This document shows, piece after piece, positions 1 to 64,000 of a stretch of 64,000 nucleotides of DNA. The notes beneath the pieces were generated by a model. The model saw only the letters and a list, made by a program, of their open reading frames with translations, searched no databases and was not told the origin of the DNA. Location of the stretch: the NCBI GenBank assembly GCA_005116955.1, contig SWDI01000001.1, positions 276,464 through 340,463 of the forward strand, in the 5' to 3' direction. Each line of letters starts with the position of its first letter. The stretch's first letter is position 1. Both the position numbers and the translations under genes were made by a program. The DNA is from Nitrospira sp. Lineage in GTDB: Bacteria > Nitrospirota > Nitrospiria > Nitrospirales > Nitrospiraceae.

Positions 1-1
1 C

Positions 2-430
2 GACGTACCTTGGCGTCTGCGATTCATGTCTGGCGCCTTGGCGGTCGGCGGCATTGCTGTTGCCGCACTTGGTTTCTTCGATACTCCCGTCGTCGCCGGA
101 GTCTTGATTGCGGTGATTGGGGGAAGCACCGCCATGTTTACGCCCTTGGTATGGACGATGCTCCAAGAATTGACGCCGGAGCATCTCCTCGGGCGAGTCT
201 TTACAAGCTTCGCAACGGGGGGGATGGCCTCTTCGATGGCTGGAATGGCTGGTTTTGGATGGGCGGCCGATCACATCGGTCCTGCTGCCAGTTTAGGAGG
301 GATCAGTCTCATTCTTCTTCTGACGGCTGCGACCGCGTGGCTATTCAGCTTTTATAAAGCACACTCCCGGGGATTGGCCGTTTCTTCATCCAGCTCCTTT
401 ACCCCGCACCCAAGCACTGCCCAATCATAG
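2..430 (+). CDS. MFS transporter, C-terminal part (gene starts left of the window)
   Basis: The frame is open from the left edge, so the start codon lies outside the window. About 142 residues remain, with hydrophobic helices separated by the turn LTPEHLLGRV, typical of the C-terminal half of MFS exporters of the MFS_3/EntS type. The visible part aligns along its whole length with the end of the MFS protein at 1725-3014: TAMFTPLVW against GAFTPIAWG, and EHLLGRVF against SHMIGRVL. The two are therefore paralogues flanking the BON gene. The tail after the last helix is short, polar and Ser-rich. A GC-rich hairpin follows 40 bases downstream. The substrate cannot be told from sequence. Confidence 0.85.
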   Translation, partial: DVPWRLRFMSGALAVGGIAVAALGFFDTPVVAGVLIAVIGGSTAMFTPLVWTMLQELTPEHLLGRVFTSFATGGMASSMAGMAGFGWAADHIGPAASLGGISLILLLTAATAWLFSFYKAHSRGLAVSSSSSFTPHPSTAQS

Positions 431-469
431 AAACCGGACCTCACGGCCTGGTTGAATGACAAGACAGAA

Positions 470-490
470 GCCTCCGGCTCAACCGGAGGC
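470..490 (+). terminator. GC-rich hairpin after the first MFS gene
   Basis: A perfect 8-bp inverted repeat (GCCTCCGG, loop CTCAA, CCGGAGGC) lies 40 bases after the MFS stop. There is no T-run, so it is either a weak intrinsic terminator or an mRNA-stabilising 3' hairpin. Confidence 0.45.
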
Positions 491-618
491 GCGTCAATCG
501 GCGCAGTTCTCTGACGAGAGAGGGCTCTCTCACCTACGCGCAGATGACAGAGCAGCATGAGCGAGTTACAATGCCTGAGAACATCTCAGGAGTGTTATTC
601 ACGAGGAGGACTCGCGCG

Positions 619-1725
619 ATGATCACATCGTCGAGAACGCTGATCGTTCTGTGTCTGAATGTGTTGGTACTGGCGCCGATAGGTGTGGGTTCAGCATTCT
701 CTGAAACACAAGAAAAGGAAGGTGCGACGGAAGCGAAGCCGCAGCCTGCTCCTGCGCCGAAAACGGATATGATGTCCACCGATCACAAAGAAGTTGTGCC
801 GGAGAAGCATACGCCACGCCCGCAGCACCACCCAGCCGATTCCGACAGTCAGCCGGCACCGCACAAGCCATCATCTGAACATAAAATGCCATCACAGCTC
901 GTTCCTCCCATCAAGGCTGATGGGCTGCCTGAACCGGAGATTAAGGAGAGAGAGTCGGCCAAAGAGAAGGAACCGGTTCAGGAGAAGGAGTTGGCCAAAG
1001 AGAAGGAGCCAGCACAGGAGAAAGAGTCGGTGAAAGAGAAGGAGCCGGTCAAGGAGAAGCAACCGGCCAAGGAAAAGCATCCGGCCAAAGAAAAACAGCC
1101 GCTCAAAGAAAAAGATCCAGCCAAAGAGAAAGAGTCGGTGAAAGAGAAGGAGCCGGCCAAAGAGAAGGAGTCAGTCAAGGAGAAAGAGCCAGTGAAGGAG
1201 AAAGAGCCAGTGAAGGAGAAAGAGCCAGTGAAGGAGAAAGAGCCAGTGAAGGAGAAAGAGACGCCCAAGAAAGCGCTTGGCTCGCTAATCTTGTCCATCA
1301 AGCTTGCACTGATGGGAGATTCACGGCTCTTCCACTACGAGATTGAGGTGGCGGACGATCAGCAAACGGTTACCCTGAGCGGGCGTGTGGTGAGTGAAGA
1401 GGAAAAGGCTGCTGCAACGGAAGTTGCACAGACCGTTCATGGCGTGAAAACCGTCATCAATAAAATTATTCTGGACAAGGACTTGGCAAAGTCGTTGCTG
1501 AAAAAACAGGATGAAATCCTGACGACGCTCATTAAAGAACGCTTCGCCAAGAGCGCCACCTTGAAAGCGGCAAACTTCGAGGTGAAGACCGAGGACGGTG
1601 TTGTCCTGCTCAACGGAACTGTACGTTTTCAGGTTATCGCACTCGAAGCTGCCGAGACAGCTCGTCAAGTGCCGGGTGTTCGAGCTGTAAACACCGAGAA
1701 GATACGGCTGGAGGGTGAGAGCTGA
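619..1725 (+). CDS. Secreted BON-domain protein with Lys/Glu repeat linker
   Basis: I chose the ATG at 619 because GAGGAGG lies about 9 bases upstream and the protein then opens with a normal signal peptide (MITSSRTLIVLCLNVLVLAP, cleavage near SAFS-ET). An in-frame ATG at 544 would add 25 residues without an evident purpose. After a Pro/His-rich stretch, residues of about 110-220 are a highly charged KEKEP(V/A/S) repeat. The C-terminal 150 residues carry two BON modules (GRVVSEEEKAAA...VHGVKTVIN and NGTVRFQVIALEAA...VPGVRAVN). BON domains bind membrane surfaces or phospholipid and occur in osmotic-shock proteins such as OsmY, so a periplasmic or envelope role is likely. The stop overlaps the start of the next MFS gene (TGATG), suggesting translational coupling. 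Confidence 0.85.
   Translation: MITSSRTLIVLCLNVLVLAPIGVGSAFSETQEKEGATEAKPQPAPAPKTDMMSTDHKEVVPEKHTPRPQHHPADSDSQPAPHKPSSEHKMPSQLVPPIKADGLPEPEIKERESAKEKEPVQEKELAKEKEPAQEKESVKEKEPVKEKQPAKEKHPAKEKQPLKEKDPAKEKESVKEKEPAKEKESVKEKEPVKEKEPVKEKEPVKEKEPVKEKETPKKALGSLILSIKLALMGDSRLFHYEIEVADDQQTVTLSGRVVSEEEKAAATEVAQTVHGVKTVINKIILDKDLAKSLLKKQDEILTTLIKERFAKSATLKAANFEVKTEDGVVLLNGTVRFQVIALEAAETARQVPGVRAVNTEKIRLEGES
1177..1260 (+). repeat. 18-bp in-frame tandem repeat in the BON gene
   Basis: Four perfect copies of AAGGAGAAAGAGCCAGTG run from 1177 to 1248, followed by a partial copy to 1260. Each unit encodes KEKEPV. Diverged units of the same pattern extend left to about 945. Copy number could change by slippage in steps of six residues without breaking the frame. 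Confidence 0.95.
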
Positions 1726-3014
1726 TGCAGGGCCGCTCCGGCTCATTGGCTGGCGCTCCCACCACAGCGGAGCAAGCAAGCAACGGTTTGGTCGAGAATC
1801 GTCCACTCCTCCTGACCCGTGATTTCGGACTTGTGTGGTCCGGACAACTGATTTCTCAAATAGGCGACGGTGTCTCCAAGCTGGCCCTGCTGTGGTTTGT
1901 CTATGCCGTCACCGGGTCACCACTGAAGACCTCTATCATTGGGCTGCTACAGACGATTCCCCCGATTGTTCTTGGCCCTCTCATCGGCGTGTATGTCGAC
2001 CGACTTCCGAAGAAAGTCCTGTTGATCACGAGCGATATTCTGCGTGCGGTGCTCCTCGGGTTGATTCCCTGTCTGATCCCGGTGGAATCCTTTACTGTCT
2101 CGGTGTTGTACGTCTTGGTGTTCCTCCATGCCATTTCCACGGCGGTATTCGGTCCAGCGCTGACCGCTGCGATACCGGAGTTCGTACCCAAAACGAAGTT
2201 CACCGCTGCCAATGCCCTTCTCCAAGGTACCACCAGCCTCGGTATTATCTTCGGTCCGGCGCTCAGTGGATTGGGGATTGCCGCGTATGGATCGCAAGAA
2301 GTGCTCTGTATCAATGCGGCAACCTATCTGATTTCAGCTGCGTGTCTCGCACTGGTCCGTTTTGCCAAGCCCGCCACACATTCCCCATTGCTCGCATCAA
2401 AGCCATCCATGTTGCAGGATATGGTCGAGGGGATACGGTATGGCCTCATGACCCAACCGGGACTCTTGCTCTTGACGGGCACCGCCGCGCTCTATACGTT
2501 TGGCACCAGTGCGTGGACCGCATTGCTCCCGGTGTTTGCGAGGAAACTGCTTGGGCTGGGCCCGGTTGAGGTCGGCTATCTCTGGTCGGCCCTCGGTGTC
2601 GGCTTGCTAGTGACATCGATCGGACTTCTGTGGGTGACAGATTGGACGGTCAAGGATCGCATGCGCCTGATTATGGGCGCCAGCGTATTGAGCGGTGCCG
2701 CGCTGTGTGCATTCACCTGGACGGTTGATCCCTACCTCGCCGGTCTCTTTATGGGACTCATCGGCTGTGGCATGGGTGCGTTTACGCCGATTGCCTGGGG
2801 CATCATTCAAGAAATTGTACCCAGTCACATGATCGGTCGAGTCCTAGGGTTGTATGGAACCGGAGCCATGACTGCTGCCATTGGAGGAATCTCTGCCTTT
2901 GGATGGATTACGGAGCAACAGGGCCCTGAAACCAGCATCCTCGGGATCGCACTTATTTTCATGCTGACGGGCTTGGTTGCCACACGGATGAGTCGAGTGA
3001 GTGCGAACACATAA
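1725..3014 (+). CDS. MFS transporter (EntS/MFS_3-like exporter)
   Basis: A 429-residue protein with about 12 hydrophobic segments and the MFS signature loop GVYVDRLPKKVLL (GxxxDRxxRR type) between helices 2 and 3. The second half carries FTPIAWGIIQEIVPSHMIGR, shared with the partial MFS gene at the left edge. The fold and topology match proton-driven drug or siderophore exporters, but no substrate-defining feature is visible. The ATG shares a base with the TGA of the BON gene, so the two are probably co-translated. The debranching-enzyme gene begins 12 bases after the stop in the same direction. Confidence 0.88.
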   Translation: MQGRSGSLAGAPTTAEQASNGLVENRPLLLTRDFGLVWSGQLISQIGDGVSKLALLWFVYAVTGSPLKTSIIGLLQTIPPIVLGPLIGVYVDRLPKKVLLITSDILRAVLLGLIPCLIPVESFTVSVLYVLVFLHAISTAVFGPALTAAIPEFVPKTKFTAANALLQGTTSLGIIFGPALSGLGIAAYGSQEVLCINAATYLISAACLALVRFAKPATHSPLLASKPSMLQDMVEGIRYGLMTQPGLLLLTGTAALYTFGTSAWTALLPVFARKLLGLGPVEVGYLWSALGVGLLVTSIGLLWVTDWTVKDRMRLIMGASVLSGAALCAFTWTVDPYLAGLFMGLIGCGMGAFTPIAWGIIQEIVPSHMIGRVLGLYGTGAMTAAIGGISAFGWITEQQGPETSILGIALIFMLTGLVATRMSRVSANT

Positions 3015-3026
3015 AGGAACCAGTTC

Positions 3027-5195
3027 ATGAACGACATCATCCGCTGGAATGATCAATACTATATACGTGCATCATCTTCGTTGGCCGATGGGCGCACAGA
3101 GGTCTTGAAACAGGGAGAGACCTTTGCGGTGTTTGATCGCTATGGCGATATTCACCACGCGCTCTCCGGTCCGCAGGGCCTCTACCACGAAGGCACACGC
3201 TTCCTGTCGCGGTTCGAACTGTTGTTGCAGGCGCAGCGTCCAATGCTCCTGAGTGCCACAGTGAAAGATGACAATGCCCTCTTCACCGGCGACCTCACCA
3301 ACCCGGATTTGGTATTGGACGGACAACGGCCTATCCCGCGCGGCATGCTCCATGTGTGCCGCACACGATTTCTATGGCAAGGGACCTGTCACGAGCGCAT
3401 TCGTGTCCACAACTACGGGACCACGAAGGTTCCCCTCTCACTCACCTTCATCCTGGAGACGGATTTCGCTGACCTCTTCGAAGCGAGAGGTCGACAGCGG
3501 CCACGTCGTGGGTCGAGTCTCAAGACTCTTCGCTCTAAAGCTGGACTGGTGTTTGGGTACAAAGGTCTTGATGGGACCATTCGCCGAACGTCTGTCCGAT
3601 GCTCTCCGGAACCAAAACGGGTGACGTCCGACGGCTTCGTGATCGAATCGACCATTCCTTCGCACGCAAATTTAACATGGGAGATCTCCATCGCGTGTGA
3701 AGTCGAGCCACAACGGAACCGAAAATCACTCGCCTATGACCGAGCGCGCCATGAGGCGGATCGGGCATTGCAAAGCGACAAAGCCGATGATGCCCACGTC
3801 TATACGGCAAACGAACAATTCAACCACTGGTTGAACCGATCATTAGCTGATCTCCACATGTTGATCTCAGCAACCCCGCAGGGACTCTATCCCTACGCCG
3901 GAGTTCCCTGGTTCAGCGTGCCATTCGGTCGAGATGGCATCATCACCGCGCTTCAGATGTTGTGGATGAATCCACTGTTTGCTCGTGGGGTGTTAGGATT
4001 TCTGGCTGCGACACAGGCGACTGATGTTCGACCTGAGCAGGATGCAGAGCCTGGAAAGATTTTGCATGAGACGCGCCAAGGGGAGATGGCGGCCCTGGGC
4101 GAGATCCCCTTCGGGAAATACTACGGCAGCGTCGATGCGACGCCGCTCTTCATCGTCCTGGCCGGGGCGTACTACGAACGTACCGGCGATCGCCAGTTTC
4201 TTACGACCATCTGGCCGCATATTCAGCTCGCTCTCCAGTGGATCGATCAGTACGGCGACCCGACCGGCATGGGCTTCACCACCTATGCGCGGCAGTCTGC
4301 CAATGGACTCGTGCATCAAGGATGGAAAGATTCTCATGATTCTGTCTTTCATGCGGATGGAACGGCTGCGAACGGACCGATCGCTCTGTGCGAGGTTCAG
4401 GCCTACGTGTATCGAGCCAAACGAGCGGCGGCAGACGTGGCGCGGGCGTTGGGAGATATCGATCACGCCGATCGATTGGTGAAGGAAGCCGAGTCACTTC
4501 GCGAACGGTTCGAGCGCGCGTTTTGGTGTGAAAGGCTCGGTTCCTATGCCCTGGCTTTGGACGGAAAGGGGCGTCCCTGTTGCGTGCGTACGTCGAACGC
4601 GGGCCATTGTCTCTATGCCGGTATTGCCGGGCAGGATCGCGGTAGACGTACTGCCCGAGCTCTGTTGCGCGAAGATATGTTCAGCGGATGGGGCATCAGA
4701 ACACTTGCCACATCGGAGGCGCGCTACAATCCCATGTCCTATCACAACGGATCTGTGTGGCCTCACGACAACGCCATGATTGCAGTCGGCATGGCGGCCT
4801 ACGGATATAAAGAAGGGGCGATGAAGATCCTCACCGGACTCTTCGACGCCAGTCTGTTTCTCGACCTCCACCGAATGCCAGAGTTGTTCTGCGGATTTTC
4901 CCGGCGTCCGGGAGAAAGTCCGACACGCTATCCCACGGCCTGTGCCCCGCAAGCCTGGGCGGCTGGTGCCGGTTTTCAGGCATTGCAAGCCTGCTTGGGT
5001 TTACAGATCGATGGGACTCGGAGCCTCGTGCAGTTCGTACATCCCGTTCTCCCACCGTTCCTGGAACGAGTCGAATTGCGGAACCTCAGGATTGGAACTG
5101 CGAGCCTCGACCTCGTGCTCGATCGTCATGAAAAAGAAGTGGCCCTGAGGGTCGCCCGGCGCACTGGCGAGGTGGCCGTCGTGCTCACGATGTAG
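3027..5195 (+). CDS. Amylo-alpha-1,6-glucosidase (glycogen debranching enzyme family)
   Basis: A 722-residue cytoplasmic protein with no signal peptide. Residues of about 30-230 form the N-terminal beta-rich debranching-enzyme domain (FDRYGDIHHALSGPQGLYHEGTRF and related). Residues of about 270-700 form the (alpha/alpha)6 catalytic barrel, with WFSVPFGRDGIITALQ, HQGWKDSHDS carrying the likely acid residue, and MSYHNGSVWPHDNAMIA. Such enzymes remove alpha-1,6 branches from glycogen or act on related oligosaccharides. The start at 3027 has an AAAGGAACC ribosome-binding site. The last 11 bases overlap convergently with the ATPase gene, leaving no room for a terminator. Specificity is uncertain because the family also includes enzymes of unknown substrate. 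Confidence 0.88.
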   Translation: MNDIIRWNDQYYIRASSSLADGRTEVLKQGETFAVFDRYGDIHHALSGPQGLYHEGTRFLSRFELLLQAQRPMLLSATVKDDNALFTGDLTNPDLVLDGQRPIPRGMLHVCRTRFLWQGTCHERIRVHNYGTTKVPLSLTFILETDFADLFEARGRQRPRRGSSLKTLRSKAGLVFGYKGLDGTIRRTSVRCSPEPKRVTSDGFVIESTIPSHANLTWEISIACEVEPQRNRKSLAYDRARHEADRALQSDKADDAHVYTANEQFNHWLNRSLADLHMLISATPQGLYPYAGVPWFSVPFGRDGIITALQMLWMNPLFARGVLGFLAATQATDVRPEQDAEPGKILHETRQGEMAALGEIPFGKYYGSVDATPLFIVLAGAYYERTGDRQFLTTIWPHIQLALQWIDQYGDPTGMGFTTYARQSANGLVHQGWKDSHDSVFHADGTAANGPIALCEVQAYVYRAKRAAADVARALGDIDHADRLVKEAESLRERFERAFWCERLGSYALALDGKGRPCCVRTSNAGHCLYAGIAGQDRGRRTARALLREDMFSGWGIRTLATSEARYNPMSYHNGSVWPHDNAMIAVGMAAYGYKEGAMKILTGLFDASLFLDLHRMPELFCGFSRRPGESPTRYPTACAPQAWAAGAGFQALQACLGLQIDGTRSLVQFVHPVLPPFLERVELRNLRIGTASLDLVLDRHEKEVALRVARRTGEVAVVLTM

Positions 5196-8013
5196 TTCCC
5201 ACCCCTTTGTGTATCGTCTTCGTCTCGGGACCAACGTCATTCGTAATATGTAAACGCCGGTTTACGATGAACTTCCGCCCCTCCTCCGCTGACAAGAGTG
5301 CCAGCGCCCCGAACACGAGTGGTCCGAAGATCCAGAGAGGCAAGGGGCTGGTTCCGAAGATCTCGTTCCCGATCGGTGTGTAGGTGATGAGCGCCAAGAT
5401 GATCAGCTCGGTGAGAATCCCCCACAGAATGAGCGGGTTGGTCAACCATCCGAGTCGAGCCACCGACAGATGGTCGGATCGACAGGCGAACACGTTCGCG
5501 ACTTGTGCGAACACGATCCCGGCGAAGGTGACGGTTGTTGCCTCCCGATATAATGGAGAGGACCAATCCAGGTGTTCTCCCCAGGTCCAACCCTGACTGT
5601 TGAGATAGAGTAAGAATCCTCCCATCGCGATCCCTGCCTCAATGAGCCCGAGGAACAGATAGGCCCGCAGCAGGATCGGGAGGCTCAGCAGTCGCTCGCT
5701 TCGTGCGCGCGGTGGAAGGTCCATGACATCGGATTGTGGCCGCTCTATCCCGAGGCCCAGGGCGGGGATCATGTCGGTTCCGAGGTCGACTGCCAAGACT
5801 TGCGGAATTGTGAGGGCCAGCGGCATGCCGATGAAACCATAGCCAAGAAATGGGACGATTTCTGGGACGTTGCTCGCCAGTATGTAGGACGAGAATTTGC
5901 GAATGTTGTCATAGACAGTGCGGCCCTCTTCGATCGCACTCACGATCGTCGCGAAGTTGTCGTCGAGCAGTATCATGTCGGCTGTTTCTTTGGCGACATC
6001 CGTGCCGGTGATGCCCATCGCGATGCCGATGTCGGCTTTCTTGAGAGCCGGCGCGTCATTGACTCCGTCGCCGGTAACTCCAACCACTTCCCCCATCTCC
6101 TTGAACGTGGACACGATCCGCATCTTGTGGCGCGGGGCCATCCGGGCAAAGATCGGGTCCGGTTCGCCTGGCCGAGACGGGGTCAGCAGCTGACGGAGTT
6201 GCTCGTCGCTCATCTTATCGAGCTGCGGCCCTTCGATGACCGGGACGAAACTGCTCGGCGACGATGCAGCCTGTTCAGGAACCAGGCCGATCTTGCGTGC
6301 CACAGCCAGTGCCGTGAGCGGATGGTCTCCGGTGACCATCAAGATGCGGACCCCGGCTCTTTGGCATTTCGTGATGGCTTCGGGCACTTCTCGGTGCGGC
6401 GGATCCATCATGGCCACCAGTCCGAGGAACGTCAGGTCTGACTCAATCGTTTCCACTTCAATGTGCACAGGCTGATGGGCCACTTCACGCATGGCAACGG
6501 CCAACACGCGATAGGCCTGCTCGGCAAAGGATCGGCTTTGGCTCAGGATGTGCGTGCGCTCGTCCGAGGTCATCGTTATGGCATGACCATGAACGTGAGT
6601 GTTGGCGCAGAGAGGTAAGACCGATTCCGGAGCGCCTTTGGTGAATGCGATGAGTCGTCCTTCTGCCCAATGGAGGGTGCTCATCCGCTTCCGATCTGCA
6701 TCGAACGCCAACTCCCCCATGCGGCGCAGGGGAGGTCGGTGGGCCAGCCCATGTTCAACGGCAAATTCCAACAACGCAACTTCCGTCGGATCGCCGGTGA
6801 CCACGAAACGTCCATCGGACTTCCGGACGCGCTTGGCGTTGTGGCAATGAAGAAGCGCATCGAAGAAGGAACGCCATTGCTCGGTGTCGGTGGTACCGAT
6901 CATGCGGCCTCTGGTGAAAAAACAACCCTCTCGTGATTCGATCACTAGTCCGTCGGCGAAGAAGCGATCCACTTTCATGCGATTTTCCGTCAATGTCCCC
7001 GTCTTATCCGTGCAAATCACTCTGGTGCAGCCGAGGGTCTCAACGGAGGGTAGGTGCTTGATCAACGCGTTGCGCTTCGCCATTCGAAGGCTGCTCATGG
7101 CAAGGGCGAGAGTGACGGTTGGGAGTAACCCCTCCGGCACATTGGCCACGATGATGCCGATGCCGAAGATCGCACTGATCCAGAATCCGAGTCCCGTTGA
7201 GACACCGATCACGAAGAACGTGGCTCCCATGGCTAATGAAATGACGCCGACGATACGGGTGACCTTAATGATCTCTTGCTGAAGGGGGCTGAATTCGGTT
7301 TCGACCGTGGTGGTGAGTGCGGCGATCTTGCCGAACTCCGAACGCATCCCAGTGGCGAAGACGACGGCGCGACCATGTCCCGATAGGATCGTGGTGCCGG
7401 CAAAGACAAGATTCGGGAGGTCGAGCCAATGTCCGTCTTGTGTGGCCTCGGCTATCCGTCGTTTTGGTCTTGATTCGCCGGTCAAGGCGGCATTGTCCAC
7501 CCGCATGCCTATTGCTTCAATGAGGCGCGCATCGGCCGGCACCCGTTCGCCTTCTTCTAAGATCAGCACATCGCCGGGCACGATTTCGTTTCGTACGGCT
7601 TCGACGGATTGCCCGCCTCTCGTGACCCACGCTTTGCTCGGCAGGAGGCGGCGGAGTGCCTGAACGGCGTGTTCCGCTTTGTACTCCTGGAAAAAAGCGA
7701 ACCCGGCGTTGATGATGATGACGCCGAGGATGGCCCAACCCAGCGTGGCCATACCCTCACCGGGTCGCATGAAGTCGGCCGCAAAGGAGAGGCCGGCGGC
7801 GATCCAGAGGAGGATGGCGAGGAAGTGGGTGAAATGGCGGAGGAGTCCACGGAGGAGCAAGTAGCGATCCGGCTCGACGAGAACATTCGGTCCGTATCGA
7901 GCCAATCGCCGTTGCGCCTCATCGGAAGACAAACCACCGTTGCTGGTTTCCAGCCGCTTCAGCACATCTTCGATCGGAAGCTGGTGAATGTCGTGATGGC
8001 TGAACTCAGGCAC
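5185..8013 (-). CDS. P2-type cation-transporting ATPase, Na+/K+-ATPase-like
   Basis: 942 residues. Order: cation-ATPase N-terminal domain (residues 5-70), TM1-2, actuator domain with TGES (178-181), TM3-4 with VANVPEGLLPTV (289-300), phosphorylation site CTDKTGTLTE with Asp336, nucleotide-binding domain, hinge GDGVNDAPA, and six C-terminal helices. The ion-site helices resemble eukaryotic P2C pumps more than typical Ca2+ pumps: PEGL in TM4, ASNVPEIVPF in TM5, and VDLGTDMIPALGLGIE in TM6 with both aspartates of the Na,K-ATPase motif. Transport of Na+, K+ or Ca2+ is therefore possible; the cation is inferred, not shown. Its start overlaps the end of the upstream universal stress gene by 8 bases, so the two form an operon. 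Confidence 0.92.
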   Translation of the reverse strand: MPEFSHHDIHQLPIEDVLKRLETSNGGLSSDEAQRRLARYGPNVLVEPDRYLLLRGLLRHFTHFLAILLWIAAGLSFAADFMRPGEGMATLGWAILGVIIINAGFAFFQEYKAEHAVQALRRLLPSKAWVTRGGQSVEAVRNEIVPGDVLILEEGERVPADARLIEAIGMRVDNAALTGESRPKRRIAEATQDGHWLDLPNLVFAGTTILSGHGRAVVFATGMRSEFGKIAALTTTVETEFSPLQQEIIKVTRIVGVISLAMGATFFVIGVSTGLGFWISAIFGIGIIVANVPEGLLPTVTLALAMSSLRMAKRNALIKHLPSVETLGCTRVICTDKTGTLTENRMKVDRFFADGLVIESREGCFFTRGRMIGTTDTEQWRSFFDALLHCHNAKRVRKSDGRFVVTGDPTEVALLEFAVEHGLAHRPPLRRMGELAFDADRKRMSTLHWAEGRLIAFTKGAPESVLPLCANTHVHGHAITMTSDERTHILSQSRSFAEQAYRVLAVAMREVAHQPVHIEVETIESDLTFLGLVAMMDPPHREVPEAITKCQRAGVRILMVTGDHPLTALAVARKIGLVPEQAASSPSSFVPVIEGPQLDKMSDEQLRQLLTPSRPGEPDPIFARMAPRHKMRIVSTFKEMGEVVGVTGDGVNDAPALKKADIGIAMGITGTDVAKETADMILLDDNFATIVSAIEEGRTVYDNIRKFSSYILASNVPEIVPFLGYGFIGMPLALTIPQVLAVDLGTDMIPALGLGIERPQSDVMDLPPRARSERLLSLPILLRAYLFLGLIEAGIAMGGFLLYLNSQGWTWGEHLDWSSPLYREATTVTFAGIVFAQVANVFACRSDHLSVARLGWLTNPLILWGILTELIILALITYTPIGNEIFGTSPLPLWIFGPLVFGALALLSAEEGRKFIVNRRLHITNDVGPETKTIHKGVGTTS

Positions 8014-8911
8014 GGGCGCCTCGTACGATCAGCACCGAGCAGGGAGCATGTCTGAGCAGACTTTCGGATACACTCCCAAGATAGAGTCGCTCGCTCTTCG
8101 TCAAATCGCGAGATCCGATGACTAAGAGTTCGTCACGATTGGCTTCGATATGTTTGACGATGGTCTCGATGACGTGGTCCATCTGGACCTGCGTCGCGAC
8201 CAGAAAGCCATCTTTAATGAACGCATTCCGTACGCTGTTGACGAATGCGGCGGCCCGCTCCATGACCGGCTTGGTCAATTCGGCCAGCTGCGATTCGGAT
8301 AAGTACCGGGCGGCAAAGTCCGTGACGGGACTCTCCACTGAAGAGAGAATCGTGACGGTGGCGGTCTCTGGAAGAAGGTAGGATCGTAGAAACTTCGCGG
8401 CGGCCCGTGACGGTTTGGAGTCGTCGACGGCGAGCGTGACATGGAGAAGTTTGTGCGTCGGTTGTTTCACGATCCACACGGAACAGGGAGCCATTGAGGC
8501 AACTTGGCGCGAAATACTTCCCAGTAAGAACCCTTGAATATCGCTGAGTCCGCGCGATCCCATGATGATCAGATCCGCCTTCAAGCGACGCGCTTCTCTG
8601 GCGATGGTCTTCGCCAGTGGGCCATGAGCCAAGATGGTTTGGATGGTTGAGCGTGGTGCCGTGGCTGCCTGACCCAGGGCCACGCGGGCTGATCGCGCGG
8701 CATCTCGAAGAACAATGCCACCTGCTTTTTCCATGGCGGCGAGTGCTCGGCGCTCACCGATGGGGTTCTTTCCGGCAAGTGCTTGGAGAGCCGGCTTGTC
8801 GACGACGTGCAGAAGCGTCACCTGTTCAGGCTCTCGGCTGGCAAGCGCCTCAAGCGCCTGGACCCCCCACTGGGAATGCTCCGACCCATCGACCGCACAT
8901 AAGATCCGCAT
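8006..8911 (-). CDS. Universal stress protein, two UspA domains
   Basis: 301 residues in two tandem UspA folds. Domain 1 begins MRILCAVDGSEHS and ends with the nucleotide-binding motif GSRGLSDIQGFLLGSISRQV. Domain 2 begins LHVTLAVDDSKPS and ends with the weaker GSRDLTKSERLYLGSVSESL. The G-2x-G-9x-G(S/T) pattern suggests ATP binding in domain 1. It is the first gene of a leftward operon and overlaps the start of the P-type ATPase gene by 8 bases, so it may link stress or nucleotide status to ion pumping (inference). It is one of five universal stress proteins in the window. Confidence 0.9.
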   Translation of the reverse strand: MRILCAVDGSEHSQWGVQALEALASREPEQVTLLHVVDKPALQALAGKNPIGERRALAAMEKAGGIVLRDAARSARVALGQAATAPRSTIQTILAHGPLAKTIAREARRLKADLIIMGSRGLSDIQGFLLGSISRQVASMAPCSVWIVKQPTHKLLHVTLAVDDSKPSRAAAKFLRSYLLPETATVTILSSVESPVTDFAARYLSESQLAELTKPVMERAAAFVNSVRNAFIKDGFLVATQVQMDHVIETIVKHIEANRDELLVIGSRDLTKSERLYLGSVSESLLRHAPCSVLIVRGARA

Positions 8912-9252
8912 GATCGCTTCCCCTCCTCGGCGAAGGTGAGTGTGTGGAAATCATTCTGGGTATCAGACCTGCATTGGATGTGCCTGTGAGAAGACGTCAT
9001 ATAAAGGAAGAATGGGCTCTCTCCCAATGAGTTATGGAGGAAGGCGCTCTTTTATCTCTTCGAGATGTTGCGGCATTTTGCAGCAGGAGCAGATGAGCCA
9101 CTGTGGTAATTCGCGTCAGTTGAGCTGGCTTCAACGCGATCGTCAGGTTGGCGGGATGATGGGCAAATTGTCTCAGAGATGAAGTGGGAGTTGCATTGCA
9201 GGCGGCCGGTGAAAGGAAGTGTTCTGTACCTAGCTGTGTCTAAGGAGGGGCG
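8912..9252. other. Divergent intergenic region, universal stress gene / CBS gene
   Basis: About 340 bases between two divergent genes, so it should hold promoters for both. A short open frame (about 9012-9182, MGSLPMSYGG...MMGKLSQR) exists, but its ribosome-binding site is badly spaced and I do not call it. A clear AAGGAGG lies just before 9253. No convincing operator was seen. Confidence 0.4.
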
Positions 9253-9699
9253 ATGAAAAAGACGAAAAAGGCGAAGAGGGGTAAGGTCGTCAAAGTCAAA
9301 GACTTTGAGTCCATGACAGTCAGTCAGGTCATGGAGAAGGAAGTCCAGTCCGTTCGCCTGACGACGAAGGGAGATGTGATTGCGTCGCTCATGATCGAGG
9401 GCTTTGGGGCCGTCCCAGTCGTCGAGAATGGGCGCAAGTTGGCCGGTATCGTCAGCGAGCACGATTTGCTGGCGGCCGTCGACGATGGTCAGCGGCTTGG
9501 CGCGGTTTCGGCGAAAGATGTCATGACTTCCAACCCCTACTCAGTCAGGCCGGAAACGACGCTCGGAACGTTGGTCCATGTGCTGCGCGCAAGCGATCTG
9601 GTCCGCGTCCCTGTTGTGGATGACAAGGATAAACTGGTCGGCATCATCGCAAGACGCGATGTCTTGCGAACCTATCTCACCACTGGCGGCAAACGATAA
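9253..9699 (+). CDS. CBS-domain pair protein
   Basis: 148 residues. After a Lys-rich head (MKKTKKAKRGKVVKVKDFES) come two CBS domains: VSQVMEKEVQSVRLT...GAVPVVENGRKLAGIVSEHDLL and AKDVMTSNPYSVRPE...RVPVVDDKDKLVGIIARRDVL. Paired CBS domains form a Bateman module that binds adenosine nucleotides. No effector domain is attached, so it is a stand-alone sensor or regulator. The basic head could contact nucleic acid or membrane, but that is speculation. AAGGAGG precedes the ATG. The next CBS gene starts 14 bases after this stop, so they share an operon. Confidence 0.9.
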   Translation: MKKTKKAKRGKVVKVKDFESMTVSQVMEKEVQSVRLTTKGDVIASLMIEGFGAVPVVENGRKLAGIVSEHDLLAAVDDGQRLGAVSAKDVMTSNPYSVRPETTLGTLVHVLRASDLVRVPVVDDKDKLVGIIARRDVLRTYLTTGGKR

Positions 9700-9712
9700 T
9701 AGTGAGGAGTGT

Positions 9713-10147
9713 ATGAGACAAACCGAATTCTTCCTGAAGGCCTGCGATCCGAAGACCTTGACGGTGGGACAGCTGATGCAGGACGCCGTCTCACGATGCA
9801 GTTCGCGCACTGACGCCTCGACGATCGCCCACATGATGACCCATCGGAACTTTGGGAGTCTTCCAGTCGTGGACGAGAATGGCACCTTAGTTGGGATCGT
9901 GACGGAATACGATCTCCTCCAGGCCATGCTGGAGGGGCGTGATCTTCGAAAGGTTCTTGCCACGGAGATCATGTCGGCCCATCCCGTGACTGTGACAGAG
10001 GATCAAACCCTTGCCCAGGTGGCCGATCTATTCCAGGATCGTTATTTGACTCGTGTCCCGGTGGTTAGGAATAACAAGCTGGTGGGTATTTTGGCCAGAC
10101 GGGATTTGCTGTTCGGTTATATGAAGGCATCCCAGCACTGGTCCTGA
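9713..10147 (+). CDS. CBS-domain pair protein
   Basis: 144 residues from the ATG at 9713, which has GAGGAG about 6 bases upstream. Longer in-frame starts would overlap the preceding gene by more than 100 bases and are unlikely. The two CBS domains are VGQLMQDAVSRCSSRTDAS...FGSLPVVDENGTLVGIVTEYDLL and ATEIMSAHPVTVTEDQTL...RVPVVRNNKLVGILARRDLLFGY. It resembles the previous protein but lacks the Lys-rich head. The two could form a hetero-oligomeric nucleotide sensor. Confidence 0.9.
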   Translation: MRQTEFFLKACDPKTLTVGQLMQDAVSRCSSRTDASTIAHMMTHRNFGSLPVVDENGTLVGIVTEYDLLQAMLEGRDLRKVLATEIMSAHPVTVTEDQTLAQVADLFQDRYLTRVPVVRNNKLVGILARRDLLFGYMKASQHWS

Positions 10148-10158
10148 TTTTAAGAAGC

Positions 10159-10977
10159 GTGCAACTGAGGTGTCAATTCAAACGTCTGAGAACGCATCTG
10201 ATACTCGCGTCGACAATCATCCTTCTTTCCGCTGGCTCTGAGGCGGAATCGGCTCGAAAGTATCGGGATCTCTGCAGCATCATCTATCCAAGCGATGCGA
10301 CCATAGAATGGGAGTGCCGAACGCTCCGTGCGGGCGAATCGTTGGAGAAGCTTTTCGGCGAGCACTGGATCGGCGTGGTTCGGTTCAACCGCATCGACCG
10401 GCGCCATGCACAGGCTGGGCGGTCCATCAAAGTCCCCAAACAGCTTTATGATCTGCAAGCATTTACGCCACTACCCCTTTCTTATCCGTCTGCAGAATTG
10501 GACGAACAGTTCGTCCTGATTGATCTCTCTGAACAATTTCTCGGGGCCTATGAATATGGATCTCTTCGCTTTGCCATGCCCATTGCCTCTGGAGAGGTCA
10601 AGAATCCAACACCGGTGGGACAATTTCGTCTGACCGCTGCGCATCGGGCCCATGAATCCTGTCTCTATATGATTGAAGGTACGAACCGACCTTATCCAAT
10701 GAGCTATGCACTCAGGTTTTATATCAATCGCGAAGGTGTGTCCTACTGGATTCATGGGCGAGATATGCCAGGCTACCCGGCCTCGCACGGCTGCATCGGT
10801 CTCTACGATGAACCGATGCAAAAGGAGCAGTATGGCATTCCAAACGAGCCTGAACTGAATGACGCGAAGCGACTGTTTGAATGGGTGCTCGGCGGGGAAG
10901 CCGAGTATGACCAAGTGATTCCACTCCCGAATGGGCCAAGGGTTCATATCATCGGTCGGGTGCCGAGACAGCAGTAA
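10159..10977 (+). CDS. L,D-transpeptidase (YkuD domain), exported
   Basis: 272 residues from a GTG start 11 bases after the CBS stop. An N-terminal basic and hydrophobic segment (RTHLILASTIILLSAGSEAE) acts as signal peptide or anchor. Residues of about 110-235 are the YkuD catalytic domain with IHGRDMPGYPASHGCIGLYD. Cys212 in SHGCIG is the expected nucleophile and the His of IHG its partner. The family makes 3-3 crosslinks in peptidoglycan or attaches proteins to it. The region before the catalytic domain (KVPKQLYDLQ) looks like a degenerate LysM-like segment. The C-terminal tail (IPLPNGPRVHIIGRVPRQQ) recurs in a gene fragment at 13600-13698. Confidence 0.88.
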   Translation: MQLRCQFKRLRTHLILASTIILLSAGSEAESARKYRDLCSIIYPSDATIEWECRTLRAGESLEKLFGEHWIGVVRFNRIDRRHAQAGRSIKVPKQLYDLQAFTPLPLSYPSAELDEQFVLIDLSEQFLGAYEYGSLRFAMPIASGEVKNPTPVGQFRLTAAHRAHESCLYMIEGTNRPYPMSYALRFYINREGVSYWIHGRDMPGYPASHGCIGLYDEPMQKEQYGIPNEPELNDAKRLFEWVLGGEAEYDQVIPLPNGPRVHIIGRVPRQQ

Positions 10978-11067
10978 GCCCAAGGTGGCAAGAATGTACT
11001 GGCGCCAACGTGGAGTGCACAAGTTTTGCGAGAGACGCTCGATGAGTTGCCAGCCAAGGAGGCTCTG

Positions 11068-12084
11068 ATGACACCTATGACATCCGTACAGATTACGGCG
11101 CCAGGAGGCCCGTTCAAGATCACCCACAGTCCGGTGCCGGAACCCAAACCCAACACCGTTCGCATTAAAGTGCAAGCCTGTGGGATTTGCCATAGTGACA
11201 TGTTTGTCAAAGAAGGCCATTGGCCAGGACTCCACTATCCGCGCGTCACGGGCCATGAGGTGGCGGGAGTGATCGATGCGGTAGGTGCCGGAGTGGTGGC
11301 CTGGGAGAAAGGCCAGCGTGTCGGGGTGGGGTGGCATGGGGGGCATTGTGGCCGATGTGCCCCGTGCCATCGCGGCGATTTTTTCGGTTGTCGGAAGTTC
11401 CTGGTGACAGGCTTCCATGAGGATGGAGGCTATGCGGAGTACTTGATTGCGCGCACCGAGGCGCTGGCGGCAATCCCTGATGCGCTGACACCCACAGAAG
11501 CCGCGCCGATTCTCTGCGCTGGGATCACGACGTTCAACAGCTTGCGGCACAGCGGAGCCAAGGCCGGTGATCTGGTGGCTGTCCAGGGAGTGGGCGGTCT
11601 CGGCCATCTTGGTGTGCAGTTTGCCAACAAGATGGGCTTTCGCACGGTGGCTATTGGGCGAGGCCAGGACAAAGCCGCGCTCGCCTTGAAGTTGGGAGCC
11701 GAGCGCTACTTGGATGCCGAAACAACTGATCCGGCGAAGGAACTGGCGAGTCTCGGTGGAGCAGCCGTGATTCTGGCAACGGCGCCGAGCGGCAAAGCCA
11801 TGTCGGACATGATCGACGGCTTGGGGGTCGGCGGCAAGCTTGTTGTCCTTGGAGTGTCGACTGATCCCATGACCGTGACACCGATTCAACTGATCAGCGC
11901 GCGCCGGACGATTCAGGGATGGCCGTCAGGCACTGCGCGCGATTCCGAGGATGCCCTCAATTTTTGTGCCCTGACCGGTATCCGTCCGATGGTGGAGACG
12001 TTCCCGCTGGAACAGGCAGCGGCAGCCTACGATCGTATGTTGAGCGGAAAGGCCCGCTGTCGCGTGGTGCTGACCATGAGGTAA
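11068..12084 (+). CDS. Zinc-dependent alcohol dehydrogenase (MDR family)
   Basis: 338 residues from the ATG at 11068, chosen because AAGGAGGC lies 4-11 bases upstream. Catalytic zinc ligands are visible in CGICHSD and in GHE of RVTGHEVAG. The structural zinc motif is complete (C-x2-C-x2-C-x7-C in GHCGRCAPCHRGDFFGC). The Rossmann fold carries VGGLGHLGVQFA, and no charged residue clearly fixes NAD or NADP. This is the cinnamyl-alcohol-dehydrogenase/AdhP-like branch that interconverts alcohols and aldehydes. The preceding gene ends 90 bases upstream, so it may have its own promoter. Substrate is not predictable. Confidence 0.92.
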   Translation: MTPMTSVQITAPGGPFKITHSPVPEPKPNTVRIKVQACGICHSDMFVKEGHWPGLHYPRVTGHEVAGVIDAVGAGVVAWEKGQRVGVGWHGGHCGRCAPCHRGDFFGCRKFLVTGFHEDGGYAEYLIARTEALAAIPDALTPTEAAPILCAGITTFNSLRHSGAKAGDLVAVQGVGGLGHLGVQFANKMGFRTVAIGRGQDKAALALKLGAERYLDAETTDPAKELASLGGAAVILATAPSGKAMSDMIDGLGVGGKLVVLGVSTDPMTVTPIQLISARRTIQGWPSGTARDSEDALNFCALTGIRPMVETFPLEQAAAAYDRMLSGKARCRVVLTMR

Positions 12085-12135
12085 CGAGTTCTTATTGTGG
12101 CACATGTAAGCGGTCCGATAACCAGGAGGAATGCG

Positions 12136-12393
12136 ATGCCTATCAAGAAGAAGACTCGGAGTCCGAAGAGACGACGCCCACCCCGCGGGCGCGCGACGAA
12201 GGCTACGGCAAGGAACAGGACGGAATCCGGACTCAGCCTCCGGTTGGACGAGTTGACGGAGCGGATCGATATTGTGCTGCCGGAGGTGACGGCGCGGGTT
12301 GCGGCGTTGGAGCATCTGCTGCTGGAGCTGAAGCTGTGCAGTCACGACGACCTGCGTCGCGCGCGGCAGTTTGTGCGCGAACAGGAGGCGTAA
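12136..12393 (+). CDS. Small basic protein of unknown function
   Basis: 85 residues. The ATG at 12136 has AGGAGGA upstream. The first 30 residues are strongly basic and rich in Lys, Arg and Pro (MPIKKKTRSPKRRRPPRGRA). The rest is predicted helical and leucine-rich (LRLDELTERIDIVLPEVTARVAALEHLLLE) and could form a coiled coil, ending in HDDLRRARQFVREQEA. A basic head plus coiled coil suggests a nucleic-acid or partner-binding protein, but I recognise no family. Confidence 0.65.
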   Translation: MPIKKKTRSPKRRRPPRGRATKATARNRTESGLSLRLDELTERIDIVLPEVTARVAALEHLLLELKLCSHDDLRRARQFVREQEA

Positions 12394-12672
12394 GGGACCA
12401 CGAGTGATCGGGCCCCTGTAGAGCTGATAGTCGATGACGGCACATCGGCCAGAGGCAAGGGGCGGCGGGGCAGCAGGTGAGGAGAGCCGACTCCATGTGT
12501 ATGCGGGATCCGTGCGTGAACACAGAACCCGGTCTAAGACACACTCAAGACCATGGTTTTGTTCCTCCTAGGACAGACGTGCTAAGCTGATGCCGCGTGT
12601 CGGCATAGCGTTCTGATGTGTCTTGTAGACCCAGCCGATACACTCCACGCGTGAATGAAAGGACAGATATCG
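12394..12672. other. groES upstream region with small inverted repeat
   Basis: About 280 bases with no gene. An inverted repeat at 12586-12609 (ATGCCG, loop CGTGT, CGGCAT, extended by GCT/AGC with a bulged G) lies about 65 bases before the groES start. I see no CIRCE element (TTAGCACTC-N9-GAGTGCTAA), so HrcA control is not supported. Confidence 0.35.
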
Positions 12673-12987
12673 ATGAACTTACAACCATTGCACGATTGGG
12701 TCTTGATCCGGACCGGCGAACCGAGCGAGAAGAGCACCGGCGGCATTATCATCCCGGACAGCGCGCAAGAGAAGCCGCAGGAAGGAGAGGTCCTTGCCGT
12801 GGGGGCTGGCCGCTTTGTCGAGGACAAGGATTCGAAGGACAAGGTCAAGAAGAAGACCTTTGTGAAGACCACCCTCAAGCCGGGCGAACGTATCCTGTAC
12901 GAAAAACACGCCGCCAGAGAAGTGGAGGGCGACGAGGAAGCGTTGGTGCTCGTGCGTGAAGAGGATGTCTTGGGCTATCTTCTGTAA
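12673..12987 (+). CDS. groS: Co-chaperonin GroES (Hsp10), unlinked to groEL
   Basis: 104 residues from the ATG at 12673, preceded by GAAAGGAC. Hallmarks: N-terminal LQPLHDWVLIR, the mobile loop STGGIIIPDSAQEKPQEGEVLAVG and C-terminal EEALVLVREEDVLGYLL. These match the GroES family that caps GroEL. The middle carries an expanded Lys-rich segment (DSKDKVKKKTFVKTTLKPGERILYEK), slightly longer than in common GroES. No groEL lies beside it, so this may be an additional or specialised copy; canonical groES is normally followed by groEL. Confidence 0.9.
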   Translation: MNLQPLHDWVLIRTGEPSEKSTGGIIIPDSAQEKPQEGEVLAVGAGRFVEDKDSKDKVKKKTFVKTTLKPGERILYEKHAAREVEGDEEALVLVREEDVLGYLL

Positions 12988-13188
12988 TTGGCATGCTTCA
13001 CAGAAAGACGAGGGCACTCACATCTGGGCCTGACTTCACCCCCGGACATCTGACGCTGACCCCGATTTCTTCCTCGTCGTTTGAGCACGGCATGCGCTGT
13101 CAGAACGTGGCCGAACACCATAGCCTGGCGGAAGACCGCCCTATCAAGGACCGACCGGTCAACGGCACAACGGTCTAGGAGAACGATC

Positions 13189-13500
13189 ATGAAGATGCTG
13201 CAGGTTGTCTGTGGGGAGAAACTTGAAGTGGAGATCCTCGCCCTGTTTCAGAACCTGGGGATCAAGGGCTATACGATGATCAAGGGTGTGGGAGGCAGTG
13301 GGCAGACCGGGACGGTCTCCGGAACCGGTGGCTCGATCGATCGCAATACGTTGTTCATGGTCGCGCTCGAAGATGATCACATTCACATGACACAGGTGCT
13401 GAACGCCGTGAAAGAGATCCATGGCAGGCATATTCACGGATACCGTGGCCTTGAAATCCCGCTCAAGGTCTTTCTGCAGCCCTGCGAAGTCATCCTGTAA
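13189..13500 (+). CDS. P-II-like small signalling protein (paralogue of 15893-16216)
   Basis: 103 residues from the ATG at 13189 (ctaggagaacgatc upstream). The ferredoxin-like pattern of the P-II/CutA superfamily is visible: MKMLQVVCGEKLEVEILALF strand-helix, IKGYTMIKGVGGSG in place of the T-loop region, FMVALEDDHIHMTQVLNAVKE, and the end IPLKVFLQPCEVIL. Classical GlnB signatures for uridylylation are absent, so it is a P-II-like protein. A paralogue lies inverted at 15893-16216, and the two enclose two transporter genes. Such proteins usually gate a neighbouring transporter by binding nucleotide or metal (established for GlnK and SbtB), so control of the BASS or VIT transporter is a reasonable inference. 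Confidence 0.8.
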   Translation: MKMLQVVCGEKLEVEILALFQNLGIKGYTMIKGVGGSGQTGTVSGTGGSIDRNTLFMVALEDDHIHMTQVLNAVKEIHGRHIHGYRGLEIPLKVFLQPCEVIL

Positions 13501-13599
13501 CGAGGTGAGACTCGAATCCTGGGTCGACATGGGCATGGAAAAGTGGAGTGGAAGCCCGCCGCCAGACCATCCACATAACAGCGTGCCACCGAGGCTCTG

Positions 13600-13698
13600 A
13601 ACACTCAATACATTCTAGGTGCCGAAGTGAAGGATGACAGAATGATCCCGCTGCCGAACGGGCCCAAAGTCCACATCATCGGCCAGGCGCCACGATAG
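13600..13698 (+). pseudogene. 3' fragment of an L,D-transpeptidase gene
   Basis: In one frame this stretch reads YILGAEVKDDRMIPLPNG then PKVHIIGQAPR and a stop. It matches the C-terminal tail of the L,D-transpeptidase at 10159-10977 (WVLGGEAEYDQVIPLPNG, PRVHIIGRVPRQQ). The catalytic part is absent and there is no start codon in context. It is the relic of a duplicated or rearranged copy. Confidence 0.75.
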
Positions 13699-13733
13699 TG
13701 CATGTCTGAGCCAACCTGATACCGAAATACATC

Positions 13734-14795
13734 ATGGATAGCCGCAACCTCACGTTTCGCTCTTTGTCCCAGTTCATCCATCATCACCTGCTCTGGTTTT
13801 TGATCGGCGTCTACACCCTCTCTGCCATCTGGCCAACCGCCGGCCTCTGGATTCGAAACGTCAGTTTCGGCGATCTTCGAGTCGTCAATGAGACCCTGCA
13901 TATTTCTCTCCTCCTGCTCTTGCTGGCCACCTTGATGTTCAATGCAGGGTTGGGGGTCAAGACTGCGCACCTCAGATCATTGGCCAAGAAGACAGGGGTC
14001 TTGTTTGCGGGGCTCACCGCCAATCTCATCATCCCCATGGCCTATATTTTTCTGATCACCCTTATTATGCGGCTGTGGTATGAGCCGGAGGAAGCCCAAC
14101 ACATCCTCGTCGGGTTGGCGTTGGTGGCTGCCATGCCGATAGCCGGGGCCTCCACCGCCTGGGCACAAAACTCCAATGGAAATCTAGCGCTGAGCTTAGG
14201 GTTAGTCCTCGCCTCGACCATCCTCAGCCCTATCCTGACGCCTATCGCCCTGTATACGTTCGGGGAGATGGCTACGGAGGAATATGAGGCGGTCATACAT
14301 ACACTCGCTGCGTATGGATCAGGAGCGTTCCTGGGGCTCTGGATCGTATTGCCCTCTCTGCTGGGCCTTGCGGTGCGCTTCGTGGCGCCTGAAGCCCAAC
14401 TGACGGCCATCATGCCGTTCATCAAACTGATCAATGCAGTTGTCTTGTTGCTGCTGAACTATTCGAACGGATCGGTATCCCTTCCTCAAGCCATCGCGGA
14501 CCGAGATTATGACTTTCTGGCGGTGACGCTGGCCATCACTGCGGGCCTCTGTGTCACGGCCTTTTCCTCTGGTTATGGGTTGAGTCGATTGTTCAAGGTC
14601 GATGATGCTGATCGCGTCTCGCTCATGTATGGATTGGGGATGAATAACAACGGGACCGGGCTGGTCTTGGCCTCTCTTGTGCTTGGCTCGTATCCACGAG
14701 TCATGGTCCCCATCATTCTGTACAACCTGGTGCAGCATCTCGTGGCAGGAGGCGTGCATGAAGTACAGGCCGGACCATTGGGAAGCAATAGATAG
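13734..14795 (+). CDS. BASS-family (bile acid:sodium symporter-like) transporter
   Basis: 353 residues with 9-10 hydrophobic helices. Family signatures: LMFNAGLGV after helix 2, MPIAGASTAWAQNSNGNLALSLGLVLASTILSPILTP, and near the C-terminus YGLGMNNNGTGLVLAS, corresponding to the crossover helices and Na+ site of BASS transporters. BASS proteins carry organic anions such as bile acids, pyruvate or pantoate with Na+; ArsB/Acr3 exporters are related. The substrate here is unknown. It lies 230 bases after one P-II-like gene with the transpeptidase fragment between. The ATG at 13734 has only a weak ribosome-binding site. Confidence 0.85.
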   Translation: MDSRNLTFRSLSQFIHHHLLWFLIGVYTLSAIWPTAGLWIRNVSFGDLRVVNETLHISLLLLLLATLMFNAGLGVKTAHLRSLAKKTGVLFAGLTANLIIPMAYIFLITLIMRLWYEPEEAQHILVGLALVAAMPIAGASTAWAQNSNGNLALSLGLVLASTILSPILTPIALYTFGEMATEEYEAVIHTLAAYGSGAFLGLWIVLPSLLGLAVRFVAPEAQLTAIMPFIKLINAVVLLLLNYSNGSVSLPQAIADRDYDFLAVTLAITAGLCVTAFSSGYGLSRLFKVDDADRVSLMYGLGMNNNGTGLVLASLVLGSYPRVMVPIILYNLVQHLVAGGVHEVQAGPLGSNR

Positions 14796-14949
14796 CAAGG
14801 ACACTGAGGGAACTAACAGATCAGAAACTTTCATTGCCTTCGGCTTCAGCGGGAGATTCCGACTAAGGCACCCGCATGGGTCAGACCTCCGCCATCTGTT
14901 GAACATGGCTTCCAGTGCCGTATTTTTCTTCGAATAGGAGTGGCAGGGA

Positions 14950-15639
14950 TCAGGCAGGAACCCCAAATAAAGCTCCAACCCCAGCGGTCACGGCCATAGC
15001 CAAGGCGCCCCAAATGGTCACCCGCGCGGCAGCGGTCATCACGGAAGCCCCTCCGACGCGCGCCGCCAGGGAACCTAAGAGAGCAAGAAATACGATCGAG
15101 CTTCCAGAAACAGCCCACATCAGCGCAGAGACGGGCACCAACAGAACTACCAGGAGAGGGAGGGCCGCACCAACGGAAAATGTGACAGCCGAAGCCAGTG
15201 CGGCTTGAACCGGTCGTGCGGTGACGATGTCGGATATGCCCAGCTCGTCACGCCCATGCGCGCCGAGTGCATCATGTGCCATCAACTGGGTTGCGACGTT
15301 GGATGCGAGTTCTGCATCGAGCCCACGTGCAACGTAAATCGCGGTCATTTCCCGGTGTTCTTGCACCGGGTTTGCTGCTAACTCTTTGCGCTCCCGATCT
15401 AGATCCGCGCGCTCGGTGTCGGCTTGCGAACTCACCGAAACATACTCACCAGCAGCCATTGCCATGGCACCAGCCACAAGACCGGCCACGCCCGCGGTCA
15501 TAATACTCGTTGAACTCGCACCTGCCGCCGCGATGCCTAAGACGAGACTCGCCGTGGAAACAAGACCGTCATTGGCGCCAAGAACAGCCGCACGGAGCCA
15601 TCCAATGCGGCGTATGGTATGTGTTTCAAAGTGCGGCAT
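14950..15639 (-). CDS. VIT1/CCC1-family iron/manganese transporter
   Basis: 229 residues. N-terminal signature RIGWLRAAVLGANDGLVSTASLVLG, then AGLVAGAMAMAAGEYVSVSSQADTERAD, a cytoplasmic segment with conserved acidic residues (REMTAIYVARGLDAELASNVATQLM), and three C-terminal helices. The family transports Fe2+ or Mn2+ out of the cytoplasm by H+ antiport. It faces the BASS gene convergently. The inverted P-II-like gene lies upstream on the same strand, about 250 bases away, so the pair could be co-transcribed. Confidence 0.92.
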   Translation of the reverse strand: MPHFETHTIRRIGWLRAAVLGANDGLVSTASLVLGIAAAGASSTSIMTAGVAGLVAGAMAMAAGEYVSVSSQADTERADLDRERKELAANPVQEHREMTAIYVARGLDAELASNVATQLMAHDALGAHGRDELGISDIVTARPVQAALASAVTFSVGAALPLLVVLLVPVSALMWAVSGSSIVFLALLGSLAARVGGASVMTAAARVTIWGALAMAVTAGVGALFGVPA

Positions 15640-15892
15640 GGCAGCGGTTTACGAGTCAGTCAGCGGTGGCCAACACGGGAAACTTCGCGAGGTAGTCTCA
15701 CGGGTCTAATAGGGACAAGTCTACTGCAAAATCGTAGATGGGGCCATCGATCCGGAGATGATACGGGGAGTGCATGTGAGAGGGGAGAGAGCAGAGCGAA
15801 TGATGGAACTTGAGAGATCAGACCTCTCTTGTTACTCACGGAAAGAATGGACGGGTTAGAACGTGGGGATCAAACAAACAGGAATACGAGTT

Positions 15893-16216
15893 CTAAATGA
15901 TGATCTCGCAGGGTTGTAGAAAGACTTTCAGTGGGATTTCGCGGTCATCATGCCCTTGAATATGTTGAGCGCGAAGCTCCTTGAGCGCGGCCACAATCTG
16001 TGGCAGAAACGTGGCCTCATATCCGAGTGCGACCATGAAGAGGGTATTGGTCTGAGCGTTGTGATCGGCTGAGTGGTTGGCATCGGGGACGGTCCCAGTT
16101 ACACCACTACCTCCCACGCCTGAGATCACCGTGTATCCTTTGATCCCTACCTTCTTAAACATGGCCAAGATTTCGCTCTCTAAGCTCTTCCCACAAACAA
16201 TGTGAAGCATCTTCAT
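15893..16216 (-). CDS. P-II-like small signalling protein (paralogue of 13189-13500)
   Basis: 107 residues, clearly homologous to the P-II-like protein at 13189: MKMLHIVCGKSLESEILAMF, GIKGYTVISGVGGSGVTGTV and IPLKVFLQPCEIII. It differs in the middle, where HSADHNAQTN is inserted before LFMVALG, in the region equivalent to the ligand loop. That may alter ligand choice. The gene points leftward toward the VIT transporter and mirrors the first copy. The ATG at 16216 has a modest ribosome-binding site (aagggaactctc). Confidence 0.82.
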   Translation of the reverse strand: MKMLHIVCGKSLESEILAMFKKVGIKGYTVISGVGGSGVTGTVPDANHSADHNAQTNTLFMVALGYEATFLPQIVAALKELRAQHIQGHDDREIPLKVFLQPCEIII

Positions 16217-16705
16217 GAGAGTTCCCTTCGACGTTGTGATTGTGGTCAGAGAAATCCTGTAGGTAGCGTATCACAGGGGGAAATCCCTCACAAATGCTGT
16301 GTCATATCGTGCGGTGGAGCAGACAAGACATTCCCATTTCCCGGGGGCTGCTAAGAATCTACGTCTAGAAACACGGAACAAACAAGGGCTTTGAACCGCT
16401 TGAGCTTCCACCCTGCGTTCTAAGAAATCGCAGGTTAATCACCTTTCGTTGACTCTCAGCACTACCTATTCAAAGGAGAGCTTTTCCTCTGTCTATACGC
16501 TTTGTTCCCAAAGAAAGATGGGAACCATGCTCAACGCTGGAGAATGAAGATTCCAAGTACATTCTCTATTCGTACCATCAGAGGCAGGTTTACTTTGACG
16601 AAATAACACCACCGTGTAATCATTGCCCTCGTGTTTCATTGTTGTGGGATTCAGTCTCTGAAGGTCAAAACGGTGATGCTATGATATTGGGAACCTATAT
16701 AGACC
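16217..16705. other. Intergenic region without recognisable gene
   Basis: About 490 bases, visibly more AT-rich than its surroundings, between divergent genes. I found no convincing open frame, RNA gene or long repeat. It should contain the promoters of the P-II-like gene and the lipoprotein gene. Confidence 0.4.
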
Positions 16706-17323
16706 ATGTCTAGCAGCAACGCAGTGCGGGCGGTTTGGATGGGCATAACAGCGCCTATGCTGATTCTGCTTCTCAACGGGTGCATCATCACTTCCAGCCG
16801 TCCCTTACCAAATGAAGTCGCGTTGACTCCGTCACCAAAAGGCAATGAAGTCGTCCGTTTTGCTTTTCATCCAGAAGAGGTGTCTCAAGAGAAACAATCT
16901 GGTAAATCGCCAATGGGAGTCATTCCCATCGAACCCGACCTACTCCAGCGATATCTTGAGAAATACTCTTCATTTGCCTCCGCAGTTATCTCGTCAACCA
17001 CACCGCCAAAAGGGACCTATATTGTGTTGACCAAGATAGCGCAACCTTCTCAATTCCCGAGCATGGTCTCATGCGCACTGCCCTTGTTCACACTCTTCAC
17101 CCTGCCTTGTTATCAGGAAAAAGTTGTCGCCTTGCGATATGACATCCACTTGGACGACCGCTTTCAAAAGAATTATTCCTATGATGTAATTACACGAGAG
17201 TTGATGTGGTGGGGTGTGCTTCCGGTGTTTTGGCTCAACTGGATGACAACCAATTATGTAGAGTCATGCGAAAGCATCACGAGTCGCTTCATCACCGATG
17301 CACGCCGGGACGGCTACCTTTAA
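16706..17323 (+). CDS. Predicted lipoprotein of unknown function
   Basis: 205 residues with a type II signal peptide: hydrophobic APMLILLLNGC with the lipobox Cys at residue 26. The mature part has no recognised domain. It contains SPMGVIPIEPDLLQRYLEKYSSF, a Cys pair (VSCALPLF, TLPCYQEK) that could form a disulphide, and two hydrophobic stretches that might insert in membrane. The gene is more AT-rich than its neighbours, consistent with acquisition or relaxed selection. No operon partner is evident. Confidence 0.7.
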   Translation: MSSSNAVRAVWMGITAPMLILLLNGCIITSSRPLPNEVALTPSPKGNEVVRFAFHPEEVSQEKQSGKSPMGVIPIEPDLLQRYLEKYSSFASAVISSTTPPKGTYIVLTKIAQPSQFPSMVSCALPLFTLFTLPCYQEKVVALRYDIHLDDRFQKNYSYDVITRELMWWGVLPVFWLNWMTTNYVESCESITSRFITDARRDGYL

Positions 17324-17611
17324 GTCTGCCTGCCATGGGATACGACGCTTATTTCGTTAATCCTCACCACTTTGCGGAATCGTTTTGTCTGTATTAGCTA
17401 AAGCATCATCTGCTACCACGCTGCTACCAGGACAGGACAAACTGGTCCCATCTCGCCCCATGTCGGGGGAGTCGGGGTTTGTTGATTCTTGCGGAGTTAG
17501 ATTGTCAGAGGGAGGATCAGGTAGAGTTTGTAAACCGCAGGTCGCACGATTCATGTAGCCCCCCTCACCTGGCCCTTGACTCATCAAGATTCATTGTTAT
17601 ATGTTTTGGTC

Positions 17612-17932
17612 ATGGTTGCCAGCGCTCTCTCGACCAAGAAAGCGGTTGTGCTGTTTCACGCCCTGTCAGACGAGACGCGCTTGGTCTTGCTCGACCGATT
17701 GAAAGACGGAGAACAGTGTGTCTGTGAGCTGATGGACGTAATGAAGGCGGCGCAGTCGCGTCTGTCGTTTCACCTCAAGGTATTAAAGGATGCGGGGCTG
17801 GTCGAGGATCGCCGGGAGGGGCGGTGGATGTATTACTCGCTCAGTACTCAGGCGATGGAAGAGCTGGAAGAGTTGGTGGGCTCTCTCAAGAAAGCAGCAA
17901 GGTCGGCGGTTTCTTCGAAACGTTGCTGCTGA
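17612..17932 (+). CDS. arsR: ArsR/SmtB-family metalloregulator
   Basis: 106 residues from the ATG at 17612. The winged helix shows LFHALSDETRLVLLDRL, MKAAQSRLSFHLKVLKDAGLV and the wing DRREGRWMYYSL. The metal-site signature is EQCVCEL (Cys36 and Cys38) in the alpha-3 helix, as in As(III)-sensing ArsR. A C-terminal Cys pair (KRCC) could add a third ligand. ArsR proteins repress arsenic genes and release DNA on binding arsenite. The arsM gene lies downstream on the same strand, separated by a 131-bp hairpin repeat. I found no convincing operator palindrome. Confidence 0.9.
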   Translation: MVASALSTKKAVVLFHALSDETRLVLLDRLKDGEQCVCELMDVMKAAQSRLSFHLKVLKDAGLVEDRREGRWMYYSLSTQAMEELEELVGSLKKAARSAVSSKRCC

Positions 17933-17936
17933 TTTT

Positions 17937-18067
17937 TGCAGGATGATGAAAAAGTCCTGCCAGCATCGTTCTCGCGTCGCTTAGAGGCTCAACGTACGAC
18001 TCCCCAAGTACGCTTCGCCTCTTCGCTCGCTGCGGCCTCGCTGGACAGTCTTTTTGACCATCATGCA
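17937..18067. repeat. 131-bp imperfect palindromic repeat element (MITE/REP-like)
   Basis: The element folds back on itself over nearly its whole length. The outer arms TGCAGGATGATGAAAAAG and CTTTTTGACCATCATGCA are inverted matches. The inner arms GAGGCTCAACGTAC and GTACGCTTCGCCTC are also complementary, around a short loop near 18000. The GAAAAAGTCC...GGACAGTCTTTTTG layout is the kind seen in mobile palindromic elements. It lies between arsR and arsM, so a read-through transcript would contain this hairpin. No second copy was seen in the window. Confidence 0.75.
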
Positions 18068-18154
18068 GGTTCTTAAGGTAGATATGATGTGATGGGTTAC
18101 TTTTCTTGAGGTGGCAGCTCTTATAAATCAACATTTCTTGATTGGAGGTTCATC

Positions 18155-19021
18155 ATGAATGACGCACAGACGCTCAAAGACGAAATCAAGACCAGATACG
18201 GTCAGGCGGCTCTGCAGGCGCAGAAACAGGAGCGGCGTTCCTGCTGCGGGACCGGGACTGTCTTGCAGGCGGGGCAGCTCGATCCTATCACCGGCAATCT
18301 TTACAGCGACCGCGAAGCTGCCACGTTGCCTCAGGATGCCGTGGCGGCGTCGTTGGGGTGCGGGAATCCGACGGCGTTGGCACAGATCGCCCCTGGGGAC
18401 ACCGTCTTGGATTTGGGATCCGGCGGTGGCATTGATGTGCTGCTCTCCGCACGGCGGGTCGGGCCGACCGGTAAGGTCTACGGTCTGGACATGACCGACG
18501 AAATGTTGGCGCTCGCGCGGGCCAATCAGGCGAAGGCCGGGGTGACGAATGTGGAATTCTTGAAAGGCGACATCGAACATATTCCATTACCCGACCACTC
18601 CGTGGATCTCATCATTTCGAACTGTGTGATCAACTTGTCACCCGACAAGGATCTGGTGTTGGCCGAAGCCTTTCGAGTATTGAAGCCAGGAGGGCGGCTG
18701 GCGGTGTCGGACATAGTTGTCCGGGGGGAGATCCCGCAAGCAGTCCGGCGTAATATCGAACTGTGGGCCGGATGCGTCGCTGGCGCGTTAGAGGAAAAAG
18801 AATACCTCACGAAGCTCGAACGAGCCGGGTTCGAACAAGTCTCGATCGAGCCGACCAGGGTCTATACGGCTGCCGATGCGCGGGAGCTGTTCGAGGGGAC
18901 CGATCTTGACCTCAATGCCATCGCGCCGCTCGTCGATGGGAAGTTCCTCAGCGGGTTTGTCCGGGCGACGAAACCGGAGGCCAGTCCCGTGGCCTGTTGC
19001 CCGACTACCTGCTGCTCATGA
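18155..19021 (+). CDS. arsM: Arsenite S-adenosylmethionine methyltransferase
   Basis: 288 residues; the ATG at 18155 has TTGGAGG upstream. The SAM-binding motif [10 protein letters not shown] is at residues 86-95. Cysteines in the positions used by ArsM to bind As(III) are present: Cys69 in SLGCGNP, Cys157 in SNCVINL and Cys207 in WAGCVAGAL. Additional Cys pairs occur at the N-terminus (SCCGTG, 30-31) and at the extreme C-terminus (ACCPTTCCS). ArsM converts As(III) to methylated, partly volatile species in the cytosol. The stop overlaps the start of the truncated arsC gene by ATGA. Confidence 0.95.
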
Positions 19022-19236
19022 AACAGTGTGTATTGTTCCTCTGTACGGGGAATTCGGCTCGCAGTCAGATAGCGGAAGGGCTGCTTCGTCATCTGGTCCA
19101 TTGGAGTTTCGAGGACCCAGCTGCTGTGATTGGATCTTCCGAAGAACGGCGTAAAGCCTTCAAAGGTGATTCGCGTAACGCCTGCAAGGCGCTCATTCCC
19201 ACAGATGCGGACGGTTGGTCAACGAATGCTGGCTGA
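19018..19236 (+). pseudogene. arsC: Arsenate reductase (LMW-phosphatase type), internally deleted
   Basis: 72 residues where thioredoxin-linked ArsC has about 130-140. The first 22 ([20 protein letters not shown]) are a normal N-terminus with the catalytic P-loop Cys-x5-Arg. The sequence then jumps to HWSFEDPAAVIGSSEERRKAFKG, which belongs near the C-terminus of the family (W-F-D-P-A...G...FR). The middle is missing, including the redox cysteines of the reduction cascade. The start overlaps arsM by ATGA, so it once formed an operon with it. It is most probably inactive; a small repurposed peptide cannot be excluded. Confidence 0.8.
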
Positions 19237-19734
19237 AGAAACCTGTAAGCGCGATCAGTTGACGCATCACTGAGAAGCGAGTCAAGGTGTCTAGGAGCCA
19301 GATCTAGCCATTCAGCCTGGTTTCACTTCCTGCGCAGGATCCTGGTTTTCTGCGGTAAAGTGGTCGCTGAACCTGCCAGTCACTCTGTATCATAGTACTT
19401 AGCCTCCAGAGCCTCTGGAGTTCCTCTGACTGGATGAACCTCCCATTCTGTAACGCTCTTCCTCTCTACGCCACCAGGGTAACTTACCTCAGTTTGCGGG
19501 ATCAGACTGCTTCCGCCTTCACGTGACTCAGAAACCCAATCATCAGCTGTAGGTCGGTGATGCGGCCAGCTCGGCCATTGAGAATCCTGCTCAGTGGCGA
19601 GGTCGCTACAAGTAATAAGTAAAGCTTATATATAACTCATAAACAATCAATTGGACTGATAGATCGAGAGAAGTTATCTTTCGCTCAAGCATGCGGAATG
19701 ATCCGCAGCAGATACGAACCACAAGGAGGAGATC
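19237..19734. other. Gene-poor region, probable remnants
   Basis: About 500 bases. An open frame without a good start exists on the minus strand (about 19390-19630, includes SQWPSWPHHRPTADDW) but matches nothing I know. Just upstream of the next gene is a perfect inverted repeat at 19692-19707 (TGCGGA ATGA TCCGCA), placed 28 bases before the start codon, and an AT-rich tract at about 19610-19650. Confidence 0.4.
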
Positions 19735-19959
19735 ATGAGTGTGAAAAGCATATTGACAGTCGGAGTTTTCTCGGTAATGGCCGCAACCACAAGCTTTGCC
19801 TCTGCTGCTAATCGCGTGGATGTCATTGAGACGGCCCAGGAGACGGTGGCACAGGAGGACAGCGTAAAAGCCGGAAGCGAACAGAAGAGAGTGGACGTGA
19901 TTGAACGGATCGTACCCCAAGGAGCTGTGTATCCCTACAGTCAACCGATGAGCCACTGA
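19735..19959 (+). CDS. Small exported protein of unknown function
   Basis: 74 residues with a strong AAGGAGGAG ribosome-binding site. An N-terminal signal peptide (VKSILTVGVFSVMAATTSFA, cleavage near ASA-AN) leaves a mature peptide of about 50 residues. It contains the same short motif twice: NRVDVIETAQ and KRVDVIERIV, 30 residues apart. The rest is polar and ends VYPYSQPMSH. The duplicated RVDVIE motif suggests two copies of a binding element. No known family is recognised. A hairpin (19981-20008) follows the stop. Confidence 0.7.
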   Translation: MSVKSILTVGVFSVMAATTSFASAANRVDVIETAQETVAQEDSVKAGSEQKRVDVIERIVPQGAVYPYSQPMSH

Positions 19960-19980
19960 TGGCTCGCTGCGGTGGGTGGT

Positions 19981-20008
19981 CTGAGGAGGGGGCTCTATCT
20001 CTCCTCAG
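19981..20008 (+). terminator. Hairpin downstream of the small exported protein
   Basis: A perfect 8-bp inverted repeat (CTGAGGAG ... CTCCTCAG) with a 12-base loop starts 21 bases after the stop. No T-run follows, so terminator function is only likely. Confidence 0.45.
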
Positions 20009-20132
20009 GCCGAGGCAGCGCGAATGACCTACTTGCAGATCGTTGAGTCCCTCATGGTTCCGTGATGATACGCCCGCTCGGTTTATCTCCCCCCTCTTCA
20101 TTCTATTCCGCCACAGCTTGCGCCATTTCTTC

Positions 20133-20297
20133 TAGCTGCTGAGCGGCACACCAAAGACGCTGTCGGACGGGTAGGTCCCATCAAGGTCTCGTTCGCCGGC
20201 TGCAACGCCCGTGAGCAGTTCCACGGCTTCCTCCATCGTGTTGGTGGCGTACGTGAATATTTGTGATCCTCGGCCATTCCAAGCTGGTGCATTTTTC
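20133..20297 (-). pseudogene. C-terminal remnant of a Lon-type (S16) protease
   Basis: Read leftward, one frame gives IFTYATNTMEEAVELLTG, then VAAGERDLDGTYPSDSVFGV and a stop. This matches the end of the Lon proteolytic domain, where family members read (V/I)DEA(I/L)ELLTGVPAGERD..G.(Y/F)P.GSVN. Everything N-terminal, including the ATPase and the catalytic Ser-Lys dyad, is missing, and the frame stops early. This is a dead gene fragment. Confidence 0.7.
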
Positions 20298-20410
20298 TAC
20301 AGTACAATGCTAACCAGTGGAGCCTAATGCAACAGCCTACTCACGATTGGCGGCATTTCACAGGGTTTGGAAGAGCGCTGTCGGGTACATGAATTGCGAT
20401 CGTTCTCAGC

Positions 20411-21499
20411 ATGCCGATGTTACGCAGACCATCCCTGGAGCGCTATCTCCAGACCCGATTTGGCCCAACGGCGCGATTGTTGTCCTACGGAGTCATCGGG
20501 AAAGAAAGTTCCAAGGGAGAGCAAAAACGGTATGGGTACGGCACACCCGTCAAATTGACGTTCCGAGTCGGACGGCGTGTTCAGTCCGCAGTGCTCGAAA
20601 CGATGAAGCCTGGTCCGTTCGGGCACGAGCATATGGCCGATCGCGCTCAGGCGATGCTGTGGGACTACGACTCCTATGGACGTCTATCACACCATGTGAA
20701 GGCCCTCGATGTGGGTGCCTTCGACGCCAACCAGGCGCTCTTTTCCCTCGCGGAGGCCCGTGAGTTTTTCGTGCTGAATGAATGGACCGATGGCGCGAGC
20801 TATCATGCGGATCTTGCACGACTGGCGAAAGGCGGGAGGTTACGAAAGTTAGACCGGCAACGCACCGTCGCGTTGGCTCGTTACTTGGCGCAAATCCATG
20901 CTAAGAAACGACGAGGCGCCGATCTCTATAAGCGCCGGCTGCGTGAATTGATCGGTCACGGGGAATGCATTATGGGGTTGACCGACAGCTATCCCAAGCG
21001 TTGTGGCTTTATCACAGGCGATCTGCTGCGAACGGTGGAGGAGGCCTGCAACCAGTGGCGGTGGCGCCTTCATGACAAGGTCAATCGTCTATCCCAGGTT
21101 CATGGGGATTTCCATCCCTACAATGTGCTGTTCCGTACCGGGACGGATTTTGCGGTGTTGGATCGATCACGAGGGGAATGGGGCGAGCCGGCGGACGACG
21201 TGACTGCGATGACGATCAACTATCTCCTTAACTCATTGATCAGCCGGGGCAAGCTCCAGGGGTCGTTTGAGATCTTGTTCCGATTGTTTTGGGACACCTA
21301 TGTGGAGGTCAGCGGCGACAAAGAAGTTACGGAAACGGCTGCGCCGTTCTTCGCTTTTCGTGGCCTGGTCGTGGCCAGCCCGCTCTGGTATCCCAATCTG
21401 TCTATCGATATCCGACGCAACCTCTTCCGATTCATTGAAAACGTACTTGATGTGCCGCGCTTTGAGCCAGAGCTGGTGAATGAGTATTGTGGACTCTAG
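20411..21499 (+). CDS. Aminoglycoside phosphotransferase (APH)-like kinase
   Basis: 362 residues. The catalytic loop reads VHGDFHPYNVLF (residues of about 228-239), matching the HGDxxxxN signature of APH/choline-kinase folds. It is followed by FAVLDRSRGEWGEPADDV, where Asp of VLD would bind Mg2+ (canonical IDFD/IDWE). The N-terminal half is diverged, without an obvious glycine loop. Such enzymes phosphorylate small hydroxylated molecules; resistance is only one of several roles. The next gene, 68 bases downstream, encodes an APS-kinase-like protein, so the pair may serve one pathway. The ATG at 20411 has a weak ribosome-binding site. Confidence 0.8.
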   Translation: MPMLRRPSLERYLQTRFGPTARLLSYGVIGKESSKGEQKRYGYGTPVKLTFRVGRRVQSAVLETMKPGPFGHEHMADRAQAMLWDYDSYGRLSHHVKALDVGAFDANQALFSLAEAREFFVLNEWTDGASYHADLARLAKGGRLRKLDRQRTVALARYLAQIHAKKRRGADLYKRRLRELIGHGECIMGLTDSYPKRCGFITGDLLRTVEEACNQWRWRLHDKVNRLSQVHGDFHPYNVLFRTGTDFAVLDRSRGEWGEPADDVTAMTINYLLNSLISRGKLQGSFEILFRLFWDTYVEVSGDKEVTETAAPFFAFRGLVVASPLWYPNLSIDIRRNLFRFIENVLDVPRFEPELVNEYCGL

Positions 21500-21566
21500 A
21501 GTCCGTTACTCGCTAGCGGTCTGCCGCAATCGACCGAACGTCCATGTCTATCTTGCTGGCTGACCC

Positions 21567-22112
21567 ATGATGATTGATGCCACATCAAAGGCTTTTGCCA
21601 TCTGGCTCACTGGGCTGCCTGCGTCCGGAAAGAGTACGATTGCAGCCGCGCTAAAGCCAAAGCTGGAAGAGATTGGTTCGGTCGAAGTACTCGAATCGGA
21701 TGTGGTCCGCAGAATCTTGACACCTCATCCGACGTACAGTGTTGCAGAACGGGATCTGTTCTATCGTTCACTCGCGTTCTTGGGTGCAAGGCTGGTCGCT
21801 CATGGGGTCACCGTCCTTCTCGATGCAACAGCCAACAGGCGGGCGTATCGCGACTTTGCCCGCAGCCTGATTCCTCGGTTCATCGAGGTCGCCGTGGAGT
21901 GTCCGTTGGCACTGGCTATGCAGCGTGACTACAAGGGGACCTATCAGCGAGGCCAACAGGGAGAATCCTCGACCGTGCCGGGGTTGCACGATCCCTATGA
22001 AACGCCGGTCCATCCCGAAGTGGTCATAGATACAACGAAGCTTTCCGCGAACGACGCAGCGAGGAAAGTGCTGGAAGTTGTGAAAGAGAAATTCAACCAA
22101 CAGTATTCCTGA
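21567..22112 (+). CDS. Adenylylsulfate kinase-like P-loop kinase
   Basis: 181 residues. Walker A GLPASGKST at residues 16-24 and LESDVVRRILTPHPTYSVAERDLFYRSLAFLGARL match the APS kinase (CysC) fold. The C-terminal part has GLHDPYETPVHPEVVIDT, a common APS-kinase ending. CysC makes PAPS from APS and ATP. However, no ATP sulfurylase or other sulfate gene is nearby, and the partner is an APH-like kinase. A role in modifying a small molecule, as in some gluconate-kinase-like relatives, is possible. Two adjacent ATG codons (21567 and 21570) could both serve as start. Confidence 0.82.
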   Translation: MMIDATSKAFAIWLTGLPASGKSTIAAALKPKLEEIGSVEVLESDVVRRILTPHPTYSVAERDLFYRSLAFLGARLVAHGVTVLLDATANRRAYRDFARSLIPRFIEVAVECPLALAMQRDYKGTYQRGQQGESSTVPGLHDPYETPVHPEVVIDTTKLSANDAARKVLEVVKEKFNQQYS

Positions 22113-22205
22113 GCGCTTCTACGGCCACCGCCCCTATGCAGCTGCGCGAGCAATCGTCCAACGCTGCTTGATGAGGCTCTCTCCCGGTCGCTATAGTGTC
22201 GCACC

Positions 22206-25200
22206 ATGAGGAAGACACCTGCGTCCCGTCGCAGAGGGGGGGGGAGCCCCCTTTCTGACACGAAGGAAAGCCCCTTTATTCCTACTCCCGCCTCGGCAGC
22301 CCTTGTTGCCGCATTTCGCGCTCTCGCCGTCAACGATCTATATACGATGGCCCCTAAAGAGACAGTGCTCAGGGGGTATGACTATTACCGGCAGCAACGG
22401 CTTCAGCACTATGTTTGGGGTAGGGACGGCGCGACGCTCACGGCGCAGGTGCAGGGAACCAGCCTGTATGAAGTTCTCTTTTCTCTCGACGAGGGGTTTC
22501 TCTCTTCGTTCTGTGACTGTCCGGCCTGGGATTTTGATCGGCTCTGCAAGCATATCCTTTGCGCCTGCTTTGCCACCAAACATCTGCTGTCGTCCGAGAC
22601 GTTCCCATTGTCTGATCGGCAACAAGTGCACCTGGCCGCGCGTCGCCTTGAGTTGCTCGGCGACCTTGCCGAGACAGGTTCCATCAAGGGGACGACTCCC
22701 TCGCGGAATGGGGACGGTCTCCCTGGATCGACCTATGAAATCGTGATCAACGTCGGCCGGCCATATCCGCAACTTGTGATCCATCGGAACGGTGTGCCGC
22801 TTCCCGCAGGATGGGTTCCCACGGTACCGCCCGAGTTGCGGCCACTCCAGAACCTGCCCTGGTTTTCGTCAGGGTATGATGGGGACGACCCCTTCCAGCG
22901 CTATCTCCAGGTCTCTAAGCGCCGGTTCCCGATCGTGCTGAAAGCCGGCCTGGAATCTATCGCCATCGAATGGACCCCGTCGGTCACCTGTCGGAGCAAA
23001 ACCGAGATCGCTCTTGCGGGTGATGACGTAAAGATCCGCGCGGTCTGCATAGCCGACGGCACGGCGCTCGACAGAATCGTCCGGTTTCGCGGCTTCGTGG
23101 TCGACGTGACTGGCCGCCGCTTGCTCTGCTTGGAGGACGAAAGCGGGTGGACTTCGTTTCGTGCGTTACGCAACGGTTTCCAAGGTTCCAACGCTGCTGA
23201 TCCTGGGGGCGGACCGGCCGGGAGGTTGTGCACGGTGACCTTACCGGACGGCCGGGGCCATGGGCGATGGCAGGGCATTGACTATGAAGTGGAGTTCACC
23301 GTCTCACGGAAGGAGTTCCAGTCCGCGCAGATCGATCTGATCCAGAAACAGGCCGACAAGACCTTGCGCGATCTGCTGCTGCGCGCGGATGGGGAAGAGG
23401 CGCCGGTTCATTCTTCTGACTCGATGTCGGTGGGCGAGGGGGTGTCGTACGTGCTGATTCTAACGCCTCTCCCAGACGAGGCCGGCGCACCGACCGCCGC
23501 ATGGATGTTACAGACGGAATGCCGGCACGGTGACGCTCGGTTTACTCCGAGTGCCTCGACCTTTTCCTTCATCAGGGCGTTGGAGCAGGGTCGTGCCATA
23601 TCGGCCCCGTTGCGAGCACAGAAACGCAAGGCCGTGCTCTACGATCTGTTCTTCACATCGCTCACGGTCGGCGAGGCCAAGGAACGAGATCTCCGCATCA
23701 AGACGGCGCTGGATCAGAGTGATTGGGCGAGGAGCATCCGTCTTGAGGCCGCTCAATGGCTGAGGCACCATCTGTCGGTGTATGCCGGTCAAGATGTACG
23801 GTTGCAGGTCGAAGGGAGGCAATGGACACTTCGAGCGATCGACAAACCGCGCGAAGCATTGCTGTACCGGATTCCATTCGAGGTCTTCGGTCTGGACGCG
23901 TTTCACGGCATGCCCTCGTATGACGCGATGAGAATCGATTCCCGCATACTGTTTCAACGATTGCCGGAGCTGTTGGAAAAGCTGACGGCGGCCGGGATGG
24001 CATTGCTGTATGAAGACAAACCACTCCGGCCCATTCGGTGGGACTGCGCGGTCCAAGTGGAACGTCAGGACCGTGAGGGGACCGGGATTGATTGGTTCGA
24101 GATCCGGCCGGAGATTCGCTGCGATGGGGTGGTGATTGATGAGACGGAGTGGCGGGCGGCCATCCGGCAGGGCGGAATGATCAAGACTGGGAGCGGTCTG
24201 CGGGTCTTGGATGGCCAGACCCTGGAGCGGCTGCGCGCGATCATCGGCCTCACGGGTGATGCGCCGGAGGATCGGAAAGCAGCGCAAGTCGTGCGTGTGA
24301 CCCGGTTACAGATCCTCGATTGGCTGGCGCTGCGTGAGCAGGGCATCCCCGTGTCGCTGCCTGCCGAGGACGAGGCGGTGTTGGCGCGCTTGCTGCGATT
24401 TGAACGGATCGAGAAGCCACCCTTGCCAAAGGGTCTGCACGCGAAGGTCCGCCCCTACCAGCATGACGGCTACGCCTGGCTGGCATTTCTCTACGAGCAT
24501 CGATTCGGTGCCTGTTTGGCGGACGATATGGGATTGGGCAAGACCCTCCAAACCATCTGTCTGCTGGCCGCCATCAAGGAGGGACGTATCAAGACGGCTC
24601 GTGGAGTGAAGGGCCCCCATCTGGTCGTCGTCCCGACGAGTATTCTTTTCAACTGGGAACAGGAGCTGGCGCGCTTCGCGCCCGGCTTGAAGGTTCATAC
24701 GTATAGCGGGAGCGAACGGACATTCGACGCCGAGGACGGCGAGGTGGTGCTCACGACCTATGGGTTGGCCCGTCGGGATATCGACACCTTAGCGCGGACG
24801 GCGTTCCATGTGATCGTGTTCGACGAAGCCCAGGCGGTGAAAAACATTCAGGCGGACACGACGGGCGCGGTCCGCCGGCTCCAGGGTCGGTTCAAGATCG
24901 CGTTGACCGGCACGCCGCTCGAAAATCATCTCGGCGAGTATTTCTCCATCATCGACCTGTGTGTGCCGGGGCTTCTGGGCGAATACGATCGCTTCAAGAC
25001 CGACTTGAAACGTGTGGCGGGTCACACGCTCGATCGGGTGCTGCGACGGACGCGGCCCTTCATTCTGCGTCGGACCAAGGCCGAGGCCCTCCAGGACCTG
25101 CCGCCGAAAATCGAGCATGAGGTGTTCCTCGAGTTGACTGATCGCCAAAAGGCGCTCTATCAACAGACCGTCGACCAGGTGCGCTCAACGATCGACGACG

Positions 25201-25841
25201 CCTATCGCACCAAGACCTCCGGGCAGGCACAGTTTATCGCGCTCACGGCCATCCTCAAACTGCGGCAGGTCTGTCTTTCGCCTCGCCTCCTCACGAATCA
25301 GACCAATGAGACTTCGCCTAAGCTCAGCTTTCTGATGGAGCGGCTCCAACTCTTGCGTGACGAGGGACACAGCGCCCTCGTATTTTCACAGTTCACAAGT
25401 TTTCTGGATCTTGCGCAGGAAGCGTGCATCCGCCATGGGTTGCCATACCATCGCTTGGATGGGTCCACGGCACCGGCTGCGCGCAAGGCTCGCGTGACGG
25501 CATTTCAGACCGGTGAACAGCCGAGCGTGTTTCTCTTGAGTCTCAAGGCGGGAGGGCAGGGGCTGAATCTTACCAAAGCGAGTTATGTCTTTCATCTGGA
25601 CCCCTGGTGGAATCCGGCGGTGGAGCGTCAGGCATCGGACCGCGCGCATCGTATCGGGCAACGGCAGACGGTCTCGATCGTGCGGATTCTCATGCGCCAC
25701 AGTATCGAGGAGAAGATGGTGGCGCTTAAGCAGCGCAAACTCGAGTTGTACGACGCGGTCATGGCCGGCGTGGTGCGAGGCTCCGGGCAAGGCGTCCTGA
25801 CGAAAGCCGACTTCGACTTCCTGCTCTCGCCGAGTGCGTGA
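22206..25841 (+). CDS. SNF2-family helicase with N-terminal SWIM zinc finger
   Basis: 1211 residues. Near the N-terminus is a SWIM finger, CDCPAWDFDRLCKH (Cys103, Cys105, Cys114, His116), a CxCx(n)CxH nucleic-acid or protein-binding module. A long middle region of about 600 residues has no recognised domain. The C-terminal 450 residues are a complete SNF2 motor: DDMGLGKTLQT (Walker A, about 770-780), VVPTSILFNW, VFDEAQAVKN (DEAQ box, about 873), LTGTPLENHLGE, ALVFSQFTSFLD and DPWWNPAVERQASDRAHRIGQ. Bacterial SWIM-SNF2 proteins are thought to remodel nucleoprotein or RNA polymerase complexes, as RapA does, or to act in defence. It stands alone after the APS-kinase-like gene. Confidence 0.92.
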   Translation: MRKTPASRRRGGGSPLSDTKESPFIPTPASAALVAAFRALAVNDLYTMAPKETVLRGYDYYRQQRLQHYVWGRDGATLTAQVQGTSLYEVLFSLDEGFLSSFCDCPAWDFDRLCKHILCACFATKHLLSSETFPLSDRQQVHLAARRLELLGDLAETGSIKGTTPSRNGDGLPGSTYEIVINVGRPYPQLVIHRNGVPLPAGWVPTVPPELRPLQNLPWFSSGYDGDDPFQRYLQVSKRRFPIVLKAGLESIAIEWTPSVTCRSKTEIALAGDDVKIRAVCIADGTALDRIVRFRGFVVDVTGRRLLCLEDESGWTSFRALRNGFQGSNAADPGGGPAGRLCTVTLPDGRGHGRWQGIDYEVEFTVSRKEFQSAQIDLIQKQADKTLRDLLLRADGEEAPVHSSDSMSVGEGVSYVLILTPLPDEAGAPTAAWMLQTECRHGDARFTPSASTFSFIRALEQGRAISAPLRAQKRKAVLYDLFFTSLTVGEAKERDLRIKTALDQSDWARSIRLEAAQWLRHHLSVYAGQDVRLQVEGRQWTLRAIDKPREALLYRIPFEVFGLDAFHGMPSYDAMRIDSRILFQRLPELLEKLTAAGMALLYEDKPLRPIRWDCAVQVERQDREGTGIDWFEIRPEIRCDGVVIDETEWRAAIRQGGMIKTGSGLRVLDGQTLERLRAIIGLTGDAPEDRKAAQVVRVTRLQILDWLALREQGIPVSLPAEDEAVLARLLRFERIEKPPLPKGLHAKVRPYQHDGYAWLAFLYEHRFGACLADDMGLGKTLQTICLLAAIKEGRIKTARGVKGPHLVVVPTSILFNWEQELARFAPGLKVHTYSGSERTFDAEDGEVVLTTYGLARRDIDTLARTAFHVIVFDEAQAVKNIQADTTGAVRRLQGRFKIALTGTPLENHLGEYFSIIDLCVPGLLGEYDRFKTDLKRVAGHTLDRVLRRTRPFILRRTKAEALQDLPPKIEHEVFLELTDRQKALYQQTVDQVRSTIDDAYRTKTSGQAQFIALTAILKLRQVCLSPRLLTNQTNETSPKLSFLMERLQLLRDEGHSALVFSQFTSFLDLAQEACIRHGLPYHRLDGSTAPAARKARVTAFQTGEQPSVFLLSLKAGGQGLNLTKASYVFHLDPWWNPAVERQASDRAHRIGQRQTVSIVRILMRHSIEEKMVALKQRKLELYDAVMAGVVRGSGQGVLTKADFDFLLSPSA

Positions 25842-26134
25842 CCCCGCGGATTGTCGCTCTTCCGACTCAGAGAGCTGGCGACGAAATAGTGGAATCCGAG
25901 ATCTTTCGTCTGCGGTTCCGTTTCCAGCCATCCGTTCGTCAGCAACAACCGATTTGCTAGCAAGTCCGTCTCGTTGTAACTGGCGGGCGACGAAGTTGTT
26001 ATGAGGGCTCAATCGCCCCCTACCACTCCCATGTGCAAAGACCGCCATGCCTCGTGGACCAACTGGGAGTCCGAGGATGCCCTCCAGGGTAATTGTCCAT
26101 TTTGTGATCCTGACGCGGTGCTCGTGCAGGGATG

Positions 26135-27565
26135 TCAGGGCTGTCCCGGTTTCTTTGCGGAGCTGCAGGGAGCCGGACGGCTGAGCCCAGGTGGCAATTT
26201 GGTCTTGTCGTCAATGCAGGCAACATTGAGTTGTGTCTGTGTGAGACCGATGACCGACGAGAGCATGGCCCCAGCGAAGTTCGCGCGACTCAAGTCTGCT
26301 GAGTCCAGTCGCGCGCCGCTCAAATTAGCCGAAACAAATGTGGCATCTTGTAGGTTCGTGTCCTGAAGGTTGGCGTGGGTCATGTTGGAGTGGCTGAAAT
26401 TCGACCCGCGAAGATCCGCGCCAACAAAATTGGCCGATTCCAGAGTGGCCCTGTTGAACTGTGCGTGCTGGAAAGAAGATTTCGGAGCATAGAGTTCGCT
26501 CAGATCGCCGTTCATGAAGTTGGTGCGCAGTCCCTTGGCCCCGATAAGGACCGCACGGGTGAGGTTCGCGTCCAGGAAATTGGCTTCATCGAGGACGGTG
26601 TGATAGAGGATAGCCATCCGGAGCTTCGCCGAGTGCAAATCCGCCTTGACCAGAGAGGCCTGTTCTAGGTTGGCTCCTTCCAAGTCGGCGTCATGCAGGT
26701 CTGCGCCATGTAGGCTGGCGTACCGGAGGTCTGCGCCGCGAAGAATCGCTTCCTTCAGGTTTGCGTTGCGTAAATTCGCTTCGTCCAGATAGGCGCTTTC
26801 CATGTCGGCTTCGATCAGACGGGCCCCTTCCAGCTGTGCATGGTCCAGCAGCGCGCCCTGAAGATTGGCACGGTGCAGATTCGCGTTGGTCAGGACGGTG
26901 CGACGTAGGTCGGCGCCTGTCAGATCAGCGTTCACCAGGACCGCACCTTTCAGGGTTGCTCCGTAAAAATACGCCTCGACGAAGTTGCTGTCGGTCAGGT
27001 CGGCAGCGGTGAGATCGGTGCCCTCCAACTGTGCCCGCTCGAACGAGGCTTCGCGCAGTGTGGCACCGACCAGGACAGCGTCGAAGAGCGCCGCTTCATC
27101 GCCGATGGCTCGGGAGAGATTCGCGCCAGTGAGCCGGGCACGGCGCAGATCGGCTCCGGAGAGATGACTGTCTTCTAGGAGGGCTTTGGTGAGGTCAGCC
27201 CCGGCAAGACTAGCCTGAGCCAGGTTGACCTGAGACAGCTTCGCTTGACGCAGGACCGTACCCTCCAGATCGGCCCGTTCGAGATTCGCTCCCGCGAGTG
27301 CTGCCCGGCTCAGATCCGCTTGGCAAAGCTCCATCCTTTTAGCATCGGGGTTTCCCCGATACTCCACCCATCGTTCATGCGAACGCAGGAGGGTCTGCAA
27401 TGTCTTGGTAGAGACGGACTTCTGCTTGTAAGCGCTCTTACAGAGGGGAACCGCGAGCGACGTCGTGTTAGAAGCAGGTGAGCTTGCCGCTTCAGCCCAT
27501 GAGGCGGGAAGTCCGATGAGGATGATCATCCCTAGAAAGACGGTCGGTAAGGAAAGGCGGTTCAT
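26135..27565 (-). CDS. Exported pentapeptide-repeat protein
   Basis: 476 residues from the ATG at 27565, which has AAGGAG about 8 bases upstream; the in-frame ATG at 27622 lacks one. A signal peptide (MNRLSLPTVFLGMIILIGLP, cleavage near AEA-AS) precedes a short region with two cysteines. From about residue 90 to 450 there are dozens of A(D/N)LxX pentapeptides (ANLERADLEGTVLRQAKLSQ and onward), which fold into a right-handed quadrilateral beta-helix. A short tail with two Cys (ACIDDKTKLPP, APCSSAKK) closes the helix. Secreted members are structural or of unknown function; cytosolic members can mimic DNA. It faces the SNF2 gene convergently across about 290 bases in which I see no gene. Confidence 0.88.
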   Translation of the reverse strand: MNRLSLPTVFLGMIILIGLPASWAEAASSPASNTTSLAVPLCKSAYKQKSVSTKTLQTLLRSHERWVEYRGNPDAKRMELCQADLSRAALAGANLERADLEGTVLRQAKLSQVNLAQASLAGADLTKALLEDSHLSGADLRRARLTGANLSRAIGDEAALFDAVLVGATLREASFERAQLEGTDLTAADLTDSNFVEAYFYGATLKGAVLVNADLTGADLRRTVLTNANLHRANLQGALLDHAQLEGARLIEADMESAYLDEANLRNANLKEAILRGADLRYASLHGADLHDADLEGANLEQASLVKADLHSAKLRMAILYHTVLDEANFLDANLTRAVLIGAKGLRTNFMNGDLSELYAPKSSFQHAQFNRATLESANFVGADLRGSNFSHSNMTHANLQDTNLQDATFVSANLSGARLDSADLSRANFAGAMLSSVIGLTQTQLNVACIDDKTKLPPGLSRPAPCSSAKKPGQP

Positions 27566-27827
27566 CTCGTGTCTCCTTCGGTGGTAAATCTTGGGTTTGA
27601 CTGTCAAGGCTAGGCTTTGCAAGGCCGTGGGAATCCGAGTGTCATGGGTTCACACCCTCGTGGAAATTCGGGAACCCGTTCCCTCCGCGCACGTCGGCCA
27701 TGTTTGACGATCGAGCAGGGTGAGGCGGCAAATAGTGGTCAGGGCAATGGGAAGACTGCGTGCCTGAAACCGCCGAATATGGTTCTCTAGGGTAAAGATA
27801 ATCGTAGCATCACCCGGAGTAGATCGA

Positions 27828-28220
27828 TTATCGCTCTTGTTGCGACAGAAGGCGAATGTGCGCCACAACGTCTTGCATTTCTCCGTCGGTGAGCTGGCCG
27901 CGCCAAGAATGCATTGGGCTGAAGACCACACCGTGCTCGATCGTTCGCAGTAACTCTTCATCGGATTTCAGGAACGACCGGAAGCGCTGAAAATCAGCCG
28001 GTAGGACTTTCAAGGAAGCGGCGGCAGGGCCGTCTCCTCGACCGGTACGACCGTGGCAGTCCTGACAGTGGTGCTGATAGATCGCTTTCCCGCGTGTGAT
28101 GTCCGGCGGATAGTCTTGCGCAGAGAGATCGGACATGGCCGTACTGCTCAGAGTAAAGATCCCGCAGAGTCCTACGGCTAGTAGTCGATGCCGAATGAGC
28201 CGTTGTGGCGTCTCGATCAT
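27828..28220 (-). CDS. Periplasmic class I cytochrome c
   Basis: 130 residues. N-terminal hydrophobic segment (LLAVGLCGIFTLSSTAMS) for export. Heme attachment CQDCH at residues 52-56 in GKAIYQHHCQDCHGRTGRGDG, and the distal ligand is probably Met103 in VFSPMHSWRGQLTDGEMQDVVAHIR. This is a mono-heme cytochrome c domain (cytochrome C551/CBB3-like). It would shuttle electrons in the periplasm. It lies 5 bases upstream of the end of the small zinc-ribbon gene on the same strand, so they are probably co-transcribed. Confidence 0.92.
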   Translation of the reverse strand: MIETPQRLIRHRLLAVGLCGIFTLSSTAMSDLSAQDYPPDITRGKAIYQHHCQDCHGRTGRGDGPAAASLKVLPADFQRFRSFLKSDEELLRTIEHGVVFSPMHSWRGQLTDGEMQDVVAHIRLLSQQER

Positions 28221-28224
28221 GTTG

Positions 28225-28389
28225 TTAACTCTTCTTCGTGGTGTGAGCGATAAAAGAACTGAACAGCTGCTGCAGCTTCTTGCTTCCGCAGGCCGGGCAT
28301 GTCACCTCGCCTGCTGCATGCTCTTTCAATGTTACCACGATCAACGATTCCTTCCCGCAATCGAGACACGTATAGTCGTACATCGGCAT
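28225..28389 (-). CDS. FmdB-type zinc ribbon protein
   Basis: 54 residues from the ATG at 28389 (RBS agggga). Four cysteines in two CxxC pairs (YTCLDCGKE and VTCPACGSKKL) form a zinc ribbon, and the start MPMYDYTCLDCG is the standard opening of the FmdB family. The function of the family is poorly known. It sits between a cytochrome c gene and a universal stress gene on the same strand, with 4 and 19-base gaps. Confidence 0.85.
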   Translation of the reverse strand: MPMYDYTCLDCGKESLIVVTLKEHAAGEVTCPACGSKKLQQLFSSFIAHTTKKS

Positions 28390-28408
28390 GGTGCGTCCCC
28401 TTCGACTA

Positions 28409-29272
28409 TCAGCCAACAATCATGAGTGGATAGGTCCCTTGGTGCAACAGCGCATGTGACACGCTGCCGAGCACCATACGGGTGATGCCGCGGCGTCCAC
28501 GGGATCCCGCGAGAATAAGGTCTGGATTCAAGGCCTTGGCTTCCTGAAGAATTCCCTCGACCGGGGTACCTAACGTAGTCGCCACGCGGGTTTGATAGCC
28601 ATATGCTTTGAGCGTGGCGGCTATCTCTTCAAGGAAGTCCTTTGCTTTGCCGAGGGAATGGGTTTCCATATGCTGGGCCGAGACCGCATCCACCGGCCAG
28701 GGTGGTCTGGTATGGGGGAGAACGGTGAACAGGGTGATCGTGGGCGGTTCACGAAAGGGTTTCTGTTGGAGGAAGGAGAGTGCATGGTCTGCGTCATAGC
28801 TCCCTTGCAGGGGAAGCAAGATATGACGAAGTGCTTTTAGGGGGCCGGGAAGAATCAGTTTCGCGCCGGGCCCGAATGTCAGCACTCGGTGGGAGACACT
28901 TCCAACGAGTCGTTCCTTGATCGGTCCAAGGCCTCTGGCACCCAAGAGAATGAGATGTATCTTTTGCTGTTCAGACAACGCCACGATCTGATCCACCGGA
29001 GATCCGACGATCAAATGTCTCGTCACCGGTCCGGCATCTAATGGCAGCAAGGCCACGATGCGATCCAATAAACGAGTCCCGTCATCGCGCATGTTGCGCT
29101 CGACCGATCCGTACAGTTCTTGTGCTACCTCCGGAATCATCATGGGATAGGCTGGACTCGGAACATCAAGCACGTGCACGAGGTGCAGTTCCTCGGCACG
29201 AGCCAGGTATTTCAAAGCGCGCACGGTTTCATACGAGTGGTCGGAACCATCGACTGCGAGCAAGAGTTTCAT
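28409..29272 (-). CDS. Universal stress protein, two UspA domains
   Basis: 287 residues from the ATG at 29272, chosen because GAAAGGGG sits about 6 bases upstream. An ATG two codons earlier would touch that site directly. Domain 1: MKLLLAVDGSDHS ... LLGARGLGPIKERLVGSVSHRVL. Domain 2: LRHILLPLQGSYDADH ... LAGSRGRRGITRMVLGSVSHALL. Both keep the G-2x-G-9x-GS nucleotide motif, so both may bind ATP. It follows the MgtE-like gene on the same strand. Confidence 0.9.
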   Translation of the reverse strand: MKLLLAVDGSDHSYETVRALKYLARAEELHLVHVLDVPSPAYPMMIPEVAQELYGSVERNMRDDGTRLLDRIVALLPLDAGPVTRHLIVGSPVDQIVALSEQQKIHLILLGARGLGPIKERLVGSVSHRVLTFGPGAKLILPGPLKALRHILLPLQGSYDADHALSFLQQKPFREPPTITLFTVLPHTRPPWPVDAVSAQHMETHSLGKAKDFLEEIAATLKAYGYQTRVATTLGTPVEGILQEAKALNPDLILAGSRGRRGITRMVLGSVSHALLHQGTYPLMIVG

Positions 29273-29319
29273 AGGCATCCCCTTTCTGTCACGGCCTTGC
29301 TGATCCGCTCAAAGATGAA

Positions 29320-30276
29320 TCACATGGGCAGTAAGGCCGTCGCGATCATCAGATAAATCCCCACGCTTAAAATGTCTTGGACAACGGTCGCCATCGGTCC
29401 GCTGGCCAGGGCTGGATCCGCTCCGAGACGCGCCAGTCCCATCGGCAGGAGACTGGCCATAATGGTGGCGACAACCGCAGTCACCCCCAGTGAGGCTCCC
29501 ACGACCACTGCTAACGCCGGATGTCCGTTCCAGAGCCATAATCCTCCACTTGCGACAACTGCGACGATCGCTCCGATGGATGCGCCGATCACTGATTCTC
29601 TCGCTAATTGCGCCCACACCGAGACTTCTCCATAGGCCAACCGACGAACCAAGATGGTTTCAGTTTGGGTACCGACGGCATCGGCCATATACACCACCAA
29701 GGGAAGAAAGAATGCGAGGGCCATCTCACGCCTCAGCGAGGCTTCAAAGGCCGAGGCCACGCCACTGGCCAAGAACCCTCCACCCAGGCCGACCATTAAC
29801 CATGGCAGACGCGCGCGCACGGCGTTGAGCGTCTGTTGCACGGTGAGTGACAGATGGAGATGATCCATTCGGCTCACACCGCCCATCCGTAAGAAGTTGT
29901 CCACATGTTCCTCATGCAGCAGGGCCAAGAGCCTTCCGATCGGAATAACGCCTAACAGCCGACGACGGCTGTCGATGACAGCTACATCCGCGTCATGACG
30001 TTCGACCGCGCGCAGCGCTACGGTCTCGGCAGCATCGCCAGGGAGGACTTCGATTGGAGGGGAGCCTTCGAGGTCAGCCAAGTAGGTCTGTTCTTTCGCC
30101 TGGAGCAGTCGCTTGATTGGAACCTGGCCGACCAGTGCAGCCTGATCATCAACAAGATAGATATGGCCCACCTCGTCCCATGTATGGTCTCGAAGCGCCG
30201 CGATCATCTCTCCAACTGTGCGGTGTCTATCGCTCCGGGGAATGTCCAGAGTCATCAGGTCTGAGGCAGTCGCCAT
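29320..30276 (-). CDS. MgtE-like Mg2+ transporter lacking the MgtE_N domain
   Basis: 318 residues from the ATG at 30276 (AAGGAG 6 bases upstream); an ATG six codons earlier has no such site. Two CBS-like segments occupy residues of about 20-125 (VGHIYLVDDQAALVGQVPIKRLL and ADVAVIDSRRRLLGVIPIGRLL). The membrane half is MgtE-like: LPLVVYMADAVGTQTETILVRRL, and DPALASGPMATVVQDILSVGIYL with the conserved acidic pore residue. Canonical MgtE has an additional N-terminal helical superhelix that acts as Mg2+ sensor with CBS; this is missing. Regulation is therefore probably different. Transport of Mg2+ or another divalent ion is inferred. Confidence 0.85.
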   Translation of the reverse strand: MATASDLMTLDIPRSDRHRTVGEMIAALRDHTWDEVGHIYLVDDQAALVGQVPIKRLLQAKEQTYLADLEGSPPIEVLPGDAAETVALRAVERHDADVAVIDSRRRLLGVIPIGRLLALLHEEHVDNFLRMGGVSRMDHLHLSLTVQQTLNAVRARLPWLMVGLGGGFLASGVASAFEASLRREMALAFFLPLVVYMADAVGTQTETILVRRLAYGEVSVWAQLARESVIGASIGAIVAVVASGGLWLWNGHPALAVVVGASLGVTAVVATIMASLLPMGLARLGADPALASGPMATVVQDILSVGIYLMIATALLPM

Positions 30277-30297
30277 CCCGCTCCTTCTGGTCAATCT

Positions 30298-30393
30298 TTA
30301 CTGACAATCTGCAGGGCAGAAGAAGACAAAATAGATTACGATTGCCAGCCCCAATCCCACTGCTCCCATGAGGAACCACTGTGCACGCGTCAT
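30298..30393 (-). CDS. 31-residue single-pass membrane protein
   Basis: A short frame starting at an ATG with a strong AAGGGGGAAAAGA ribosome-binding site: MTRAQWFLMGAVGLGLAIVI then YFVFFCPADCQ. One transmembrane helix, positive N-terminus and two C-terminal Cys. It ends 21 bases before the MgtE-like gene in the same direction, so it is probably co-transcribed and could be a small subunit or regulator of that transporter. No known family; expression is unproven. Confidence 0.6.
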   Translation of the reverse strand: MTRAQWFLMGAVGLGLAIVIYFVFFCPADCQ

Positions 30394-30739
30394 TCTTTTC
30401 CCCCTTAATATAGAGGGTCTTCAGCAAGTCCAATGCCGTCATAGGCGTGAAACGTGAAACGTGAAATGTGAAAGGAATCCGAGGCGGTTTAGAGGCACTT
30501 GTTTCTCGTGTCTCACTTTTCACTTCTCACGCATCACATCCTGTGGCGCCTTCTGCCACAGGGAGCGAATGACTGCTGTGGCAGAGAGCCCCGACTTGCG
30601 GAGGCGGCCCTATGGTCAGTAGCTGATGACGAAAGGAACCAACTGCAAATCGGTGGTTTCTCCACCCTCTTCACCATCTCCGGAATCGCTTCGTGGGTGG
30701 CATCGCCCTTGCTCAAATCGTAGGTCAGGAGGATCGTTC
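30394..30739. other. Divergent intergenic region with GTGAAAC repeats and hairpin
   Basis: About 345 bases with no gene seen. At 30445-30474 the 7-8-base motif GTGAAAC/T occurs four times in tandem. Near 30511-30531 there is an inverted counterpart (TCTCACTTTTCACTTCTCACG). At 30540-30562 lies a perfect 8-bp hairpin, CCTGTGGC ... GCCACAGG. It must carry promoters for the membrane-protein/MgtE operon and the stress-protein operon. Confidence 0.5.
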
Positions 30740-31243
30740 ATGGAATATGAGAGAGATCTCTTCAAAGCCATCCTGGTTCCGGTGGACTTCTCCTCCTGCT
30801 CAGATGAAGCATTCCGGGTTGCCTGTCAGGTCGCGCGGCTGTGTGGGGCGACGCTGCTGGTTCTGCACGTCATCGACACCAGCGCTCTTGCCGCATTCAA
30901 TCGATTGGGTTTGCTGGCGGTTCCGTCCGATGCCACGCCACAGCGCCGCCGCCTACGCCATCATGCCCGTCTAAAAGTAAGGCAGTTGTTGGAGTCGAAA
31001 GTAGCCATGGATGTGAAAATTACACGTCTGATCGTGGAGGGGGCACCATTCGTCGAGATCGCCAAAATTGCGCGCACGGGGGATATCGATTTGGTCGTGA
31101 TTGGAAGCTACGGCGGCCGGTCCGGCAGTGTGGACAAGATGTTCTTTGGCAGCACGGCGGAAAAAGTCGTTCGCACGGCCGGATGTCCTGTCTTGACCGT
31201 GCCGCTTGAGGCATCCGCGCCACAGCGGAAGTCCACGCGTTGA
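30740..31243 (+). CDS. Universal stress protein, single UspA domain
   Basis: 167 residues from the ATG at 30740 (aggatcgttc upstream). Opens ILVPVDFSSCSDEAFRVACQ and carries VIGSYGGRSGSVDKMFFGSTAEKVVRTAGCPVLTVP, a complete nucleotide-binding signature (G-2x-G-9x-GS). It is the only single-domain universal stress protein here. It heads a rightward group: stress protein, cupredoxin, two-domain stress protein, DUF2934. An AT-rich tandem repeat immediately follows the stop. Confidence 0.92.
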   Translation: MEYERDLFKAILVPVDFSSCSDEAFRVACQVARLCGATLLVLHVIDTSALAAFNRLGLLAVPSDATPQRRRLRHHARLKVRQLLESKVAMDVKITRLIVEGAPFVEIAKIARTGDIDLVVIGSYGGRSGSVDKMFFGSTAEKVVRTAGCPVLTVPLEASAPQRKSTR

Positions 31244-31284
31244 TCAATGTTGATCAATAGTTAATTAGTTAATTAGTTAATTAG
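31240..31284. repeat. AT-rich tandem repeats between stress protein and cupredoxin genes
   Basis: TTGATCAAT occurs twice in tandem (31240-31259), then TTAATTAG three times (31261-31284). The first copy contains the TGA stop of the upstream gene. The units are palindromic or nearly so and very AT-rich compared with their surroundings. Confidence 0.85.
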
Positions 31285-31299
31285 CAGATGGAGGATCTT

Positions 31300-31731
31300 A
31301 TGACGATTGGGGCAAGTCTGGTACAGTGGCGCAGGTTGGGAATGGTTCTCTCCATGGTCTGTCTAGCCTGGATGTATGGGTCGGTTCTCCTGGCGCAATC
31401 CGAACAAGTAGTGGACGTGACGATCAAGGATTTTCGTTTTGTGACGAAGCAGAGTCCGTTGCGTCTGGGGTTTCCCACCACCATCAAGGTACGGAATGAA
31501 GACGCGGAGCGACACGATTTCAGCTCGACCATGTTTGAAGGAATTCCGACACAGATTGAAAAGGACGGCGTGATTGTGTACGGCCGTGGGGTGGGGGGAG
31601 TCTTGCTTGATCCGAAACGGGACGCCACGATTCGATTTGATATGACACGACCAGGTCGGCATGTCTTTCGATGCTCGATTCACCCGACGATGAGCGGAGA
31701 GTTACTTCTATTGAGTGCGGAGGCGGTGTGA
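31300..31731 (+). CDS. Exported cupredoxin-like copper protein
   Basis: 143 residues; the ATG at 31300 has GGAGG 6-10 bases upstream (an earlier ATG at 31288 overlaps that site). A signal or anchor helix (MVLSMVCLAWMYGSVLLAQS) precedes the fold. Copper ligands of a type-1 site are visible: His72 in ERHDF, and Cys125, His128, Met131 in FRCSIHPTMSG. It resembles plastocyanin/azurin-type domains with the Cys-x2-His-x2-Met loop. It would bind Cu and transfer electrons or buffer copper in the periplasm. The stop overlaps the GTG start of the next stress protein, so they are translationally coupled. Confidence 0.88.
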   Translation: MTIGASLVQWRRLGMVLSMVCLAWMYGSVLLAQSEQVVDVTIKDFRFVTKQSPLRLGFPTTIKVRNEDAERHDFSSTMFEGIPTQIEKDGVIVYGRGVGGVLLDPKRDATIRFDMTRPGRHVFRCSIHPTMSGELLLLSAEAV

Positions 31732-32684
31732 GTGTGCCGACAGGGAGATTGAAGATTCTCTTTGCCACTGACGGGTCACAGGGATCGGTGACGGCGGAGG
31801 CCTATGCCTGTGCGTTCGCCCGCTCGTGGGGGGCCTCGCTGACCGTGATGAGCGTCCTGGAGTTTCCTCCTGGGATGAACCCGGACTATGCGGTGAATCG
31901 ATTGTACTTGGATGAGTTGATGCGGGAGGCAACAACGAGGCTGGTGGACGTAACAGCGCGGGCGGGCGGTCTCGGGCTCTCAGTCCAGTCTCGCATCGCA
32001 ACCGGAATCCCAAGCGAAGAAGTGCTGGCCGTCGCACGGGCTGAAGAAGCGGATCTGGTTGTGGTCGGAACGAGAGGGAAGACTGGTCTCGAGCACGTCT
32101 TGCTGGGAAGCACGGCTGAGCGAATCATTCGTATGGCACCCTGTCCTGTTTTGACTGTCCCGGTGGCGAAACAGCTCGCAGGTGAACACCCGAAGGCCAC
32201 CGTCACGAGGATGCTCGTGCCGGTCGATTTCTCAGATTGCTCACGTGACGCACTAGAGTATGGAACGTTGATCGCACAACGATCGAATGTCTCCATGAAA
32301 CTTCTTCACGTCCTAGAGCCGGTGTCGTACGGGTTAGACTTTACGCTGCCCCATATGGCTCAGCGGGAATCGAGCAAGACAGCCATTACAAAGCGGCTAT
32401 CCGATTTCGTCTCCGCGCTCACTTCCCTTGGCCTTGCATCCGACTTCTTGATTTCGGGTGGCCTGCCGGCCGATTCTATTCTGGATGCGGCTCGCGCTCA
32501 ATCGGTCGATGTGATTGTGATGGGGACACATGGCCGCCGTGGGTTGTCTCATGCGTTGTTCGGCAGTGTCGCGGAGTCCGTCCTGCGGAGATCCTCATGC
32601 CCTGTTCTCACAGTACGGAGCCTGAAGTTACCGCCAGGCCATCGTCGGGTCCTCTCAGGACAATCGATGCCGACAAATGTGTAA
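31728..32684 (+). CDS. Universal stress protein, two UspA domains
   Basis: 318 residues. I placed the start at the GTG at 31728, which overlaps the cupredoxin TGA (GTGA) and has GGAGG upstream; an in-frame start at 31671 would run 60 bases into that gene. Domain 1: LKILFATDGSQGS ... VVGTRGKTGLEHVLLGSTAERII. Domain 2: VTRMLVPVDFSDCSRDALEY ... VMGTHGRRGLSHALFGSVAESVL. Both nucleotide motifs are intact, so it may bind ATP twice. The DUF2934 gene follows after 14 bases. Confidence 0.9.
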   Translation: MSVPTGRLKILFATDGSQGSVTAEAYACAFARSWGASLTVMSVLEFPPGMNPDYAVNRLYLDELMREATTRLVDVTARAGGLGLSVQSRIATGIPSEEVLAVARAEEADLVVVGTRGKTGLEHVLLGSTAERIIRMAPCPVLTVPVAKQLAGEHPKATVTRMLVPVDFSDCSRDALEYGTLIAQRSNVSMKLLHVLEPVSYGLDFTLPHMAQRESSKTAITKRLSDFVSALTSLGLASDFLISGGLPADSILDAARAQSVDVIVMGTHGRRGLSHALFGSVAESVLRRSSCPVLTVRSLKLPPGHRRVLSGQSMPTNV

Positions 32685-32698
32685 CCCAGGAGCAAGTC

Positions 32699-32923
32699 AT
32701 GCGAACGCGAAAAACAACAACCAGTAAAGCCAAAGGTCGAGTCGTCCCCAAGATCGGCCGAGCCAAGAAGCCTATTGAATTACCGGATGGCATGTGGGAA
32801 CGGATCTCGCAGAAAGCGTACGAATTGTGGGAACAGCGCGGTCGTCAAGAAGGGAGCGCGTTTCGAGACTGGCTTGATGCGGAGGAAATCGTCATGGAAG
32901 AAATACATGAATCCCGCGAGTGA
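32699..32923 (+). CDS. DUF2934-domain small protein
   Basis: 74 residues. A basic head (MRTRKTTTSKAKGRVVPKIG) is followed by ERISQKAYELWEQRGRQEGS and AFRDWLDAEEIVMEE, the DUF2934 signature. Such proteins are common in Nitrospira-like and soil bacteria; the function is unknown. The ATG has CAGGAG 8 bases upstream. It overlaps the start of the next gene by 17 bases, suggesting coupled translation. Confidence 0.82.
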   Translation: MRTRKTTTSKAKGRVVPKIGRAKKPIELPDGMWERISQKAYELWEQRGRQEGSAFRDWLDAEEIVMEEIHESRE

Positions 32924-34298
32924 ACAAGCAACGGGATTCTGGGCTCCACGGCCTCCGGCTCTGGATGCGATTCTCGCGCGGCTCGAATCGCTGTCGCTCA
33001 AGCCGGAATTCGCCCTGCAGCGAAAGATGGCGCTGGCACGGGGGTTGAGACCCTATCTGGAGGGCATCGCGGGCAGACTCGTCGCACCGCTCGCTCAAGA
33101 AACCGAACTCGCCAACCTGTTCCTTCTCTGCGATTTCTATCCTGAAGACGGGCAGTTGACGCTGATCGAACAGTTACGGGATGTGATCACCGAACACATC
33201 CCTAATGAAGAACGGCAGTGGCTCGATCCCTTGAAACATTCCTATTTTGATATGCTGGAACTGACTTCCTTGCCGAAGCCAGGGGAAGATCTCACTGTGC
33301 GGTCTCTCGGAGATCGAACCACATTGGTAGTCCCTGGCCATGAATCCATCAACGATCTGGCGGTAGGCCGGGTGTTACTGACCCGCCTCGTTGGCACTCC
33401 GGATGGTGGTGAATCAGGCAAGGCAGTGTGGGCCGGCTGCGGAATCGTCTTGTCTCAGGCCGATGCCAACGCGATGCTCGAGAGGACTGTGGAATGGCGC
33501 AGAGAAATGGAGCTGACCACCGGATCCTTTGCATTAGGGGAGTGGAGAGAGTTTACCAAGCGTTTCGGGTACATGTTCCTCTGGGCATTCGCACAGCTCC
33601 GCACCGACGCGTTGGTGGATGCCGTCGTCCATATTCGCTATCGCCGTCCCGATGACCAGCCCTATCTCTATGCTGTGGCTCTGTATGACCACCATGAGTA
33701 TCGGTTCTTTGTCGATGGATTGTCCGAGATGAGCGAGCTTAAACCGGAGAAGATGGCGCCTCAGGTTGGAAGGCAAGGCCAGATCGACGAGATTCCTCCG
33801 GCTCGCACATGGGTGCAGCGAGACGGGAGCGGCGGGACTGACTCTCTTGTCGCGAAGGTGACGCTGACGTCGTCCCAGCTCATCGTGGAATGCGACAGTC
33901 CAGCGAGACTTGACCAGATCAAGCATCGACTCGCGTCCTCGTTTGGATTTTCACTGCATTTCAGAGGTGAGACGCTCGTGCCCCCTGCGCGGCAATTATC
34001 GATAGCCGAGCTCATGTCCGATGAACCGCCGCCGTTGGTCGTGACACCGGAAGAAGACCATACACTGCTCAACCAGTTTCTGGAGAAAGCCTACTTGGAG
34101 TGGTCGGATCAGCCTCACCTCGCGCTTGGCGGGCACACACCGCGACATGCCGCCGCATCTGCCGCTAGGCGTGGCAAGGTCGGTGCCCTCATCGATGAAA
34201 TGGCCCAGCATGATCCAGGCCGTCGGCGGTGTGGCCGACCAGGGTTCGATTACAATCGTCTTCGCGCTCATGTGGGCTTGGATGAACTGCCAGAGTAA
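32907..34298 (+). CDS. Hypothetical 463-residue protein
   Basis: Start at the ATG at 32907, inside the end of DUF2934. No transmembrane segment or signal peptide. Two halves: residues 1-270 with ALQRKMALARGLRPYLEGIAG and FTKRFGYMFLWAFAQLRTDA, and the rest with SSQLIVECDSPARLDQIKHR. The C-terminal 80 residues (YLEWSDQPHLALGGHTPRHA, KVGALIDEMA) resemble the helical ending of antitoxin-like or SEC-C-associated proteins that read LxGxTPxxA. I cannot name a function. Its place after a stress operon suggests joint expression. Confidence 0.65.
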   Translation: MNPASEQATGFWAPRPPALDAILARLESLSLKPEFALQRKMALARGLRPYLEGIAGRLVAPLAQETELANLFLLCDFYPEDGQLTLIEQLRDVITEHIPNEERQWLDPLKHSYFDMLELTSLPKPGEDLTVRSLGDRTTLVVPGHESINDLAVGRVLLTRLVGTPDGGESGKAVWAGCGIVLSQADANAMLERTVEWRREMELTTGSFALGEWREFTKRFGYMFLWAFAQLRTDALVDAVVHIRYRRPDDQPYLYAVALYDHHEYRFFVDGLSEMSELKPEKMAPQVGRQGQIDEIPPARTWVQRDGSGGTDSLVAKVTLTSSQLIVECDSPARLDQIKHRLASSFGFSLHFRGETLVPPARQLSIAELMSDEPPPLVVTPEEDHTLLNQFLEKAYLEWSDQPHLALGGHTPRHAAASAARRGKVGALIDEMAQHDPGRRRCGRPGFDYNRLRAHVGLDELPE

Positions 34299-34388
34299 TT
34301 CGAGCTGCACCACTTGCCTCTTGACAAGATGGAGTATACAACCATCCCGCAGATGATGGCGGATGGGGAATAGCCTAAGGAGAAGCCG

Positions 34389-35636
34389 ATGACAGTAGAG
34401 CGCACAACCGTCGGTATCTTAGTCGGTGGCGGACCTGCGCCAGGAATCAATAGCGTGATCAACGCGGCGACGATCCGCAGCATTCTAGGCGGCTCGGATG
34501 TGCTTGGAATCATCGATGGTTTCAAATGGCTCATGGAAGGGGGCACAGGACAGGTACGGCCGCTCTCGATCGAAGACGTCAGTCGGATTCATTTTCGAGG
34601 AGGGTCCTATCTGGGCACGTCGCGTGCGAACCCGACGAAGAGTGTCGAGCATCTCGACAATGTCTTGTTCGGACTGTCGAGTCTCGGAATCACACGGCTG
34701 GTGACGATCGGCGGTGATGACACCGCATTTTCAGCGATGAAATTGGAGGAACGGTCTAACGGTCAACTACAAGTAGTCCATATCCCCAAGACGATCGACA
34801 ACGACCTGGATCTTCCTTATGGCATTCCGACGTTCGGGTTTCAAACGGCTCGCCATGTCGGGGCCGAGATCGTGAAAAATCTCATGGTCGATGCCCGAAC
34901 TACAACACGGTGGTATTTGGTCGTGACCATGGGGCGAAAGGCAGGCCATCTCGCCTTGGGGATCGGAAAGGCCGCTGGTGCGACGCTAACGATCGTTCCT
35001 GAAGAGTTTCAAGAGAGGCCGGTCAAGTTACAACGGGTTGTCGATCTTCTAATCGGAGCCATAATCAAGCGGCTTGAACATGGTCGAGCCGATGGAGTTG
35101 CAGTGCTGGCCGAAGGGCTGATCGAAATCATTGATTCAGGAGATCTTGGTGGGTTAGAGCATGTCGAACGAGACGAACACGGCCATTTACGAATGAGCGA
35201 GATAGACATCGGTGATGTGCTGCGGCGTGAACTGACGAAGCAGCTTCACCAGCTGGGGCTTTCCATCAGCCTGGGGGCGAAGAACGTGGGGTATGAGCTC
35301 CGTTGTGCCGATCCAATTCCATACGATATCGAATACACACGCGACCTTGGCTATTGCGCCGCTCAGTACTTACTCGACGGTGGGACATCGGCCATGGTCT
35401 CGATTCAAAATGGACGGTTCACCCCGATTCCATTCAGGCAGATGGTGGATTCCTCCACTGGACGGACCAAGGTGCGGATGGTGGATATCGAATCCCAGTC
35501 CTACCAGATCGCCCGGCAATACATGATTCGACTCACGGAAGCCGACGTGAACAATCAGGACGCGCTGGGCCGCTATGCCGCCTTGGCCGGCCTGTCTGCG
35601 GAGGCGTTTCGAGAACGGTTCGGTACAGTCTGTTGA
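34389..35636 (+). CDS. pfp: 6-phosphofructokinase, probably PPi-dependent
   Basis: 415 residues. Start VGILVGGGPAPGINSVINAA holds the phosphodonor loop. GGDD at residues 108-111 (TIGGDDTAF): the second Asp is the marker of PPi-dependent enzymes, where ATP enzymes have Gly. PKTIDNDL (133-140) is the catalytic loop, and MGRKAGHLALGIG binds fructose-6-phosphate. It catalyses reversible phosphorylation of fructose-6-phosphate and serves glycolysis or gluconeogenesis. An AAGGAGAAG site lies before the ATG at 34389. A universal stress gene follows after 40 bases. Donor specificity is a prediction from one position. Confidence 0.92.
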   Translation: MTVERTTVGILVGGGPAPGINSVINAATIRSILGGSDVLGIIDGFKWLMEGGTGQVRPLSIEDVSRIHFRGGSYLGTSRANPTKSVEHLDNVLFGLSSLGITRLVTIGGDDTAFSAMKLEERSNGQLQVVHIPKTIDNDLDLPYGIPTFGFQTARHVGAEIVKNLMVDARTTTRWYLVVTMGRKAGHLALGIGKAAGATLTIVPEEFQERPVKLQRVVDLLIGAIIKRLEHGRADGVAVLAEGLIEIIDSGDLGGLEHVERDEHGHLRMSEIDIGDVLRRELTKQLHQLGLSISLGAKNVGYELRCADPIPYDIEYTRDLGYCAAQYLLDGGTSAMVSIQNGRFTPIPFRQMVDSSTGRTKVRMVDIESQSYQIARQYMIRLTEADVNNQDALGRYAALAGLSAEAFRERFGTVC

Positions 35637-35676
35637 ATCATATAGGTGCAGCTCGTCAAAAAAAAGGATATCCGAC

Positions 35677-36534
35677 ATGAAGATTCTTGCGACAGTTGAT
35701 GGGTCGAAACATGGGAAGTGGGCGATCGAATGGTTGGCGGAGATGCCGTTCGCGGTGCAGCCGGTTGTTCGTGTGCTGCATATCATCGATGTGGCGAGCG
35801 TTCGGGCTCCCTTTATGATCCAGCCAGCGATCGTCGGGACCGGACGATACATTCAGTCCGAAGTCAAGCGGATGGAGGCAGCGGCCAAGTCCACTAAGAA
35901 AGAGTCGGAGGGTTTGTTGTCAACGCTTGGCTTGAGCGGGACCGTGACGACCGACCAGGGCGCGGTGGCAGCGACGATCATGAAGCATGCGCAGCGTGGG
36001 GTTGGACTTCTGTCGATCGGGTCCCGAGGCTTGGATGCCTTAGACCGCTTTATGCTGGGCAGCATCTCGAATCATGCTATTCACCATGCACCTTGTTCTG
36101 TACTGGTGGTGAAAGAGAGTCCTCGGCCTGTACGGCATCTGGTTGTAGCAATTGATGGCTCGTCAGCCTCAGATAAGGCGGTTAAGTTCCTGATTCGCAA
36201 CGTCAACCCGACACCCGACGGTCTGGATCGCGAACCAGTCGTGGTGACCGTGATACATGCCGTGCCCTATTTTAAGTATCCAGAAGTAAAAGAAGCCGGG
36301 AAAGCGCTGGTCCAGCGCTATGGTGCTAAGCTCTCGAAATCAGGCTTCCAGATCCGTGAAGTCTTGAGGCTGGGGAAGCCAGCGGACGAGATTCTGACAG
36401 TGGCCAAACAGGAGAAGGCGGATCTGATTGTGACCGGAGCGAAGGGCCTGGGCGCAATCCGCCGAGTGCTGCTTGGCAGCGTCTCTACCCGTGTGGTGCA
36501 GCATGCCCACTGTGGAGTGCTCGTGGTCCGCTGA
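35677..36534 (+). CDS. Universal stress protein, two UspA domains
   Basis: 285 residues; the ATG at 35677 has AAAAAGGATA upstream. Domain 1: MKILATVDGSKHG ... SIGSRGLDALDRFMLGSISNHAIHHAPCSVLVV. Domain 2: VRHLVVAIDGSSASD ... VTGAKGLGAIRRVLLGSVSTRVV. Both nucleotide motifs follow G-2x-G-9x-GS. It lies 40 bases after the phosphofructokinase gene, so energy metabolism and stress may be linked in one transcript. Confidence 0.9.
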   Translation: MKILATVDGSKHGKWAIEWLAEMPFAVQPVVRVLHIIDVASVRAPFMIQPAIVGTGRYIQSEVKRMEAAAKSTKKESEGLLSTLGLSGTVTTDQGAVAATIMKHAQRGVGLLSIGSRGLDALDRFMLGSISNHAIHHAPCSVLVVKESPRPVRHLVVAIDGSSASDKAVKFLIRNVNPTPDGLDREPVVVTVIHAVPYFKYPEVKEAGKALVQRYGAKLSKSGFQIREVLRLGKPADEILTVAKQEKADLIVTGAKGLGAIRRVLLGSVSTRVVQHAHCGVLVVR

Positions 36535-36609
36535 AGATCAAAAGTAGGGGGTGGATCATGGCCGGAGGAACAGGCTTGACGGAAAGGAAGAAGGCGCCAT
36601 AGACTGACA

Positions 36610-36633
36610 CCCTCTCGGCTCAACAAGAGAGGG
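36610..36633 (+). promoter_or_regulatory. Hairpin covering the marR ribosome-binding site
   Basis: A perfect 7-bp inverted repeat CCCTCTC ... GAGAGGG with a 10-base loop. The 3' arm is the Shine-Dalgarno sequence itself (GAGAGGGG, 5 bases before the ATG at 36640). In RNA it would hide the ribosome-binding site; in DNA it could be a repressor site. Confidence 0.45.
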
Positions 36634-36639
36634 GACCGT

Positions 36640-37302
36640 ATGACCGCATTAATGAATATTGACCAAGAGTCGCTCCCGGATCGTTTAGTGACGGGGCTTT
36701 CAAAAATCGGGTTGGCGATGAAGAGCCGTGCCTGGAGACGAAAGGGACAGGCAGGGATTGGTCCCTTGCAAATCCAAGTGCTGACGTTTCTCCGATCTCG
36801 CCCGACTCATTCGGCTTCCGTTTCAACGATTGCCCGAGAGCTCTCCGTGAAACTGCCGACTGCTTCTGAAGTCATCCGAACGCTTGAGGGGAAGCGATTG
36901 GTCCGCCGGCGCCGTCGTGAAATCGACAACCGTGTTGTGACGGTTCACCTCACCGCCCTCGGGGCGAAGGCAGGCCATGTGGAAAACCGATGGCCGGAGA
37001 TTTTGGCGTCTGCGACCAAGAATTTGTCGGTGCCAGAGCAGGTCGCGCTTCTTGGTTCGCTCGTGAAGCTGATTCGCGCGCTTCAATTGCAAGGAGAAAT
37101 TCCTGTTGCGCGCATGTGCGTCTCCTGCGAGCATTTCCGTCCGCATGCCTATGCGGAATCTGACCAACCACATCACTGCGACTTCTACCATGTGGCATTT
37201 GGAGATCAGGCATTTCGCCTTGATTGTCCAGAGTACGTGGAAGGTCCAGCGGAAGATCCGGGGAATACTACCGACTCTCACAAAGCTGTGAGCATGGCCT
37301 AA
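36640..37302 (+). CDS. MarR-family regulator with C-terminal four-Cys cluster
   Basis: 220 residues. The winged helix is at residues of about 40-105: GIGPLQIQVLTFLRSRP, VSTIARELSVKLPTASEVIR, and wing RRRREIDNRVVTVHLT. After the dimerisation helices, the C-terminal tail has Cys160, Cys163, Cys180 and Cys196 (MCVSC, HHCDF, LDCPE), spaced like a zinc or Fe-S site. Such tails occur in some MarR proteins and could sense redox or metal (inference). Its mRNA start lies in a hairpin. It is transcribed toward a convergent lipoprotein gene. Confidence 0.88.
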   Translation: MTALMNIDQESLPDRLVTGLSKIGLAMKSRAWRRKGQAGIGPLQIQVLTFLRSRPTHSASVSTIARELSVKLPTASEVIRTLEGKRLVRRRRREIDNRVVTVHLTALGAKAGHVENRWPEILASATKNLSVPEQVALLGSLVKLIRALQLQGEIPVARMCVSCEHFRPHAYAESDQPHHCDFYHVAFGDQAFRLDCPEYVEGPAEDPGNTTDSHKAVSMA

Positions 37303-37309
37303 GGCCTAC

Positions 37310-37900
37310 CTACCGGCTGACGCTTATGCTGGGCAGCTTCTGTGGCGGTTGCTCTGTTCGGCTGAGGTAGAGTGCTCCGTCCGCCTCGACCTGCCTCATT
37401 AAGTCTTCCAACGCTCCCTGTAACGCGGTTTCGATGGGGTTACGGTCCGACGCCGTGACCCACCGCACCGATGATCCCGCTGCAGTGTGTTCGGCACGAT
37501 AGGACTTCATCACCCCGGCAGCTTCGCTCATCTCTGCTTGTAGCACGATTCGATAATGATAGAGGCTGCTGCGAGAGGTCAGCGTCAATTTCGTGGCCAC
37601 GCGAAGTGTCAGGTCGGCTGGGTCAGGCGAGACTGACGTGAAGGTGCCTCGTTGTTGCAGGTATCGCACGACGGCCTGTTTCAGGTCGAGATGCGACCAT
37701 TCCAGCAAGGCGATACCTGGCCGATGGTCCGCGCCTTCCATTGCAATCGGGCTGACAACGGCCTGAAGCGTTCGAGGGATCGTGATGGACGACACGCTGG
37801 TGGGGAGAGGCGTCACCTGAATCCGATGGACACACCCCACCCCTGTGAGATAGAGGGCTAGCAGGAGCATTGTGAACCGTCTCGAGTGGGTCATTGGCAA
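37310..37900 (-). CDS. Predicted outer-membrane-associated lipoprotein
   Basis: 196 residues with a lipobox (ALYLTGVGC, Cys23). The mature part has an alpha/beta pattern (IALLEWSHLDLKQAVVRYLQQ, DLTLRVATKLTLTSRSSLYHYRIVLQAEM) reminiscent of small ABC-transport auxiliary or LptE-like lipoproteins, but the match is weak and no transport gene is nearby. It ends 8 bases from the convergent MarR stop. The next gene upstream on the same strand also encodes a lipoprotein. Confidence 0.7.
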   Translation of the reverse strand: MPMTHSRRFTMLLLALYLTGVGCVHRIQVTPLPTSVSSITIPRTLQAVVSPIAMEGADHRPGIALLEWSHLDLKQAVVRYLQQRGTFTSVSPDPADLTLRVATKLTLTSRSSLYHYRIVLQAEMSEAAGVMKSYRAEHTAAGSSVRWVTASDRNPIETALQGALEDLMRQVEADGALYLSRTEQPPQKLPSISVSR

Positions 37901-37949
37901 TCAATGGATAGGCGGCTCGACCCTTCCCACAGTGTTTTGATCCGCGCGA

Positions 37950-38441
37950 TTAGTGAGTCGAGCTGGGAGAGGGCCCTGACAGGATTTCCAAGTCGTTCAA
38001 CGCTCGAGCAGCCTGTTCTCGATAGGTACGTTCCGTGGGGTTCGTGTAGGTATCGACCACACGTTGATAGGATGCACGGGCTTTCTCCGGTTGCTGCTTG
38101 ATCGCGAAATATTGTCCCAACGCGATCCAGTTCTGAGCCGCCGTTCCACGAGCCGTTTTCATGAGTGCGAACTCCCGTTCCACCTGCGATGTCCCCTGCA
38201 ACTGACCTTGCTTCCTGACGGTGTCCGCCATCTGATCAGCCATGGCTTCGAGCTGCTCATTTTCGTGAACCGCTGCGGCCACTCGATTGGCCTTGAGGTG
38301 CGTATAGAAGTTCTCGACGTGGTCCTTCATGACATCCGCTCGCCGCTGATATGGGTCTGCGGCACAACCAGACATTATCAACACGAACAAGGCGATGACA
38401 CCTGCTGTTTGGTAGAAGTCATGGCGACCGGAGATCTTCAT
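37950..38441 (-). CDS. Predicted lipoprotein with TPR-like helices
   Basis: 163 residues from the ATG at 38441, which has GAGGAG upstream; an upstream in-frame start at 38534 has no such site. The signal peptide ends in FVLIMSGC with lipobox Cys26. The mature part is almost all helical: NFYTHLKANRVAAAVHENEQ, then an ALGQYFAIKQQPEKARASYQ repeat resembling a tetratricopeptide motif, and EQAARALNDLEIL. TPR modules bind protein partners, so it may scaffold an envelope complex. No specific family recognised. Confidence 0.72.
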   Translation of the reverse strand: MKISGRHDFYQTAGVIALFVLIMSGCAADPYQRRADVMKDHVENFYTHLKANRVAAAVHENEQLEAMADQMADTVRKQGQLQGTSQVEREFALMKTARGTAAQNWIALGQYFAIKQQPEKARASYQRVVDTYTNPTERTYREQAARALNDLEILSGPSPSSTH

Positions 38442-38644
38442 ATGGCTCCTCGGTGGATAAGAGTCCTCGTAAATTATCCGGTGGGAGTGTAACATACCCC
38501 CAGCCGTGCGAATACTAACTGGACCGGATGGCACGAAGCCCCTTGAACCGCTGACGGCGGCTGCGCTATCTTAGTCGCCGGTTTACTCGCGACGAAAATC
38601 TCGGCGGGGCTAAGGATGGGCCTTCGAACAACGAGGAGGATGAT

Positions 38645-39070
<426 letters not shown>

Positions 39071-39166
39071 CACGCACGTATCGGCTCACGTTCAGCGGTC
39101 AGTTTTCGGCGACGTGGCGGGAGTCCGTCGGCGAAGGCTGGCCGCTGATCGTTTTTGGAGAGAGGA

Positions 39167-40447
39167 ATGAAAGGTCTCAGTCTCCTTACCCCGATCGACT
39201 CCACGCAGTTGGAGAAGGAAACGCTGCGGATCTACGAGGTCTGTGACGGCTGCCGGCGCTGCTTCAATCTTTGTCCCTCGTTCAATACGCTCTTAGATCG
39301 GATTGATGTGTGCGAGAGTGATGTGGCCAAGCTGACCCCGGCCGATCATCATCAAGTCGTCGACGAATGCTACTACTGCAAGCTCTGTTTCAATCATTGT
39401 CCCTATACGCCGCCGCATCACTATGCAATCGACTTCCCGCACTTGATGATCGCCTGGAAGAAGCGTCTTGCGGCGGAGCGCGGTGTTCGATGGCGAGATC
39501 GCCTGTTGATCATGACGGATGCGATTGGAAGACTTGGCAGCGCCACCGCCTCGCTCACGAACAGGTTGTTGGGGAACCGGCTTGTGCGCCGCCTTCTGGA
39601 GCGGGTCATGGGGATTCATCGCGACCGTCAGCTGTTGCACTTCTCTCAAGAGACATTTCCACGCTGGTTTGGCCGTCGAACTAAAACGGCCATAGCTGAT
39701 CCACCCATTCGCAAGGTCGCCCTCTTTGCCAGTTGCCTCGTGAACTTTCAGGCGACCGATGTCGGGAAGGCGACGGTGCAAGTGTTGGAGAAGAACGGGG
39801 TCCAGGTGGTGGTACCGGAGCAACGCTGCTGCGGGATGCCTAGTTTCGATATTGGGGATACTCAGGCGATTCAACAGGCTGCTCAAAGTAACGTTGCGTC
39901 ATTGTACCCGTTGGTCGCTGAAGGATACGATGTAGTCGTCCCAACCGCCAGTTGCAGCTTGATGTTGAAACGAGAATATCCGGAACTCGTTTGCGATGAG
40001 AAGACGAAGCGGGTCGCGGAGCGGACCTTCGATGTCTGTGAATATCTGATGGCCATGAAAAAAACAGGCCAGTTGGCGACCGATTTCACGCAGAAGCCAG
40101 GGCGAGTCGCCTATCAGATTCCCTGCCACCTGAGGGATCAAAATATCGGGTTTAAATCCAGAGAACTCATGGAGTGTGCCGGTGCTCAAGTCGAGGTGAT
40201 CGAACAGTGTTCGGGGCATGACGGCGCTTGGTCAGCCAAGACGGAGTTTTTCCAGCTTTCGATGAAGATTGCCGGGAAGGCCATGCGAGCGATCGAGCGC
40301 ACGCCAGCGGACCTTGTCGCGTCGGACTGTCCCCTGGCCGGCTTACAGTTGGATCAGGCCGGCGCGTCGGCCCATGCCGGAGGACGGAGCACGCTGCATC
40401 CGATTCAGATTGTCCGTGATGCCTATGGGTTGCCACGACAACCATGA
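39167..40447 (+). CDS. Fe-S oxidoreductase of the GlpC/HdrD type
   Basis: 426 residues from the ATG at 39167 (GAGAGG upstream). Two [4Fe-4S] ferredoxin motifs are at the N-terminus: Cys26, 29, 32, 36 in CDGCRRCFNLCP and Cys68, 71, 74, 78 in CYYCKLCFNHCP. The rest carries two cysteine-rich (CCG) domains: QRCCGMPSFDIG intact, and EQCSGHDGAW where the second Cys is Ser. Such proteins pass electrons between membrane or quinone pools and a partner, as in glycerol-3-phosphate dehydrogenase C or heterodisulfide reductase D. The flanking rubrerythrin suggests delivery of electrons for peroxide reduction (inference). Confidence 0.9.
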   Translation: MKGLSLLTPIDSTQLEKETLRIYEVCDGCRRCFNLCPSFNTLLDRIDVCESDVAKLTPADHHQVVDECYYCKLCFNHCPYTPPHHYAIDFPHLMIAWKKRLAAERGVRWRDRLLIMTDAIGRLGSATASLTNRLLGNRLVRRLLERVMGIHRDRQLLHFSQETFPRWFGRRTKTAIADPPIRKVALFASCLVNFQATDVGKATVQVLEKNGVQVVVPEQRCCGMPSFDIGDTQAIQQAAQSNVASLYPLVAEGYDVVVPTASCSLMLKREYPELVCDEKTKRVAERTFDVCEYLMAMKKTGQLATDFTQKPGRVAYQIPCHLRDQNIGFKSRELMECAGAQVEVIEQCSGHDGAWSAKTEFFQLSMKIAGKAMRAIERTPADLVASDCPLAGLQLDQAGASAHAGGRSTLHPIQIVRDAYGLPRQP

Positions 40448-40496
40448 TACTGGAGTCAGCGTCACGCTGGACGAATCACGAGAGAGGGGACAATCA

Positions 40497-41087
40497 ATGA
40501 AAACAATCGCTCCAGAAGATATCATTCCGCACCAGGAGTACGAGCGGCAGCGTGAGGATTTTCGAGCGAACATCATTGTGCTGAAGCAGCGGCGGCGCAT
40601 GTCGGTCGGCCCCTGTATGACAATGGTATTCGAGAATCGTGACACGGTGCAGTTTCAAATTCAGGAGATGATCCGCGTCGAGCGGATTTTCGATCCGGTC
40701 AAGGTTCAGGATGAACTAGATGTGTACAATGCCCTTCTACCGGCTCCTGGCGAGTTGAGCGCGACCCTGTTAATCGAAATCACCCAGGACGCGATGATCA
40801 AGGAACGGCTCGATCAGTTCATGGGGTTGGATCACGGAGAAACAGTAGCCATTGTCGCTGGAGGCGAGGAAGTATTCGGCGAATTTGAAGGAGGCCGGAG
40901 CCATGAGACGAAAATCAGCGCGGTCCATTTCGTAAAGTTTCGACCGACCGCATCCATGACCAAGACCTTTGCAGACCTCAGTCAACCTGTGACGATCCGT
41001 GTCGACCATGGCGACTATCGAGAAAAGGCGCCTGTGTCCGGTACGATGCGCGAAGAGTGGCTTGCCGATTTAAGAGGCGGTGCGTAG
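40497..41087 (+). CDS. DUF3501 family protein
   Basis: 196 residues from the ATG at 40497 (GAGAGGGG upstream). The text KTIAPEDIIPHQEYERQRED, VGPCMTMVFENRDTVQFQIQ and DHGETVAIV is typical of DUF3501, which commonly sits next to rubrerythrin and a GlpC-like Fe-S protein, as here. No catalytic motif is known. Its tie to the cluster suggests a shared redox role. Confidence 0.85.
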   Translation: MKTIAPEDIIPHQEYERQREDFRANIIVLKQRRRMSVGPCMTMVFENRDTVQFQIQEMIRVERIFDPVKVQDELDVYNALLPAPGELSATLLIEITQDAMIKERLDQFMGLDHGETVAIVAGGEEVFGEFEGGRSHETKISAVHFVKFRPTASMTKTFADLSQPVTIRVDHGDYREKAPVSGTMREEWLADLRGGA

Positions 41088-41099
41088 CACCGAGAAACC

Positions 41100-41852
41100 A
41101 TGCCCCCTGTCTTGTTGACCAAGCGCATCGAATTTTCCGCCTCCCATCGCTATGGCCGGCCGGAATGGGATGACGTGAAGAATCGTACGGTATTTGGGCG
41201 CTGCTACAATCCTCCCGCGCACGGACACAACTACCTGCTTGAACTCACCGTCTCCGGCGACATTGATCCCACGACCGGCATGGTCGTCAATCTGTTCGAT
41301 CTCAAACGGGTGCTCCTGGACGTGATCGAAGAGTTTGATCACAAGAACCTGAATCTCGACATGCCCTACTTCAAAGACCGGATTCCGACCTCCGAAAATT
41401 TCGCGCATGTGCTGTGGACGAAGTTGTCGGCTCAACGGGATATCGGTGCTCTCCACACCCTTCGGCTCTGTGAGGACGAAGATCTCTATGCCGAAGTCAC
41501 CGCAGAGGATGGGCCGGATGCCGCTGCAATTGCAAAGCGATATTCGTTCAATGCGATCCACGAGAACCATCAGGGGCGAGATTGGGACTGCTACGTGACG
41601 GTTCGCGGGACGATCGATCCGGTGACGGGCATGGTGACCGATATCGGAGCGTTGGATCGACTGGTACAGGACCGGGTCATCACGCCATTTGATCGGCAGG
41701 ATCTCCGCCAGGTGCTTGGCTCTGAAACGGTGAAGGGAGATGCCCTCGCCAAGACCATCTGGGACCGCCTCGCCGGGCATCTCTCAGGCGGAACGCTCCA
41801 CAACGTCCGTCTTGTCCAAACCCGCGACCTCTCGTTCGACTACGCGGGTTGA
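41100..41852 (+). CDS. Two-domain 6-pyruvoyltetrahydropterin synthase-like protein
   Basis: 250 residues. Domain 1 (1-130): FSASHRY (His16), FGRCYNPPAHGHNY with Cys35, His41 and His43, and PTSENFAHVLW. These are the zinc ligands and catalytic residues of PTPS/QueD. Domain 2 (about 145-250) repeats the fold (RYSFNAIHENHQGRDWDCYVTV, IDPVTGMVTDIGALDRLV, VKGDALAKTIWDRL), but the HGH zinc motif is replaced by GRDWDC, so it looks catalytically degenerate. Possible products are 6-pyruvoyl- or 6-carboxy-tetrahydropterin, the latter in queuosine synthesis. No queuosine genes are adjacent. The DUF3501 gene ends 12 bases upstream. Confidence 0.85.
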   Translation: MPPVLLTKRIEFSASHRYGRPEWDDVKNRTVFGRCYNPPAHGHNYLLELTVSGDIDPTTGMVVNLFDLKRVLLDVIEEFDHKNLNLDMPYFKDRIPTSENFAHVLWTKLSAQRDIGALHTLRLCEDEDLYAEVTAEDGPDAAAIAKRYSFNAIHENHQGRDWDCYVTVRGTIDPVTGMVTDIGALDRLVQDRVITPFDRQDLRQVLGSETVKGDALAKTIWDRLAGHLSGGTLHNVRLVQTRDLSFDYAG

Positions 41853-41912
41853 CCGGATAGCCCCATTCTTTTTAATTTCAACCCACCCCAACCACTTAAC
41901 AGATCGACATAT

Positions 41913-42176
41913 CTATCGATAGACCTCGCGTCGATGTCCGATCTTCACGATCTCAACGCGACGGGCGGTATCGTCAATGCCGTAGACAATGCGATAGTCA
42001 CCTTGCCGAATGCGATAGCGTTCGGATTCGCCTGAGAGTTTTTCGCATCCCGACGGCCGAGGCTGTTGGGCCAAGCCTCGAATGCGATCGACGACCCGCT
42101 TGAGGTCACCCGAAGGTACCGCCTTCAGCTCCTTCTCGGCGGATCGCTTGATGACGAGGCTATAAGGTTCCGTCAC
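41913..42176 (-). CDS. RelE/ParE-family toxin
   Basis: 87 residues. The RelE fold is visible in YSLVIKRSAEKELKAVPSGD, KLSGESERYRIRQGDYRIVY and VEIVKIGHRREVY, with the basic C-terminal end expected of mRNA interferases. These toxins cleave ribosome-bound mRNA. The antitoxin gene overlaps it by 17 bases on the upstream side, the usual arrangement. Confidence 0.9.
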   Translation of the reverse strand: MTEPYSLVIKRSAEKELKAVPSGDLKRVVDRIRGLAQQPRPSGCEKLSGESERYRIRQGDYRIVYGIDDTARRVEIVKIGHRREVYR

Positions 42177-42390
42177 GCTTCAACTCCTCGAGAACCTTCT
42201 CGAATGAGCGCGATGGTTCTTTCGCGCGGCGTTCAAATGCTTCCAGGTCCAAGGCATCCTCTCGAAGAGATTCCAGCACGGCGGCATTGACCAAGTCGGA
42301 GACAGACCGGTCTGTGGTGGCGGCTTTGACCTTGAGGGCTCGATAGACTTTGGGCTTCAAATAGATTGTCGTGCGGGTGTCCGATGGCAT
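42160..42390 (-). CDS. Ribbon-helix-helix antitoxin
   Basis: 76 residues. The N-terminal RTTIYLKPKVYRALKVKAAT and DRSVSDLVNAAVLESL match a ribbon-helix-helix DNA-binding domain. The polar acidic tail (DLEAFERRAKEPSRSFEKVL) would wrap the toxin. AGGAGGAG lies 5 bases before the ATG. The TA promoter is immediately upstream. It likely autoregulates the operon. Confidence 0.9.
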   Translation of the reverse strand: MPSDTRTTIYLKPKVYRALKVKAATTDRSVSDLVNAAVLESLREDALDLEAFERRAKEPSRSFEKVLEELKRDGTL

Positions 42391-42394
42391 AGTG

Positions 42395-42434
42395 CTCCTC
42401 CTTTATGACGTTTAGACATTATAGCATCATGATG
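42395..42434 (-). promoter_or_regulatory. TA operon promoter, operator palindrome and RBS
   Basis: On the minus strand a TATAAT -10 box lies at 42418-42423. It adjoins a perfect 10-bp palindrome CATCATGATG (42425-42434) between -10 and -35, a good site for autorepression. AAGGAGGAG (42395-42403) is the ribosome-binding site. The -35 is not clear. Confidence 0.6.
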
Positions 42435-42620
42435 TTAAAGCGCCACCAGTCTCCTTTCCATGCCTTCTTCCTCCCGGCTTGCCTGTGACGAGCACCTCAC
42501 GTCTTATCCTGAGCTTATCGAAGGGCAACACATGCTCCCCAAGAGAGGGCGTGGTTTCTTCCAGGGAAAACGGGTAAGCTTCGGCGCTGATTTCCCTACA
42601 GTTGCCTGGAGACCCTCCGT

Positions 42621-44075
42621 ATGTTCGAACAAGCCTTCAAGAACATCGATGACGTCCTTCGGAAAGAAGCTGGGTGTACGACCGAGTTGGACTATACCGA
42701 GCAGACTTCGTGGCTGTTGTTTCTCAAGTATCTCGATGGGCTGGAGCAGGATAAGGCCGACGAAGCGAAGCTGGAGGGCAAACGATACAGTTTCATTCTC
42801 GACAAAGATTTTCGCTGGGAGAGCTGGGCCGCACCCAAGGGGAAAGACGGCAAGCTCGATCACAACAAAGCCTTGACCGGCAGTGACCTGAGCGAGTTCG
42901 TCAATCTCAAGTTCTTTCCCTACCTGCACGGCTTCAAGCAGAAGGCCAGTGGGCCGAACACCATCGAGTACAAGATCGGCGAAATCTTCGGCGAGATTAA
43001 GAACAGAATTCAGAGCGGCTACAACCTGCGCGAGATCATCGATCACATCGACGAACTGCGCTTCCGTTCGCAGACCGAGAAGCATGAGCTGTCGCACCTC
43101 TATGAAGCCAAGATCAAGAACATGGGCAACGCCGGGCGCAACGGCGGCGAGTATTACACCCCGCGCCCGCTCATTCGCGCCATGGTGCAAGTGGTCAAGC
43201 CGAAGATCGGCGACAAGATCTACGACGGGGCCTGCGGGTCGGCGGGCTTCTTGTGCGAAGCGTTCGACTACCTGAAAGCCAAGGGCAACCTGACGACCAA
43301 AGATCTGACGACGCTCCAGACCCGCACCTTCTACGGGAAGGAGAAGAAGTCCCTCGCCTACGTCATGGCTATCATGAACATGATCCTGCACGGCATCGAG
43401 GCGCCGAACATCATCCATACCAACACGCTCACCGAAAACCTCGCCGATATTCAGGAGAAGGATCGCTACGAAGTGGTGCTCGCCAATCCGCCCTTCGGTG
43501 GCAAGGAGCGGAAGGAAGTACAGCAGAACTTCCCCATCCGCACCGGCGAGACGGCGTTTCTGTTCCTCCAACACTTCATCAAGATGCTCAGGGCGGGTGG
43601 ACGCGGCGCTGTGGTCATCAAGAATACGTTTCTGTCCAACACGGACAACGCTTCCGTGAGCCTGCGCAAGTTGCTGTTGGAAAGCTGCAACCTCCACACC
43701 GTGCTCGACTGTCCCGGCGGCACGTTCCAGGGTGCGGGTGTGAAGACCGTGGTGCTCTTTTTCGACAAAGGCGCGCCGACACGAAAAGTCTGGTTCTATC
43801 AACTCGATCCTGGTCGCAACCTCGGCAAGACCAACCCGCTCAATGATGATGACTTGAAGGAGTTCATCAAGCTCCAAAAGACCTTTGCCGACTCGCCCAA
43901 GAGTTGGTCTGTAGACGCCAAGAGCACCGACCAGACGACCTTTGACCTTTCTGTGAAGAACCCCAACGGTGGCGAGGTCACCACGCATCGCAGTCCGCAG
44001 GAAATCATGGACGAAATCGCCGCGCTCGACGATGAAAGCGAAGAGGTGCTGGGGAATATCAAGGCGTTGTTATGA
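42621..44075 (+). CDS. hsdM: Type I restriction-modification methyltransferase subunit HsdM
   Basis: 484 residues. The N-terminal helical domain opens MFEQAFKNIDDVLRKEAGCTTELD. SAM-binding: YYTPRPLIRAMVQ and YDGACGSAGFL. Catalytic motif IV NPPF (Asn289) in LANPPFGGKE identifies an N6-adenine methylase. With HsdS it forms the M2S methyltransferase. The next gene hsdS starts 4 bases before this stop (ATGA). Upstream 42460-42560 contains the intergenic motif CCTGAGCTTATCGAAGGG, a type common in many bacteria. Confidence 0.95.
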   Translation: MFEQAFKNIDDVLRKEAGCTTELDYTEQTSWLLFLKYLDGLEQDKADEAKLEGKRYSFILDKDFRWESWAAPKGKDGKLDHNKALTGSDLSEFVNLKFFPYLHGFKQKASGPNTIEYKIGEIFGEIKNRIQSGYNLREIIDHIDELRFRSQTEKHELSHLYEAKIKNMGNAGRNGGEYYTPRPLIRAMVQVVKPKIGDKIYDGACGSAGFLCEAFDYLKAKGNLTTKDLTTLQTRTFYGKEKKSLAYVMAIMNMILHGIEAPNIIHTNTLTENLADIQEKDRYEVVLANPPFGGKERKEVQQNFPIRTGETAFLFLQHFIKMLRAGGRGAVVIKNTFLSNTDNASVSLRKLLLESCNLHTVLDCPGGTFQGAGVKTVVLFFDKGAPTRKVWFYQLDPGRNLGKTNPLNDDDLKEFIKLQKTFADSPKSWSVDAKSTDQTTFDLSVKNPNGGEVTTHRSPQEIMDEIAALDDESEEVLGNIKALL

Positions 44076-45307
44076 AGAATGGGTGGAAGACAAAGAGTCT
44101 TGGTGAAGTTTGCTCATTTCTGAATCGCGGCATTTCTCCTCGGTATCTCGAAAGTGGAGGGATTTGTGTCCTGAATCAAAAGTGCATTCGCGATCATCGC
44201 GTCAGCTATGAACCATCACGCAGACATGATGCACAAGCAAAGAAGGTTGGGAGTGAGCGGCTGATCCACGCCGGGGACGTGCTCGTCAACTCCACTGGAA
44301 CAGGGACACTTGGTCGGGTCGCACAACTGCGTGAGGCTCCCCCTGAGCCGACGACTGTTGATTCGCATGTGACGATCGTTCGCCCTACGCCAGGAAAGTT
44401 CTATCCTGAGTTCTTCGGCTACATGCTCGTAGTCATCGAAGACGCCATCAAGGAGGCTGGCGAGGGTTGCGGCGGCCAGACGGAATTGGCGCGGTCAGCC
44501 TTGGCCGAGAAGTTTTCGGTGCACTATCCAGAATCACTTCCCGAACAGCAGCGGATCGTCGGCATCCTCGACGAAGCGTTTGAGGGTATCGCCATAGCCA
44601 CAGCCAACGCCGAAAAGAACCTCCGCAACGCCCGCGCCCTCTTCGAAAGCCATCTCGAATCCGTCTTCACGCAGCGCGGCGAGGGGTGGGACAGAGTGAC
44701 GTTGGAGACGCTTCTTGAACGCGGCTGGATTGAGAGCCATTTGGATGGCAACCATGGAAGCGATTATCCACGCAAGGACGAGTTCATCAGCGAAGGTGTA
44801 CCCTACATCTCGGCCAACTGTCTCGACGACGAGCGCGTTGATATGACCCGCGCAAAGTATCTGTCGCCAAGTCGCGCTGCATTACTCCGCAAGGGCATCG
44901 CGAAAGACAATGACGTCCTGTTTGCCCACAACGCCACGGTTGGGCCGGTCGCCATTCTTCACACGGACGAGGAAAAGGTGATTCTCGGCACGTCGCTTAC
45001 CTACTACCGCTGCAACCCGAAGCACATTCTGCCGGAGTATCTCGCCCACTACATGAGGTCATTCGGATTCAAGTCGCAGTATTTGCAGGTGATGAAGCAA
45101 TCCACCCGCAACCAAGTCCCCATCACGAAGCAGCGGGAGTTCTTTCATGTCATCCCGCCGCTCGATGAGCAGAAGGAGATTGTCGGGGCACTGGACGGGC
45201 TTTTTGAAAATGGCCAACGCCTCGAATCCATCTACCAGCAAACGCTCGCCGCGCTGGACGAGTTGAAGCAGTCGCTGCTGCACCAGGCCTTCAGTGGGAA
45301 GCTGTAG
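44072..45307 (+). CDS. hsdS: Type I restriction-modification specificity subunit HsdS
   Basis: 411 residues with two target-recognition domains. TRD1 starts GWKTKSLGEVCSFLNRGISP and ends before a conserved helix (LPEQQRIVGILDEAFEGIAIAT). TRD2 starts GWDRVTLETLLERGWIESHL and ends before IPPLDEQKEIVGALDGLFENG. The two helices space the half-sites of the bipartite DNA target. The target cannot be read from the sequence. It overlaps hsdM by 4 bases; fic starts 50 bases downstream. Confidence 0.93.
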   Translation: MKNGWKTKSLGEVCSFLNRGISPRYLESGGICVLNQKCIRDHRVSYEPSRRHDAQAKKVGSERLIHAGDVLVNSTGTGTLGRVAQLREAPPEPTTVDSHVTIVRPTPGKFYPEFFGYMLVVIEDAIKEAGEGCGGQTELARSALAEKFSVHYPESLPEQQRIVGILDEAFEGIAIATANAEKNLRNARALFESHLESVFTQRGEGWDRVTLETLLERGWIESHLDGNHGSDYPRKDEFISEGVPYISANCLDDERVDMTRAKYLSPSRAALLRKGIAKDNDVLFAHNATVGPVAILHTDEEKVILGTSLTYYRCNPKHILPEYLAHYMRSFGFKSQYLQVMKQSTRNQVPITKQREFFHVIPPLDEQKEIVGALDGLFENGQRLESIYQQTLAALDELKQSLLHQAFSGKL

Positions 45308-45357
45308 GCGCTTGACGCAAAACTTGACTTATACTTGACTCTTGACTAGCCTTTCTC

Positions 45358-46365
45358 ATGGCCTATGTTCCGCAATTCACCATCACGCCGGCCCTGCTTG
45401 GGGAAGTCGAGCAGGTGGCGGCGTTGCGCGAACGCATTCACAGCGCCGTGGTGGATCTCGCCTGGATTCCCGCCCTCCAAAAAGACACCCGCAGCCGCAC
45501 CGCTCATGCCTCGACGGCGATCGAGGGCAACCCGCTGACGCTCGCGCAGGTGCGAGCGTTGGAGGAGGGGCGCGACCTGTCCTCGTCCGGCGTGCGGCAT
45601 AAGCGTGAGGTGCTCAATTATTTTGCCGGGCTTCGTTACGTGGAGAAGCATGCGGGGAAAAAGACGATCCGCCATGCCGACATTCTGGCCTTGCACCGGA
45701 TTCTGGCCGAAGGCGTGATGGATCAGGGCGAGGCGGGGACCTATCGCATGATCGCGGTCCGAGTCGGACAGTACCGTCCCCCTCCGCCCGAGGCTGTGTC
45801 GGGACTGATGTTCGAGCTGCTGGAATGGTGGAACCAGCCTGCCAAGAGGCTTTCGCCGGTGCTCAGCTCAGCCATTCTGCATTATCGCTTCGAAGCCATC
45901 CATCCGTTTGCCGACGGCAATGGCCGCACGGGCCGGGCGCTCGCGCTGTGGGAACTCTACCGGCGCGGCTTCGATACGCAGCATATGTTTTCGGTGGACG
46001 AATATTACTGGGAGGATCGACCGAGATATTATGCCGCGTTGGATGCGGTGCGGAAGGCCGGAGAGGATCTGACTGCCTGGTTGGAATATTGTGCGGCGGG
46101 GCTTCGCCAAACACTCGAAGGGGTGTGGCTGCGGATTCACACGCTCCAGGCGAAGCCGATGGAAAAGCTGGTCTTGCGCCCGAAGCAGGAACAGCTGCTG
46201 CACCTGCTTCGCGATCACGGGAGCATGACGCCCGGTGAAATATGGACGGCGCTGGGCCTGTCCCGGCAGGGGGCGATGGACGTGTTGCGCCCGCTGCTCA
46301 ATGCGGGGCTTGTGGAAAAAGTCGGCGGGAAAAAGACCGGCCATTACGTCTTGCGCAGCCTATGA
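45358..46365 (+). CDS. Fic-domain protein with inhibitory motif and C-terminal winged helix
   Basis: 335 residues. Fic signature HPFADGNGRTGR (182-193) is complete, with catalytic His182. STAIEGN (52-58) is the inhibitory [S/T]xxxE(G/N) motif on the N-terminal side, so a class II autoinhibited protein. The final 70 residues look like a winged helix (MTPGEIWTALGLSRQGAMDV, LRPLLNAGLVEKVGGKKTGH). Fic proteins usually transfer AMP to hydroxyls on target proteins. It lies inside the hsd operon between hsdS and hsdR, and its stop overlaps the hsdR start (ATGA), so it is made together with the restriction subunit. Confidence 0.92.
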   Translation: MAYVPQFTITPALLGEVEQVAALRERIHSAVVDLAWIPALQKDTRSRTAHASTAIEGNPLTLAQVRALEEGRDLSSSGVRHKREVLNYFAGLRYVEKHAGKKTIRHADILALHRILAEGVMDQGEAGTYRMIAVRVGQYRPPPPEAVSGLMFELLEWWNQPAKRLSPVLSSAILHYRFEAIHPFADGNGRTGRALALWELYRRGFDTQHMFSVDEYYWEDRPRYYAALDAVRKAGEDLTAWLEYCAAGLRQTLEGVWLRIHTLQAKPMEKLVLRPKQEQLLHLLRDHGSMTPGEIWTALGLSRQGAMDVLRPLLNAGLVEKVGGKKTGHYVLRSL

Positions 46366-48572
46366 ATGAAGCCGAGACCAGAGCCGAGCATATCGATCCC
46401 GCCCTGAAGGCGGCTGGCTGGGGCGTCGTCGAAGGCTCCCGTATTCTGCGCGAGTATCCCATCACCCCAGGTCGCATCGAAGGCCTTGGACGGCGCGGTA
46501 AGCCGCTCATCGCCGACTACGTGCTGGTCTATCGCAACCACAAGCTGGCCGTCGTTGAAGCCAAGGCCTGGGATGAAGAACTGACCGAAGGGGTAGGGCA
46601 GGCGAAGGACTACGCGGGGAAGCTGGCCATTCGCTTCACCTACGCCACGAACGGGCAGGGCCTCTACCGCATCGACATGGAGACCGGCAGGGAAGGGGAG
46701 GTACCGCACTATCCCGGCCCCGAAGAACTCTGGAACCTGACCTTCGCGAAACAGAATGCCTGGCGCGATCGCTTCTCCGCAGTCCCATTTGAAGACAAAG
46801 GCGGATCGCACCCCAGCCGCTATTACCAAGATATTGCGGTTGAGCGTGTGATGCAGGCCATGGCGGAAAACAAGCCGCGCATCCTGTTCCTGGCCGACCG
46901 GAACATTCTGGCTAATCAGGCCTACAACGCCTTCTCTGCCTTTCCTGAAGATGCGCTGGTGCGGATTGAGCCGGACGATATTCGGAAGAAAGGTAAAGTG
47001 CCGAAGAATGGGAGTCTGTTCTTCACGATCTTTCAAACCTTCATGAGCGGGCCAGGGGACACACCCTATTTCGGCGAGTATCCACCGGATTTCTTTGACT
47101 TCATCGTCATCGACGAATGCCATCGTGGCGGCGCGAACGACGAGAGCAACTGGCGCGGCATCCTGGAGTACTTTGCCCCCGCCGTGCAGCTAGGCCTGAC
47201 CGCGACGCCCAAACGCAAAGACAACGTGGACACCTACGCCTATTTCGGCGAGCCGGTCTATATCTATTCACTGAAGGACGGCATCAACGACGGGTTTCTC
47301 ACGCCGTTCAAGGTGAAGCAGATCTCCACGACGCTCGATGAGTATGTCTATACGCCGGACGACCAGCTCATCGAAGGTGAGATTGAGGCGAAGAAACGTT
47401 ACACGGAGAGCGACTTCAATAAGATCATCGAGATCAAAGAGCGCGAAAAGAAACGTGTCGAGATCTTCATGAGCCAGATCAACCAGCAGGAGAAGACGCT
47501 GGTTTTTTGCGCCACACAGGATCACGCGCTGGCTGTGCGCGATCTTATCAACCAAATGAAGACGAGCGCAGACCCGAACTACTGCCAGCGGGTGACCGCC
47601 AATGACGGCGAGCTCGGCGAGCAACATCTCCGTGACTTCCAAGACAACGAAAAGACCATCCCAACGATTCTCACGACTTCCCAGAAGCTCTCGACTGGTG
47701 TGGATGCCCGCAATATTCGCAACATCGTCCTCATGCGCCCGATCAACTCCATGATCGAGTTCAAGCAGATCATCGGTCGCGGGACGAGGCTCTATGATGG
47801 GAAGGACTACTTCACGATTTACGACTTCGTGAAGGCCCATCACTACTTCAGCGATCCTGAGTGGGATGGGGAGCCGATTGAGCCGGAGCCAAGGCCGGAA
47901 GGCAAGACAGTTCCTCCATCGCCTCAACCGGTCGATAGAGTGCGCGAAGAGCCAGCCGAGTATGTGAAAAGAAAATGCATCAAGGTGAAGCTGGCCGACG
48001 GGAAAGCCCGCACTATCCAACACATGATGGTGACGACTTTTTGGCATCCGGACGGGACACCCATGTCGGCACAGCAATTCTTGGAGATGCTGTTTGGAAA
48101 ACTGCCGGAGTTCTTCAAAGACGAAGCAGAACTCCGCGCTCTCTGGAGCAGTCCCGATACCCGCACCAAGCTTTTACAGGGGCTTGCCGAAAAAGGGTTC
48201 GGCGCTGAGCAGATGGTGGAGATGCAGCGCATCATCGATGCGGAGAACAGCGACCTCTTCGATGTGCTCGCGCATGTCGCCTATGCTCTCGCTCCACTCA
48301 CGCGAGAAGAACGGGCGGATAGAGCCAAGGTGGAAATCCGGACGCACTTCACCGGCAAGCACCAGGCGTTCCTCGACTTTGTCCTCGCGCAATACGTGAG
48401 AGTTGGTGTTGATGAACTCGCGCAGGATAAGCTCTCCCCGCTGCTCAAACTGAAGTATCACAATGCTATCGCGGACGCCGTGGCAGACCTGGGCAAGCCT
48501 GAAGAGATCGGCAGAGTCTTTGCCGGGTTTCAGAAGTATTTGTATCAGCCGCAGATACAGAGAGGTTTGTAA
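46362..48572 (+). CDS. hsdR: Type I restriction subunit HsdR, Walker A segment missing
   Basis: 736 residues from the ATG at 46362, coupled to fic. The PD-(D/E)xK nuclease is present: Asp52 in LIADYVLVY, and Glu66 and Lys68 in VVEAKAW. Helicase motifs II (IDECH, 250-254), III (LTATP) and VI (QIIGRGTRLYDGK) are intact. Motif I is absent: SRYYQDIAVERVMQAMAENK runs straight into PRILFLADRNILANQ. In the family these are separated by RILL-MATGTGKT plus about 15 residues. About 28 residues seem to be lost in frame at about 46872-46890, perhaps between two PRIL-coding repeats. Without Walker A, translocation and cleavage should fail while methylation by HsdM/HsdS can continue. Confidence 0.9.
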   Translation: MNEAETRAEHIDPALKAAGWGVVEGSRILREYPITPGRIEGLGRRGKPLIADYVLVYRNHKLAVVEAKAWDEELTEGVGQAKDYAGKLAIRFTYATNGQGLYRIDMETGREGEVPHYPGPEELWNLTFAKQNAWRDRFSAVPFEDKGGSHPSRYYQDIAVERVMQAMAENKPRILFLADRNILANQAYNAFSAFPEDALVRIEPDDIRKKGKVPKNGSLFFTIFQTFMSGPGDTPYFGEYPPDFFDFIVIDECHRGGANDESNWRGILEYFAPAVQLGLTATPKRKDNVDTYAYFGEPVYIYSLKDGINDGFLTPFKVKQISTTLDEYVYTPDDQLIEGEIEAKKRYTESDFNKIIEIKEREKKRVEIFMSQINQQEKTLVFCATQDHALAVRDLINQMKTSADPNYCQRVTANDGELGEQHLRDFQDNEKTIPTILTTSQKLSTGVDARNIRNIVLMRPINSMIEFKQIIGRGTRLYDGKDYFTIYDFVKAHHYFSDPEWDGEPIEPEPRPEGKTVPPSPQPVDRVREEPAEYVKRKCIKVKLADGKARTIQHMMVTTFWHPDGTPMSAQQFLEMLFGKLPEFFKDEAELRALWSSPDTRTKLLQGLAEKGFGAEQMVEMQRIIDAENSDLFDVLAHVAYALAPLTREERADRAKVEIRTHFTGKHQAFLDFVLAQYVRVGVDELAQDKLSPLLKLKYHNAIADAVADLGKPEEIGRVFAGFQKYLYQPQIQRGL

Positions 48573-48653
48573 ACAGGTAACAACTACGTTCGACGCTTGA
48601 TGCTCCCAATCACATCCTGTATCGTTCATCACCTGTGATGGAGGGTTCTCCCG

Positions 48654-49121
48654 ATGAATGCCTGTGGTCGTATCTTCTTCCTTGTTCTTATTCTCACCAG
48701 CGCTGCCCTGTTTTCCACGCTCACGGCTGAAGCGCGCGATCTATCATCGCTCAAGGCCTGCGAGGTTGTGATGGGCAAAGACGTGGCCGGGATTGCCAAA
48801 GGGAAGCTTATGTCGCCGCCGCTGGGAGGGGCGCAAGCTTGCGCCTATCTTGTGGAGATGCCCGACGGCACGGTGGAGAGTTACCGTTTTTCGATTCAGG
48901 CGCCTGCCGGCATTGAGGCGATGTGGAAGAGCCAGACAGCGGCTGAGCGTGGCGAGGCGGTAGCCGGCTTATGGGATCAAGCCTATGTGGCCAAGCAGTT
49001 TATGGCCTCGGGGCTGAGTCTCGCGGCGGTCAAGCGGAATGATCTGGCCATCGAAGTGACGGGCGAGAGAAAGGACGTGCTGCTCGCGATTGCCACGTTG
49101 GCGATCTCCCGCCTGCGATGA
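48654..49121 (+). CDS. Exported protein of unknown function
   Basis: 155 residues; GGAGG lies before the ATG. A signal peptide (IFFLVLILTSAALFSTLTAE, cleavage near AEA-RD) precedes a small domain with two Cys (KACEVVMGKDVAG and AQACAYLVEM) that may form a disulphide, and the text AKGKLMSPPLGG. No known function. It follows the restriction operon by about 80 bases and probably has its own promoter. Confidence 0.7.
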   Translation: MNACGRIFFLVLILTSAALFSTLTAEARDLSSLKACEVVMGKDVAGIAKGKLMSPPLGGAQACAYLVEMPDGTVESYRFSIQAPAGIEAMWKSQTAAERGEAVAGLWDQAYVAKQFMASGLSLAAVKRNDLAIEVTGERKDVLLAIATLAISRLR

Positions 49122-49268
49122 GGGCTTGTCGAAGAAAGATATCCCAAGAAGTCTTTTCAGTGACTCGAAAGAGCCGGTGAGGCTAACTCCTGCCATTGTT
49201 TCACCTGCCTCAAGCTATCGCCGACCTATTGCCAAGATTTCTCAGCGTTTGCACTCAGCAGGTGCTGA

Positions 49269-49724
49269 TCAATGTCTTGTCTTGTGATGGGACTCGCCTC
49301 TTGATGCGGCTCCGTTCTTGGCGTTGAGCGGGGTAAAGCGGGCGGCATAGGCCTGCTGTTCCGGTAGCCTGAGGAAGACCAGGATTCCGGTGTCCGGATT
49401 AATCGTAAATGTTCCGCTCCCCTTCAGCTGGTTGTCACCAGACGGTTCCAGTTCAACCTGTATAGTGGCCTTCTCAAACCCATGCTGGATGGTGGCCTTA
49501 GCTTTCGCTCCATCGGAAGGGATGCCCTTGTCGGAATGATCGGTCACATACAGCAGCAGCTCTCCATTCTTGGCAACCAACTCAAGATGATAAGGGCCTG
49601 CAGCAAGCGATTGCCCACCGTGAAGGGCCTTCACGGGTTCTGTGTGTTTCGCTGAATGGGCCCAGACCGGCGTCGATCCGAGCAACGTTGCACACAGGGT
49701 TAAATGTCCTAGGAGATATTTCAT
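49269..49724 (-). CDS. Periplasmic HGG-type protein, paralogue of 49785-50264
   Basis: 151 residues. Signal peptide (LLGHLTLCATLLGSTPVWAH). The mature protein has ALHGGQSLAAGPYHLELVAK, LLLYVTDHSDKGI, SGTFTINPDTGILVFL and AYAARFTPL, all shared with the upstream gene. The pattern (HGG start, DH, G-F, ending ARF.PL) suggests a small beta-sandwich. The C-terminus has several His (SHHKTRH). Many such proteins are near metal-efflux genes in other bacteria, so a metal role is suggested but not shown. Confidence 0.7.
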   Translation of the reverse strand: MKYLLGHLTLCATLLGSTPVWAHSAKHTEPVKALHGGQSLAAGPYHLELVAKNGELLLYVTDHSDKGIPSDGAKAKATIQHGFEKATIQVELEPSGDNQLKGSGTFTINPDTGILVFLRLPEQQAYAARFTPLNAKNGAASRGESHHKTRH

Positions 49725-49784
49725 GATCGGTACTCCAGAATGGCAGCTCCGTATCTCTCAAGAGTGAGTGGTGGAAGTCGGCCA

Positions 49785-50264
49785 TCACTGCTTCGGTGAG
49801 TGGTGATGGTGATGTGGGCCGGCATCATCCGCGTGGGACGGGGATTTTTCCGCCTGTTCGCTCTTGGGTTTCAACGGCGTGAAGCGGGCGGCATAGCCGT
49901 CTTGGTTCGGCAGCTTCATGAAGACGACAACCACGGTATTGGGGGTTAACGAAAAGGTGCCGGAACCACCGAGCATATTGTTCCCCACCGGGTGCATGTT
50001 CACCTGCGTCCTGGTTGGCCCGTTCTCGATGTTGGCTTTGGCTAAACCGCCGTCGACGCTGATGGGGTTGTCGGCGTGGTCCGTGACGTAGACCGTCAGG
50101 TCGCCATCTTTCGCGATCAGCTCCATATGAAATGGACCGGTCATGCGCAACTGCCCGCCATGGGGTGCCTGGACAGATTCAAAATATTCGTCGGTATGGG
50201 CACCAGCCGAGAGGGACAGGGACAGGGTTATGCCACATACCACACTAGCAATCGTCTTGTTCAT
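49785..50264 (-). CDS. Periplasmic HGG-type protein with His-rich tail
   Basis: 159 residues. Signal peptide (MNKTIASVVCGITLSLSLSA). The mature sequence APHGGQLRMTGPFHMELIAK, LTVYVTDHADNPI and GYAARFTPLKP matches the neighbour at 49269, so the two are tandem paralogues. The tail GPHHHHHSPKQ has a run of five His that could bind Ni, Zn, Co or Cu. It follows the thioredoxin-like gene on the same strand by about 100 bases. Confidence 0.72.
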   Translation of the reverse strand: MNKTIASVVCGITLSLSLSAGAHTDEYFESVQAPHGGQLRMTGPFHMELIAKDGDLTVYVTDHADNPISVDGGLAKANIENGPTRTQVNMHPVGNNMLGGSGTFSLTPNTVVVVFMKLPNQDGYAARFTPLKPKSEQAEKSPSHADDAGPHHHHHSPKQ

Positions 50265-50363
50265 GCTCTGCTCGCCTCCTCACTCATTGATCGCTCAGTG
50301 CTGTCTGATCCAGCGGTTGTGGAAGTGTCTCCGGGTTCACTGACTCACAATGCAGCAGCGGAT

Positions 50364-50696
50364 CTACTTGAGTAAATGGTCTGAAATAAGTGCGGCGAGT
50401 TCGGCCGACTCGACGACTCCTTCGCGTGTCAGTAATAATTTACCATGTGCGAAGAAATGAGTGGTGGGGTATGTTTCAAACGTGTGGGTCTTCTTGATCT
50501 CACGACAGCGGCCCGGCACATGCATCTTGGCCTTCCCGATTTTGATCTCAGGAAATTTCGCAGCGGTCGCTTCAAGAATGGGATCGTAGGTCTTGCAGGG
50601 CTCGCAGGTGGCAAGGCCGTACGCAACGACCGCACCGGCGCTGTCGGTGAATTCTTTGTAGTTGGCGTCGCTGACGTCGAGAACAGTGCCATTCAT
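50364..50696 (-). CDS. Thioredoxin-like protein
   Basis: 110 residues, no signal peptide. The active-site pair is Cys31 and Cys34 in LATCEPCKTYDP, a WCGPC-like position with a different context. The cis-Pro loop is FETYPTTHFFAHGK. A conserved Cys in VPGRCREIKK may be regulatory. It would reduce protein disulphides in the cytoplasm. The peroxiredoxin gene lies upstream on the same strand with an inverted repeat in between, so it may supply electrons to it. Confidence 0.85.
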   Translation of the reverse strand: MNGTVLDVSDANYKEFTDSAGAVVAYGLATCEPCKTYDPILEATAAKFPEIKIGKAKMHVPGRCREIKKTHTFETYPTTHFFAHGKLLLTREGVVESAELAALISDHLLK

Positions 50697-50711
50697 AAGT
50701 TACCTAAAGTT

Positions 50712-50767
50712 GAAAGTCTGAAAGTTAGGAAGCCAAAACGTGACGACTTTCCAACTTTCAGACTTTC
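50712..50767. repeat. Long inverted repeat between thioredoxin-like and peroxiredoxin genes
   Basis: GAAAGTCTGAAAGTT (50712-50726) and its perfect complement AACTTTCAGACTTTC (50753-50767) flank a 26-base loop. The stem extends by GGAA/TTCC with one bulged base. It would form a strong hairpin in the intercistronic mRNA and could act as a terminator, processing site or binding site. Confidence 0.75.
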
Positions 50768-50778
50768 TAGCTATAGAA

Positions 50779-51249
50779 TTAGTTCAGCTTGGACAGCGCG
50801 TCGAGGATGTCCTTGTCTTCGCGTGCCGTCTTGATCTCCTGCACCTTCGCGTAGGCGACCTTGCCGTTCTTATCGACGATCACCGTCGCGCGCTTCGAGC
50901 AGTTCAACGGCTCAAAATACAGGCCATACGACTTTGCGGTCGTCCGGTGGACGTCCGACAACAAGCGGTGCTTCAGGTCCAGCGAATCCGCCCAGGCTTT
51001 GTGGGAAAAAAAGCTGTCGCAGCTGATGCCAAACAATTCTGCATTGGCGGACTGGAACTTGGGGAAGTCATCGGTCAGGCACTTGTTTTCACCCTGGCAC
51101 ACAGGGCTCCAATCCAACGGATAGAAGCAGAGCACGACGTTCTTCTTGCCTTTGTACTCGCTCAACTTCACGTCCTTTTGGTCCTGATCCTTCAGATTGA
51201 AGTCCGGTGCTGTATCGCCCACCTTAATTTCTGATGCTACATCGCTCAT
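50779..51249 (-). CDS. Peroxiredoxin
   Basis: 156 residues from the ATG at 51249, which has AAGGAGG upstream. A longer in-frame start would extend into non-coding DNA. The thioredoxin-fold signature [14 protein letters not shown] and the peroxidatic Cys51 in [15 protein letters not shown] are present; Cys57 follows 6 residues later and could be the resolving Cys. The usual PxxxTPVC motif has Ser for Thr. It reduces H2O2 or alkyl hydroperoxide. The thioredoxin-like gene downstream is a possible reductant. Confidence 0.9.
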
Positions 51250-51423
51250 TGCAAACCTCCTTATTAGGACATCTATATTTTGGTGATCGCTGTACTGAGG
51301 CCTCGGATTGGCAGGACCCCACATGAACCATAAACTTTGTAACCTGTGCTTTAAAGGGATGTCAACAGCCAGCCAGGCCCAGCATTGGGTGTGAAGGGGT
51401 AACATGTTGAGTTATCAACGGAC

Positions 51424-52176
51424 TTACGCGTGTTGAAGTTCTCGGAATCCCAGCATCCGGCCGGCAGGCGCAGCGGTGCGGTAGTTCCTGACGTGAAGGG
51501 TACGGCCGAGCAGAGGAAGGTCGAGCGCTGTTCCAACTTTTGGAGAATGCCCCAGCCGCAGCAATTCACCGGCAGACTCAGTCAACAGGTCTTTTGCCGC
51601 GCTGTCGGAAAGTCCTTTTGCCGTAAACATTTCAACTTCGTCCAACCCAAATTTGCTGAGTCCGAGTGAGTAGGACCACACCCGGTCCGGGTGAGTGGTG
51701 TCGTCATGAACGATGGACATATGGTCATCCAGAAGAAAACTCCCGAGTGTACGAGGCTGCCAGTCCGAGGGATTGGTGTATGCTTGCCGAATGACGTCAT
51801 AGGCCGTGCCTTGCGATAAGAGGGTCAGACAACGGGCCAATCGTGTGGCCAGGAGGACGGTATCGGGCATATCACGAGAGGAGGTGACGGACGGTGCAAC
51901 GGCACCCATGAGCTCATGTTCCCAGGTCAATTGTTTCATCACTTCAGCCACATGACTCATCGGGAGTGGCAGTACCACATGGGCAGACCAAGGACCGTGG
52001 GTCGCCTGCCAGGATTCTGGCGAGCCGTCTTCATGACGGATGGCCAAGGGGACGCCATATTCCCGCTCATAAAGTGTCTTGACCTCCTCACTGGCCGGGG
52101 CAGTGCCCCGATAGCCGATGAAGTAGAGGGGGGGGCGCGTGGCAGAAGGCTTAGGAGACTTTTTCCGAATCCTCAT
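51424..52176 (-). CDS. Hypothetical protein of unknown function
   Basis: 250 residues from the ATG at 52176; longer starts would run into the TypA gene. Soluble. It begins MRIRKKSPKPSATRPPLYFI and contains WSAHVVLPLPMSHVAEVMKQ and KFGLDEVEMFTAKGLSDSAA, with a long central helical region. No family recognised. It starts 17 bases downstream of the typA stop, so it is probably in the typA transcript. Confidence 0.65.
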   Translation of the reverse strand: MRIRKKSPKPSATRPPLYFIGYRGTAPASEEVKTLYEREYGVPLAIRHEDGSPESWQATHGPWSAHVVLPLPMSHVAEVMKQLTWEHELMGAVAPSVTSSRDMPDTVLLATRLARCLTLLSQGTAYDVIRQAYTNPSDWQPRTLGSFLLDDHMSIVHDDTTHPDRVWSYSLGLSKFGLDEVEMFTAKGLSDSAAKDLLTESAGELLRLGHSPKVGTALDLPLLGRTLHVRNYRTAAPAGRMLGFRELQHA

Positions 52177-52192
52177 ATGGGTACTGTGACAA

Positions 52193-54049
52193 TTACTTTC
52201 CGGACTTCTTCGCCTTGCGGCGGTCATCCGGATTCAACAGTCGCTTACGTAGACGGAGGTTCTGTGGCGTCACCTCGACCAACTCATCGCCCCCAATGTA
52301 TTCCAACGCGAATTCCAGCGTCATTTCGCGCGGAGGGGTGAGCACCAAGGCTTCATCAGTACCGGATGCCCGCATGTTAGAGAGATGTTTTTCCTTGCAC
52401 ACGTTCACATCCAGATCTTCATCCCGACTGTTTTGGCCGATGACCATTCCCCGGTACACTTCGACTCCAGGGCCAATGAACATGGCGCCCCGCTCCTGGG
52501 TCATGAAGATGGCATAGCCGGTACTCGACCCATCCTCGTACGCGACAAGCGAACCATGCGGGGTCACGAGGAGGTCTCGTTCTTCCGCCGGTTCGTAGGC
52601 CGCGAAGACATGGTGCAGAATGACGGTCCCTCGGGTCTTGGCCAACAGAATGTTTTTAAGCCCCATGATGCCGCGTGTCGGAATGTGGTATTCCAAATGC
52701 ATCTCACTCGTACCGACATCAGAGTGAATCAGCCGCATGTGCCGCATTTCACCTCGGCGCTTCCCGAGTTCTTCAATTACGGTTCCCTGATAGGTCTCCG
52801 GCACCTGGATGGTCAGCTCCTCGTACGGCTCCATGACTTTGCCGCCTTCGCGATGGACAATGACCTCCGGTTGGGAGACTTGCAGCTCGTACCCTTCCCG
52901 TCGCATCTGTTCGATTAAGACGGAGAGGTGAAGTTCCCCTCGTCCCGCCACAAGAAAGCGATCGGCGCTGTCTGTCTCATTGACGCGGAGCGACACGTTG
53001 GTCTCAAGTTCCTTGAACAGGCGCTCACGCAGATGGCGTGACGTGAGGAACTTGCCTTCGCGTCCGGCGAATGGACTGTTGTTGACGGAGAAGGTCATTT
53101 GTACGGTCGGCTCATCGATCGAGACCCGGGGGAGAGCGACGGGACGATCGGCGTCGGCGATGGTATCCCCGATGCTCACATCATCAAGCCCCGCGACTGC
53201 GACGATTTCTCCGGCCGCAGCCTGTTCCATGTCGGCCCGGTCCAGTCCAGAATAGACGGCGAGGTCGGATACTTTGCCAGCAACTTGTGCGCCGTCCTTG
53301 CCGAGCAACATGACGTTTTGCCGCCGAGCAATGGAGCCGGACTGGATCTTGCCGATCCCCATCTTGCCTTTGTAGGGATCTTGCACCAGAGCCAGCACAA
53401 GCATTTGGAGCGGAGCATCGACGGTAATGGCGGGGGCAGGGATCTTCTCTAGCACGGTATTGAGCAACGGCTGGATATCCGTTCCTGGTTTGTTGACATC
53501 CAGCGTGGCGATTCCTTTAATGGCCGACGTGTAGACGATCGGAAAATCGAGTTGTTCGTCGGTGGCTCCCAGATGAACGAAGAGGTCGAAGGTGCGGTTG
53601 ACGACGTCGTCGATGACCGCGTCGGGCCGGTCGATCTTATTGATGACGACAATGGCTTTGTGTCCCAGCGCCAAGGCTTTCCGCAACACAAAGGTTGTTT
53701 GCGGCATGGGCCCTTCCTTCGCGTCGATCAAAATCAATACCCCGTCCACCATCCGGAGTGTGCGTTCCACTTCACCGCCGAAATCGGCATGGCCCGGCGT
53801 ATCGACGATGTTGATTTTCACCCCGTTGTAGATGACGCTGGCGTTTTTGGCCCGGATTGTGATTCCACGCTCCCGTTCCTGGTCCATCGAGTCCATGATG
53901 CGTTCGCCCATATCATCGATCTTGCGATGGACGTGAGTTTGGCGGAGCACGGCATCGACCAAGGTAGTTTTGCCGTGATCGACGTGGGCGATGATGGCGA
54001 TATTCCGAATATCGCTTCGACGGTCTTGAGGGGCGCGTACGATGGACAT
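52193..54049 (-). CDS. typA: Ribosome-associated GTPase TypA/BipA
   Basis: 618 residues from the ATG at 54049 (aaggaagcaccgtcacc upstream). An in-frame start at 54199 would add 50 residues that look non-homologous. G1 AHVDHGKTT (about 20-28), G2 [12 protein letters not shown]3 [14 protein letters not shown] and G4 NKIDRPDA define the translational GTPase. It continues with EF-G-like domains II, III and V, and the BipA-specific C-terminus ([20 protein letters not shown]). BipA binds ribosomes under stress and helps 50S assembly. A terminator-like hairpin precedes the gene. Confidence 0.96.
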
Positions 54050-54072
54050 GGTGACGGTGCTTCCTTGATGAC

Positions 54073-54100
54073 AAAAAAAGACGCCTCGGTAGTGAGGCGC
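54073..54100 (-). terminator. Intrinsic terminator or attenuator upstream of typA
   Basis: On the minus strand: stem CGCCTC, loop ACTACC, GAGGCG, followed by seven T (54073-54079). It lies about 25 bases before the typA start. It would end transcripts from the upstream response regulators, or attenuate typA if the promoter is above it. Confidence 0.75.
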
Positions 54101-54109
54101 AAACTCTGC

Positions 54110-54139
54110 AGTATACTCGAACTGCATTCTCCTACACAA
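54110..54139 (-). promoter_or_regulatory. Predicted sigma-70-type promoter ahead of the typA leader
   Basis: Minus strand -35 TTGTGT (54134-54139), 18-base spacer, -10 TATACT (54110-54115). The expected start is near 54103, so the terminator hairpin would be the very beginning of the transcript. Confidence 0.45.
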
Positions 54140-54284
54140 GCTAGGGGCGCGAAATAATATGGAGGGGAGTTTCAGAGGCAGGGAACGCTGGAAAACCACA
54201 GGGCGGTCTTCGCGATGCCATGGAGCCGGTTTTTCACGTCACCGTTCGGTCGAAGAGATGGGGCAGGATGGCTGTGCGTGCTGA

Positions 54285-54713
54285 TCAGGCCTGTTTGAGT
54301 CGCAGCGATTGTTGATCGGTTGGTCTTGGCAAAAACAGCTCCACCGCCTTCATAAGGCGTTCCTGCGAGAAGGGTTTCTTCAAATATTCCGTGGCTCCAA
54401 GGGTCGTCGCTTTAGCCATCGTTTCCTCGCGGGTGTCCGCACTGAGGATGATCACGGGAATCCACTGCCATTCCGGCGTCGTTCGAATGGCGCGTAAGAT
54501 CTCCAGTCCTGATAGGGAAGGCAGACTGATGTCGAGGAGGACCAAGTCCGGCGGCTCGGTTGTTTCCGTGAGACGTTTTGCGTTCCGCCCGTCAGGAGCG
54601 TGCCTGACCGTATAGCCGTTTCGCTCAAGGATGAACCGTACCAAGCAGGCGGTGTCGTCGTGATCCTCAACCATTAGCACGGTCGGTCCAGAAGAGATCC
54701 TAGCTTTACCCAT
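54285..54713 (-). CDS. Single-domain response regulator
   Basis: 142 residues, one receiver domain and no output domain. VLMVEDHDD contains the acidic pocket; Asp61 in LVLLDISLP is the phospho-acceptor; IILSADT has the Thr/Ser switch position; YLKKPFS has the conserved Lys-Pro. It could act as a phosphate sink or relay partner for the nearby hybrid kinases. Confidence 0.92.
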   Translation of the reverse strand: MGKARISSGPTVLMVEDHDDTACLVRFILERNGYTVRHAPDGRNAKRLTETTEPPDLVLLDISLPSLSGLEILRAIRTTPEWQWIPVIILSADTREETMAKATTLGATEYLKKPFSQERLMKAVELFLPRPTDQQSLRLKQA

Positions 54714-54828
54714 TCGGTCTCCTTAAAGGGGATTCATTGAACTGTAGAAGCTGGTTCGATGACGGCGCGCATCTGTAGAGACAGGTCTCTTCTTTTCCTC
54801 ACGTATGCGAGGAGCCTACAGATATAGG

Positions 54829-55311
54829 TCACGCGGCCGGTTTCTTTCTCTGATTGCCCCGAAGGCGATGCCGTACTGATACACGTTGTGTTGGAGGAGC
54901 CGCGCTTCCCGCTTGAGCAACGATCTGGCCTTGTGGTGGCGTGGCAGGCAACAACCGTTGCACCGCCTGCAGCAGAGCAGCCGACCCCTTCTGCTTCGTC
55001 ACATAGGCCGTGGCTCCTTCGCGCAGGGCTTGCTGAATATCCGGCTCGTAGTCATCGGCGCTGAGCATAATAATTGGCGTGTGTTGCCAGTCAGAATGAC
55101 GGCGGATGACCCTCAGTAGCTCGAATCCGCTTACATAGGGGATCACCATGTCCAACAAGACGAGCGATGGTGGGCGTATGGTGTCGATCAGGGTACGGGC
55201 CTGGCGTCCATCGCCTGCATGGAGTACCGAAAAACCTTCTCGCTCCAAGAGGCGCTTCAACAGCTCAGCGGTATCCTGTTCATCTTCCACGACCAGCACT
55301 GTGGTTTTCAT
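54829..55311 (-). CDS. Response regulator with altered KP motif
   Basis: 160 residues: a receiver domain (VLVVEDEQDTAELL; Asp54 in LVLLDMVIP) and a basic C-terminal tail (VRHRLRGNQRKKPAA). At the conserved Lys-Pro the text is TKQKG, so Pro is missing. The basic tail may bind nucleic acid or protein. It is 27 bases downstream of the HPt gene on the same strand, in the same operon direction. Confidence 0.9.
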   Translation of the reverse strand: MKTTVLVVEDEQDTAELLKRLLEREGFSVLHAGDGRQARTLIDTIRPPSLVLLDMVIPYVSGFELLRVIRRHSDWQHTPIIMLSADDYEPDIQQALREGATAYVTKQKGSAALLQAVQRLLPATPPQGQIVAQAGSAAPPTQRVSVRHRLRGNQRKKPAA

Positions 55312-55338
55312 GGGTTTGCTCCTTCTTCTCCAGGGACA

Positions 55339-55671
55339 CTACTCGTAGACCACCTTGACCCGGTCCAAATATGAACCCAGCACAGGGAGATCACGTTTTA
55401 TAGTCAAAGCGTCTCCCGCCTTTGCCGCTTGTTCGATGCAGGCGGCGATCTCAGTGATCCGGTCGAAGCCGTAACTTCCCCCGGCTCCTTTCATCCCATG
55501 GGCTATGGTGCGGACAGTTTCAAAGTCTTGGGTGGTCAGGGCTCCCAGCATTGTCACAACTTCTTTCTTGCGGTTGGTCAGGAATTTCGGCACAAGCGGC
55601 TCGAAGGAGGCATCGACGTGCACAAGCTCTTCGTCTTCAGCGACTGCCTCTTCGGGCTGCGTGTGTTCCAT
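55339..55671 (-). CDS. Histidine phosphotransfer (HPt) protein
   Basis: 110 residues, HPt helical bundle with phospho-accepting His58 in TIAHGMKGAGGSYGF. No other domain. HPt proteins pass phosphate from the receiver of a hybrid kinase to a response regulator, which is just what surrounds this gene. Confidence 0.92.
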   Translation of the reverse strand: MEHTQPEEAVAEDEELVHVDASFEPLVPKFLTNRKKEVVTMLGALTTQDFETVRTIAHGMKGAGGSYGFDRITEIAACIEQAAKAGDALTIKRDLPVLGSYLDRVKVVYE

Positions 55672-55839
55672 TGGTCAGTCTCCGATCAATCGGGTATCGG
55701 TCATTTCCTCAGGATACTTGACAGGGATGTTTCGAGTAGGGCCTCCGCACAAGCCTTCGGCAGCAATCGAACGTTGACGCTAGGATTGGGGCCTATGCCA
55801 TTCTGGGGTAGTGCAACGAACTCATTGAGGACACTGGGA

Positions 55840-56247
55840 TCATTGCGGTCGGGCTGGCGTCTTGTGGGATTGGTCAACAGATCGGAGCAAGGTTTCCCGT
55901 CTGAACGGCTTCAGCACATAATCCTGAACGGTGAGGGACAGCACCTTGCGGATCCGTTGCTCATCAGACACAGCGGTCAGCATGATCACCGGGACGTTCT
56001 GCCAGTCGGGTGTGGCGCGGATCGTCTCCAGAATCGTGATGCCATCGACGTCCGGCAATTGAATATCCAGTAAGACGAGTGCAGGGGGTGGCATCAAGGC
56101 GATCTTATCCAGCGCTTCAGAGCCAGTCGCAGCGTGCAAGACCTCATATCCTTTCCCTTCCATGATCAGTTTCACGAGACTTGCCGTGTCTGGTTCGTCT
56201 TCGACAAGCAGGAGGGGCGGTTTGTTTCTTGAGGGCTGGTCGATCAT
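55840..56247 (-). CDS. Single-domain response regulator
   Basis: 135 residues. Receiver: LLLVEDEPDTASLV, Asp61 in LVLLDIQLPDVDG, MLTAVSDE and VLKPFRRE with Lys-Pro. It starts 16 bases from the end of the hybrid kinase at 56263, so they are co-transcribed and probably work as a pair through the HPt. Confidence 0.92.
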   Translation of the reverse strand: MIDQPSRNKPPLLLVEDEPDTASLVKLIMEGKGYEVLHAATGSEALDKIALMPPPALVLLDIQLPDVDGITILETIRATPDWQNVPVIMLTAVSDEQRIRKVLSLTVQDYVLKPFRRETLLRSVDQSHKTPARPQ

Positions 56248-56262
56248 GGGGAAGTCTTTGTC

Positions 56263-59121
56263 CTAGGCCGCCCGTTCGGCCGAGGCGTTCGCATAGTGGG
56301 TGATTGCCGTGAGGAGGGTCTTCTTCTTGATTGGCTTTGTTAGATGGGCCGTGCAGCCTGCGCCCAGACTCTTGTCCGTCTCTTCCTTGAAGGCATTGGC
56401 GGTCAGGGCCACGATCGGCGTGGGCTGGCGTTGCTGTTCGCGCTCCCATTGGCGGATCACGGCTGTCGCCTGAAGACCATCCATGACCGGCATTTGCATG
56501 TCCATCAAGACCAAATCGTAGGTGCTCCTCTGGAACTTCTCAAAGGCCACCGCTCCGTTCTCGGCCATGTCCAACTGATACGTGGTGTTTTTCAGAAAGA
56601 GGGCGACCACATCGCGGTTATCTTCCAGGTCTTCCACCAACAGAATGCGACAGGACGGCAGCGTGGACCGCTCCGGCAGCGCCTCCGATTCTTGTCGGGC
56701 CGACCCAGGCATCGCTGGGTTTAGTACGGTAGCCAGCGATGCCATCAGGCGCCGCCTGCTGAGCGGCTTGTAGAGGTAGTTTGTGATCCCCAATGACCTG
56801 GCTCGGCTGGTGTCGTCTTGCTGAAGGTCCGAGACGTGCATAACCAGAGGCAGTGTCGCAAATTCTTGTCGGTCGCGGATGGCCTCTGCGAGTTCCAGCC
56901 CATCCATGCCGGGCATATGGAAGTCCACAAGTGCGAGATCGATCGGTTCGTTTCGACGATGGGCTTCGTCCAAAAGTATCAAGGCGGCTGCCCCGCTAGT
57001 TGCTTCGAAGAGTCGGGCTCCAGTGCGTGAGAGGTGCTCACGTACGATCATTATATTGGTTTCGTTGTCGTCGACGACGAGAATGCGCCTGTTGTGCAAA
57101 TCGAGGGGCGGCTCTGTTCGTTGAGCCACCAAGAGGGGAGTCTCGGGCATCTGAATGACGAAGGAAAAGGTACTGCCGACGCCCAGTGTACTCTCTATCT
57201 CGAGGCGTCCTCCCATCAGTTCCACAAGCCGATGCGAGATATTCAAGCCAAGCCCCGTCCCCCCATATTTGCGTGTCGTGGTCGAATCAACTTGGGTGAA
57301 TGGCTCGAAGATGGTCTGGAGCTTGTCTGGTGGGATGCCGATACCGGTGTCGGAGACCGAGAAACGAAGGGCATGGGCGGCGGACCGATCACCAGGCGGT
57401 TCGATCTTGATCATGATATGCCCTGACTCTGTAAACTTGATGGCATTGCTGACGAGGTTGACGAGCACCTGATTCAAACGGGTGGGGTCCCCGACGACCC
57501 CCGGCGGGACATCCGGATGCACGAGGACCAAGAGTTCGAGTTTTTTGGCCACCGCCTTTCCGGACATGAGCTCTGCCATGGTGTCGGCGAGTTGGGCAAG
57601 ATCGAACGGCACCGATTCCAGGGCCATGAAGCCGGCTTCGATCTTGGAGAGATCCAGAATGGCGTTGATCAGCTCCATGAGGGAGCCCGCGGCGCGGCTG
57701 AATCGGCCGACATAATTGGCCTGATCCGGCGTGAGCGGCGTTTCTTGGAGCAGTTCCGCCATGCCGACGATCGCATTCATGGGGGTGCGAATCTCATGGC
57801 TCATGGTCGCGAGGAATTCGCTCTTGGCGCGGGTAGCGGAAAGCGCGACCTGGTTGGCCTCCGCCAACGCCTGATTGTGGGCTGCCAAGTCACGAGCCGC
57901 TTGTTTCAGCCTCTCTTCAGCCTCCTTGCGCGCCGTAATATCAACGATGGAGGCGAGCACCTGGAGACCTTCGGTAGTCTTGATGGGATTGAGCCCGATT
58001 TCAAGTTGGAACTCCGAGCCATCTTTGCGGCAGCCGAAGAGCTCGCGGTTGACGCCCATGGCTCGGGCTGTGGGTTTGTGAAAGAAACCGGTTCGCTGTC
58101 CAGGATGCTGAGGGCGGAATCGCTCGGGAATCAGGATCTCGACGGGTTGCCCGATGAGCTCCTGGCGGTCATAGCCGAAGTATCGCTCGACTTGGGCATT
58201 GACCAGGGTCATGACGCCGTCCTGATTGGCCAGGAGCATGCCGTTCGGGGCGGATTCCACGACCTGTCGGAACTGTTCATCAGCCTGCTTGCGGTCGATC
58301 GCGCTGCCTAGCCGTTGGGCGACGTCCTCGATCAGATAGCGCTCTTCGATCAAGAACGGACTTTCGTCCACAGCTCGCTGCTCCGCATGGGAGTAGACCT
58401 CGACCTGGCCGACCGCGTTCCCTCGAATCTGTATCGGAGCCGAGAGGATCCACGCGGTCTTGAGAAAGGCTGGTGTCGTAAATTCCTGCTCGCCGAGTGT
58501 AATGCGGGCGCTGATGGTTTCAGGGTATTGAAAGGCGGGTGGGAGCAGCGTCACGACACGCTGGACCAATTGGTCGCTGGTGAGATGCTCATCTCCCGCT
58601 AGTTTCGACACGGCGTAGAGGCACTTCATTTCCTTGAGCCGCTCTCCGAGGGACAGTTGTTGTTGGCGTACGGCCTCATCCGCCCGTTTGCGGTCCGAGA
58701 TGTCCTTGGCGAGGTGGAGATAGCCGGTGATGGCACCCTGCTTATTATGCAATGCCGTCACGGTGAGGATAACGGGCAACCACGAGCCATCGTTGCGGAG
58801 GTAGGTCCATTCTTGCTCAACCGCGTCCTCATTCCGCACGAGCTCGACGAAGACGTTAAACCCCTCGACTGGATGGCCATGCCGTGCGGTCAGGGCGCGG
58901 CCATGCTCGACGATTTCGCCTTCGACATGGATCATGACTATGGTCTGCTTGCCGACCAGGTCGTCGGCGCGATAGCCCAGCATGCGTTCCGCCCCGGCAT
59001 TGAATACCGTGATGATGCCGTGGAGATCCGTGGCGATGATCGAGACTTCCGTGGCGGCGTTAAGAATGGCCTGGAGATGGGCAGGAGACTCGGATTCTGA
59101 GCGATTTTGCGACTGTGACAT
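56263..59121 (-). CDS. Hybrid sensor histidine kinase (PAS-GAF-PAS-HisKA-HATPase-REC-REC)
   Basis: 952 residues, no transmembrane segment. Order: PAS 1 (about 15-135, [19 protein letters not shown]), GAF-like (about 155-280), PAS 2 (about 285-400, [20 protein letters not shown]), HisKA with [16 protein letters not shown] (phospho-His near residue 440), HATPase_c with [21 protein letters not shown] and [14 protein letters not shown] 1 ([21 protein letters not shown]) and REC 2 ([22 protein letters not shown]). A cytoplasmic sensor of small molecules or redox, feeding HPt and response regulators nearby. It is paralogous to the kinase at 59169-64000. Confidence 0.94.
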
Positions 59122-59168
59122 GTGGTGCTCCTTACGCTGATCTTCGATCAGAATCGGTAGTATCGCTC

Positions 59169-60677
59169 CTAGGCGGCCTTGTCCTCAGCGGCGATCGCAT
59201 GTTGTGCGATTGTCTTGAGGAGCGTCTTTTTCTTGATCGGTTTTGTCACATGGGCCGTACAGCCGGCGGCCAGGCTTTTGTCCGTTTCTTCCTTGAATGC
59301 ATTGGCCGTCAGGGCGACGATCGGCGTCGGCCTGCGCTGCTGCTCCCGTTCCCATTGACGGATGGCGGCCGTCGCCTGGAGTCCGTCCATGACGGGCATT
59401 TGCATGTCCATGAGCACCAAATCGTAGGTACCGGTCTGAAACTTCTGGAGAGCGACAGCCCCGTTTTCCGCCATGTCCAAGTGATACGCGGTATCTTTTA
59501 GAAAGAGGGTAATCACATCGCGATTATCTTCCAGGTCCTCTACCAACAAAATGTGACAGGGTTGCAGTGCCGCCAGCGCTGCCTGCTTCTGTTCCACCGG
59601 TTCGACAGGTGCCAGGTTCAGGGCCATGGCCAATGAATCCATTAAGCGCCGTCGACTGAGTGGCTTATAGAGGTAGTTGGTAATGCCCAGCGAGTGGGCT
59701 CGTCGAGTTTCGTCCGCTTGAAGATCCGAGACATGCATGATTAGGGGCAGACTGGCCCATTTCGGTCGGGTGCGGATCGCCTGGGCGAGGTCCAACCCAT
59801 CCATACCCGGCATGTGATAGTCCAAAATGGCGAGGGTGATCGGCTCATTGCGCCGATGGGCGTCGTCCAAGATCGCCAAGGCCTGCGCGCCACTGCGCGC
59901 TTCCAGGAGCTGGATGCCGCTGCGTGAGAGATGGGTCCGGACGATGATCAGATTGGTGTCGTTGTCGTCCACGAGGAGCAGGCGTATCGTGCGTAACTCG
60001 AGGGGCTGTCCTGATGGGCGAGTCATCACGAGCGGGGCTTCCGGCAGGGCAATGGTAAAGGAGAAGGTGGTGCCGACTCCCACCGTACTGTCTGCCTCCA
60101 GGTGCCCCCCCATGAGGTGTACGAGATGGTGTGAGATGCTCAAACCGAGTCCCGTTCCACCGTACTTGCGCGTCGTGCTGGAATCGACTTGCGTGAAGGG
60201 CTCAAAGATGGACCGGAGCTTGTCCGGCGGGATGCCGATGCCGGTATCCGACACGGAAAAGCGGAGGGCGTGCGCAGTTGAGCAATCGGGGGCCGGTTCG
60301 ACGGTGAGCATGACATGCCCGGATTCGGTAAACTTAATCGCATTGCTGACGAGGTTCACGAGCACCTGATTCAAGCGGGTGGGGTCCCCGACGACCCCCT
60401 GTGGGACATCCGGATGCACGAGGACCAAGAGTTCGAGTTTTTTGGCCACGGCCTTCCCGGACATGAGCTCTGCCGTGGTGTCGGCGAGTTGGGACAGATC
60501 GAACGGCACCGCTTCCAGCGCCATGAAGCCAGCTTCGATCTTGGAGAAATCCAAGATGGCGTTGATCAGTTCCATGAGGGAGCCCGCGGCGCGGCTGAAG
60601 CGGCCGACATAATTGGCCTGATCCGGCGTGAGCGGCGTTTCCTGGAGTAATTCCGCCATGCCGACGATGGCATTCAT
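59169..60677 (-). CDS. Hybrid histidine kinase, C-terminal part (out of frame with N-terminal part)
   Basis: 502 residues starting within the HisKA helix at [12 protein letters not shown], with HATPase_c ([27 protein letters not shown]) and two receivers ([43 protein letters not shown]). The part lacks its phospho-His, which sits in the other frame. The paralogous kinase at 56263-59121 has five Gs (57781-57785) where this gene has six (60678-60683). One extra G therefore breaks one gene into two. Translated alone, it would not be a functional kinase. Confidence 0.88.
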
Positions 60678-63600
60678 GGGGGGTGCGGATCTCGTGACTC
60701 ATGGTCGCGAGGAATTCGCTCTTGGCGCGAGTGGCGGCAAGCGCGACCTGGTTCGCTTCCGCCAACGCCTGATTGCGGGCTGCCAAGTCACGCGCCCCTT
60801 GCTCCAGCCTTGCCTCGGCCTGCTTGCGCGCCGTGGTATCGACGATGGAGGCGAGGACCTGGAGCCCTTCGGTGGTCTTGATGGGGTTGAGCCCGATTTC
60901 AAGCGGGAACTCCGAGCCATTTTTGCGGCGGCCGAAGAGCTCGCGGTTGACGCCCATGGCTCGGGCTGTGGGCTGGTGAAAGAAACCGGTACGCTGTCCA
61001 GGATGCTGAGGACGAAATCGCTCGGGAATCAGTATCTCGACGGGTTGGCCGATGAGCTCCTGGCGGTCGTAACCAAAGTATCGCTCGATTTGGGTATTGA
61101 CCAGGGTCATGACGCCGTCCTGGTTGGCCAGGAGCATGCCGTTGGGGGCAGATTCAACGACCTGGCGGAACTGCAGCTCGGCCTGCTTGTGCACGGAGAT
61201 ATCGACGATAGAGGCGAGGATTTGGAGGCCAGTGGATGTTTCTATAGGGTTGAGGCTGATCTCCAGTGGGAACTCGGTGCCGTCTTTGCGGAGGCCAAAG
61301 AGCTCGCGGCTCACGCCCATCGCATAATGGTCTTTAGGCTGCTGGAAGAAGGTGTTGCGCTGTCCGTGGTGTCGCGCTCGAAACCGCTCGGGCATCAGCA
61401 TCTCGACTGGCTGACCGACGAGCTCCAGGCGGTCGTAGCCGAAGTCCCGCTCGACCTGGGTATTGACCAGGGTCATGATGCCGTTCTGATTGGCCAGAAG
61501 CATGCCGTTTGGGGCGGCTTCAAAGACATGGCGGAACTGCAGCTCCGCCAGCTTGCGTGTGGTCATGTCCCGGACGACCTTGGTGAAACCTTTCAGTTGT
61601 CCATCAGGGTCGATCAGGCTAGTGATGACGACGTTGGCCCAGAACTGTGAACCATCCTTGCGTACGCGCCATCCCTCGTCTTCCGCATGGTGATGGGTTG
61701 TGGCTTTTTTCAACATCGCCATGGGTTTGCCGTTTGCTTGTTCTTCCTTCGGGTAAAAGCAGGAGAAGTGACGGCCGATGATCTCATCTGCAGTGTATCC
61801 CTTCAGACGCTGGGACCCCTGGTTCCATGAGGCAACATGTCCCTCGGGATCGAGTCGGAGGATGGAGTAGTCGAGCACATTCTCGATCATGACGCGGGTG
61901 AGCTCTTCCTTTTCTCGAATCGCCGCTTCTGCCGCCAATCTGGACCGTTCAGCTTTCTTCTGTGCTGAAATGTCAGTTGCCATCCCCAGAAAGCCGGTGA
62001 TCGTGCCGGTATGGTCACGGATCGCAGTGATGGAAAGCTGTGCGGTGATCCGAGTTCCGTCTTTGCGGATGTAGATCCACTCGTGCTCATTGGGTAGGTT
62101 ACGTCTGGATTTGGCGACGAAGACGTCGAGTCCAGGCTGCAGCTCGATCCCCAATTCGGCGCCGAAGATCTTCGCGCGTGCGGCCACTTCTTCAGCGCAG
62201 TGGAAGATCGCCGGGGTCGACTTGCCGACCATCTCTTCGGCCGAATAGCCCAACAGCTTTTCAGCTGCCGGATTGAAAAGCTGGATGATCCCTGTCGTCG
62301 AGATTGCGACCACGGCATGGGGAGCATTGAGGAGGATGGCTTCTTGGAAGTTGTGAAGATCACGCACGACCTGTTCTGATTCTTTGCGCGCCGTGATGTC
62401 GTAATTAATGCCGATCATTCGGACTGCAGTACCCTGGTCGTCTTTGAGGACGATCGCGGTGGCCTTGATATGGCGGATAGCCTTGTTCGGAAGCACCACG
62501 CGAAATTCGGTGTCAAATGGACGTCGTCCCTCGATGGCTGCTTGGAGGGCGGCTTCGGCAGCCAATTTATCCTCAGGATGGAGACGGCTGGTCCAGGCTT
62601 CATAGGCGGCAGGAAAGTCCTCGACCGTGTACCCGTAGAGTCGGTACATCTGTGTGTCCCAAACCAGCTTGTTTTCGGAAATGTAATACTCCCACACGCC
62701 GATGCCACCGGATTTTGTGGCCACATCCAGCCGCTGTATGGTGTCATAGAGAATCTGCTCAAGGGCCTTTTGCTCAGTAATATCCTGAACCGTGCCGGCC
62801 ATGCGTGTTGCGCGACCATCGAGATCGCGTGTCACGGTCCCACGGCACAGCACGTACCGTGACTCCCCGTGCGGGCGAAGAATTTTGCAGGTCACCTCAT
62901 AGGGGTGATTCTGTTCGAGCGCGTCTTCAATGGCCTTGAACACCCTGGTTCGATCGTCGGGATGGACCGCCTCGCGGAAGGTGACCAGCGTGGGCATGAT
63001 CGCCTGAGGCGCATAGCCGAAGATTCGAAACTGTTCGTCCGACCAGGTTTCGGCCCCCGTGGCTACGTCCGATTCCCAACTGCCGACATGGGCGATGGCT
63101 TGAGCGTGAGCCAGGCTTTCCCGATTGGCTTCCAGCTGACGCTGCGCGGTGGCACGCGCCGTCACATCCCGACAGGTGCACATGAGCCAGCGAGTTGGAT
63201 CTTTCCCCTCCTGTGAAAGGACGAGGGAGATTTCAGTGTCGATCTCCTGGCCTGATTTGCTGAGGCCTTGCACCTCGCCGGACCATCGACCGACCTGCAA
63301 CAGGATAGGGAAATACTGTTGTTCAATCTTGGCCACCCATTCGGGAGTGTACAAGGTCTTCCACGATCGGTTGATCAACTCCTCTGGCTTGTACCCGTAG
63401 ATGGCGGCATGTGCCTGGTTCTGATAGGTATAGCGGCCTTCCTGGTCCAAGAACGCCAAGCCCTCCAACCCATGTTCGAGCGCTCGAAGGATGTCTGCCC
63501 GTAACTGTTCATGCTGTTCTTGCCTGGCCAGGTTCCCTTCGAGTTTCTGCCGCCCTCTCCGCAACTCCAGTTGAGTGACGACTTGCCGTCCCAAAATACG

Positions 63601-64000
63601 GAGTGCGTTCATTTGATCGTGAGTCAACCGCTTGGGTACTCGATCAATCAGACAGAGGGTGCCCAGCGCATAGCCGGCCGGTGTCATAAGTGGCATCCCG
63701 GCATAGAAGCGTATGTGCGGGTCCTCCGTGACGAGGGGGTTGTCGGAAAATCGTGCATCGTGGACGGCATCGGGCACCACGAATAGGTCACTGCCGTGGA
63801 TCGCGTGGGCACAGAACGCGATGTCGCGGGAGGTTTCCTGAGCCTCAATACCCACCTTCGCCTTGAACCACTGGCGATGGGGATCGATGAGGCTGACCAG
63901 CGCAATTGGGGTACCGCAGATCTGGGCGGCGAGTGTGGTCAAATCATCGAAGGCCGCTTCCGGCGGCGTATCGAGAATCTCGTATTGTCGGAGTTCGGCG
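60334..64000 (-). CDS. Hybrid histidine kinase, N-terminal part (GAF + 7 PAS; extends beyond right edge)
   Basis: The frame is open to the window edge ([20 protein letters not shown]), so the true start lies outside. Order: GAF ([20 protein letters not shown]), then seven PAS segments, starting [89 protein letters not shown] and [15 protein letters not shown]. The last two are near copies. HisKA is reached ([12 protein letters not shown]), after which the frame shifts at the G-run and runs into an unrelated tail to 60334. The real gene should join to 59169-60677. Confidence 0.88.

Follow-up and report, generated by a model that had tools for sequence, protein, structure and literature searches.

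In the window, by which we mean the whole 64,000-nucleotide stretch of Nitrospira DNA analysed here, a gene for an ArsR/SmtB family repressor, arsR (17612..17932, + strand, with ATG at 17612 and the stop codon TGA at 17930-17932; NF033788 96.2 bits against a cut-off of 55, queried as 17609-17929), is followed by a gene for an arsenite methyltransferase, arsM (18155..19021, +; NF008823 367.5 bits, cut-off 263). Directly 3' of arsM, a frame at 19018-19236 starts like an arsenate reductase of the low-molecular-weight phosphatase type and ends after 72 residues; we take it to be an arsC remnant. Immediately upstream of arsM lie the motif ATCAA-N6-TTGAT (18127..18142, +), which 24 of 25 aligned loci share, and a Shine-Dalgarno-like GGAGG (18144..18148, +), found in 22 of the 24 loci shown. 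The ATCAA-N6-TTGAT motif is kept in loci with and without the element described below, the 25th locus not covering the site, and is a candidate ArsR operator of arsM.

The original prediction described, between arsR and arsM, a 131-bp hairpin element at 17937-18067 with outer arms and an inner GTAC-centred stem. A repeat search and folding bore out the arms, the stem and the position: the outer arms (17937-17964 and 18040-18067) are 28 nt long and 75% complementary, and the inner arm pair (17983-17997 and 18008-18022) has GTAC at its end. The predicted RNA fold has a free energy of -49.4 kcal/mol (z -3.9) on the + strand and -58.8 kcal/mol (z -5.1) on the - strand, and folding with DNA parameters gave a z of -3.4; in each case, 0 of 200 shuffles folded as well. 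While a hairpin does lie at 17937-18067, the boundaries need revision, since the palindromic part defined by the family is 17939..18065 (+; 122.8 bits with the covariance model and supported by the folds; family consensus ~122-124 nt) and the inserted DNA continues to ~18114. The further claim that an imperfect palindrome makes up nearly all of the element was not supported, as two-ended copies are ~204 bp long and the palindrome makes up their left 60%. A reading frame on the - strand (17886-18134) overlaps the element copy in the window, and a frame at another locus (L049, 3100-4008) likewise overlaps or starts within a copy; frames of this kind may get annotated as hypothetical proteins.

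Further copies, which had been expected if the element is mobile, form a dispersed family. In the genome from which the window comes (hereafter the source genome), blastn gave 42 matches to the hairpin. A covariance model was trained on 27 loci, with L018, L026 and L028 excluded from the initial 30 as incomplete. It gave 79 rows at E<=0.01 when 150 of 1476 candidates were scored, the E-values being rough; removal of 13 opposite-strand rows leaves 66 distinct places. A relative, G081, gave 45 rows at E<=1e-8, and a match was found in 141 of the 147 genomes scanned from the taxonomic family that holds Nitrospira and its relatives. These 147 genomes were drawn from a larger group and mostly five candidates were scored per genome, so the scan gives presence and not copy numbers. 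The window itself holds a single clear copy, and a further match of 13 bits (E 0.4) was taken as chance. A 20-base core of the element occurred in at least 116 stretches of named genomes; the 80 records listed are titled Nitrospira, Nitrospiraceae or Nitrospirae, and a scan limited to the matches listed says little about other phyla. Among copies with usable calls, simple gene calling placed 83 of 95 between predicted frames and 12 overlapping one. Two copies in G081 (L355 and L356; contig 5, 10076 and 9129) share one orientation and are separated by 947 bp. Our searches of open-access papers gave no earlier description of the repeat, which is not proof of absence. Nitrospira are major nitrite oxidisers, and an element matched in 141 of 147 of these genomes can disturb gene annotation, assembly and genotyping.

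The true ends of the element were defined using 115 near-full copies from the source genome and other genomes. At the left edge, positions -4 to -1 read YTAR (C/T in 96, T in 92, A in 98 and G/A in 98 of 113 copies), mostly as CTAG, and the left flanks yielded only one alignable pair, an orthologous locus (L022 and L052). The right flanks, in contrast, yielded 254 alignments that stop abruptly ~80 nt past the palindrome. At the close of this shared tail stands a second terminal repeat (its typical form being GTTTTTCCGCAGCCTG), and YTAR comes directly after it. At up to 3 mismatches to the pattern, the right terminal repeat was recognised in 54 of the 112 copies with enough flank, and the tail of copies with a recognisable right end is mostly 76-77 nt long; in the window copy, the repeat was not recognised even by a pattern allowing up to 6 mismatches. 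The left and right tetramers were identical in 28 of the 54 copies with a right end compared to a shuffled mean of 13.1, a level of agreement reached in 0 of 10000 shuffles, and 25 of the 33 copies with YTAR on both sides agreed compared to 14.5 expected. Two-ended copies of ~204 bp are thus built from YTAR, the left terminal inverted repeat, an imperfect hairpin of 122 nt, a ~77-nt tail and YTAR; the far foot of the hairpin is an inverted internal copy of the left terminal repeat, and the tail ends in the right terminal inverted repeat, just before the second YTAR. In the window, family alignment places the left terminal repeat CAGGATGATGAAAAAG, which resembles the ends of the partner insertion sequences described below, at 17939..17954 (+) and its internal inverted copy, the other foot of the hairpin, at 18050..18065 (-).

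Comparison of filled and empty sites supports mobility. Among 30 arsR-arsM loci of the genus, the element is present in two (the source genome and G081) and missing from 22, and six are uninformative. Counted from the alignment, the empty loci read TTAG in 10 of 22 and TAG in 12 of 22 at the insertion point, and the inserted DNA in the window spans ~17939-18114. The window copy is worn, with TTTG as its left target-site copy (17935..17938, +; placed by alignment with the 22 empty loci), no clear duplication on the right and a tail reduced to ~49 nt (18066..18114, +; boundary from the empty sites). Six bases separate the arsR stop codon from the insertion, which is thus not on the stop; the element would have entered a TTAG-like site six bases 3' of it. 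Locus L023 of the source genome holds a better preserved copy, which coincides precisely with the TAG stop codon of a gene for an apparently Hcp-like product and reads CTAG, element, CTAG. Of 20 loci corresponding to this second site, three are filled, seven are empty, three are divergent without the element and seven are uninformative. All seven empty relatives read GTAG, five of them as GTAGGGGA, resembling the bases after the right CTAG, although the join is not base-exact because the first ~40 downstream bases have diverged. At the same site, two relatives carry altered copies (L329 and L330), both with their ends kept, one containing extra DNA within the hairpin and the other with the hairpin's right half deleted.

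Relatives carry insertion sequences that share the ends of the element. A search with the IS1182 model turned up one locus with such ends, and 40 further loci were picked by the same transposase class. At up to 2 mismatches per end, 34 of the 40 have paired matching ends 1.29-1.39 kb apart and six do not. These ends are of four types: type A, CAGGCTGCGGAAAAAC, in 8 loci; type B, CAGGCTGTTGACAAAC or CAGTGTGTTGACAAAC and variants, in 17 loci; type C, CAGGATGTTGAAAAAC and relatives, in 7 loci; and type D, CAGTCTGCTGAAAAAC, in 2 loci. One transposase of each type was assessed, and all four contain DUF772 and DDE_Tnp_1 domains and score above the curated NCBIfam IS5_4 cut-off of 140 bits, with 282.5 bits for type A, 242.4 for type C, 243.8 for type D and, barely above the cut-off, 140.6 for type B. 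The type B protein scores higher against IS1182 (233.1 bits) than against IS5_4, yet stays below the IS1182 cut-off of 270. A 4-bp YTAR duplication is a feature of the IS5 group concerned, and a left YTAR tetramer was read in 32 of the 34 end pairs, the search pattern including TAG with mismatches allowed. The right ends of the short element are nearest to type A in 33, type B in 16, type D in 4 and type C in 1 of 54 copies, although the right-end search pattern favours types A and B, and in 17 of 54 they are identical to an insertion-sequence end across 16 nt. The terminal match between the element and an insertion sequence extends to as many as 21 of 21 nt, while the interiors are unrelated.

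Several other candidates were set aside. A common IS5 with ends GGAAGGTCTGATT and YTAR-like flanks was rejected as partner because its ends differ from those of the element; one single-contig genome (G063) carries 14 equal-scoring copies of it, the examined copy having ATAG on both sides, and no match to the window palindrome was found there at E<=1e-4. Other transposases from our search had ends without a match, the nearest being an IS1182 element with GAGGCTGTGTGAAAA, and first scans of loci for long end pairs pointed to unrelated genes.

Since the element has ends matching those of insertion sequences with IS5-type DDE transposases and, mostly, YTAR flanks, we conclude that it is a miniature inverted-repeat transposable element (MITE), presumably moved in trans. 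Judged by the ends, the target duplications and the empty sites, the MITE is most likely moved in trans by the DDE transposase that IS5-type insertion sequences encode; this enzyme would place it into YTAR sites and duplicate 4 bp. At the family level the element is a MITE, and not a REP/RAYT element, by the defining features tested: it is short, non-coding and dispersed in many copies, it has terminal inverted repeats and target site duplications (the former without a recognisable right end, and the latter worn, in the window copy), and autonomous insertion sequences with the same ends exist in relatives. Of the partner transposase, the source genome holds only one 152-aa fragment, interrupted by a stop. 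The copies there are thus probably fossils, or owe their movement to an insertion sequence that the genome has lost. With a 12-sequence profile, a partner transposase match at E<=1e-8 was found in 67 of the 147 genomes, many of the matches being fragments or distant. Since a genome outside these 67 (G009) has 122 first-look element candidates, element number need not follow partner presence. Taken together, the many scattered copies, the empty sites, the duplicated targets and the insertion sequences that share its ends uphold the prediction of a mobile repeat, and the hairpin in the window is very probably an old copy of a ~204 bp MITE, widespread in Nitrospira and relatives, with an IS5-type mover.

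We also analysed how the two arms of the hairpin have changed. In 27 copies, changes on both sides were seen in 17 of 34 pairs, and paired-change cells numbered 42 compared to 10.2 in shuffled and 2-8 in slid controls. Along the branches of a tree of 110 copies, compensatory changes numbered 51 compared to 1-7 in slid controls, and the pattern was found in the outer and inner parts of the stem alike; these 110 of the 115 copies, from which lengths outside 115-130 nt were excluded, also served for the mismatch and position 10 counts that follow. The stem may be maintained by selection on the hairpin or by one arm correcting the other. Each of the outer 16 positions forms a Watson-Crick pair in at least 93 of 108-110 copies, except position 10, where a G-G mismatch is present in 102 of 110 copies and a pair in only 4. 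Position 10 is G in 106 of 110 left ends and in 53 of 54 right ends, the right-end pattern including that G with mismatches allowed. In contrast, when the internal copy is read as an end, this position is C in 106 of 110 copies, and likewise in the window. Most simply, the internal copy would be an end rendered unusable, with the position 10 base perhaps disabling it as a transposition end; such a difference would explain why the hairpin alone appears to be immobile.

This bears on a reading in which the palindrome alone, consisting of the left repeat and the internal copy as second inverted repeat, would be the mobile unit and the tail incidental. YTAR does follow the palindrome directly in 4 of 115 copies, but none of these four has identical left and right tetramers, as against the 28 of 54 copies with the tail. 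Moreover, it is the tail that ends like an insertion sequence, and the internal copy differs from the real ends at position 10. Neither the tetramers nor position 10 support transposition of the palindrome alone, and we regard it as very improbable. We hold just as little for movement as a REP-type palindrome spread via single-stranded hairpins by a RAYT or IS200-like tyrosine transposase, even though a palindrome with a one-sided CTAG looks REP-like at first sight and the source genome encodes both an IS200 transposase and a RAYT-family protein (NF047646 80.9 bits, cut-off 80). REPs are described as palindromes of 20-40 bp with a GTAG or CGTC tag (PMC3733652), whereas the element contains a 122-nt palindrome with YTAR flanks. 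The gene for the REP-associated tyrosine transposase (L032, 1465-2322) is not flanked by the family palindrome, none being found within 1000-2900 of that locus, and no family member among the covariance-model rows lies within 100 kb of the gene on contig 3. Y1 transposases were found in 99 of 147 genomes and not in G009, G019 and G130, despite element matches in these three. RAYT/IS200 was therefore rejected as the mover: no family palindrome was found beside the RAYT gene and no Y1 transposase in some element-bearing genomes. The two ends of the element, its duplication of 4 bp and its end-matched DDE-type partners also speak against a RAYT-driven palindrome.

A different kind of explanation is that the hairpin is a conserved regulatory RNA or an attenuator of the ars operon, kept under selection. 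Its strong predicted fold would fit, as would the comparison of the source genome with G081, in which the palindrome differs at 1 of 127 positions compared to 42 of 324 for arsR and 80 of 867 for arsM. However, the low-divergence valley extends from ~17900 to ~18300 and takes in the end of arsR and the start of arsM, although over their whole lengths these genes diverge by 13% and 9%, respectively, which hints at recombination over a short tract. For two other orthologous copies, divergence relative to the left flank gives a mixed result (3/122 compared to 35/400, and 12/124 compared to 22/400). Since the quiet stretch runs into the gene ends and the other copies give a mixed picture, recent recombination is as likely as constraint, and purifying selection on the window copy was set aside as confounded with a possible recombination tract. 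The same family occupies 66 places in the source genome, the element is missing from the 22 empty arsR-arsM loci, and Rfam gave no match at the gathering score across the window and none at E<=1 over 17800-18200. On the reference strand, A-C mismatches (148) outnumber G-U mismatches (102), so there is no sign of RNA selection on the strand read with the upstream gene, and selection on the sense RNA was rejected on these wobble counts, which run opposite to it. We therefore consider a selected regulatory RNA or attenuator improbable. The RNA structure put forward in the original prediction stands in part: a fold is predicted and the stem stays paired across copies, but the pattern of substitutions gives no indication of a sense RNA.

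The element frequently lands on the stop codons of genes. In 30 of 114 copies, the stop codon of the upstream gene is the TAR of the left YTAR, and in 6 of 114 there is a mirror-image stop hit on the right, although the 30 and 6 are a biased comparison because some right ends could not be found. Of the copies with a left YTAR, 31 of 71 sit on a stop compared to 120 of 839 comparable sites, which are YTAR tetramers in the same loci that fall on a stop or in intergenic DNA (Fisher p 1.6e-8); when only CTAG is considered, the numbers are 18 of 41 and 41 of 248 (p 2e-4). These counts rely on simple ORF gene calls, and some copies in different genomes are related by descent, such as the orthologous pair L022 and L052. 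The orientation relative to the hit gene (18 left compared to 9 right among the 54 two-ended copies) did not differ significantly (p 0.12). Since YTAR includes TAA and TAG, insertion at a stop codon rebuilds the stop through the duplication and leaves the protein intact, making such insertions harmless to the protein; harmlessness by itself does not account for stops being hit more often than other sites between genes, to which local sequence preference may contribute. The many natural insertions are available for testing the effect of a stop-codon hairpin on an operon.

At the arsR-arsM locus, the insertion leaves the candidate operator and Shine-Dalgarno-like sequence of arsM untouched. The distance from the arsR stop to the arsM start is 222 nt in the window compared to 45 nt in G125, and the insertion would thus widen the gap from 45 to 222 nt while sparing both sites. 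A terminator scan detected no terminator-like site in the element, although its loop limit of 8 would miss a hairpin of this kind, and a promoter scan placed a single site 5' of arsR but predicted no promoter for arsM, so that the idea of an arsM promoter split by the insertion stays speculative. A modest effect of the hairpin on a joint arsR-arsM transcript is possible. More speculatively, the hairpin could be a portable 3'-end module in Nitrospira. Its internal end would be disabled by one fixed base and the rest of its stem kept paired, and landing on stop codons would set it directly after coding sequences, where it would change the ends of transcripts or the balance between genes of an operon, such as arsR and arsM; we put this forward tentatively and think it doubtful.

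Several known systems resemble parts of this picture. IS5 family insertion sequences (NCBIfam IS5_4, DUF772 and DDE) have matching ends and the same YTAR target and are the presumed source of the transposase, but these are 1.3 kb long and coding, and the interior of the element has no homology to theirs. The remaining systems are likened by description and not by sequence. ERIC sequences are ~127 bp long and duplicate TA, and Correia elements of Neisseria also target TA. ERIC is, like our element, a short, dispersed, palindromic and non-coding element that is mostly intergenic; it belongs to another host lineage, and our element differs in its 4-bp YTAR, its extra tail with a third terminal repeat and its IS5-type partners. 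Correia elements share the character of a mobile hairpin MITE and differ in their TA target and in the RNase III cleavage reported for them. QMITE2 of Coxiella burnetii is likewise a MITE at the 3' ends of genes, in another bacterium. According to a review, ERIC insertions at 3' ends can alter transcript decay, Correia repeats are transcribed with neighbouring genes and cleaved by RNase III, and QMITE2 lies mainly in the 3' untranslated region of genes, section 10 of the review making no mention of exact stop-codon landing for QMITE2 (PMC10969869). The distinct points of the Nitrospira element are a third, internal terminal repeat that forms the hairpin, a maintained stem with a fixed mismatch, and landing on stop codons.
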